This document shows, piece after piece, positions 1 to 32,342 of a stretch of 32,342 nt of DNA (position 1 is its first letter; every line of letters begins with the position of its first letter). Both the position numbers and the translations under genes were made by a program. Source of the DNA: a virus. Under the pieces are notes generated by a model. That model ran no database searches. It was not told where the DNA came from and worked only from the letters and a program-made list of their open reading frames with translations. The DNA lies in IMG/VR virus record IMGVR_UViG_3300042402_001193, positions 1 through 32,342 of that record; one strand, 5' to 3'.

Positions 1-120
1 GATACCACTCCTAAAGAGGAGCAACCCGCTGAGGCAGTTGCAGAGACTAAGGAGCCGGAGGTAGATTTGAGTGGATTGAAGCATAACTTAAACAATTTAT
101 TAACTAAATTAAATTCCTAA
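1..120 (+). CDS. Prohead protease, C-terminal fragment (duplicate end of the gene at 31562)
   Basis: Reading starts in frame at base 1 and ends at the TAA at 118-120. The 39 residues are the acidic C-terminal tail and final helix of the protease encoded in full at 31562-32335. The fragment exists only because the circular genome was cut here with a 127-bp overlap. It is not a separate gene. Confidence 0.95.
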   Translation, partial: DTTPKEEQPAEAVAETKEPEVDLSGLKHNLNNLLTKLNS

Positions 121-127
121 CAATGGA
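1..127. repeat. Terminal direct repeat, left copy (assembly overlap)
   Basis: Bases 1-127 are identical to 32216-32342. The repeat spans the last codons of the prohead protease and the first bases of the capsid gene, which is not where a natural phage terminus would be expected. A 127-base overlap equals a common maximum assembler k-mer, so it marks a closed circle rather than a biological terminal repeat. Confidence 0.95.
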
Positions 128-1262
128 AGAATTGAAAAGCATCGAGACTGCGGTAAAATCAGCTACCGAGTCAGTAGAAAAGATGAAAGCTGCCAATGAG
201 GCTGCTATTGCTGATGTAAAAAGCGATGTAGCCGAAGTAAAAGCTGCTGTCGTTACAATGGATGAAGCTGCTAAGAAAAATCAAGCTGCTCTCGACCAAC
301 TGATCGCTGAGAAAGCCGCCAAGAAAGTCGATAACAAGACTAAGTCTTTTGGTGATGCTTTCGCTGAGCAAATGGCTGAGGCTTTTGAGGCTAAGCAAGC
401 TGAAATCAAAGAGTTCCAAAAGAACAAGAATGCCAAGCTGACGATCGACCTTAAAGCTGTCGGTACAATGACTTTGGGTAACAACCTGTCTGGTGATGGT
501 GTTGCTACATACAACCAACGTCAAGGTCTCGTTCCTGCTCAGAAGATTAACATGCGTGATCTTATCCCTACTGCTGTATCTCCAACCGGACTTTATGTTA
601 CCTATCGTGAGACTGGTACTGAGGGTTCTATCGGAATCCAGACTGAGGGTAACCCTAAGAGCCAGATTGACTACGACCTGACTGAGGTAAAAGTAGTATC
701 TGACTACATCGCTGGTTTCGCTCGTTTCTCTAAGCAGATGATGTTCCAACTGCCTTTCTTGCAGAACACCCTCCAGAGAATGCTGCTGCGTGATTTCTAC
801 AAGAAAGAGAACAGCACATTCTTTACTGCTGTATCAACTGCCGCTACTGGTTCTACTACTACTGCTGCTACTGTTGATGCTGAGCAACTGGTTGACTGGA
901 TTGCCAACCAACTGGATGCTAACTTCGAGGCTTCATTTGCTCTCGTAAGCTATGCTCAGTGGGCTGACTTGCTTAAGACTAAGCCAACTGACTACTCAGT
1001 TCCTGGTGGTTTCGTAATCGATGCAAATGGTAATGTCCGTATCGCTGGAGTGCCTGTAATCGGTGCTTCATGGGTTACTAACGACAAAGCCCTTATCATC
1101 GATGCTAACTATTTGGAGCGTGTTGAAACCGAGGGATTGCGTGTAGAGTTTTCTTATGAGGATAGCGACAACTTCCAGAGAAACCTGGTAACTGCTCGTG
1201 TTGAGTGTTTTGAAGACATCAACATCATGAGAACAGATGCAATCATCTACGGATCATTCTAA
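123..1262 (+). CDS. Major capsid protein, HK97 fold
   Basis: This is the 379-aa shell protein of the icosahedral head. Residues 1 to about 85 are rich in Ala, Lys and Glu and look like a continuous helix, matching the delta (scaffold) domain that HK97-type capsid precursors carry at the N-terminus. The remainder, from about residue 110, is a mixed alpha/beta region of the length usual for the mature HK97 fold. The gene begins 2 bp after the prohead protease stop on the closed circle, and that protease is expected to remove the delta domain. Codon use is more regular and GC-richer than in neighbours, as expected for the most abundant virion protein, and a strong terminator follows at 1287. The family call rests on length, delta domain and position. 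Confidence 0.93.
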   Translation: MEELKSIETAVKSATESVEKMKAANEAAIADVKSDVAEVKAAVVTMDEAAKKNQAALDQLIAEKAAKKVDNKTKSFGDAFAEQMAEAFEAKQAEIKEFQKNKNAKLTIDLKAVGTMTLGNNLSGDGVATYNQRQGLVPAQKINMRDLIPTAVSPTGLYVTYRETGTEGSIGIQTEGNPKSQIDYDLTEVKVVSDYIAGFARFSKQMMFQLPFLQNTLQRMLLRDFYKKENSTFFTAVSTAATGSTTTAATVDAEQLVDWIANQLDANFEASFALVSYAQWADLLKTKPTDYSVPGGFVIDANGNVRIAGVPVIGASWVTNDKALIIDANYLERVETEGLRVEFSYEDSDNFQRNLVTARVECFEDINIMRTDAIIYGSF

Positions 1263-1286
1263 ATAGGTGCTGTGGTTTGATGTGGT

Positions 1287-1315
1287 GGGGCCGGTTTCGG
1301 CTGGCCCCTTTTTTT
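1287..1315 (+). terminator. Rho-independent terminator after the capsid gene
   Basis: An 8-bp stem (GGGGCCGG at 1287-1294 with CTGGCCCC at 1301-1308, one G-T wobble) closes a six-base loop and is followed by seven T at 1309-1315. It sits 24 bp after the capsid stop. Partial termination here would lower tail-gene transcript relative to capsid transcript. Confidence 0.9.
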
Positions 1316-1326
1316 AATAAATCTCT

Positions 1327-1893
1327 ATGCTATACAATCTACTAATTGACTGGGAGGACCAGACCTCCGAATCGGGGTTGACTGAGCCCTTAACCGTTGC
1401 CGAGGTAAAAAACTATCTCAGGCTCGAGGGGTTTATTGATCAGTCCGAAAGTATCTCATCTGACTTTAACGATGATGATGCTTTGATAGCGGAGCTTATT
1501 CGGTCAGCTAGAGAAAGGATTGAGGAGTTTACTGGCCTGAGCTTAATCCCCAAAACTTGGGAGATTGAGTTCACAAATTTGGCTGGCAACTTTGAGATTC
1601 CCTTTGGTCCAGTTAATACCATCTTGAATGTAAAAGATGACGAGGGAGATAGTATCAGCACAGATGATTTTGAAGTCTCTTTGAATGGCCGACTCTTAAA
1701 GACCCCTAAGTACGAAAATATGACCATGCTCTACGAGGCTGGTTTTATTAACTTACCTAAAGGTCTAAAAGATGCCATGTATAAAGAGGTCGCTTACAGA
1801 TACATCAATAGGGGGGATGAGAATGTGGATGGAATGAGCCGAGAGGCTATGAATCTGGCTTCAAGATATAAAACTGTTAACTGGTTAGGATGA
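1327..1893 (+). CDS. Head-tail connector protein (HK97 gp6-like)
   Basis: The protein is 188 aa. Its N-terminal region starts with EPLTVAEVKNYLRLEG, then a helix around DDALIAELIRSARERIEEFTG. This is the pattern of the phage connector/gp6-like family, whose subunits form a ring under the portal. It is the first gene after the capsid terminator and overlaps the next gene by 4 bp, in the conserved order capsid, connector, head closure, tail completion. Full length is somewhat longer than the minimal HK97 gp6 because of a C-terminal helical extension. The assignment follows from motif pattern and synteny. Confidence 0.85.
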   Translation: MLYNLLIDWEDQTSESGLTEPLTVAEVKNYLRLEGFIDQSESISSDFNDDDALIAELIRSARERIEEFTGLSLIPKTWEIEFTNLAGNFEIPFGPVNTILNVKDDEGDSISTDDFEVSLNGRLLKTPKYENMTMLYEAGFINLPKGLKDAMYKEVAYRYINRGDENVDGMSREAMNLASRYKTVNWLG

Positions 1894-2213
1894 TAGGTAA
1901 CCTAAAGCCCATAAAGCTGCTAAAATATACCCAGACCATTGATGCTAATGGGGATGCTACCGAGTCGGTGGCTACAACCTACAAGATGTGGGCTGAGGTA
2001 GAGGATGGCGGTGGGTCAAGGAGTCAAGGGGATGGTCGGACAGAGATGTCAGATACTAAAACCTTTAGGCTGCCTTTTAGGGGGTACAATATTACCCCAG
2101 ATTACAGAATTGAGTATTTTGGGCAAACTTATTCTATTAGCGGTGTTCGTAGGATAGGTGAGAAACGATTTTATTGGGAGGTAACTGCATTAGCAATTTT
2201 TGAGCTTGATTAA
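1890..2213 (+). CDS. Head closure / head-tail adaptor (SPP1 gp16-like)
   Basis: A 107-aa beta-rich protein. It has the usual layout of the head-tail adaptor family: an early segment containing 'MWAEVEDGGG', then 'YRIEYFGQTYSISGVRRIGEKRFYWEVTA' style strands in which residues define, ask for and rework a measured property (seen here as IEYFGQTYSISGVRRIG). The protein is expected to plug the connector channel after DNA packaging. It starts in an ATGA overlap with the connector gene and overlaps the next gene by 14 bp. Identification is by length, strand pattern and position. Confidence 0.85.
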   Translation: MIGNLKPIKLLKYTQTIDANGDATESVATTYKMWAEVEDGGGSRSQGDGRTEMSDTKTFRLPFRGYNITPDYRIEYFGQTYSISGVRRIGEKRFYWEVTALAIFELD

Positions 2214-2781
2214 AGTAGCAACCATAGGCTTTGATAAATTATCTGACCGTTTGTCAACGGTGGGTAAGGCCATGAAAGATGAGGTGCAGGCCGAAGTCGA
2301 GGCAAGTGCTATGGAATTTGTTGCTTTAGCTAAGAGAGATTTAGCTGGTCAAGGTGGAGATAGGGGTACATTGCTTAGATCAATAACCTATCAAAGAGAA
2401 ACACCTTACAGCTACATAGTTTCAGCTAATGCCTCTTATGCTCCTTATATTGAGTTTGGAACTAAGCGAAAGTTCAAGCCATATCCGGGCACTGAGGAGT
2501 ATGCTGCTCAGTTTAAGGGTGGCGAAAAAAAGGGCGATTGGATAGAGATGTTAATGTCTATCTATTCGTGGGTAAAACGCAAAGGGATTGGGGTTACATA
2601 CAACGTAAAAACCAAACGGAAAAACCGCCAAACCAAAGATCAGCGGTTGAGTATAGCCTTTGCAATCACAATGAGTATTTTAAAGAATGGTATTAGTCCA
2701 AAGCCTTTCTTTTACAAACAAATACCTATTGTACAAAAATCATTAACAGAACGAATAAACAGAGTACTCAGTGGCATTTAA
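2200..2781 (+). CDS. HK97 gp10-like tail completion protein
   Basis: The protein is 193 aa. It has the N-terminal 'FDKLSDRLS' helix and an AYxxYIEFGTKRK-type motif (ASYAPYIEFGTKRKFKPYP) that is the hallmark of the HK97 gp10 family, which sits at the head-tail interface or caps the tail. The only upstream start consistent with the N-terminal homology is a TTG at 2200 (a second TTG lies at 2206); no ATG occurs until well inside the family domain. It overlaps both neighbours, which suggests translational coupling. An insert of about 40 basic residues (120-160) lies before the conserved 'SPKPFF' end. Confidence 0.87.
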   Translation: MSLIKVATIGFDKLSDRLSTVGKAMKDEVQAEVEASAMEFVALAKRDLAGQGGDRGTLLRSITYQRETPYSYIVSANASYAPYIEFGTKRKFKPYPGTEEYAAQFKGGEKKGDWIEMLMSIYSWVKRKGIGVTYNVKTKRKNRQTKDQRLSIAFAITMSILKNGISPKPFFYKQIPIVQKSLTERINRVLSGI

Positions 2782-3196
2782 GACCGCACTATACGACCTA
2801 AAAACAGAATGGTACAAGACCCTCGATGGGGTTATCTCTGTGCCAGTCTATAAGGATGCTGTGCCTTTGTCTCAGAATGGCAACTATGTACTAATAAGGT
2901 CAGAGGGTAGTACCCAGACAGACCTCAATAACTCTGCATTTTTTCAGTCTGCTATTATTGTGGTGGATATTTTAACTAAATTCGCTACATTAGGAAATAG
3001 TAAGACTGCTTACGATATAGCCCAAGAGATTTACGATGAGATTATTCTTGGTCCTAATTCTTTTGGCATAACCATACCAGACCATCAGATAACACAAATC
3101 ACCATACAATCAGAGACCGAACTTTACGAAGATGATGGCTCTGAAAAGACATTCAGGCTTTTACTCAGATATGAGCATATTCTTAATCAAAATTAA
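2771..3196 (+). CDS. Tail completion protein, DUF3168-like
   Basis: A 141-aa protein starting at GTG and overlapping the preceding gene by 11 bp. It fits the DUF3168 tail-terminator family: an N-terminal helix, then 'VPVYKDAVPLSQNGNYVLI' in the position of the family's PYV-type strand, a 'IVVDILTKF' strand, a helix 'TAYDIAQEIYDEI', and a C-terminal 'TFRLLLRYEHIL' strand. Such proteins form the ring that ends tail tube growth. It lies directly before the tube protein, which is its usual place. Confidence 0.8.
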   Translation: MAFKTALYDLKTEWYKTLDGVISVPVYKDAVPLSQNGNYVLIRSEGSTQTDLNNSAFFQSAIIVVDILTKFATLGNSKTAYDIAQEIYDEIILGPNSFGITIPDHQITQITIQSETELYEDDGSEKTFRLLLRYEHILNQN

Positions 3197-3206
3197 ATAA
3201 AAACAA

Positions 3207-3632
3207 ATGGCAGATGCTACAACAATCTCCGGCAGTGTGATGTTTATCGAATATTCAGACAGCCCGAGTAGTGCAAGAAAGTCGGCTGTGTGCCAGAGTG
3301 AGGGATCATTCGATGGCAGCCGCAACGTAGTTAGTGATGAGACTAACTGCGGAACTCTAAAGGTATTAGGACCCCAGAACAACCGTTTCACCTTAAATGC
3401 GGTAGTTGACACAGTTCCTGATGCTAACGAGGCTTCGTTCAATGATTTTCAAACTCTGTATGCCAACAATACTAAAAAGTACTGGCATCTGACAGATTCA
3501 GCCGAGACTATTTATCATGGTGGCTACGGATGGATATCAGCTCTTGGTCAGCAGAATGTTAGCGGTCAGACTGCTAAGTTCACAATGACTATCGAGATTG
3601 AGGGAGACATTGATACAGAACCAGCAAGCTAA
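3207..3632 (+). CDS. Major tail tube protein
   Basis: A 141-aa beta-rich protein with 'MADATTISGSVMFIEYSD' at the N-terminus and a C-terminal 'SGQTAKFTMTIEIEGDI' strand, matching the small tube proteins of siphoviruses, in which the ends carry the strands that build the tube barrel. It lies between the tail terminator and the frameshifted chaperones, the standard place for the tube gene. No C-terminal Ig-like extension is present, so this is the short form of the family. Confidence 0.85.
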   Translation: MADATTISGSVMFIEYSDSPSSARKSAVCQSEGSFDGSRNVVSDETNCGTLKVLGPQNNRFTLNAVVDTVPDANEASFNDFQTLYANNTKKYWHLTDSAETIYHGGYGWISALGQQNVSGQTAKFTMTIEIEGDIDTEPAS

Positions 3633-3638
3633 TAACAC

Positions 3639-3986
3639 ATGAAACAAATCACACACACAATCGGAGGTAAAGAGGTTACATTGGATGTCGGCAAGATGTG
3701 GTTCTCAAAGTTCTACGGAGAGGCTACATCTTCTGACCCTCTGTTAATGTCTGAGCTTCTAAGTAAGCCCGACAAGCAATTTGATTTTATCTGCGGCCTC
3801 GTTTATGGTGGGTTGAACTGCTATAACAAGGTCAATGGCATTAAGGAGTTTATCTCTATTGAGCAGGTCCAAGACTGGGTCGGTGCAATGGATGAGACCG
3901 ATGCCGCTAGTCTTATCAATAAGTTTGTAGAGGCTAATAAACCTAAAGACCAGGGGGAAGCCCCAACCCAAGTGGCAAATCCTTAA
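3639..3986 (+). CDS. Tail assembly chaperone, short product (gpG-like)
   Basis: The zero-frame product is 115 aa. Tail assembly chaperones bind the tape measure protein and guide tube assembly around it. The identification rests on position (tube gene before, tape measure after), small size, a following overlapping ORF in the -1 frame, and a complete frameshift signal at 3953-3992. The protein itself is helical with an N-terminal 'HTIGGKEVTLDVGKMWFSKFYGE' start typical of these proteins in many phages. Its last residues are Pro- and Gln-rich and would be replaced in the fusion product. Confidence 0.85.
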   Translation: MKQITHTIGGKEVTLDVGKMWFSKFYGEATSSDPLLMSELLSKPDKQFDFICGLVYGGLNCYNKVNGIKEFISIEQVQDWVGAMDETDAASLINKFVEANKPKDQGEAPTQVANP

Positions 3987-3992
3987 CTTGGG
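3953..3992 (+). promoter_or_regulatory. Programmed -1 ribosomal frameshift signal
   Basis: A slippery GGGGGAA lies at 3953-3959, read in the zero frame as GGG GAA. After a 7-nt spacer there is a perfect 7-bp stem, CCCAAGT (3967-3973) with ACTTGGG (3986-3992), whose loop contains the zero-frame stop codon region (TAA 3984-3986). The -1 frame is open from 3947 to 4306. A slip would fuse the 115-aa protein to the downstream ORF, giving about 222 aa. Slip site, spacer and structure are all in the known arrangement. Confidence 0.85.
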
Positions 3993-3997
3993 ATGAG

Positions 3998-4306
3998 ATG
4001 AGGTCGGAGGCCTTTGGCCAGATTGGTCTGCTTCCAGTTGAGTTTTACGGTCTTGAGGTCGATGAGTACCTTTTGCTAAGAAAAGGGTATATCGAAAAGG
4101 TAAAGACAGAGTCTATCCTATTGAGGTTTCAGACAGCCTTAATATGCGAGGCTCTGATAGGTAAAGGGAATGGGGCTAGGTTTGTCATGGATAGCTGGCA
4201 GCTTGAATCTAAGACAGATTTAGATCAAGAGCAAATCAGAGCACTATTAAAGGTCAAGAAAGAAAGAGAGGCACTTAAAAGGCTAAAAACGAAGCAGAAT
4301 GGCTGA
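3998..4306 (+). CDS. Tail assembly chaperone, downstream (gpT-like) segment
   Basis: A 102-aa ORF in the -1 frame relative to the preceding gene. The frame is open upstream of its ATG back to 3947, so it is most likely made as the C-terminal part of a fusion beginning at 3639 (gpG-gpGT logic of lambda and relatives). It begins with 'MRSEAFGQIGLLPVEFYGLEVDEYLLL', which resembles the domain that follows the shift site in other siphovirus chaperones. It overlaps the tape measure start by 8 bp. The ATG at 3998 may not be used on its own. Confidence 0.78.
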   Translation: MRSEAFGQIGLLPVEFYGLEVDEYLLLRKGYIEKVKTESILLRFQTALICEALIGKGNGARFVMDSWQLESKTDLDQEQIRALLKVKKEREALKRLKTKQNG

Positions 4307-5993
4307 TTTACAAGTAAGGGTGGCGGCTGATGTGGCATCTGCGATTTCGGCCTTACAAAAGCTAGAGAAAGAGCTTGATAGGGCCAAATTAGGTGCCGAG
4401 GAGACTGCTAGGAGTACGGATAATGCTTCTAAAGCTCTTAGTAGATTGCCTAATGTTACAGGGCAAGCCACATCTACCTTAACGAACTTTAGCCGAGTGG
4501 TGCAAGATGCGCCATTTGGCCTTATTGGTATAGCCAATAACATTGACCCCTTAATTACATCATTCCAACAACTCAAAGCCACTACTGGAACTACCGGAGG
4601 GGCTTTTAAGGCTTTAGTGGGTCAGTTGGCGGGTCCTGCTGGTATTGCTTTAGCTATCTCTACCGTTACATCTTTACTGATTACATTTGGGGATAGATTA
4701 TTTACTACAAGTAAGACAACACAAAAGGTTGCCTCAGATGCTGATAAACTTAAAGACTCAATAAACGGCATATTTGCCGAAACAGCAAAAGAGGCCACAG
4801 CAGTCAATGGCTTTCTTGGTATTCTCCGTAACGAAACAGAGACCAGAGAGAGAAAGTTAGCTGCGATAAAGGAATTACAGCAAATTCAGCCGCAGATATT
4901 TTCTGGGTTAAAGTTAGAGGGTGAGGCTGTGGTAGGCTTAGATAATGCCTATAAAAACTATTTAGAAAACCTAAAGACTGTAATTGCTGTCAAAATAAAG
5001 CAGGCTCAATTAGAGCAGCTTATTGAAAAGCAGCTTAAATTACAAGGAGTTACTTTAACAGCTAATGAAAAGACATTAGTTGATGGTACAAAGAGATTTC
5101 AAGAGTTACTATCTAATGACCCTAGGTTACAAGGTACTGATGCCTCTAGGATTAAACAGTACTACACAGATCAAGAGAACCAGAGCAAAAAGACTTTATC
5201 TGCTTTACAAAGGGATATAGCACAATTACAGAGTGAGATAACTCAGTTAAGTACAGGCATACAAACGAAGCCTATTACTACAAAGATTGATAAAGCAGAT
5301 GTTGAGATAAAATCGTTCAAAATAGTTGCTTTACCAAGTTTATTAGATGAGCTTGATAAGGCAATCGAAAATATAAAAGCACAGCCAAGAGTTGTCAATA
5401 TACCTGTTGAGCCACGAATCAAAACAGTAGCTATTGACCAAGAACTAAATAGATTTGTTGAAACTGTCAATCAGGCTTTTGCAAATTTACAGATTGAAAG
5501 TTTTGCCTCAGTAGGCGAGGCACTTGGCAATATATTGGGTGGTGGAGATATTAGAAGCGCATTCCAATCATTTGGTGAGGTCATTGCTGGTGGCTTACAA
5601 GCCATCGGCCGACAATTAATAGCTATTTCTGGTTTAGCCAAATTGACCAGAGAAGCATTAGCATCATTATTTACAAACCCCGGTCTAGCTTTAGCGGCTG
5701 GTATCGGATTGATAGCAGCGGGGGCAGCCTTGCGAGCTTCGATACAAGGTGGGCTACAAGCAAGGGCTTTGGGAGGTCCAGTTAGTGGTGGTCAGCCTTA
5801 CTTAGTAGGAGAACGAGGACCAGAGCTTTTTGTGCCATCAGTAAGCGGGGGCATAGTGCCCAATAACTCTGTGGGATCGTTTATGAGTGGCGGTAGAATG
5901 AATGGCGGCAATGGAAGTACAACCTTAAGAGGACAAGATATTATTTTGGCTTATGCCAGAACACAAAGAAGTCAACTCAGAGTAAATGGCTAA
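4299..5993 (+). CDS. Tape measure protein
   Basis: The protein is 564 aa and sets tail length. It has helical coiled segments (about 15-50 and 290-330), a Phe/Gly/Ile-rich hydrophobic stretch near residue 80-130, and a strongly hydrophobic Ala/Gly/Ile/Leu stretch near residues 450-485, then a Gly-rich C-terminus with 'GGPVSGGQPYLVGERGPELFVP', a motif common near the C-terminus of tape measure proteins. At roughly 1.5 angstrom per residue the tail would be about 85 nm (inference). It overlaps the chaperone gene and the next gene. Confidence 0.9.
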   Translation: MADLQVRVAADVASAISALQKLEKELDRAKLGAEETARSTDNASKALSRLPNVTGQATSTLTNFSRVVQDAPFGLIGIANNIDPLITSFQQLKATTGTTGGAFKALVGQLAGPAGIALAISTVTSLLITFGDRLFTTSKTTQKVASDADKLKDSINGIFAETAKEATAVNGFLGILRNETETRERKLAAIKELQQIQPQIFSGLKLEGEAVVGLDNAYKNYLENLKTVIAVKIKQAQLEQLIEKQLKLQGVTLTANEKTLVDGTKRFQELLSNDPRLQGTDASRIKQYYTDQENQSKKTLSALQRDIAQLQSEITQLSTGIQTKPITTKIDKADVEIKSFKIVALPSLLDELDKAIENIKAQPRVVNIPVEPRIKTVAIDQELNRFVETVNQAFANLQIESFASVGEALGNILGGGDIRSAFQSFGEVIAGGLQAIGRQLIAISGLAKLTREALASLFTNPGLALAAGIGLIAAGAALRASIQGGLQARALGGPVSGGQPYLVGERGPELFVPSVSGGIVPNNSVGSFMSGGRMNGGNGSTTLRGQDIILAYARTQRSQLRVNG

Positions 5994-8340
5994 TTTTTAC
6001 AAAGGTAGTTTTGTCAATACGCAAGTGGATTATTCGGACAATAGCCCGAATGAGCAGACTATCTATATAAAGATTACAAATACTGCCGAGGATGACTTGA
6101 CAGAGGTAGAGCTCGAGACAGCCGATGCCCCTGTCGTATTTCAGACCGTTGACAACTCAGAGGATAAATTTACCGTTATTAAGAGTAAGAGCTGCCGACT
6201 TAGAGTTTTTACTAACGATGATGTCAATGCCATGACCTTTGCTGGTGGTGGCGATAATCAATATAAAGTAGAGATTGCGGTCGGTACAGACACAGAGATA
6301 GTGTTTACTGGCTGGCTTTCAATATCGGACTTAGGGCAGACCTTTCAGCCTGACCCGAATGTCTTAGAGCTTATAGCCACAGATGGCATAGCCTTTTTAA
6401 GAGACTTGTCTTTATCGGATGATGAGGGCAGATACTTGACTGGTCCGCATCCGCTGATTAAATATATTAGCTGGTGCTTAGAAAAGACCGGGCTGCAATT
6501 GCCTATCTGGGTGGAAATGAATCTACTAGAGGTCTCGGCTACATACGATGTGCCAGCAGACCATTTTTACAATATGCTTTACCTAAATGCTCAGACCTTT
6601 GAAACGAGCATAGGTGAGCTTGAAAATTGCTATTCGGTACTCGAAAAGCTGCTAAAAGAGTTTTGCGATATTAGCCAGCAAAAAAATGTCTGGTTTATCC
6701 GTTCAACCGACGAGGCTGGGTATGCGATAAAGAGGGTTTGCAAGTTCGACTATACAGGCGAGCCTATTGCCTTTGATGCACCCTTTCTTGTCAAAGATAT
6801 TGGGGCTGAGTATGACATGGCCTTTATGAACGATGATGCTAGGTTGAGCCTGCAAAGGCCTTACAAAGCGGTCAAGCATACCTTTGACTATAACTATCCA
6901 GCCGAGATAGTGCAGAATGTGGGCTTTGAGAGGGGTGAGGTGCTTTCAGCTCCCGATCCCACTGCTCCAACCTCTACTGGGGTGTATAGACCAGAGGGGT
7001 GGGTATTGGCAAGGGCTGGGGATGGCACAGGTGGGGTCTGGCTAGACCTTTACCAACAAGCCGGAGCCAGAGGGGAGCTAATTAAAGAGTTTTCTTATGG
7101 ATATGAGACACAAAAGTATTTTGTAGTCGAGCATGAAGATGTACCCGGCAATGACTTTTTGCATTATCTAAAATCGAGCCCTTTCTATGTTCAAAAGGGT
7201 GATAAGTTAGAGATATCAATAGATGTAGGACAAGATGTTAATCTTGGTTTTGTTAACCCTGTGCATGTCTGGTTAGAGGCCGATACAGAATACTTCACAT
7301 GGTATTATGATGCGACAAACCCAAGCTCTATTATTAATCAATGGGTTAGCAAGCCAAAGCCTTTAACTGCTGCGATTGCAGATAATCCTTTTACGCAACA
7401 ATGGCGATTGAGCATGGATGGTGCGCTTGATCCTACCGATGAGCTGCCTAAATACACAAATATAAGCTCATCAATAGAGGTGCCAGCCGATGGAAAAATC
7501 TGGATTAGATTAACTGTCAATGCTAATATAACGGCTCCATTTTATTACAATAACCTAAGCATTAATTTAACACCAAGAGTCAATGGTTCTTATGCAGTAT
7601 TGAAAGGCCAGCAGCATATCTCTGAGCAGTCGGTAGATAACATGGCAGTCAGAGATGAAACAGTTTATATGTCGGATGCTCCTAGAATTGAAATGAAAGG
7701 GGCTTTGTTATTGACAGAACTAGGGGATACTTTATACTCAGGCAATGCGGTTTTTGCGGCTGGCAATGGGGTCAACTTGGATGGCTTTTATACCCCATTC
7801 TTTAACATTAACGACTACATTGAGGTAAGCAATACCAGCCTAAATAATGGCAAGTATCGCATTGTTGCAGTAGAGTACTCGCTTATCCCTAATAAGACCA
7901 TCTTAACCTTTGCAGAGCCTACACAAAGCGAGTCTGTTGGTGGGGCTTTGATAAAGGCTTACGACTATTTGCTATCTGGCAACTTTTACGACTCAATAGA
8001 GTTTCAAGGTAGCCCTCCCCAAGAGGATCAGCTACCCTATGGCCAACATCAGAACCAAGCGGTTTGGAATCAATATAACCGAGTCTTTACAGCTTTTGAG
8101 GCAACTGTCGATGGATTAGACACAGACAAGACCTATGATGGTGAGCCAGATTTGCCAGATTTGTTACATTTGTATAGACAGAAAGATGCGCACCCAGCTA
8201 CCACAAACAAAGGCTTTAAGCTGCTACATTTCGAGCAGGATACCGATAACTGCGAATGGGGTCTTTATATGATTGAGGTTGTAGATAATACAATCCCCAA
8301 AACTTATGAAGGTCATTCGTTCAAATATATACAAGAATGA
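5986..8340 (+). CDS. Large tail tip structural protein
   Basis: A 784-aa protein directly after the tape measure, the position of distal tail and tail-associated proteins. The first 130 residues are beta-rich with 'FTGWLSISDLGQTFQPDPNVLELIATDGIAFLRDL'; this resembles the start of tail hub proteins. Long beta-rich regions follow, including a jelly-roll-like section around 370-530 that could bind carbohydrate (inference). No catalytic motif is evident. The ATG overlaps the tape measure stop by 8 bp and the stop overlaps the next start (ATGA). Confidence 0.7.
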   Translation: MANFYKGSFVNTQVDYSDNSPNEQTIYIKITNTAEDDLTEVELETADAPVVFQTVDNSEDKFTVIKSKSCRLRVFTNDDVNAMTFAGGGDNQYKVEIAVGTDTEIVFTGWLSISDLGQTFQPDPNVLELIATDGIAFLRDLSLSDDEGRYLTGPHPLIKYISWCLEKTGLQLPIWVEMNLLEVSATYDVPADHFYNMLYLNAQTFETSIGELENCYSVLEKLLKEFCDISQQKNVWFIRSTDEAGYAIKRVCKFDYTGEPIAFDAPFLVKDIGAEYDMAFMNDDARLSLQRPYKAVKHTFDYNYPAEIVQNVGFERGEVLSAPDPTAPTSTGVYRPEGWVLARAGDGTGGVWLDLYQQAGARGELIKEFSYGYETQKYFVVEHEDVPGNDFLHYLKSSPFYVQKGDKLEISIDVGQDVNLGFVNPVHVWLEADTEYFTWYYDATNPSSIINQWVSKPKPLTAAIADNPFTQQWRLSMDGALDPTDELPKYTNISSSIEVPADGKIWIRLTVNANITAPFYYNNLSINLTPRVNGSYAVLKGQQHISEQSVDNMAVRDETVYMSDAPRIEMKGALLLTELGDTLYSGNAVFAAGNGVNLDGFYTPFFNINDYIEVSNTSLNNGKYRIVAVEYSLIPNKTILTFAEPTQSESVGGALIKAYDYLLSGNFYDSIEFQGSPPQEDQLPYGQHQNQAVWNQYNRVFTAFEATVDGLDTDKTYDGEPDLPDLLHLYRQKDAHPATTNKGFKLLHFEQDTDNCEWGLYMIEVVDNTIPKTYEGHSFKYIQE

Positions 8341-9044
8341 ACGATGGTAAAGTAGTCAAAGGGTCCAATATGATTGCCTCTATCAAGGTAGAGGGCAATT
8401 ACTATCCGGTATTTTGTGCCAAGTCATGCTCTTTTGAGCTGACCAATGAAATAATAAACAGAACCTCTGTCAATGATGGCTTATTCACAAAAAGGCGAAT
8501 AAGGAGAACCGATTGGTCTGGCTCTGCCTCTGGGGTGCTTGTAACAAATAATGATGGAAATCGTTACAGCCCTTTCTATCTTATTCAAGAGTCAGTCAGA
8601 AGGGCAGCCCTTGAGTGGCAGTTTGAGTTCACTAACTTAGATGGGGATATCAGAACTATTGAGGGCGAGGCATTAATACAAAACCTACCTATTTCTGGGG
8701 ATGTGCAATCATTCGTACAATGTACCGTAAACATTATCGGCACTGGAGCCTTTTTAATGGATGTAAGCCCCTCTAGCCCATCTTTGGATGAGGATGTCGA
8801 TTCAGACTACTGGGTAACGGTAGCAGGGCAAAACGCAATACAAGGCTTGTCAGTTTATGGCAAGACCTTACAAGGCAAGACCATTCTGGGAATAGCCAGA
8901 GAGGGTACTGTCTATGATCCTATCACTACGGGAAGTCCATCAAATCGGACTGCATTATTTAATAGTGCATTAGGAAGGATTACTTTTGATTCAAATATAC
9001 CTTTTAATCCAGGCGAGACAGTCTGGGCAATGTGGAAGGACTAA
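8337..9044 (+). CDS. Tail tip protein with C-terminal duplicated module
   Basis: A 235-aa protein translationally coupled (ATGA) to the large tail tip gene. The N-terminal 150 residues are beta-rich, with 'IASIKVEGNYYPVFCAKSCSFELTNE' suggesting a tube-like fold. The last 65 residues contain 'AREGTVYD' and 'GRITFDSNIPFNPGETV'; the same elements recur in the next gene. No enzymatic motif is seen. Role as a tail structural component is inferred from position only. Confidence 0.65.
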   Translation: MNDGKVVKGSNMIASIKVEGNYYPVFCAKSCSFELTNEIINRTSVNDGLFTKRRIRRTDWSGSASGVLVTNNDGNRYSPFYLIQESVRRAALEWQFEFTNLDGDIRTIEGEALIQNLPISGDVQSFVQCTVNIIGTGAFLMDVSPSSPSLDEDVDSDYWVTVAGQNAIQGLSVYGKTLQGKTILGIAREGTVYDPITTGSPSNRTALFNSALGRITFDSNIPFNPGETVWAMWKD

Positions 9045-9295
9045 TGACTTTAAGACAAACATATTACCCAGTGCCGGGAGATAGCAATGTATTTGATGCG
9101 GCAATAGCCTATGTCAAAATGCTTTTTGTGGCTCGAAGTGGGGTGGCTTACGATGTAATTACAAGTGTCAACGATATTATGATTACAACTAGGCAAGTGC
9201 ATTATAATCCATCAACTGGGATAATTCAGTTTGATGCCAATATACCTTTTAACGAACAAGAATCAATAAATGTTATCTATGATACGAATATTTAA
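9044..9295 (+). CDS. Small tail-associated protein, paralogous to the preceding C-terminal module
   Basis: An 83-aa protein. The start is taken as the ATG at 9044, which overlaps the preceding TAA as TAATG; a GTG at 9032 in the same frame would add four residues. It carries 'FVARSGVAYDVITS' and 'GIIQFDANIPFNEQESI', clearly related to the C-terminus of the protein before it. It may be a separate copy of one beta module that decorates the tail tip. Function unknown. Confidence 0.65.
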   Translation: MTLRQTYYPVPGDSNVFDAAIAYVKMLFVARSGVAYDVITSVNDIMITTRQVHYNPSTGIIQFDANIPFNEQESINVIYDTNI

Positions 9296-12200
9296 GCTCG
9301 TTTTATTGTTAGTAGTCAGCCAAGTAGCTTTTGGGCAAGCTCCCACTAACTACACTAATATCAATGGCAGATACCGTTGGATTGCTGGTATGTTTGACTC
9401 TACCTTTCATATCCCAAAGGGTACGACACCGAGTCTGAGGACTGGGGGCTCTACAAATGCTGGGGGCTTATTTTATAATACCTCTGATTCAAGTGTTTAC
9501 ACTTATACTGGCACACAATGGATAAAGTTAAGAGGCACTATTACAGATACTACTTCTTTATCTAATAGAATAAACCTAAAGCTAAATATCTCAGATACAG
9601 CTTCTATGTTGTCTCCTTATCTGCGTAAGGTTGACACCACTAACAAGTTCGTTACTCAAGTCTATAAAAAGAATGGGTCAGATTCTGTCTTTTATGTCAG
9701 AGGTGGCAATCATTTATGGGCTTTTAATGATAGTACTGGCAACCCAGGCGGTGGCGGTGGAGGTAAGATTTATTACTTTAATGGTGGTGTCTCAATGGGT
9801 ACTTTTGGTGGCTTTACCATGTACGAGCTAGGAGATACGGCCAACACTGGGGCTGCTGCTAACTTTACAAGGGCTACTACTGGGAATATAGCCAACTTTA
9901 TTACGGACCCAGGCAAACCTGGTTTATTACAAATTCCGGCTGGGGTTTGGACTATTGATGCCTATCTCAGTGAAACAGGCGGAGGTTCTAATAATGCCGA
10001 GATATATGTTCAAGTAGAAAAGTGGGATGGCTCTACAATAACAACGATAGCCACATCTCCTATTGAGCAAATTACTAACGGTAGTGTTATTGATTTATAC
10101 ACTTGGGCGGTATCTATCCCTACGACAAGTTTGGCAGTTACTGATCGTATTATTATTCAATTCTATATCCAAAATACCAATGGTAAGACCGTTACCTTAT
10201 ACACACAAAATGGCTATGTTGGCGAGGTGCATACAACCTTTACAACTGGTATAGGTGCAATAAATGGTCTTACTGCCCCTGCTCAGTATTTAGTAACTGG
10301 CACATCGGGTACTGACTTTAACATATCCTCTGTAACGGCCACTCATACTTTCAATCTGCCTACTGCCTCGGCTACCAATAGAGGTGCTTTAAGCTCGGCT
10401 GATTGGACCGCCTTTAATAACAAAGGGTCTGTTAGTTCAGTAGCCACAAATAATGCCACAGGCATAACTGGGGGAACAATTACTACAACCGGAACTCTAG
10501 CCATAGATACTACTGTTATCTCTACTCGTTTGTGGAGGCAAAAAGGTGTCGATTCTGTGCAGTCTAATCTGACAGCGGGCTTGGCCTTAAAAGTTAATAT
10601 CTCTGATACAGCTTCAATGCTTTTACCTTATTTGCGTAAGATTGACACAGCCAGTCTTAGCAATCGCATTAACCTAAAGGTCAACATTAGCGACACAACC
10701 TCAATGCTGAGTCCTTATTTGAGGGCTATTGATACGGCTTCACTGAGTAATAGAATAAATCTAAAGGTTAATATTAGCGATACTTCTTCAATGTTAAACC
10801 CCTATTTGCGTAAGGCAGATACTACCTCAATGCTTGCCAATTATGTAAATGCGGCTGGCTATGGACTTAGTAAGGCGGGCCAAGTATTATCTGCTGACTC
10901 TGCAACACTTTCAAACTATTATTTAAGACGCAAGGATAGCCTAACAGCTACAAATCTTTTGGGCTATGTTACTCGTAAAATCTTAGCCGATACTGCCTCT
11001 GCGATTAGAAGTTCGGATGCTGGGGGAAGTGTTACCTCAGTTGCTACCAATAACGGAACAGGTATAACCGGGGGAACGATTACGACAGCAGGTACATTGG
11101 CCATTGATACAGTCGTTATTTCAACTAGAGCTTGGAGGCAAAAGGGAATTGATAGTGTTGAAGCTAATTTAACAAGTGGACTAGCTACAAAACTAAACAT
11201 TTCAGATACAAGTAGTATGCTTACACCTTATTTGCGTAAGGTAGATACTGCCAGTTTAAGCAATAGGATTAATCTAAAAGTGAATATTTCAGATACCTCC
11301 ACAATGTTAGGTAACTATGTTAATAGTGCAGGCTATGGAATAACAAAAGCAGGACAGGTTGTATCGGCTGACTCTGCTACTTTATCGGCTTACTACTTGC
11401 GTAGAAAAGATTCTTTGACCTCTACTAATTTACTTGGCTATGTAACCAGAACAGTTTTAGCTGACTCGGCTGCTGCTATTAGAGCTGCGGCTGGTGGAGG
11501 CTCTGTTACGGGAAGTGGTACTGCTACAAGGGTAGCTTTTTGGAATGGCACTTCTTCCCTAAGTAGCAATGCAGATTTATACTGGGATAATACAAATTCA
11601 AGATTAGGAATAGGTACAACTACACCAATATTAAAAATAGATGTTATTGGTGGTTCTACTGATACTACTACTGTTGGTGGAACAACTGTTGAACAAATTT
11701 CATTATTTAGACCTTCAAATGGAACTGGTGGAATTAGAACAGGTTTTAATACAGCAAATGGTGATGCTTATATTTGGTCTGCAAATAGTGGTTCAAATTT
11801 ATTTTTTGGTACAAGGTCTGCGCCAAATAATAACATAAACTTAGCTATTTTATCCACAGGTAATATAGGTATTGGAACTACTACTGTTGGCTCAAATTTA
11901 CAAATTAATGGTAATGCAGCAATTGGTTATTCTTCAAGTACGGCTGCGCCAACAAATGGTTTAGCGGTTGCCGGTGCTTCAACATTTGCAAATAATATAA
12001 CCTTGAGTGCTTCCTCAACAAATGCATTAATTTTACAAAATTCATCTAGTGGAGAAAGCCCTAATGTTACTTTCATTACACCAGTAAATAAATACAACAT
12101 TGATGCTAATGCAACTGGGAATTTAAGATTTTTTAGAGAAAATACAGATGGTACTGGTGGTGCGGTAAGAATGAATTTAACTGATGGTGGCAGTTTGGGT

Positions 12201-13967
12201 ATAGGCACTACCACTATCGGAAGCACAATTCAAGTCAACGGAAATGCAGCCATAGGCTACTCAGCCTCTACTGCTGCACCTACGAATGGATTAGTTGTAG
12301 CTGGCAACGTAGGTATAGGCATATCAAATCCTGCTGCAGCACATATGCTTCAAATAAATAATCCATCGCTGAACAATGTTCGTATGAACATGACAAACAC
12401 CTCAACAGGTACAAGTAATACAGATGGTTTGATTTTCCAGCAAGAAGTTAGCAACAGTATAATTAAAAACCAAGAAAATGGATATTTAGCTTTTGGTGTT
12501 AATGGAGCTGAAAATAATATAGTTATAGCACAAGGTGGCAACGTAGGTATAGGTACAACTACCCCTAACGCAAAGCTTCAAGTATTAGGAACTATTAAAG
12601 TTGCTACGGGTAACGCACAGGGTATTTTAGGTTTAGGAGAAGCAAATGGTGCAACTGTAAATGTTGGAATTTGGAGAGGTGCTGCAAATGCACCTACAAG
12701 TGATGGCAATTTCTTAAATCTTGGTGGGTATGATGGTATGGTGTTTGCTGTTAGTGCTGCCGCAATAGGTTCTCAAACCGAGCGAATGAGAATAACAAGT
12801 GGGGGTACTTTGATAGTCGGCAATGGCGAAACCGCATCTTCCCCCAGCACAGGCATTATTTCAGGCACAGGCGGCTCAGGCACAAACATAGCAGGAGCAG
12901 AGTTCCGTATCAGGGGTGGAGCAAGTACAGGTAACGCAGTAGGTGGACCGATAACATTCTATACGAGTGCTGCGGGAAGTTCTGGTACAGGGGTAAATGC
13001 AGCTGCCGAAAGAATGAGATTAGACCCAAATGGGAATCTTGGTATTGGAACAAGTAATCCAACGGCTCGTTTAAGTGTAGTAGGTACTTCAAGTACTGCC
13101 ATCCGTATAGAAAGTTCTACTGACCAAGCATTGATTGACTTAGTAGCTAATAATAATTATAGAATTATCGCACAAAATTCTGGCAATGCTGGCAGATTAG
13201 ATATTTTTGACCAAACTTCGTCAGCGACAAGATTTTCTATAACAACTTCAGGAAATGTTGGTATAGGCACTACCACAATCGGTTCAAAACTCCAAGTCAA
13301 CGGAAACGCAGCCATAGGATATTCTGCCTCAACCGCAGGACCGACTAACGGGTTGAGCATATCAGGAAATACAACAATAGGAACTACAACGGCTGCTGGT
13401 AAGTTTACAATCGACCCAGACGACAACCAAGTCGGTTTAGCCGTTACTGGAACGTCCTTAACATCCGCAAATGCTCAATCGTTAATCGATTTAGCACAAA
13501 CTTGGAATACAACAGGCAACCCTACTGCTATCAAGCTAAACATCACAAACACTGCTTCGGGTGCTACGGCAGACCTTATGGAACTTCAAGTTGGTGGTAC
13601 AAGCCAATTTACAGTTGACAAGTCAGGCAATACAATAATGACAGGTTCAGTAAAGACAGGCGCACCGAGCGGGGGAACTGCTGACACTTGGAAACTCGGA
13701 ACTAAAGTAGCTTCATCTGTTGTGTTAGATGATAACAATTATTTGGAAGTAGAGGTAGGCGGTGTTGCTTATCGTGTGGCATTGGTTAATTTAGCTGAGC
13801 CAGAACCAGAAGCAGCCCCCTTATCAAGTCCTGATGGTTATGTTCGTAACTACGGGCCAGTTGCTACGGTAAAACTTCCCTCAACATCAGAAAAAGTAGC
13901 TAATTTAGAAAAGGAAATAGCTGAACTTCGTGAAACAATTAAACTGCTTAAATCAAAAATAAAATGA
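9279..13967 (+). CDS. Long repetitive tail fibre with N-terminal signal peptide
   Basis: A 1562-aa protein (an ATG at 9270 adds three residues). It starts with a Sec-type signal: MIRIFKLVLLLVVSQVAFGQ, positive start, hydrophobic core and an A-x-G-like cleavage region. Residues 70-750 carry repeats of an NISDTxSMLxPYLRK element and two long duplicated blocks. From about 770 to 1400 there are at least six 'GIGTTTP/GIGTTTI' motifs and three copies of a NGNAAIGYS unit, a style seen in Bacteroidetes phage and surface fibres. The last 45 residues form a predicted coiled coil (EKEIAELRETIKLLKSKIK), suggesting trimerisation; an intramolecular S74 chaperone domain is not recognised. It may be the receptor-binding fibre; the signal peptide is unexplained for a virion protein. 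Confidence 0.85.
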   Translation: MIRIFKLVLLLVVSQVAFGQAPTNYTNINGRYRWIAGMFDSTFHIPKGTTPSLRTGGSTNAGGLFYNTSDSSVYTYTGTQWIKLRGTITDTTSLSNRINLKLNISDTASMLSPYLRKVDTTNKFVTQVYKKNGSDSVFYVRGGNHLWAFNDSTGNPGGGGGGKIYYFNGGVSMGTFGGFTMYELGDTANTGAAANFTRATTGNIANFITDPGKPGLLQIPAGVWTIDAYLSETGGGSNNAEIYVQVEKWDGSTITTIATSPIEQITNGSVIDLYTWAVSIPTTSLAVTDRIIIQFYIQNTNGKTVTLYTQNGYVGEVHTTFTTGIGAINGLTAPAQYLVTGTSGTDFNISSVTATHTFNLPTASATNRGALSSADWTAFNNKGSVSSVATNNATGITGGTITTTGTLAIDTTVISTRLWRQKGVDSVQSNLTAGLALKVNISDTASMLLPYLRKIDTASLSNRINLKVNISDTTSMLSPYLRAIDTASLSNRINLKVNISDTSSMLNPYLRKADTTSMLANYVNAAGYGLSKAGQVLSADSATLSNYYLRRKDSLTATNLLGYVTRKILADTASAIRSSDAGGSVTSVATNNGTGITGGTITTAGTLAIDTVVISTRAWRQKGIDSVEANLTSGLATKLNISDTSSMLTPYLRKVDTASLSNRINLKVNISDTSTMLGNYVNSAGYGITKAGQVVSADSATLSAYYLRRKDSLTSTNLLGYVTRTVLADSAAAIRAAAGGGSVTGSGTATRVAFWNGTSSLSSNADLYWDNTNSRLGIGTTTPILKIDVIGGSTDTTTVGGTTVEQISLFRPSNGTGGIRTGFNTANGDAYIWSANSGSNLFFGTRSAPNNNINLAILSTGNIGIGTTTVGSNLQINGNAAIGYSSSTAAPTNGLAVAGASTFANNITLSASSTNALILQNSSSGESPNVTFITPVNKYNIDANATGNLRFFRENTDGTGGAVRMNLTDGGSLGIGTTTIGSTIQVNGNAAIGYSASTAAPTNGLVVAGNVGIGISNPAAAHMLQINNPSLNNVRMNMTNTSTGTSNTDGLIFQQEVSNSIIKNQENGYLAFGVNGAENNIVIAQGGNVGIGTTTPNAKLQVLGTIKVATGNAQGILGLGEANGATVNVGIWRGAANAPTSDGNFLNLGGYDGMVFAVSAAAIGSQTERMRITSGGTLIVGNGETASSPSTGIISGTGGSGTNIAGAEFRIRGGASTGNAVGGPITFYTSAAGSSGTGVNAAAERMRLDPNGNLGIGTSNPTARLSVVGTSSTAIRIESSTDQALIDLVANNNYRIIAQNSGNAGRLDIFDQTSSATRFSITTSGNVGIGTTTIGSKLQVNGNAAIGYSASTAGPTNGLSISGNTTIGTTTAAGKFTIDPDDNQVGLAVTGTSLTSANAQSLIDLAQTWNTTGNPTAIKLNITNTASGATADLMELQVGGTSQFTVDKSGNTIMTGSVKTGAPSGGTADTWKLGTKVASSVVLDDNNYLEVEVGGVAYRVALVNLAEPEPEAAPLSSPDGYVRNYGPVATVKLPSTSEKVANLEKEIAELRETIKLLKSKIK
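10428..11500 (+). repeat. Two long imperfect repeat blocks within the fibre gene
   Basis: The first block (about 10428-11020) and second block (about 11022-11500) encode the same series: SVATNNxTGITGGTIT, then WRQKGxDSV, NISDT, DTASLSNRINLKVNISDT, NYVNxAGYG, KAGQV, SADSATLS, YYLRRKDSLT and LLGYVTR. The first block has one additional NISDT unit. Nucleotide divergence is mostly synonymous, which fits an old internal duplication under selection on protein sequence. Confidence 0.85.
11880..13365 (+). repeat. Three dispersed NGNAAIGYS repeat units in the fibre gene
   Basis: Units near 11880-11965, 12210-12320 and 13270-13365 each encode a 'TTxxGS(x)LQ(V/I)NGNAAIGYS(A/S)STA(A/G)PTNGL' pattern. They are separated by unrelated beta-rich stretches of different base composition, as if modules had been inserted between repeat copies. 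Homologous recombination between copies could change fibre length or specificity (inference). Confidence 0.8.
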
Positions 13968-14362
13968 AACAAATCTTAACTATTAGTTTTTTATTATGGG
14001 CCTTCTTTGTTAATGCTCAGGGAACTTACACCACTACGGCTGGCACTATTAGCCCAACCCAGCCCGATACTATTGTGGTAGTAAAAGATGCTCTGCAAGT
14101 AGAGCCAGTACTTATCAATGCCTTAACTCACGATACTTGCTATCAGCTTATCTGGAATGTGCAAAATGTAACCAGAGACACTACGCAGGGATCGCCTTGT
14201 TATGTTAGTATGTATGACAGAGCTGGCCGTAACTTTGGGCAAGTGTATTGCTACATACCTAAAGAAATTATCAATGCGTGGGGAACAAGTAATACCATCA
14301 TTGATGACTATGTTTTAGCCTATTTTGGTTTTCGCAGACGAGGAACATCTAAATCTAAATAA
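13964..14362 (+). CDS. Secreted protein downstream of the fibre
   Basis: A 132-aa protein starting in ATGA overlap with the fibre gene. It has a clear signal peptide (MKQILTISFLLWAFFVNAQG, cleavage likely after NAQ) and a beta-rich mature part with four Cys, of which two pairs might bridge. The C-terminus is basic (FRRRGTSKSK). Not recognised. Its coupling to the fibre gene suggests a partner of the fibre, for example a cap or an assembly factor in the same compartment (inference). Confidence 0.7.
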   Translation: MKQILTISFLLWAFFVNAQGTYTTTAGTISPTQPDTIVVVKDALQVEPVLINALTHDTCYQLIWNVQNVTRDTTQGSPCYVSMYDRAGRNFGQVYCYIPKEIINAWGTSNTIIDDYVLAYFGFRRRGTSKSK

Positions 14363-14364
14363 AA

Positions 14365-14568
14365 ATGAAAAAACTACTGATTATCGCAGCCATTGGTCTT
14401 TTGTCTTTTACAACGCAAGAGCCTAAGACCGTAACATTAACATTAACCGTAGAGGAAGTGAATCTTATCTACATGGGTCTTGGTGAGCTTCCTGCAAAAG
14501 CAAGTGAGCAACTGAGATACAAAATCGCTCAAGAAGCACAAAAACAACTGAACCCAGAAAAAAAGTAA
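14365..14568 (+). CDS. Small exported protein
   Basis: A 67-aa protein with an N-terminal hydrophobic segment (MKKLLIIAAIGLLSFTT) that reads as a signal peptide or membrane anchor, followed by a charged helical domain with 'TVEEVNLIYMGLGELPAKASEQL'. It starts 2 bp after the preceding stop and lies just before the lysis genes. The family is not recognised. A periplasmic role, perhaps in lysis or fibre handling, is possible. Confidence 0.7.
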   Translation: MKKLLIIAAIGLLSFTTQEPKTVTLTLTVEEVNLIYMGLGELPAKASEQLRYKIAQEAQKQLNPEKK

Positions 14569-14571
14569 ACG

Positions 14572-14790
14572 ATGACACAGAGTTGGATGATATTTATTCT
14601 AGGCCAAGCCGCCACCTATGCAGTAGCCTTGATTAAGATTTGGAATGATAGCCAAGTAAAAATGGCCCGCATGGATGAGCGGCTAAAAGTGGCTGAGGAT
14701 AAGGATGAGACCTTATTTAAGAAGCTAGACCATATATCGGTCCAACTAACTGAGTTGTCTATTCAATTATCAAATAAACAAGACAAATGA
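14572..14790 (+). CDS. Membrane protein of the lysis cassette (XhlA-like layout)
   Basis: A 72-aa protein with one N-terminal transmembrane helix (about residues 5-24, 'WMIFILGQAATYAVALIKIW') followed by a charged coiled-coil region ending in KQDK. The order of one helix and a coil resembles, in mirror image, XhlA-type holin partner proteins. Its stop overlaps the start of the holin-like gene as ATGA. Sequence similarity to a named family is not claimed. Confidence 0.65.
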   Translation: MTQSWMIFILGQAATYAVALIKIWNDSQVKMARMDERLKVAEDKDETLFKKLDHISVQLTELSIQLSNKQDK

Positions 14791-15011
14791 GTAACTTTCT
14801 GAATCTTGATTTACAAGACCTCACTAAAGGTTTTGTGGTAGCATTTTTGAGTGCTGCCCTAACTGGCCTTGTGGCTATCTTAGAGACTAGCCAACTGCCC
14901 CAAGCAAGTGATCTAAAAGCCGCTGCCATCGTTGGTTTGACTGCTGGACTGTCCTATTTGTTAAAGAATGTTTTGACTAATAGTCAAGGACAAATGCTAA
15001 AAAAGGACTAA
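14787..15011 (+). CDS. Putative holin
   Basis: A 74-aa protein with two hydrophobic helices (about 15-33 'FVVAFLSAALTGLVAILE' and 43-61 'LKAAAIVGLTAGLSYLLKN') joined by a short polar loop and a basic C-terminus (MLKKD), which is the class II holin layout. It is immediately followed by the spanin-like lipoprotein and the endolysin. Holins release the endolysin from the cytoplasm at a set time. The call rests on topology, size and context. Confidence 0.72.
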   Translation: MSNFLNLDLQDLTKGFVVAFLSAALTGLVAILETSQLPQASDLKAAAIVGLTAGLSYLLKNVLTNSQGQMLKKD

Positions 15012-15508
15012 TGCGTGTTTTTGTGTTGGCTGGGTTATTGCTAATCGGTTGCAATCCGGGTAAGCAACTTTCTAAGGCAGAGGCAAGGCTGGCTCAGGCT
15101 GGCCGCCTCCCAGCTATTTGTGCAGAGAGATACCCGGTTAAAGACACGACTTACATTAAAGACACACTTGTAAAGATTGACACTTTCTTGTCTGGGGAGT
15201 ACATCTTTGACACAGCCCGAATCAATGATACCTTATACAAGGTTAAGTATAAACCCGTAGTCGTGTATAAAACAAAATACGTAACTAAGGTAGAAAGGGT
15301 AGAAGATGTAGCCAAGATAGAAGCCATGCGTGCCTTTGTGAGCCAATTAGAAGCTAATAGAGCCACTTTATCGGCTCAGTTGGCAGAATATAAGGACAAG
15401 GCCAAGACCCGCTTAAATTGGCTTATTTTGGCTCTCTGTGTCGCCTTTGGGTTTGCTATTCGTAAACCAGTGATGGCTTTAATCAATTATCATCTATCAA
15501 AATGGTAA
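15011..15508 (+). CDS. Probable unimolecular spanin (u-spanin)
   Basis: The 165-aa protein has an N-terminal lipoprotein signal with lipobox LLLIGC (Cys14), a periplasmic region of about 115 residues rich in beta strands and then a coiled helix (about 90-130), and a C-terminal transmembrane helix (about 135-150, 'LNWLILALCVAFGFAI') followed by a basic tail. An outer membrane lipid anchor plus an inner membrane helix in one chain is the defining layout of u-spanins such as phage T1 gp11, which fuse inner and outer membranes in the last step of Gram-negative lysis. It sits between holin and endolysin and overlaps both genes. There is no separate i-/o-spanin pair. Confidence 0.78.
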   Translation: MRVFVLAGLLLIGCNPGKQLSKAEARLAQAGRLPAICAERYPVKDTTYIKDTLVKIDTFLSGEYIFDTARINDTLYKVKYKPVVVYKTKYVTKVERVEDVAKIEAMRAFVSQLEANRATLSAQLAEYKDKAKTRLNWLILALCVAFGFAIRKPVMALINYHLSKW

Positions 15509-15921
15509 CCTCAGCCCAAGCCTTAAAGAAGTACGGACAGCCCGATCAGGCCAACCCTCACATGGTCCTTTGGGATGTGCCAGTTTATTTAGAGATAGGG
15601 GTTATTCCAAAAAGGGTATATTGCAACAAAGACATTGTCGGTCCTTTAGAAGCCGCTTTTAAGGCTCTTATTGATACTGGTCATGTAAGCGAGTTAAAAA
15701 CCTGGGATGGCTGCTTTAATATCCGTAAGAAAAGGGGTCTCAGTTCTATGAGCCTCCATTCATGGGGGATAGCTATTGATGTCAATGCCTTTGAAAATGG
15801 CCTTGGCAAAGAGCCCAAACTAAGTGCTGGCTTTGTCAAGTGTTTTACTGATAATGGCTTTGACTGGGGTGGTGTTTGGACCCGAAAAGACGGCATGCAC
15901 TTTCAATTAGCCAAAATTTAA
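15502..15921 (+). CDS. Endolysin, peptidase M15 (L-Ala-D-Glu or D-Ala-D-Ala type)
   Basis: A 139-aa zinc peptidase with the M15 motif SLHSWGIAIDVN (ligands His86 and Asp93) and the third ligand in DGMHFQ (His133); 'FDWGGVW' lies between them as usual for the M15_4 group. These enzymes cut the peptide crosslinks or stem of peptidoglycan. No signal peptide is present, so it depends on the holin for export. It overlaps the spanin by 7 bp and is the last gene of the late operon. Length is normal for a single-domain enzyme, with no separate wall-binding domain. Confidence 0.92.
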   Translation: MVTSAQALKKYGQPDQANPHMVLWDVPVYLEIGVIPKRVYCNKDIVGPLEAAFKALIDTGHVSELKTWDGCFNIRKKRGLSSMSLHSWGIAIDVNAFENGLGKEPKLSAGFVKCFTDNGFDWGGVWTRKDGMHFQLAKI

Positions 15922-15928
15922 TTGGCTA
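15908..15928. promoter_or_regulatory. Inverted repeat over the endolysin stop and promoter -33 region
   Basis: TAGCCAA (15908-15914) and TTGGCTA (15922-15928) are perfect inverted arms with a 7-base spacer containing the endolysin TAA. The right arm contains the TTGG proposed as the -33 box of the promoter at 15946. With no T-run after it, an operator is more likely than an intrinsic terminator. Confidence 0.5.
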
Positions 15929-15953
15929 TCACGATATTTTGGTTTTAATTTTG
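15922..15953 (+). promoter_or_regulatory. Bacteroidetes-type promoter for the metallophosphoesterase operon
   Basis: TAATTTTG at 15946-15953 fits the TAnnTTTG -7 consensus. TTGG at 15922-15925, 20 bp upstream, is a fair -33 box. The ATG of the metallophosphoesterase lies 14 bp downstream of the -7 element, giving a leader of only about 9 nt. Confidence 0.65.
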
Positions 15954-15967
15954 TAAAACCCTTTACC

Positions 15968-16939
15968 ATGACCAAAATTTCCGTTGTCAGAGAGTATCGT
16001 GACAGATATCCTGACTATCCCAACCTCAAACTAGCTAGAATTATCTATGCCGAGAACAAGGAATTATTTACCTCTGTCGAAACGATAAGAGGTTTTATTC
16101 GTCAAATACAAGGGCAAAAAGGTAAAGGGAATGGAACCTTACAGACACACAAACAAGCACCAAGACCTCTTAACCCTTACAAGTTACCTGAGTCTGATGA
16201 GTCAACTTTCGAGCCTTACCATGTCAAGGCCAAGCGAATTCTTGGATTATTCGACATCCATGCCCCTTATCATTCCATTCCAGCCCTAACAGCCGCTCTG
16301 GATTATTCTAAAAAAGAAAAGCCCGATGCAGTCATCTTAGGAGGTGATTTATTTGACTTTCATGGCTTATCTAGATTCCTAAAAGACCCACGCAAAAAGA
16401 ATTTTGCTACTGAACTATCCATAGGCTGTCAAGTTATTGAGGTTATACAAAAGACTTTAGATTGTCAGATATACTTTAAGTTTGGCAACCATGATGAGAG
16501 ATACCAACATTATCTTTGGCAGAAGCTAGGGGAGCTGCAAGGGGTAGAGGACTTTGAATTAGAGAACCTAATTAAGAAAAGGGTCTCTGGGGTTAAATTT
16601 ATTACAGACAAAAGAATCATAAAGGCTAATGAGTTGAATATTGTGCATGGCCACGAATTTGCCAGCTCAATAATTAGCCCGGTAAATATAGCTAGAGGAT
16701 TGTATCTTAGAGCTAAAGCTAATACTATTTGCGGTCATCATCACCGGTCATCAGAACACACAGAACAAAATATAGAGGGTAAGATAGTAACAACTTGGTC
16801 GGTGGGTTGTCTGTCTGAGTTGCATCCCCAATATATGCCGATAAATAGTTGGAATCATGGCTTTATTTTAATAGATTTACATGGTACTAAAGATTTTGAA
16901 GTAAGGAATAAAAGAATTTGGAAAGGACAAGTATTATGA
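15968..16939 (+). CDS. Calcineurin-like metallophosphoesterase with N-terminal HTH-like domain
   Basis: A 323-aa protein. The first 50 residues form a small helical domain (VREYRDRYPDYPNLKLARIIY) that looks like an HTH, followed by a Pro/Lys linker. The catalytic domain shows the full set of two-metal phosphoesterase motifs: DIH (Asp96, His98), GGDLFD (Asp127), GNHDE (Asn174-His175-Asp176), HGHE (His227, His229) and GHHH (257-259). The family includes nucleases, phosphodiesterases and protein phosphatases; the substrate cannot be read from sequence. It is the first gene of a short operon separate from lysis. An HTH-like domain suggests action on DNA (inference). Confidence 0.88.
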   Translation: MTKISVVREYRDRYPDYPNLKLARIIYAENKELFTSVETIRGFIRQIQGQKGKGNGTLQTHKQAPRPLNPYKLPESDESTFEPYHVKAKRILGLFDIHAPYHSIPALTAALDYSKKEKPDAVILGGDLFDFHGLSRFLKDPRKKNFATELSIGCQVIEVIQKTLDCQIYFKFGNHDERYQHYLWQKLGELQGVEDFELENLIKKRVSGVKFITDKRIIKANELNIVHGHEFASSIISPVNIARGLYLRAKANTICGHHHRSSEHTEQNIEGKIVTTWSVGCLSELHPQYMPINSWNHGFILIDLHGTKDFEVRNKRIWKGQVL

Positions 16940-17130
16940 CACACAAAAACACACCAATCATCAAAAAGCAAGTCCAAGAGTTATTAAAGCAATTACCTCC
17001 GATTGAGAGGTTAAATATACTAGAGCCTTTATGCGATAAGTACAGAGCTGAGTCTCGCAAAGAGGTTGAAAAAGATGTAACTGAATGGAGTCGCAAGAAA
17101 GGGATACCACGAATCAAGACGGACTATTAA
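16936..17130 (+). CDS. Small helical protein, unknown
   Basis: A 64-aa charged, helical protein. The ATG at 16936 is chosen because it overlaps the preceding TGA as ATGA; an upstream in-frame ATG at 16918 would overlap further. It contains 'VQELLKQLPPIERLNILEPLCDKYRAESRKE', which looks like two helices. No family is recognised. It is transcribed with the phosphoesterase. Confidence 0.6.
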   Translation: MTHKNTPIIKKQVQELLKQLPPIERLNILEPLCDKYRAESRKEVEKDVTEWSRKKGIPRIKTDY

Positions 17131-17318
17131 CATTTGACCCGACCCCTCATGATGATATCCAGGCTTGTGCGCAAGCTATGGGTGTCATAGAGGACATTGA
17201 CTTAGCCTTATTATCTGATGATGAGGCCACGATGATTAGGCATATCCGTAAGCTGGCTTTACATATTACCCATCAGGCACTTTACGAAATTTACGAAGGG
17301 GGCTGCTATGGCTCCTAA
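17085..17318 (+). CDS. Small acidic protein, unknown
   Basis: A 77-aa ORF overlapping the preceding gene by 46 bp and the next by 11 bp. The longest form begins at the ATG at 17085; because the overlap is long, translation may really begin further in, for example at the Met of 'MGVIEDIDLALLSDDEAT'. The C-terminal half is helical ('RHIRKLALHITHQALYEIYEGG'). Unknown function. Confidence 0.55.
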   Translation: MESQERDTTNQDGLLTFDPTPHDDIQACAQAMGVIEDIDLALLSDDEATMIRHIRKLALHITHQALYEIYEGGCYGS

Positions 17319-17568
17319 GATTACCAATCCTCATACAGTAGAGCATCGTAAGCTAGGCAGAGAGCAGGCTTGGGGAATCGCATGGATGGCAGAGAATAAG
17401 ATTAGCATTGACCCTAGTCTTACTGGGTATAGATATCTGCTTTACTTATTACATGAGCATTTTCACTTAAAGCATCCTGACTGGTCTGAGACTAAGGTTG
17501 TCAAGGAGTCCTCCAAGACTGCCAGATTCTTATGGCAGATGGGCTTTAGGTTAGTAGAACTAAAATAG
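17308..17568 (+). CDS. Minimal HExxH zinc-peptidase-like protein
   Basis: An 86-aa protein with a helix carrying HEHFH (residues 49-53, an HExxH zinc site) and a downstream Glu67 in 'VVKESSKTARFLWQMGFR' that could be the third ligand, the arrangement of minimal gluzincin-like phage proteins related in layout to SprT/ImmA-type domains. Residues 10-38 form two strands ending in 'ISIDPSL'. Substrate unknown. It is the last gene of the rightward operon, and its stop lies in a palindrome shared with the convergent operon end. Confidence 0.7.
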   Translation: MAPKITNPHTVEHRKLGREQAWGIAWMAENKISIDPSLTGYRYLLYLLHEHFHLKHPDWSETKVVKESSKTARFLWQMGFRLVELK

Positions 17569-17859
17569 GTTACCTATTATGTAGATATAAAGACATTTGT
17601 CTTTAAGTTCCTCTCTAGTGGCCTCTGGCCATCTTTCTTTAGCAAAGTTCCATAATTCGTATTTCTCATCTTTAGGGATGACCTCAATAGGCATCATGGC
17701 CTTGTAGCAATCCATTAGGCACTCATTAATGACCCTAGAGGTTGTGCCTAGATTAACTAAAGCTACAAACATAGCCTCAGAGCCTTTTGCAGCCTTCAGA
17801 GCAGGCTGTAAGGCCTCAAAACCTATTATCTTCCTCAAATCGTATGTATGCGACTGCAT
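17560..17859 (-). CDS. Hypothetical protein, end of the leftward operon
   Basis: A 99-aa mostly helical protein. Near residue 35-60 it has 'LVNLGTTSRVINECLMDCYKAMMP' and ends in a short hydrophobic 'CLYIYIIGNLF'. Its start overlaps the preceding 33-aa membrane protein gene by 44 bp. No family is recognised. Convergent with the HExxH gene, overlapping its end by 9 bp. Confidence 0.6.
   Translation of the reverse strand: MQSHTYDLRKIIGFEALQPALKAAKGSEAMFVALVNLGTTSRVINECLMDCYKAMMPIEVIPKDEKYELWNFAKERWPEATREELKDKCLYIYIIGNLF
17564..17578. terminator. Palindrome at convergent gene ends
   Basis: AATAGGTTACCTATT is a 7+1+7 perfect inverted repeat that covers the stop of the rightward gene (17566-17568) and the last codons of the leftward gene (stop 17560-17562). 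It may help to stop transcription or translation from both sides, but it lacks a T-run, so intrinsic termination is doubtful. Confidence 0.4.
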
Positions 17860-17917
17860 AGCCTAGGATTGATCCACAAATAAATGCAATTAGTATCATA
17901 GTTGTGATTTTAGCCAT
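17816..17917 (-). CDS. 33-aa single-helix membrane protein
   Basis: MAKITTMILIAFICGSILGY begins this 33-aa ORF, which ends in a charged tail (YIRFEEDNRF). One clear transmembrane helix spans about residues 5-24, with positive N-terminal Lys. Its ATG overlaps the end of the preceding gene by 22 bp, and its stop lies inside the next gene, so it bridges two genes that would otherwise be 36 bp apart. The hydrophobic, well-formed pattern supports a real product. Function unknown; small phage membrane peptides often modify host envelope or exclusion, but nothing here proves it. Confidence 0.6.
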   Translation of the reverse strand: MAKITTMILIAFICGSILGYAVAYIRFEEDNRF

Positions 17918-18414
17918 GTAAAGTTTCTGCCTTCATTAACAAGCCAATCAAAGGTCCATTGCACACATGCACATCGGCACTTTTGGTTGTCATCCCCATA
18001 AGCAGCTCTAAGTATTTCAACATCATCCTTGCCAAACCTTTTGAGCATCTTGTTAGCCTTTAGATAATCGTACCACTTATCCATCTGGTTAAAGGGCACT
18101 TTCTCAAAGTTTAACCTATATAACATAAGTTCATAGTCTAACTTTTCTAGGTCTGTCTCTGGCACTTTAGCCTCTGGTATGGTTCGATAACCAGTAGGGG
18201 TCTTTTGTAAGTTATGCCTATCCTTATTATTATTAGCCCATCTAGCCAGTCTTCTACCTAGGTCCCAGGTTGTCTCTTGCTCAAATCTCATCTTGGTGTT
18301 AGACTTATTAGGCTCTGACCAGTAATCGTAAAACTCTTGTTTCATTTGCTCTGTAAAGGCAAAGGGTTGTAGGTCTCTCTTAAAGTCTGCTGCTCTTGCT
18401 TCTATACTTTTCAT
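17896..18414 (-). CDS. Replication-associated protein (C-terminal domain type of Bacteroidetes phage initiators)
   Basis: A 172-aa protein with 'QEFYDYWSEPNKSNTKMRFEQETTWDLGRRLARWANNN', a motif frequent at the end of Bacteroidetes phage replication proteins (recalled family pattern, not searched). The second half is helical with a Cys cluster 'KCRCACVQW' near residue 145-153. It lacks an N-terminal winged-helix part, so it may be a stand-alone domain of a split initiator. Its ATG overlaps the endonuclease stop as ATGA. Likely partners are the DnaA domain IV-like and HTH proteins encoded just upstream. Confidence 0.55.
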   Translation of the reverse strand: MKSIEARAADFKRDLQPFAFTEQMKQEFYDYWSEPNKSNTKMRFEQETTWDLGRRLARWANNNKDRHNLQKTPTGYRTIPEAKVPETDLEKLDYELMLYRLNFEKVPFNQMDKWYDYLKANKMLKRFGKDDVEILRAAYGDDNQKCRCACVQWTFDWLVNEGRNFTWLKSQL

Positions 18415-18809
18415 AGATTGTGATTATCAAAATATTCACAAATAATATCATCAATTTTATCAATATCAGTATGCTTTATTCTTAGCAATTTAATACCTTT
18501 TCTGTAACAATATTGATTTTTATACTGATCGTGTATTTTTAATTTAGGCTGAACTTTACCCATGTATCTGCCAGTCTGGTGCTGTATGCCATCAAATTCA
18601 ATACATAAACGGTATTTAGGAATATAAAAATCGTAAAATAATAACTTAAACCTCTTTTTTACTGTAAAATCACTAAAAAAATGCTCACGAATAAAATCAA
18701 TCTGGTTATTCATTAAAAAAGTAGCTATCCTATTTTCTCCATCGGATAATTTTCTACCTTTGTGTTTTTTTAATAATTCTTTCTGATTATCTGATAAACA
18801 ATAAGACAT
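18411..18809 (-). CDS. VSR/DUF559-like PD-(D/E)xK endonuclease (candidate free-standing homing endonuclease)
   Basis: A 132-aa protein with a Vsr-like restriction fold core: a helix with GENRIATFLMNN (Glu25), then 'YDFYIPKYRLCIEFDGIQHQ', giving Asp60, Glu71-x-Asp73 and Gln76, the typical D-(x)n-ExD-Q active site set, and 'GIKLLRIKHTDI' as the final core strand. The first 15 residues and 'GRKLSDGENRIATFL' may recognise DNA. The gene is much richer in A/T than its neighbours, which suggests separate acquisition. Such genes in phages are mostly free-standing homing endonucleases; mismatch-nick repair activity is an alternative. Confidence 0.8.
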   Translation of the reverse strand: MSYCLSDNQKELLKKHKGRKLSDGENRIATFLMNNQIDFIREHFFSDFTVKKRFKLLFYDFYIPKYRLCIEFDGIQHQTGRYMGKVQPKLKIHDQYKNQYCYRKGIKLLRIKHTDIDKIDDIICEYFDNHNL

Positions 18810-19074
18810 AATATACCCTATAAGGGTGTTATTCCTTTTTTTATTTTAATAATTCATTTCAGTATTGTAGTCGTTCGGATTATGCCAATCCTATCGCAAT
18901 CTTAATGAACCCACAATCGGGCGGACCCCCAGTATTATCTGCACCACTTAGGCAAGATGCAGTCGGACACTCTCTCTTTAATCATTAAGCCAATACCTTA
19001 TAGAACTATTATTTTCGCAACTATCGGGGACAATCTCAGCTCTATTTGAACCTACCAACCCGACTTCTGGACCA
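18810..19074 (-). other. Unexplained 265-bp stretch with several hairpins; candidate structured RNA or gene remnant
   Basis: No ORF of useful length crosses this segment, yet it is GC-richer than the adjacent endonuclease gene and has repeated secondary structure on the minus strand: CTGCATC/GGTGCAG (18956-18962 with 18939-18945, 7 bp with one wobble), GGATT/AATCC (18877-18881 with 18887-18891) and GGG-TCCG-CCC. It lies downstream of the promoter at 19225 and of the 46-codon ORF. Short open stretches occur in shifting frames (for example one ending RYWLND), so a frameshifted gene remnant is the main alternative to a structured RNA. Confidence 0.4.
18815..18827. promoter_or_regulatory. Inverted repeat just upstream of the endonuclease start
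   Basis: ACCCT (18815-18819) and AGGGT (18823-18827) flank a 3-base spacer, 5 bp upstream of the endonuclease ATG on the minus strand. It may be an operator or a small hairpin that restrains translation of the endonuclease. On the plus strand a T-run starts at 18834, but the stem is too short for a convincing terminator. Confidence 0.4.
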
Positions 19075-19215
19075 CTATCTACCTACAAGGCCATCATGGT
19101 CGTAAATATTGCTAAATAAAATAACCCACTGAGGATTGGCAGAGACAGCCGCACCCCAATGGGTTAGTAAGTTCTTATCAAACAAAGCAGCATTAAGCCG
19201 GTCTCTCTTTGTCAT
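19075..19215 (-). CDS. 46-codon ORF downstream of an internal promoter
   Basis: The ORF starts MTKRDRLNAALFDKNLLTHW and ends DHDGLVGR. The composition is protein-like (balanced charges, two Trp, amphipathic start). The ATG lies 3 bp after the TATATTTG -7 element, so a transcript would be leaderless or start inside the ORF, which weakens the case for translation. A 12-bp hairpin (19123-19134 with 19154-19165) lies within the ORF. No family is recognised; it might be a small regulator or the 5' part of a noncoding RNA. Confidence 0.45.
   Translation of the reverse strand: MTKRDRLNAALFDKNLLTHWGAAVSANPQWVILFSNIYDHDGLVGR
19123..19165 (-). other. 12-bp hairpin within the 46-codon ORF
   Basis: On the minus strand, AACCCATTGGGG pairs with CCTCAGTGGGTT over 12 positions (two G-T wobbles). 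The 19-base loop contains a further GGC/GCC pairing. Such a stem is unusual in a coding region of this base composition and is the strongest structure in the locus. Confidence 0.6.
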
Positions 19216-19217
19216 AA

Positions 19218-19247
19218 CAAATATACGAAAAAAAAATCAATCTACCA
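19218..19247 (-). promoter_or_regulatory. Internal leftward promoter
   Basis: TATATTTG on the minus strand (19225-19218) is an exact TAnnTTTG match. A TTTTGG about 20 bp upstream (near 19241-19248) serves as a -33 box, with a run of nine T in between. It starts transcription just after the DnaA-like gene and would serve the 46-codon ORF, the unexplained segment and the endonuclease. Confidence 0.65.
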
Positions 19248-19662
19248 AAACTAATTTACCTGAGTAATCCACAAAGGTTATCTTTTGATGTGATTTAACC
19301 CTACTTAGTTTCATAGAAATGCCCAAATCAGAGGCTAAGTCTATGACTTTCAAATAATAAGGATAAAACTTAGGGTCTTCAGTAGCTATGTAATGGTCAA
19401 TTTTTGTTCTGTAAATACTCATAGTGGAATGGTCTTTGTATCCTACTAGGGGTGCTATCTCTACAAGTTTCATGGGGCAATGCTGGTAAATAAAGTAAGA
19501 CAAGGACATTCTAATCTCTGAAAGCCTTACTTGTTCGCCATGTTTATTTTTGGTTATCTTCCAGTGGTTTCTTCTCTTTACTTCTTGTAACTGATCTAAA
19601 GTAATCCCATAATAGTTACAAACCTCATCAACTAACTTTATTGCTTGTTCTCGGGTATTCAT
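19237..19662 (-). CDS. DnaA domain IV-like DNA-binding protein (putative replication initiator)
   Basis: A 141-aa protein. Residues about 48-90 fit the DnaA C-terminal DNA-binding domain: a helix 'SLSYFIYQHCPMKLVEIAPLVG' followed by YKDHSTMSIYRTKI, in which GYKDHST corresponds to the GGRDHST signature that reads DnaA boxes. No AAA+ domain is present. The phage may use it to recruit host initiation proteins to a phage origin or to compete with host DnaA. It overlaps the HTH gene upstream by 4 bp and is followed by an internal promoter. Confidence 0.75.
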   Translation of the reverse strand: MNTREQAIKLVDEVCNYYGITLDQLQEVKRRNHWKITKNKHGEQVRLSEIRMSLSYFIYQHCPMKLVEIAPLVGYKDHSTMSIYRTKIDHYIATEDPKFYPYYLKVIDLASDLGISMKLSRVKSHQKITFVDYSGKLVLVD

Positions 19663-19853
19663 TTTGATAATTTGTAAGCTGCAAAGGTTTTATTGTCTTT
19701 AGTAATGTAATTGGTCCAGATAGTGTGCCCTTGATTTCTAAGGTCTGCAATCCTAGCGGCTAACCTAAAGCAGCCAAACTTGTTTAAGGCATCAATGGCG
19801 GTGATTTGTTTACCTGATTTAAGATAAATCAAGATTCGCTGTGTTTGTGTCAT
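19659..19853 (-). CDS. Small helix-turn-helix protein (HTH_39-like)
   Basis: A 64-aa winged-helix protein: 'TQTQRILIYLKSGKQITAIDALNKFGCFRLAARIADLRNQGHTIWT', with the pattern of the HTH_39 family common in phages (recalled family pattern). Helix 2 and 3 are ITAIDALNKF and CFRLAARIADLRNQG, and the wing follows as 'YITKDNKTFAAYKLSK'. It is the best candidate for an early regulator or a DNA-bound replication accessory. It overlaps both neighbours. Confidence 0.78.
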   Translation of the reverse strand: MTQTQRILIYLKSGKQITAIDALNKFGCFRLAARIADLRNQGHTIWTNYITKDNKTFAAYKLSK

Positions 19854-20073
19854 GTCTGTGGTTTTTAAGTGGTGAATATAAATGGGTAAATTTTTCTACT
19901 GTGTAGTCAAAGCCATGTCTGGTTAGCTTTTCGCATACCCAGTTGTAATCCTCATCAGTGTGGTGGATGGCATGCTGTGGGAATAAAGTAGTTCTAATAA
20001 CTGGGTCTTTCTTACCCAAGATACCTATAAACTGCCCATTCCATCTAAAACGGTAGGTCGTTATCAGTTCCAT
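19819..20073 (-). CDS. Hypothetical protein
   Basis: An 84-aa protein with 'YRFRWNGQFIGILGKKDPVIRT' at the start and an acidic/aromatic stretch 'HTDEDYNWVCEKLTRHGFDYTVEKF'. It overlaps the end of ninG by 29 bp; its first codons lie over the ninG sequence encoding the DLPF tip. No other in-frame Met exists. Function unknown. Confidence 0.55.
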   Translation of the reverse strand: MELITTYRFRWNGQFIGILGKKDPVIRTTLFPQHAIHHTDEDYNWVCEKLTRHGFDYTVEKFTHLYSPLKNHRHDTNTANLDLS

Positions 20074-20464
20074 CTTTTGCGGTTTTTAGTAGTGTGATGT
20101 AAAGAGTAATGATATCCTCTAAGTCTGCTCTATCCCATTTGTGGACCTTAGTTCGGTTATTCTCTAACCACTCTACCCTTTTCTTGCCAATCTTTAAGAG
20201 TAGGTGCTTGCGATAACCAACTAAATGAAACTCATCAAAGCCATTGCATCGTTGGCATTCTCCGTTGACATTGTCCTCATGAAACCTAAGAAAAGACCCC
20301 CCTTTGACTGGCACATAGTGTCCAGCATTCATGGACTCCACTGGCAAAGTCTTAAAACAACTAATGCAAGTAAAATATCCATCTTTAGAATCTCGCTGCC
20401 TAATGTAAGCATTAAAGACTTTTTGTGCTTTTTCTGTCAGTCTTGGTAGAGTAACCTTTCTCAT
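20045..20464 (-). CDS. ninG: NinG/Rap-like recombination nuclease
   Basis: A 139-aa protein of the lambda NinG (Rap) type: an N-terminal helix, a zinc-binding pair CISC (Cys33, Cys36), 'NAGHYVPV' (His49), 'ENDVNGECQRCN'-like second pair (seen as HEDNVNGECQRCN, Cys70 and Cys73), then 'WLENN'. In lambda this protein is a structure-specific nuclease that resolves recombination intermediates. It ends in GTDNDLPF, the same kind of acidic C-terminal tip as SSB, which is not a feature of lambda NinG. It sits in the recombination operon with the annealing protein and SSB. Confidence 0.88.
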   Translation of the reverse strand: MRKVTLPRLTEKAQKVFNAYIRQRDSKDGYFTCISCFKTLPVESMNAGHYVPVKGGSFLRFHEDNVNGECQRCNGFDEFHLVGYRKHLLLKIGKKRVEWLENNRTKVHKWDRADLEDIITLYITLLKTAKDGTDNDLPF

Positions 20465-20796
20465 AAATTCATTTCGGCTTTGCGATACGATACAATCGTT
20501 CTAATAGCATCTAATTGATGGGTGGCAGATGCATTGACCCGGTCAGCCCAGTTCACTAAATAGTTAACCTCTTTAGCATTTGTGCCAACAAACTTAGTAA
20601 TAAGAGAGGGGCTTAGCCTTTTATCTAACCCCTGCTCCATAGCTTGCAGCAATCCTTGGTTAATTATCTGGTCTTGGGCTAACTTAGCCTCTGCAAGTAG
20701 CTGACCTGACTTAGCAACCATTATTAACAAGTATTCCATCCGCTCTAAAAGCTGATTTGGTTCATGTCCAATAGGGGTCTCTAAGTAAGCCTGCAT
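20461..20796 (-). CDS. Hypothetical helical protein of the recombination operon
   Basis: A 111-aa helical protein ('LERMEYLLIMVAKSGQLLAEAKLAQDQ'). The ATG at 20796 is chosen because it follows the SSB stop by one base; the longer form from 20850 would run over the end of the SSB gene. It overlaps ninG by 4 bp. Family unknown; its fixed position between SSB and NinG suggests a recombination accessory role. Confidence 0.6.
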   Translation of the reverse strand: MQAYLETPIGHEPNQLLERMEYLLIMVAKSGQLLAEAKLAQDQIINQGLLQAMEQGLDKRLSPSLITKFVGTNAKEVNYLVNWADRVNASATHQLDAIRTIVSYRKAEMNL

Positions 20797-20797
20797 C

Positions 20798-21055
20798 TTA
20801 GAAAGGGAGGTCTTTATCTGATCCATTGCTTTGGGGTTTGTAAGTGTCAACTACGGTATTCCAACCGCCTCCGTCTTTGCGTTCTGTGATGCTGAGCTTT
20901 AGTTGCTTGTTGCCTTGGTACTCTGTCATCAAATCTGGGTTCTCTTTAAGCCATTGGAATAGCTCATTAGGGCTGATAATAATTTGACCTTTAACAAACG
21001 AGGGGGCGTTTTCTCTAGGTGCAAAAACCCGAACACCTTTGGGGAACTTTGTCAT
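20798..21055 (-). CDS. SSB-like single-stranded DNA-binding protein
   Basis: An 85-aa protein, shorter than bacterial SSB. It begins 'GVRVFAPRENAPSFVKGQIIISPNELFQWL', and has beta strands 'KQLKLSITERKDGGGWNTVVDTYKP' consistent with a small OB fold. It ends with GSDKDLPF, matching the SSB C-terminal tip (D-D-x-P-F) that docks partner proteins. It follows two recombination genes and precedes NinG. Function as ssDNA binding is a confident inference from tip and context, less so from the domain itself. Confidence 0.75.
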   Translation of the reverse strand: MTKFPKGVRVFAPRENAPSFVKGQIIISPNELFQWLKENPDLMTEYQGNKQLKLSITERKDGGGWNTVVDTYKPQSNGSDKDLPF

Positions 21056-21056
21056 C

Positions 21057-21527
21057 TTACTTTAAATTTACGGTTATAGATGTGGTCGATGTCTTAATCG
21101 GTGGGTAAAGGACTACTACTTCATCCTCTACTAATATTTCTGTGCCAGGCTTTACGGCCTTTAGAAAGGCTTGGCGGTCCTTTATCTCTTTTTCAAGTTC
21201 TGCTAACTTTTCAGCCAGAGCATTATATACTGGATCGCCACAGTTAGAATAGTCGTACTTAACCCCAGCCTCTTTAATATCAAATTTGGCATTGTGTAAC
21301 TCAAAGGACTTGCCATGCTTACTAGCCTCATCTAAGGCCAAGTCTTTATATTCTGGGTGGCTTGTTATCTGCTTTATTAGGTCCTCCAAGCATTTTACTT
21401 GCAAATGTACCTTTAGAGGGTCTATAAAGCCCTCTTTTAGGCTATTTATGACACTTTGAGCAAAATCCTGCCTTTCGGATTTAGTAGTCTCAAATAGGCT
21501 TAAATCGGTTGTGGTAGCTATTCTCAT
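21057..21527 (-). CDS. Recombination operon protein with C-terminal coiled coil
   Basis: A 156-aa protein. Residues about 20-75 are helical and contain 'VINSLKEGFIDPLKVHLQVKCLEDLIKQI'; residues 105-125 form a coiled coil ('LAEKLAELEKEIKDRQAFLKAV'), and the end is a beta hairpin. The gene overlaps the annealing gene by 4 bp and ends 2 bp before SSB. In similar phages the partner of an annealing protein is an exonuclease, but no nuclease motif is visible here; a Gam-like role is possible. Confidence 0.6.
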   Translation of the reverse strand: MRIATTTDLSLFETTKSERQDFAQSVINSLKEGFIDPLKVHLQVKCLEDLIKQITSHPEYKDLALDEASKHGKSFELHNAKFDIKEAGVKYDYSNCGDPVYNALAEKLAELEKEIKDRQAFLKAVKPGTEILVEDEVVVLYPPIKTSTTSITVNLK

Positions 21528-22207
21528 TTTACTGTCTTTTTAAGGTGTTTGGAGATGTCCTTTTGTGAGGGGTTGACTATTTGGTCAATAGGCTTTCTGC
21601 GAGCCTCTAAGCGATGCTGCAACTTTTGGTAGGTCTTATAGTCTGGGCAGTTAGTAATGGCCTCTTGAGCCAAGATAGCCTCATCATCGGATAGGTCTGT
21701 ATGGCCGATAAGGTTAAGTAAGATAAACTTCTCATCCATAGTAGGACCATCTTCTGCTACTTTATTAAAATCCATCTCCTCGGCAGGTGTAGCCTCAAAG
21801 CCAGCCGCTTTCATAAGCCAGCTAATTAGATTCCTAAAGGCCTTGCCAGTGGCTCTGGTCTGAGCCATGGATAGTATAGCATACTCATCCCATTGCCTTT
21901 TGTTGGCCTCTTTATTAGAGCAGATTGCAACACCTTTAGAGATAACCTCGTTAGTGCCCCATTTGCAGATGTTGACCTCTGCTAGGTACTTAATCTCTGT
22001 CTCAGTCGACTGATTGGAGATGTAATTAAGCTGGGGATAAAGTCCTAGCTGGGCTCCAGCCCATTGCCAGGACTCGACTAAGGGATACTCCTTGCCCTTG
22101 ATGTTTACAGTTAGTTTTTGCTCTTTTACAAATCGTTTTAGTTCGCTTGCTAGTTGCAAGGATTGTGCTGGCTGTGCCAGGTCGTAGGTTGTTAAATCGT
22201 TTGACAT
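21524..22207 (-). CDS. Probable single-strand annealing protein (Rad52/ERF superfamily)
   Basis: A 227-aa protein whose central block 'YAILSMAQTRATGKAFRNLISWLMKAAGFEATPAEEM' shows the AQTRATxKAxR motif common to ERF/Rad52/DdrA-type annealing proteins and their relatives. The N-terminal part (about 30-110) has alternating strands and 'VESWQWAGAQLGLYPQL'. The C-terminal region (about 170-227) is helical and basic. With SSB-like and NinG proteins in the same operon it forms a recombination set. RecT or Sak4 motifs are absent. The superfamily call is by motif only. Confidence 0.65.
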   Translation of the reverse strand: MSNDLTTYDLAQPAQSLQLASELKRFVKEQKLTVNIKGKEYPLVESWQWAGAQLGLYPQLNYISNQSTETEIKYLAEVNICKWGTNEVISKGVAICSNKEANKRQWDEYAILSMAQTRATGKAFRNLISWLMKAAGFEATPAEEMDFNKVAEDGPTMDEKFILLNLIGHTDLSDDEAILAQEAITNCPDYKTYQKLQHRLEARRKPIDQIVNPSQKDISKHLKKTVK

Positions 22208-22218
22208 AGTGGGGTTTA

Positions 22219-22500
22219 TTAAATCGTTTCTGATAACATGGAGCCCAAGTTGTTAGGGTTCTCATCGTTTTTATTTATAAATAAAGGTAAGGGAAACTTC
22301 TGCTCAAACTGCTTGGCTGGTATTTTATCATCACCGACAAGGTAGTAGCCTTTGCCATCTGAGTCAATACGAAAAGGGGTAAATTGTCTAATGTACTTGT
22401 TACGGACATACTCTGCTGCTGTCATTCTAAAATAGTTGTGAACCGCTGCGATCCATTCGTTGTAGTCTCGCATTGGGTGGTTGGGGTAAGTTGTTTTCAT
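22219..22500 (-). CDS. Hypothetical protein, first gene after the operon attenuator
   Basis: A 93-aa protein with aromatic-rich N-terminus ('YPNHPMRDYNEWIAAVHNYFRMTAAEYVRNKY') and 'FRIDSDGKGYYLVGDDKIPAKQFEQKF'. Not recognised. It begins 19 bp after the T-run of the terminator at 22519-22550 and starts the recombination gene series, ending 11 bp before the annealing gene. Confidence 0.6.
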   Translation of the reverse strand: MKTTYPNHPMRDYNEWIAAVHNYFRMTAAEYVRNKYIRQFTPFRIDSDGKGYYLVGDDKIPAKQFEQKFPLPLFINKNDENPNNLGSMLSETI

Positions 22501-22518
22501 GTCTAGAATTTAAGGGTT

Positions 22519-22550
22519 AAAAAAATGCCCCCCGAATAAAAATTCAGGGG
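22519..22550 (-). terminator. Intrinsic terminator/attenuator inside the leftward operon
   Basis: On the minus strand, CCCC-T-GAAT pairs with ATTC-G-GGGG around a TTTT loop (22550-22528), followed after GCA by seven T (22525-22519). The next gene downstream has no clear promoter of its own, so the site probably attenuates transcription between the first two small genes and the recombination genes. Confidence 0.8.
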
Positions 22551-22572
22551 TTGGTTTACCTATTGCTTGCCA

Positions 22573-22857
22573 TCAATCATGGGCTAAACCCATAATATCA
22601 TTGACCTTATATCGGTTAGGTTTATAAGTAGGGGTAAATACTTTGATGCCTGATTCAAGCCCATAAGATACTCCAGTATGGAACATAATAAGGGCAATGG
22701 CTTCGGCATCCATCCACTCCTTAAAAGTTAAACGGACTCCAGTTTGGTCTGAATACATCTTGTCGGTAGGGTCAAATAGTTCAGCTTGATAATAGCCAGC
22801 TCCAGATTCAAAAATGTGGATGGCTCTGTCTTTTGATGTGATTAGTGTAATTGTCAT
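22573..22857 (-). CDS. Hypothetical protein, early leftward operon
   Basis: A 94-aa protein starting MTITLITSKDRAIHIFESGA (ATG at 22857). A longer ORF to 22992 with a GTG start would run over the 27-aa membrane gene and is not favoured. The sequence has a beta-strand N-terminus and a helical middle ('RLTFKEWMDAEAIALIMFHTG'). No family recognised. It is followed by an intrinsic terminator and may be an early host-interaction gene. Confidence 0.65.
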   Translation of the reverse strand: MTITLITSKDRAIHIFESGAGYYQAELFDPTDKMYSDQTGVRLTFKEWMDAEAIALIMFHTGVSYGLESGIKVFTPTYKPNRYKVNDIMGLAHD

Positions 22858-22871
22858 GGCTGTGGTTTTAA

Positions 22872-22955
22872 TTATTGGCAAATGGTGTCTTGTAAAAGGC
22901 CTATCACATAGGCAACCGCTAATAAAGCGAGTAAAAGTTTGATTGGTGCTTTCAT
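22872..22955 (-). CDS. 27-aa single-helix membrane peptide
   Basis: MKAPIKLLLALLAVAYVIGL begins this 27-aa ORF, which ends LQDTICQ. It has a positive N-terminus and one strong transmembrane helix. It is the first gene after the leftward promoter-like site and ends 14 bp before the next start. Its simple layout suggests an early expressed membrane peptide, for example for exclusion or host signalling (inference). Too short for homology-based certainty. Confidence 0.55.
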   Translation of the reverse strand: MKAPIKLLLALLAVAYVIGLLQDTICQ

Positions 22956-22979
22956 GGTTAAATCGTTTGGTTATGGATG

Positions 22980-23010
22980 CAAGATATAACACTTTTACAC
23001 ATTAACCAAA
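22980..23010 (-). promoter_or_regulatory. Putative leftward early promoter
   Basis: On the minus strand TATATCTTG (22988-22980) is a near match to TAnnTTTG, with TTTGG (23010-23006) about 18 bp upstream as -33 box. It is divergent from the promoter at 23038, and both lie in a 94-bp gene-free stretch. The -7 match is imperfect, so regulation by an activator is possible. Confidence 0.4.
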
Positions 23011-23013
23011 AAT

Positions 23014-23045
23014 ATTTTTAATTTATTTTTATTTGCCTATATTTG
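23014..23045 (+). promoter_or_regulatory. Rightward promoter, probably leaderless transcript
   Basis: TATATTTG at 23038-23045 is an exact match to the -7 consensus. The -33 region (around 23014-23018) is a T-rich stretch without a clean TTTG. The ATG of the AT-hook protein lies at 23050, only 4 bp after the box, so the expected start of transcription falls on or next to the initiation codon. Confidence 0.6.
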
Positions 23046-23049
23046 TGAT

Positions 23050-23280
23050 ATGGAAAAGCAGAAACGAGGTAGAAAGCCAAAGCCTGCACATCTGAAAGTG
23101 CAAATGGTATCAGCCTACCTAACAAGAGAACAGAAAGAGTTGATTTACAAAGAGTTCGGTAACTTAACAAATGCTGTAAAAATTCACATTTTAAGCAAAT
23201 TCAATGGACATCGTGATAGCTTTGGGAACTGGCAGCCGGTGGATGGACAACGAGCTGAGGTATGCCCTAAGGTCGATTGA
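23050..23280 (+). CDS. AT-hook-bearing small DNA-binding protein
   Basis: A 76-aa basic protein. Residues 3-11 (KQKRGRKPK) contain an AT-hook core RGRKP. Residues 17-53 resemble a ribbon-helix-helix pattern: a strand 'KVQMVSAYLT', helix 'REQKELIYKEFG', turn 'NLTN', helix 'AVKIHILSKF'. This suggests a transcription regulator, perhaps of the divergent operons it sits between. The last 25 residues overlap the next gene by 77 bp, which may mean that the protein is shorter or that the overlap is real. Confidence 0.6.
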   Translation: MEKQKRGRKPKPAHLKVQMVSAYLTREQKELIYKEFGNLTNAVKIHILSKFNGHRDSFGNWQPVDGQRAEVCPKVD

Positions 23281-23893
23281 GAAGCACCTCAAAGGCCATA
23301 CTGGTCGAATCTTACTAATAGGTCAAAAGCCTAAATGGGTAAAGAATGTCGATCACTATCCAATCCCAGATGTGCCAGGCCGCAAGAATTTCAGCATCTT
23401 TCAAAAGATACTAACTGGTTGTGAAATGACAAATACCCCGGATTTTATCTTTTGGAATGATGACCACTTTCTAATTAAAGACCTAAGAGTAGATCAGTTT
23501 AAGTATTGGTATGATGGTTTGTGCAGTCAATGGGCCGAGAAAGCGACTGGCCTCTATAAAAAAGCTATCACAAACACAAGTAACCTACCAGGTTGCAATG
23601 ACCTTTACACAGATATCCATGTGCCGATAGTATACAATAATGCCCGATTTGGCAAGCTCTTGGACTTGGATTGGAAAAAAGAATATGTCATCAAATCAGC
23701 TTACACTAGAAACGAGGAGGGCGGCTTTGAATACATGGCTGACTTTAAGTTGAGCAATCAATACAATCTAAGCACTTGGCAAGGTAAGTTAGTGGGCAAG
23801 ACTTTTTTTAGTATTGGTTCTTATACTATAAATGCAGATTTTAAGATATTAATGCAGAACCTTTACCCAGATAAGTCAATCTACGAAAAATGA
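23204..23893 (+). CDS. Stealth-like sugar-phosphate transferase
   Basis: A 229-aa protein that begins MDIVIALGTGSRWMDNELRY and continues ALRSIEKHL. This matches the Stealth family start (DIVYTWVDGSD...ELRYSLRSIEKH), and 'FIFWNDDHFLI' (residues about 82-91) matches its NDDxF motif. Stealth proteins are hexose-1-phosphate transferases of capsule and teichoic acid synthesis. Length is short for the full family, so it is a core-only form. The first gene of a glycan module; it overlaps the AT-hook gene by 77 bp and the next gene by 4 bp. Confidence 0.7.
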   Translation: MDIVIALGTGSRWMDNELRYALRSIEKHLKGHTGRILLIGQKPKWVKNVDHYPIPDVPGRKNFSIFQKILTGCEMTNTPDFIFWNDDHFLIKDLRVDQFKYWYDGLCSQWAEKATGLYKKAITNTSNLPGCNDLYTDIHVPIVYNNARFGKLLDLDWKKEYVIKSAYTRNEEGGFEYMADFKLSNQYNLSTWQGKLVGKTFFSIGSYTINADFKILMQNLYPDKSIYEK

Positions 23894-24861
23894 GAATCTT
23901 TATACAAAGCCCGAACATTAACTCTAGGCATGGCGGCATAAGAGTCATTAACGAATGGGCAAACAGATTACAGTCTTTTGGGCATAAGGTTATTTTATAC
24001 AACCAAGCTGGTCCAGTTAGATGCGATTGGATGACCATAACTTGTAAGATTGTCAACACTACTAGCTTATTGGACAAATCTGATCTTTTGATAGTAACTA
24101 GCCCGCATGGAGCTTTTTTATTGTCTAAAGATAAGCCAGTCAAAAAAGTAGTCTTTTTGCAAATGCTGGAGCATCTGTTTAATATAACCAACAAGTCATT
24201 TTTTGATAGTTGCTTAGCTTTATACACTACTAAATATCCTTTAATCTCAATAAGCCAGTGGAATATCAGGTTTTTACAAAATAAATACCAAAGAAAGGGC
24301 CCGATACACTATGTAGGCAATGGGGTAAATCTGGAAGACTTTACCATAAGCGATAAACCAAAAGAGGGCAAAATAGCTTTACTAGAATCGCCAGAGCCTA
24401 CTAACATGGCTAAAGACACCGAAAAGATATCAGTTCAAGTGGCTAAGAACTTAATAGAAAAGGGCTGGACAATAAAAGGCTTTGGGTTACAGGCAGCCAA
24501 AGACAATATCTATGCAGAATATTTTACTAAGCCGAGCTTAGAAACCATGAATCGTTTATACGATGAGGCAACCATTATGATAAAGGCTACTAGGTACGAT
24601 GCAAGATCAACAGCTCCTTTAGAAGCTGGCACAAAACGTACCGTAACGATTCGGGGAATAATAGAGGGTGATGATGACCTAAATGATAGCAACTCTTTTA
24701 AGACTGGCTACTCTTATGACAAGTTATTTGATGCCACAATGTTTGCAATCAATAACCCAGAGCAATTAAAGCAACGGTCTGAGAATATTAAAGCCCATGT
24801 GCAGACTTATACTTGGGATTACTGGATGTATAAAATTAATCAAATCTTATGCAGCTTATAG
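23890..24861 (+). CDS. Glycosyltransferase, GT-B fold (family 4-like)
   Basis: A 323-aa protein with 'SPNINSRHGGIRVINEWANRLQSFGHKVILY' at the N-terminus (the GGI/V-R-V start of GT4 enzymes), a middle 'HYVGNGVNLEDF' motif where GT4 enzymes have V-x-N-G-V-D, and a C-terminal donor-binding region with 'EAGTKRTVTI' in the place of the E-(x)7-E site. The 'E-G' position around residue 243 is reduced to a single Glu. It transfers a sugar to an unknown acceptor. It overlaps the Stealth-like gene (ATGA) and the methyltransferase. Confidence 0.8.
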   Translation: MRIFIQSPNINSRHGGIRVINEWANRLQSFGHKVILYNQAGPVRCDWMTITCKIVNTTSLLDKSDLLIVTSPHGAFLLSKDKPVKKVVFLQMLEHLFNITNKSFFDSCLALYTTKYPLISISQWNIRFLQNKYQRKGPIHYVGNGVNLEDFTISDKPKEGKIALLESPEPTNMAKDTEKISVQVAKNLIEKGWTIKGFGLQAAKDNIYAEYFTKPSLETMNRLYDEATIMIKATRYDARSTAPLEAGTKRTVTIRGIIEGDDDLNDSNSFKTGYSYDKLFDATMFAINNPEQLKQRSENIKAHVQTYTWDYWMYKINQILCSL

Positions 24862-25289
24862 TTGGATGCGGTCCTAATTGGGCCAAAAGAGAGAATGACA
24901 TTTTTTTAGATGTAAGACCATTTGACAATGTCGATGTGGTTCACGACCTTAATATAACCCCTTGGCCTTTTAAAGATAACAGCATGACAGAGATATCTGC
25001 TATTCATGTGGTGGAGCATCTTAATAACTTGCTAGATTTTATGAATGAAAGTTATCGCATACTACAAAAAGGGGGTGCATTATACATAGAAACCCCAGAA
25101 GCAGGGGCAAACCCAGACTTGCAATTTGCTGATCCTACTCATGTAAGATGCTATCGAAAGCATACTTTCATAAACTATTTTACCTTATCTGAGGCTTATA
25201 AGTTTGGCTACACTGACAAACTCTGGGCAATCATGCACATAGAAAGTAGAGATGGAAACCTTATTGTCCACTTAACACCCATAAAATGA
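24849..25289 (+). CDS. Class I SAM methyltransferase, short
   Basis: A 146-aa Rossmann-type methyltransferase: a GCGP motif (VGCGP), 'FLDVRPFDNVDVVHDLN' (acidic ends of strands 2-3), 'ISAIHVVEHLNNL' (the HVxEH post-strand 4 motif) and 'YRILQKGGALYIETP'. These are the motifs of type 11 small-molecule or sugar methyltransferases. Lacking N- and C-terminal additional domains, it is a core-only enzyme. The context makes a sugar hydroxyl or amine the likely target. Confidence 0.82.
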   Translation: MQLIVGCGPNWAKRENDIFLDVRPFDNVDVVHDLNITPWPFKDNSMTEISAIHVVEHLNNLLDFMNESYRILQKGGALYIETPEAGANPDLQFADPTHVRCYRKHTFINYFTLSEAYKFGYTDKLWAIMHIESRDGNLIVHLTPIK

Positions 25290-25900
25290 GAATCTTAATT
25301 GTTGCCCTTGAATACTTAGAACCAGAATGGCTAGAGACCCTAAAATGTATCGAGGAAACTGGGTTACCTTATGAGATAGTCAGTCGGGATGGTGTGGGCA
25401 ATATGTCAAGGGCTTACAATACAATCATAAACAAAAACAAAGAGGCTGATTATTATTGGTTTGTCTCAAATGTAACTTTTAAGCCACAAATGCCTTATGA
25501 ATTGGCTATGGATTGCGAAAGGCTTGGCTGGGCTGGCATACATCCGGCTATGTCCACCTCGGATCATAGATTTCAATGGCCTAATGGACACGAACCCAAA
25601 GAGACCCCTTTTATAGAATGGACCGCCCCTATGGTTAATGCAGAGGTCTTTAACATTAATCCCTTAGACGAAATGCTGCCTTACTACTATATGGACCTTG
25701 ACTGGTGTCATCGGGTCAAGCCTAAAAGGGTGGGAGTGCTTCATAGCCAAGTCATCGGGCATACCTATTTAAGGAACAAAAAAGAGCATCCCATCGGTCA
25801 GCTAAGAAAGCAGCTCAGAAACTACTGGACCCCAATCAGTCAAAGACACATGCTGCAAAAATGGGGTAAAAATTGGCAACAAGATTTATGGCCTAAATAG
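25286..25900 (+). CDS. Glycosyltransferase, GT-A fold (family 2-like)
   Basis: A 204-aa protein in ATGA overlap with the methyltransferase. It has 'MRILIVALEYLEPEWLETLKCIEETGLPYEIVSRDGVGNMSRAYNTII' as the nucleotide-sugar binding start and 'YYYMDLDWCHRVK' (about residues 137-149), which fits the C-terminal D-x-D-x-C/R region of GT2 enzymes. The usual central D-x-D is weak ('NVTF' follows). It probably acts with the GT-B enzyme upstream. Substrate unknown. Confidence 0.65.
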   Translation: MRILIVALEYLEPEWLETLKCIEETGLPYEIVSRDGVGNMSRAYNTIINKNKEADYYWFVSNVTFKPQMPYELAMDCERLGWAGIHPAMSTSDHRFQWPNGHEPKETPFIEWTAPMVNAEVFNINPLDEMLPYYYMDLDWCHRVKPKRVGVLHSQVIGHTYLRNKKEHPIGQLRKQLRNYWTPISQRHMLQKWGKNWQQDLWPK

Positions 25901-26105
25901 GTTAAAAATATTCCATAATTGTTACTTAGAGTACAAATATTCGACACAATTCCGAACTAATGTCGATAATTTGCCAAAAATGGTGACAATTACTTTACAA
26001 ATTCGCAAATGCAAAAGCATATAAAGCTCAATAATGAGCCATAAAAGGCACAAAAGCATATAAAATAAGCTATAAAACGAATATTAACAATAAAAAGTGC
26101 AATAA
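25901..26105. other. 205-bp AT-rich intergenic region with inverted and direct repeats
   Basis: No credible ORF is seen. The left part has TCGACA (25941-25946) and TGTCGA (25961-25966) as an inverted repeat with a 14-base spacer. The right part has a direct repeat and a palindrome described separately, and runs of ATAAA spaced about one or two helical turns apart. The layout (AT-rich, iteron-like repeats, inverted repeats) suits a replication origin or a control region for the second half of the glycan module. Confidence 0.55.
26012..26064. repeat. Direct repeat CAAAAGCATATAAA (two copies)
   Basis: Copies at 26012-26025 and 26051-26064 are identical over 14 bp with starts 39 bp apart. Between them GCTCA-ATAA-TGAGC (26026-26039) is an inverted repeat. 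Two long repeats around a palindrome suggest binding sites for a dimeric protein. Confidence 0.7.
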
Positions 26106-26726
26106 ATGACAACTTTAGAACTACATGGAATTTACCATGAATTATCCTTTTGGCAGCAATTTGTAAAAACAGACCGCTTTTTACAAGGCTGGGTAAAGAA
26201 AGTAAAAACCCCAGAACTGAATCAAGAGGTAGCCGACTTTATTTTATCTGTGCCTAATCAGAAAGTATTAGATGTAGGCTCAGGGGTCTGCTCAATACTA
26301 AATGGATTAGTAAATGTAACCCCATGCGACCCTTTGGGAGACCTTTACAAGCTAGTGTTTGACTTTGAACGGCATAAGCTAAAAGCTCCACTACCCTACC
26401 CAGCAGAGGAATTGCCCTTTAAGAATGAGTTTGACATAGTACATATCTCAAATGCCTTAGATCATACTCAAGAGACAAGAAAGGCCTTAGATTTGTTATT
26501 ACAAGCAGTTAAGCCCGGAGGGTATCTAATCGTGCAAGGTTTTTTTAACGAGGCAACACATGAGAACTGGCAAGGCTTCCATCAGTGGGATATTTCATTA
26601 GATGATCATGGCTGCATGGTTATCTTAGGCAAGAAGTCAAAAACCATTATTGCATGGCCTCCACATAAGTTTGCAACAGTCAATTTATTAGGTCGAGATT
26701 GGTATTATTGGATAATAAAAAAATGA
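26106..26726 (+). CDS. SAM-dependent methyltransferase
   Basis: A 206-aa protein with an N-terminal helical cap (residues 1-50, 'HGIYHELSFWQQFVKTDRF'), then 'VLDVGSGVCSIL' as SAM motif I, 'DIVHISNALDHTQETRKAL' and 'AVKPGGYLIVQGF' as the later core strands. This resembles glycan- or lipid-modifying methyltransferases that carry such a cap. It starts a second block of the module, after the repeat-bearing intergenic region, and overlaps the next gene as ATGA. Confidence 0.8.
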   Translation: MTTLELHGIYHELSFWQQFVKTDRFLQGWVKKVKTPELNQEVADFILSVPNQKVLDVGSGVCSILNGLVNVTPCDPLGDLYKLVFDFERHKLKAPLPYPAEELPFKNEFDIVHISNALDHTQETRKALDLLLQAVKPGGYLIVQGFFNEATHENWQGFHQWDISLDDHGCMVILGKKSKTIIAWPPHKFATVNLLGRDWYYWIIKK

Positions 26727-26941
26727 TAGTTCAAACAATACACGAAATAGTAAACCCCTTTGATGTAGAGACACCATTGGGCTATGGGGTAGCCTTATTT
26801 ATGATAGCCGGATCAATACATTCCAATCCTCAGTTTATTATACGATTATATGATACCGGAATAGTAAGGACAGTTGACCAAAATGATATAAGAATATACG
26901 GCAATCCCACTACTGGAGAAAATCTAAAACCTATACAATGA
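26723..26941 (+). CDS. Small hypothetical protein
   Basis: A 72-aa beta-rich protein: 'VQTIHEIVNPFDVETPLGYGVALFMIAGSIHSNPQFIIRLYDTGIVRTVDQNDIRIYGNPT'. The start at 26723 gives an ATGA overlap. The pattern of short strands suggests a small beta-barrel, and similar proteins are common in phages next to sugar enzymes. Function unknown; overlaps the HAD gene by 4 bp. Confidence 0.65.
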   Translation: MIVQTIHEIVNPFDVETPLGYGVALFMIAGSIHSNPQFIIRLYDTGIVRTVDQNDIRIYGNPTTGENLKPIQ

Positions 26942-27375
26942 CAATATGTTGTGATATCGATGGCTGCTTAACAGATGGCAAAATCTGGGTTGACCATCAA
27001 GGTAACATCATTAAGTCCTTTAATAACAAGGACATCGGAGCCATTAAAGAGCTAATCTCAATGGGCTATCAGGTGCATTTAGTAACCGCAAGCAGTTGGC
27101 CTGGAGCAGAGCAATACCTACGGAGGTCTGGGGCTCAATTGCACATTATACGAAATAAGGAGACCATCCCTTTTGACTATCAGATAGCCATTGGGGACTC
27201 GGCATGGGATATCCCTATGTTATGTAAGGCAAAACACTTATTTTGTCCAGCAGATGCATCTTTAGAGGTTAAGTGTTTAGATGGTGTCCATCCACTAATG
27301 ACATCAGGAGGGCAAGGAATTATGCTTGAATTGGTCCGCATACTTAGTCAATGGAATACTGATGTTGATAAGTAG
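26938..27375 (+). CDS. KdsC-like HAD phosphatase
   Basis: A 145-aa HAD phosphatase: catalytic 'CCDIDGCLTDG' (Asp6, Asp8), 'FNNKDIGAIKELISMGYQVHLVTAS' (motif II Thr50) and 'IGDSAWDIPMLCKA' (motif IV Asp87, Asp91), then 'PADAS'. The sequence DIDGxLTDGxI...NxKDxxAI is typical of KdsC and of KDN-9-phosphate phosphatases, cap-less and tetrameric, that act on 2-keto-3-deoxy sugar acid phosphates. In this phage it closes the glycan module and would complete a nonulosonate or KDO-like precursor. Its stop lies inside the palindrome at 27368. Confidence 0.82.
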   Translation: MTICCDIDGCLTDGKIWVDHQGNIIKSFNNKDIGAIKELISMGYQVHLVTASSWPGAEQYLRRSGAQLHIIRNKETIPFDYQIAIGDSAWDIPMLCKAKHLFCPADASLEVKCLDGVHPLMTSGGQGIMLELVRILSQWNTDVDK

Positions 27376-27390
27376 TACTACTTATATTTG
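27365..27390 (+). promoter_or_regulatory. Late (structural) operon promoter
   Basis: TATATTTG at 27383-27390 is an exact -7 consensus match. The -33 box is poor: only TTGA at 27365-27368, with a spacing of 14 bp, shorter than the usual 19-20, which would fit a promoter that needs an activator. It lies upstream of the whole packaging, head, tail and lysis operon. Confidence 0.7.
27368..27385. promoter_or_regulatory. 18-bp perfect palindrome, putative late-promoter operator
   Basis: ATAAGTAGTACTACTTAT is its own reverse complement over all 18 bases. It lies between the -33 region and the -7 box, overlaps the first three bases of the -7 box at 27383, and covers the HAD stop codon. A dimeric protein bound here would block the late promoter. 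Confidence 0.7.
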
Positions 27391-27446
27391 GTAGATTGCT
27401 AAAAATTTCGTATATTAGGGGGTGAATAAAGGGTAAAAAATCAATG

Positions 27447-27479
27447 AGCCTACAGTCCTTCGGGGTTGTGGGCTTTTTT
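27447..27479 (+). terminator. Strong intrinsic terminator in the late leader (UUCG loop)
   Basis: AGCCTACAGTCC (27447-27458) pairs with GGGTTGTGGGCT (27463-27474) over 12 bp with three wobbles around a TTCG tetraloop, and T runs to 27479. It lies between the promoter at 27383 and the first late gene at 27484, so the default transcript is a leader of about 80 nt. Late expression would need antitermination or partial read-through. Confidence 0.85.
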
Positions 27480-27483
27480 ACTT

Positions 27484-27624
27484 ATGCCGTACAAATCAAG
27501 AGCCCAAGCAGCCTACTTTAACATTAACAAGAAAAAGCTCGAAAAGCAAGGAGTTAATGTGGAGGAGTGGAATAAAGCCTCCAAAGGCAAGAAACTCCCT
27601 AAGATGGCTAAGAAAAAAAAGTAA
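27484..27624 (+). CDS. Small basic phage protein beside the terminase
   Basis: A 46-aa protein with MPYKSRAQAAYFNINKKKLE at the start and a basic end (LPKMAKKKK). The ATG lies 5 bp after the terminator T-run. The stop overlaps the small terminase ATG (TAATG). Its 'SRAQAAYFN...KLEKQGVNVEEWNKASKGKKLP' pattern is often found just upstream of terminase genes in phages. Function unknown; DNA binding in packaging is a possibility. Confidence 0.75.
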   Translation: MPYKSRAQAAYFNINKKKLEKQGVNVEEWNKASKGKKLPKMAKKKK

Positions 27625-27971
27625 TGTCATCACTCACCACCATAGACTGGGATGTTGTAGGCGAATACCTAATGGCAGGATGCTCTGGAGTAGAAGTAGC
27701 CGCACACCTCGGTATCCACGAAAACACTCTGTATCAACGATGTAAGTCGGATTTAGGGGTCGATTTTGTGGCATTTAAGCAAGAAAAGCAAGCATCAGGA
27801 GAAAGCCTTTTGAGAAAGGTCCAATTTGATGCAGCAATCAAAGATAAAGACCGAGCTATGCTTATCTGGTTAGGCAAGCAAAGGTTAGGTCAGAAAGAAA
27901 AAGGCGAGCAAGATATTAAGGTTGATGGCGGCATTAACATAGTATTCAAGCCAGCCAATGAGACAAGTTGA
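27624..27971 (+). CDS. terS: Terminase small subunit
   Basis: A 115-aa protein. The N-terminal region (about 12-45, 'VGEYLMAGCSGVEVAAHLGIHENTLYQRCKSDLG') is a homeodomain-like HTH found in small terminase subunits, followed by a helical oligomerisation segment and 'WLGKQRLGQKEK', and a flexible tail ending 'VFKPANETS'. It recognises phage DNA at the packaging site and hands it to the large subunit. It overlaps the large terminase by 14 bp. Confidence 0.85.
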   Translation: MSSLTTIDWDVVGEYLMAGCSGVEVAAHLGIHENTLYQRCKSDLGVDFVAFKQEKQASGESLLRKVQFDAAIKDKDRAMLIWLGKQRLGQKEKGEQDIKVDGGINIVFKPANETS

Positions 27972-29121
27972 TATTCGATATACAAGTGTCTTTGAAAGAA
28001 ACTTACTAGCCTATCAGGCAAAAAGATTTAGGGTAATAGCCAACCAAGGCTCTACTCGATCTGGTAAGACTTATTCAATTTCACAACTTTTAGCTCTTTT
28101 CATACCGCACAAGGAAAAAGTAACGATTTCGGTGGTTAGTCCATCCTTACCCCATTTGAAAAGGGGTGCTAGGCGAGATATCCTAAAGATACTCGAAGAT
28201 GCTGGCATCTACTCAGATGACAATTTTAACAAGACTGACAATGTCTATCATTACCCTAATGGCTCTTATATAGAGTTCTTTGGGGCTGAGGACTCGGGTA
28301 AGGTAAGAGGACCAGGCAGAGATATCTTGTATATAAACGAGGCCAATCTTTTGCCCCACTCTATTTACCAGCAGTTAGCTCTAAGAACCAAGCAGACCAT
28401 CTTTTTAGACTTTAACCCAGTCGATGAGATGAGCTGGGTGTACGATGTCGCTGATAGAGATACTAACCTCTTAATCCACTCAACCTATAAAGACAACCCA
28501 TTCCTGCCAAGTGAGCAGGTAGCTGAGATTGAAAGTTTGAAAGATGCAGACGAGAATCTTTGGAAGGTCTTTGGGTTGGGAGAAAGGGGTAAGTCCTCAG
28601 AGATTATCTACACCCATTGGAGACAAGGTCAGTTCCCGGATGAGTGTGAAACGGTTTATGGCTTAGACTTTGGCTACTCAGTACCAACTGCTTTAGTCAA
28701 GGTGGGGTTTCACGAGAAACAAACCTTTGTCAAGGAGATGCTTTACGAAACTAAGCTAACTACCACTGATTTAATAGAAAGGCTAAAGGTACTAAACATC
28801 AAGAGGTCCGATGAGATTTACTGTGATGCTGCCGAGCCTAAGACTATTGAGGAACTGGTCAGAGCTGGGTACAATGCCAAGCCAGCCGAAAAAGATGTCT
28901 ATGCAGGCATCCAAAAGGTAAAGAGCCAGCCTTTAATCGTTACCCCTGACAGCACGAACCTGATTAAAGAGATTAGGTCCTACAAATGGAAGGTCGATAA
29001 AGATGGCAAGGTTCATGCAGACGAGCAGCCAGTCAAGATGTGGGATCACTTATGCGATTCGATGCGGTATGCAATTTACACAAAACTAAACAAGCCCCGA
29101 TTCGAGGTTATGGCTTGGTAA
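27958..29121 (+). CDS. terL: Terminase large subunit
   Basis: A 387-aa packaging motor of the Terminase_3 type. The ATPase has Walker A 'QGSTRSGKT' (about residues 30-38), Walker B 'DILYINEAN' (122-130) and a coupling motif after 'FLDFNPVDE'. The RNase H-like nuclease has 'GLDFGY' (Asp237), 'CDAAEP' (Asp290) and 'WDHLCDSMRY' (Asp363/Asp367). All catalytic residues are present. It overlaps the small subunit and is followed after 10 bp by the portal gene. Confidence 0.97.
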   Translation: MRQVDIRYTSVFERNLLAYQAKRFRVIANQGSTRSGKTYSISQLLALFIPHKEKVTISVVSPSLPHLKRGARRDILKILEDAGIYSDDNFNKTDNVYHYPNGSYIEFFGAEDSGKVRGPGRDILYINEANLLPHSIYQQLALRTKQTIFLDFNPVDEMSWVYDVADRDTNLLIHSTYKDNPFLPSEQVAEIESLKDADENLWKVFGLGERGKSSEIIYTHWRQGQFPDECETVYGLDFGYSVPTALVKVGFHEKQTFVKEMLYETKLTTTDLIERLKVLNIKRSDEIYCDAAEPKTIEELVRAGYNAKPAEKDVYAGIQKVKSQPLIVTPDSTNLIKEIRSYKWKVDKDGKVHADEQPVKMWDHLCDSMRYAIYTKLNKPRFEVMAW

Positions 29122-29131
29122 AATAAAGAAA

Positions 29132-30574
29132 GTGGGTAGAATAAAAGATGCGTGGGATGCACTAACAAAGAAAGCGGTGCCGATGATGCCGATAGGCCAG
29201 CCTTTTGCTTCCTATCAGGTAACTGGTGGCACTTTTGTTGGCATCAGCGATAACAGAACTAATTACATAAGAGATGGTTATCAGGTTAATGATATCCTCT
29301 ACTCGACAATAACCCTGATTACAGACAAGGTAAAGCTACCAGACTGGACCACCTACAAGGTTGTCGATGAAGCCGCTTTTAAGTCGTATCAGGGCTTAAT
29401 GAGAAAGAAAGACATCTCTACTGAGGACTTTCAAAAGGCAATGGGCTATAAGAAAAAAGCCTTAGAGCCTATTTATGTAGATAGACTTACTGAGCTTTTA
29501 CGATACCCTAACGACTACGAGACCTTTCAGGACCTAGTCGCTAACTCTACTGGATATAAGCTGATAACTGGTGGCCGTTGTGTTTGGGCTCAGATGCTAG
29601 ACATGGGAGCCAATCAGGGCAAGCCTTATCAGTTGCATAATCTACCCTACCAAGAGGTAAATATCATTGCTTCGACTAATATGTTCCCCATCGTTGAAGA
29701 GGGGTATATGATACCGGTCCTTTCAGATGCTTTGTTCACAAAACAGCAAGTCTTACACGATAAATACCAAAATTACGACTGGGATATCAATGGGGCTCAC
29801 CTTTACGGCATGAGCCCTCTTAAAGCTGCTCTGCGCAGATTAAGTAGGTCTAACTCGGCTATCAAAGCTAGTGCGGCTATGCTCGAAAATCAAGGTGTAA
29901 AGGGTGTCCTTTATGTCGATGACCCAAGAGTCATGAATGGTGGGGTAGATGTTGCCGATACAAGAAAGCAAGTAGAGGCTATTAAGAGTAAACTTGTAGG
30001 TAAAGGCGAGTGGGTAGGATCAGAGAACTGGGGCCGCATTGGTGTCTCTGGTTACAAGATGGGATGGCAGTCTGTTGGCCTTAACCCAGTAGAGCTATCT
30101 ATCATTGATTCTGAGAAATGGGATTTGAAGCGGTTTAGCTCGGTTTATGGCGTTCCCAGCCAGTTGGTGGGTGATTCCGAGTCCTCGACATATAACAACG
30201 TTAGAGAGGCTGAAAAAGCTCTTACAACGCGTTGTGCTATGCCTCAGTTGGTTTCGTTCCGTAACCACTTTAACAGAAAGCTACAAACAGACTGGGGCTA
30301 CAAAGGCCAGAACGTTTACATTGACTTTGACCATACGGTCTTTACAGAACTGCAAGAGGATGTAGTCGAAAAATCAGGATGGATTAAAGACCTCAAAGCC
30401 CTTAGCCCTAACGAGCAAAGGATGCTGTTGGGATTAGAAAGAATTGAGAACCCTATTTTTGACGAGCCTTGGATAACTACGCAAGATGGTATGCCATTTA
30501 GCGAGTACGAAGCTCCAAACATGGACCTGAGTGATGTAAATAACGAGGATGAAGATGACCTCGATAATGAGTGA
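29132..30574 (+). CDS. Portal protein (HK97 gp3-like)
   Basis: A 480-aa protein that forms the dodecameric ring at one capsid vertex. It begins at a GTG (MGRIKDAWDAL...). The HK97-type portal features are visible: 'YQVNDILYSTITLITDKV' as N-terminal helix, 'GYKLITGGRCVWAQML', 'HLYGMSPLKAALRRLSRSNSAIKASAAMLEN', and 'SSVYGVPSQLVGDSESSTYNNVREAEKAL' at the end of the core. The acidic C-terminal tail (EDEDDLDNE) is unlike most portals and may contact the next product. It follows the terminase gene at the usual position. Confidence 0.93.
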   Translation: MGRIKDAWDALTKKAVPMMPIGQPFASYQVTGGTFVGISDNRTNYIRDGYQVNDILYSTITLITDKVKLPDWTTYKVVDEAAFKSYQGLMRKKDISTEDFQKAMGYKKKALEPIYVDRLTELLRYPNDYETFQDLVANSTGYKLITGGRCVWAQMLDMGANQGKPYQLHNLPYQEVNIIASTNMFPIVEEGYMIPVLSDALFTKQQVLHDKYQNYDWDINGAHLYGMSPLKAALRRLSRSNSAIKASAAMLENQGVKGVLYVDDPRVMNGGVDVADTRKQVEAIKSKLVGKGEWVGSENWGRIGVSGYKMGWQSVGLNPVELSIIDSEKWDLKRFSSVYGVPSQLVGDSESSTYNNVREAEKALTTRCAMPQLVSFRNHFNRKLQTDWGYKGQNVYIDFDHTVFTELQEDVVEKSGWIKDLKALSPNEQRMLLGLERIENPIFDEPWITTQDGMPFSEYEAPNMDLSDVNNEDEDDLDNE

Positions 30575-30755
30575 GGTTTACAGAACTTATCCTATAACCA
30601 AAAAGGAAAAGTGCTGCGCCTTGCTAAAAGCTAAAATGGAGGCTAAGCGATTAGCCTTAAAAAATAGGTTGATGAATGACAGACAAGGAGAGAACAGAGT
30701 ATGCGAAGCAGTTTGCGAACACGAATCGCAAATTCGGCAAGACTCACTATCCTAA
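30567..30755 (+). CDS. Small basic protein between portal and head protein (uncertain)
   Basis: A 62-aa Lys-rich helical protein ('YPITKKEKCCALLKAKMEAKRLALKNRLMND'). The ATG at 30567 overlaps the portal stop region (ATGAG..TGA). Its 3' part overlaps the next gene by 80 bp, so either only the first 40 residues are functional or the reading frame is fortuitous. Counting for a gene: translational coupling and clear Lys/Ala helical pattern. Confidence 0.45.
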   Translation: MSEVYRTYPITKKEKCCALLKAKMEAKRLALKNRLMNDRQGENRVCEAVCEHESQIRQDSLS

Positions 30756-31494
30756 AGTCAAAAGACAACTGGATAAGGTTGTCAGCTCTTTGATAGGTAC
30801 AATTAAGAAACGTGGTCCCAGACAGGCTTTGGTGGACTTACGGACAATGCTCTGGAATGATGAGCTTTACAAACCAATTGAGAGTATTTACAAGTCAGTT
30901 GGGGTGTACTGGGCTAATCAGACCTACAAGTTAATCCGTAAAGAAGCTGGGCAAAAGGGGATAGGCAGATCAGAGGAGTGGGCTAAGTTCGTAATGGATG
31001 AACTCGAAAGGACCCTACTGCAATATGCCGTAGTTAAGACCTCAGAGACACTTAGGAATCATTTAATCTTAGTATTGCAATCCTCAATCGCCAAAGAGCT
31101 TACGGTCGATGAGATTGTTAAGCTGTTTCAAGAGTCTGGCTTTACAGCTATGCAAGCGGAGCGGATAATCAGAACAGAGGTCGGCAGGGCTGCCAATACT
31201 GGGGTAAAAGCATCGGCTGAATCCTTTAACTACGAAATGGTCAAAGAATGGATTGCATTTAGAGACACTAGGACCAGAGGTTTCAGACCAGAGCAACCTA
31301 AAGACCATTATCACATGGATGGTCAGGTGGTGGACTTTTACGACAACTTTGTGGACCCAAGGAGCAAGGAACAGATTGAATACCCTTTGGCTCCGGGCGG
31401 TTCAGCAGGGATGGTCATAAATTGCAGATGTTCTTGGATTGTTGTACCTAAAAGAGATAGCAGAGGAAGATTAATAAATAGGGGAGGAGCTTGA
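30676..31494 (+). CDS. Head morphogenesis protein (Mu gpF-like)
   Basis: A 272-aa minor head protein. The C-terminal region shows the Phage_Mu_F motifs: 'ERIIRTEVGRAANTGVKASAESF', 'KEWIAFRDTRTR', 'DHYHMDGQVVDF' and 'PGGSAGMVINCRCSWIVVP' (the conserved NCRC). The N-terminal half is helical and basic. This protein is built into the procapsid and may also carry DNA-linked functions. It lies between portal and protease, as in many siphoviruses. Confidence 0.9.
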   Translation: MTDKERTEYAKQFANTNRKFGKTHYPKVKRQLDKVVSSLIGTIKKRGPRQALVDLRTMLWNDELYKPIESIYKSVGVYWANQTYKLIRKEAGQKGIGRSEEWAKFVMDELERTLLQYAVVKTSETLRNHLILVLQSSIAKELTVDEIVKLFQESGFTAMQAERIIRTEVGRAANTGVKASAESFNYEMVKEWIAFRDTRTRGFRPEQPKDHYHMDGQVVDFYDNFVDPRSKEQIEYPLAPGGSAGMVINCRCSWIVVPKRDSRGRLINRGGA

Positions 31495-31561
31495 TCGGCT
31501 ACGGCCAGTACTGCGGAATCATGAAACAATAACCAGGGTCAACCCTCCCAAAATATTGAAT

Positions 31562-32335
31562 ATGAAAAGATACTTTGAGCAAAAAACACTTAGCAACTCG
31601 GTGCAAGATGTCTCTACGACAACCCGCAAGGTAAAGGTTGCTATCAGCCAGATGGGGTCTAAAGACTTTGATAACGATGTCATTGACTTTAGTGCATATA
31701 ACAAGACACTGGCAGAAAGAGGTCCTAAAGGGGCTAACCTTATCTGGCATCTGACAGACCACAACCCAAGCCTAAAGTCGGCTATTGGTAAGTTTTCTGA
31801 GCTGTATGTAGAAAAGGACTATCTGGTAGGTATTACCGATGTGCCCAACACTACATGGGGCAACGATGTGCTAGAGTTCTACAAGTCTGGGCATATTAAC
31901 CAGCACTCAGTAGGCTTTAGAACTATCAAGCAAGAGAACCAAAAGAGTGCTGAGGGCGAGTACAACCTTATTAAAGAAATTCTGCTTTTTGAGGGTTCGG
32001 CAGTCCTTTGGGGTGCTAACATGAATACCCCTACTTTAGAGGTGGGTAAGTCATTGACTAGTCAAGATATCCTTGACAACCACTCTAAGCTGTCTAAAGA
32101 GCTGAGCATGCTCTTAAAGTCATTGAAAGATGGCCGCTTCTCTGATGATGCTTTTGAGTTTATCGAAATCAGAGTCGCACAAATTAACGAGGCAATTAAA
32201 TCGCTTATTTCAATAGATACCACTCCTAAAGAGGAGCAACCCGCTGAGGCAGTTGCAGAGACTAAGGAGCCGGAGGTAGATTTGAGTGGATTGAAGCATA
32301 ACTTAAACAATTTATTAACTAAATTAAATTCCTAA
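31562..32335 (+). CDS. Prohead protease (HK97 family, S78)
   Basis: A 257-aa serine protease. The ATG at 31562 is preferred to a TTG six bases earlier. The catalytic domain (about 1-160) contains 'LIWHLTDHNP' with the catalytic His (His63 or His67) and 'HINQHSVGF' with catalytic Ser116, the signature pair of HK97-type prohead proteases. The C-terminal 100 residues are helical and acidic, ending in LKHNLNNLLTKLN, and may act as a scaffold tether. The capsid gene follows on the circle after 2 bp. The last 120 nt are duplicated at the window start. Confidence 0.93.
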   Translation: MKRYFEQKTLSNSVQDVSTTTRKVKVAISQMGSKDFDNDVIDFSAYNKTLAERGPKGANLIWHLTDHNPSLKSAIGKFSELYVEKDYLVGITDVPNTTWGNDVLEFYKSGHINQHSVGFRTIKQENQKSAEGEYNLIKEILLFEGSAVLWGANMNTPTLEVGKSLTSQDILDNHSKLSKELSMLLKSLKDGRFSDDAFEFIEIRVAQINEAIKSLISIDTTPKEEQPAEAVAETKEPEVDLSGLKHNLNNLLTKLNS

Positions 32336-32342
32336 CAATGGA
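32216..32342. repeat. Terminal direct repeat, right copy (assembly overlap)
   Basis: This is the exact second copy of bases 1-127. Removing one copy joins the protease gene ending at 32335 to the capsid gene starting at 123 with a 2-bp gap and gives a 32,215-bp circle. Confidence 0.95.

Follow-up and report, generated by a model that had tools for sequence, protein, structure and literature searches.

We analysed a DNA window from an uncultured phage (the whole stretch, 32,342 nt, circular with a 128-bp end repeat) and found that its late genes lie behind a control point, as the first-pass annotation had proposed, at which a regulator site, a promoter and a covarying terminator are kept as one cassette despite genes inserted behind it. 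The genes behind the terminator, which the annotation had given as everything from packaging to lysis, include a small ORF, terS, terL, portal, head, tape measure and endolysin (15502-15921). A regulator had been expected among the unassigned small genes, and a plausible candidate is present there, a stand-alone DnaA domain IV protein. Activation of the late promoter by this DnaA-like protein is our best reading and moderately probable, the direction of the effect being deduced from sequence. No late-gene regulator is known to us in phages of this kind, and none turned up in full-text searches of open-access papers. One gene, two predicted binding sites and one predicted start site can now be named (Table 1); if the reading is true, these phages have made a transcription switch out of the DNA-binding domain of a replication initiator.

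Table 1. Features of the late control region and of the early operon in the window
Feature	Position	Strand	Evidence or remark
DnaA domain IV protein (stand-alone, 141 aa), proposed to activate late and repress early genes	19237..19662	-	Pfam, fold
Second late-promoter core, without box, TTTGGTAGATTG...TTTCGTATATTTG	19218..19249	-	25/32 identical to 27387-27418
HTH_39 winged-helix protein, rival regulator, adjoining the DnaA-like gene	19659..19853	-	Pfam E 3.8e-14; all clades
Second box TGTGTAAAAGT	22991..23001	-	In promoter region of the early operon holding the DnaA-like gene; conserved in relatives
DnaA-box-like proposed activator site TGTTGATAAGT	27363..27373	+	41/41 cassettes carry TGTKNATAAGT
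18-bp palindrome	27368..27385	.	Kept only as ATAAGT-N6-ACTTA, clade A
-33 element TTTG, part of the previously noted TATATTTG box	27387..27390	+	TTTG in 40/41 cassettes, 19-20 nt ahead of the -7 box
-7 box TATATTAG	27411..27418	+	TAHHTTTG consensus except A at -6
Predicted start (27423/27424) and conserved A-rich leader	27423..27445	+	Leader kept in clades A-C, recognisable in L071 and L073
Predicted intrinsic terminator, 13-pair hairpin, UUCG loop, then T6	27446..27479	+	Covariation
First late gene, 46-aa small ORF of unknown function	27484..27624	+
terS	27624-27971	+	After the 46-aa ORF
terL	27958-29121	+	After terS

The late promoter and its upstream box

Relatives were collected with a terL search in IMG/VR, which returned 80 loci, 78-99% identical. 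They were sorted by late promoter region into clades A-D, informal working labels used without a tree: clade A is the window's type, clade B comprises L058-L061, L063 and L064, clade C comprises L065, L066, L069, L111, L112, L177 and others, and clade D comprises L070, L071, L073-L075 and L077-L080. Together with contigs picked out of the viral data by a pattern scan, the terL loci yielded 41 distinct cassettes after de-duplication over a 130-base stretch; at a loose 85% identity these form 8 groups and are far from 41 independent cases. The collecting pattern required TATATT and a G-rich start, and for the contig scan also AGCC, so the invariance of these bases is in part built in, whereas neither the box nor the -33 element was a requirement. 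The promoters and terminase relatives of the phage group point to Bacteroidota hosts. Among named phages, terL relatives at about 39-41% identity were found in Bacteroides-type phages, but there was no near DNA match and no match to the DnaA-like protein. Scans of genome contigs for prophage relatives with the DnaA-like alignment and terL, a weak search with two peptide patterns per scan, found none.

The first-pass annotation had described a palindrome overlapping a TATATTTG box and read it as a repressor-type operator covering the promoter. Both elements are present: the box lies at 27383-27390, and the palindrome, ATAAGTAGTACTACTTAT, is perfect, 18 bp long and the longest in the window. Since about 0.16 perfect 18-bp palindromes are expected by chance in such a window, the palindrome alone is weak evidence. 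TAnnTTTG occurs at the place of the box in 33 of the 41 cassettes; it was rejected as the -7 box, being missing in the other 8, whereas a -33/-7 reading fits 40. The conserved promoter is TTTG-N19/20-TATATTAG, in which TATATT, partly owing to the collecting pattern, and the final G of the -7 box are invariant in the alignments. The -7 element of F. johnsoniae is TAHHTTTG, with 4-5 nt to the transcription start (PMC6847099), so late transcription is predicted to start at 27423/27424, giving a leader of about 56 nt rather than the 80 nt proposed earlier. In a comparison with sigma-ABfr-type promoters of Bacteroidota, the -7 box was TATATTAG in the window and the consensus TATATTTG in clade C. 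The A at the nearly invariant -6 position of TATATTAG would suit a promoter that works poorly unaided, although the clade C box agrees with the consensus.

Copies of the promoter core that carry no box favour the -33/-7 reading. One is at 19218-19249, the best other core match in the window (the next best was 21/32), and another is in L073. Separately, members of clade D (L071, L073, L074, L077 and G030) carry an inverted repeat, approximately ATACTAAA-N3-TTTAGTAT, in the -33/-7 spacer and overlapping the -7 box; such a spacer repeat was seen in this clade only.

With TATATTTG better read as the location of the -33 element and the -7 box placed at 27411-27418, the promoter begins only downstream of the conserved site. 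This is the usual position for activators, and the site is better read as a proposed activator site than as an operator over the -7 box. The window's copy is the reverse complement of a TTATNCACA-type box with one mismatch. The box is located at -48 from the -7 box in 32 cassettes and at -38 in 9, and the two positions differ by exactly 10 bp, one DNA turn, which would suit a protein that has to meet polymerase from a single side. Clade D contributed further box-bearing late promoters, at -38.

Of the palindrome, ATAAGT-N6-ACTTA was present in 31 of the 32 clade A cassettes, and the perfect 18 bp in only 3 of 41. The HTH_39 protein or a ribbon-helix-helix-like protein encoded at 23050 (judged by eye) might bind ATAAGT-N6-ACTTAT as a repressor operator; the inverted repeat is kept in clade A, and both genes are conserved in all clades. 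However, clades B, C and D keep only a single DnaA-type box, and the centre of the palindrome is not conserved, so we regard this explanation as quite improbable.

Another reader of the box could be the full-length DnaA of the host, which would tie late transcription to the replication state of the host, with the phage protein competing or unrelated. Many boxes are perfect TTATNCACA sites (TGTGNATAA), as this would predict. Against it, an extra conserved GT extends the box core (ACTTATNCACA), the window's variant departs from the consensus with a T where DnaA boxes have G (a departure that weighs against the DnaA-like protein of the phage as well), and a phage-encoded DnaA-type reader was present in every testable relative; host DnaA as the regulator is thus highly doubtful. 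The G or T at the fourth box base, compared by eye with changes in the phage protein, gave no clear link, and G003 (L009) and G013 (L040) combine near-identical DnaA-like proteins with TGTT and TGTG boxes. Canonical TTATNCACA sites also occur in structural genes at window positions 8481, 10197 and 11850, probably by chance. A replication origin was rejected as an explanation, because a box cluster was absent in the genomes examined.

The leader and the terminator

The predicted UUCG-loop terminator noted earlier is present as a GC-rich hairpin (27446-27475) with T6 at 27474-27479, and it ends 4 bp before the ATG at 27484. Among 32 distinct sequences, 99.5% of cells were paired and 4 of 12 pairs had changed on both sides; this pairing was reached by 0 of 500 shuffles, and slid versions dropped to 22-62%. 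A scan of 12 kb gave 16 terminator-like sites, among which this hairpin ranked first in strength; it was also the sole strong plus-strand terminator found at window 22900-28000. The leader fold gave a z of -4.0. A leader peptide was rejected, since nearly all relatives have ACG in place of the ATG at 27443, and no known RNA family was found at the locus at E values up to 1.

In clades A-C, promoter, leader and terminator precede the first late gene, whichever gene comes first, and terL starts about 548, 818, 1523 or 1746 bases beyond. At the clade A loci with distant terL (-818, -1523 and -1746), a methyltransferase-like gene (by eye) and other genes are inserted, always behind the terminator. 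The late promoters of clade D keep the box and have no terminator in front of the late genes. In L071 and L073, a promoter-leader-terminator unit directly follows the HAD gene and is followed by repeats and convergent genes, with a box-bearing late promoter about 1.8-2 kb beyond the unit. A covariance model found one copy per genome, L071 and L073 being among its training sequences. Given these arrangements, the unit does not appear to require late genes behind it, and control of the late genes does not appear to require the unit.

Two explanations concern the role of the terminator, and their likelihoods overlap with those of the alternative regulators, terminator role and regulator identity being separate questions. 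The hairpin may mainly end the upstream HAD/glycosyltransferase operon as an insulator, or the unit may make its own short RNA, with late genes expressed by leaky read-through. This would suit L071 and L073, where the terminator stands at a similar distance after the HAD stop, with a promoter and a similar leader, and where convergent genes separate the unit from the late promoter; the scarcity of other strong plus-strand terminators around it also agrees. In clades A-C, however, the late promoter is upstream of the terminator, and late transcripts must therefore be affected too. We hold this explanation possible, with less than even confidence.

Alternatively, control could resemble that by Q in lambda and 21, which shares with clades A-C the order late promoter, short leader, intrinsic terminator and late genes (PMC6606751): the late promoter would fire and most transcripts would end at 27479, leaving a short leader RNA. 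Polymerase would be released by an antiterminator of the phage, for which the DnaA-like protein and HTH_39 are possible candidates. Consistent with this, promoter, leader and terminator are kept together before different first genes, the hairpin covaries, the gap that separates terminator and first gene in the window can hardly hold a promoter, and the conserved start, GGGGGTGA, might act as a signal for engagement. The gene transfer agent of C. crescentus, moreover, pairs an activator with an antiterminator (GafY/GafZ; PMC11150451); it likewise has a late-type cluster, activator sites at the promoter and a downstream terminator, and it has been shown by experiment to use an activator and an antiterminator acting with IHF, whereas no antiterminator was identified in the window. 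On the other side, clade D has late promoters with a box and without a terminator. Scans of early proteins with Pfam or PHROGs, not every gene being run against both, gave no Q-like hit. The Q site is between -35 and -10 (PMC6606751), whereas the box conserved here is at -48/-38 relative to the -7 box, on the upstream side of the -33 element. Control of this type is in our view unlikely.

Two minor observations were made on the surrounding DNA. Arrays of TTTCCACGG / AAAAATTCCACTGG repeats lie between the HAD and convergent genes in clade D (L071 from about 3258, L073 from about 845, L074 and G030), and Phocaeicola phage BV200P1 (L162, about 15805-15850) has a hairpin and T run before a small gene ahead of terL, with TACTTTTG inside.

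The DnaA-like protein and the early operon

The protein of the window matched Pfam Bac_DnaA_C with an E value of 1.2e-6 and a score of 28.8, below the gathering cut-off of 31.5, so that it is missed by the cut-off alone. All 15 aligned relatives matched PF08299 at E<=0.01 (best 5.5e-7). The AlphaFold model (pLDDT 79) matched DnaA-DNA complexes in the PDB, 3pvp (Z 11.1) and 1j1v (Z 10.7), with the next unrelated match at 4.5. The D-H-S/T-T DNA-reading motif was conserved, D77, H78 and T80 being invariant with S or T at position 79. In the HMM alignment, S or A, not Arg, occupies the position of E. coli Arg399, a minor-groove contact, and an invariant Arg stands three residues on. By profile and model the product is a DnaA domain IV, with DNA binding predicted; the Pfam score under the cut-off and the residue at the Arg399 position count against our reading.

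The DnaA-like gene was found in 20 of 49 records searched, the remainder being mostly short fragments. In a gene-by-gene comparison of 13 genomes or contigs, all with the neighbouring early genes (e.g. NinG) had it, and it was retained down to 29-38% identity while the box stayed. It lies downstream of ninG, close to the place of Q in lambda. Because HTH_39 (19659) and the ribbon-helix-helix-like protein (23050) are conserved across the same clades, co-occurrence alone would not single out the DnaA-like protein as the regulator. NinG and a small protein (20045-20464 and 20798-21055, minus strand) both end in an SSB-like acidic tip (DNDLPF and DKDLPF).

In contigs with the DnaA-like gene, a box was found in the early promoter, some 3-5 kb upstream from the gene itself, a second at the late promoter where the contig reaches it, and almost none elsewhere. 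A perfect TGTGNATAAGT forms the early box of clades B-D and directly precedes TATATTTG. Clade A has TGTGTAAAAGT instead, with A for T, and there the -7 box is harder to assign, the candidates being TATCTTGC downstream or TATTTTTG upstream. Under either assignment the predicted box overlaps the early promoter, and binding should repress there. Whole genomes held 2-3 box matches, with 1.1-2.3 expected by chance, so the box count proves nothing and the argument rests on position and conservation.

Proposed circuit and known systems

In the circuit that we propose, the DnaA domain IV protein, whose gene comes late in the early minus-strand operon, would accumulate, bind the box at 27363-27373 and activate the late promoter from one helix face. 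The same protein would bind the second box in the early promoter and switch off the early operon and its own synthesis, with the net effect of early off and late on. The terminator would block read-through into the late genes both from the upstream co-directional operon and from weak basal late transcription, and activated polymerase might pass it by partial read-through or promoter-linked antitermination. A broader role, in which the protein is a master switch that shuts the early genes, opens the late genes and perhaps also governs terminator passage and occupies host origin boxes, is rather unlikely.

To our knowledge, p4 of the Bacillus subtilis phage phi29 is not a DnaA-domain protein. 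It is nevertheless a precedent for a single early protein doing both jobs: as in our proposal, it activates a low-consensus late promoter and represses early promoters (PMC3100819). Early and late genes are on opposite strands in both phi29 and the window. p4 works with the nucleoid protein p6, and for the DnaA domain IV reader of the window the dual action is predicted; unlike phi29, the window has Bacteroidota-type promoters and a terminator after the late promoter. With DnaA domain IV and its boxes (PDB 1j1v and 3pvp; PMC5835720) the phage system shares the fold, the DNA-reading motif and the box core, whereas the phage protein has no ATPase domain and its boxes stand singly at promoters rather than in an origin cluster.
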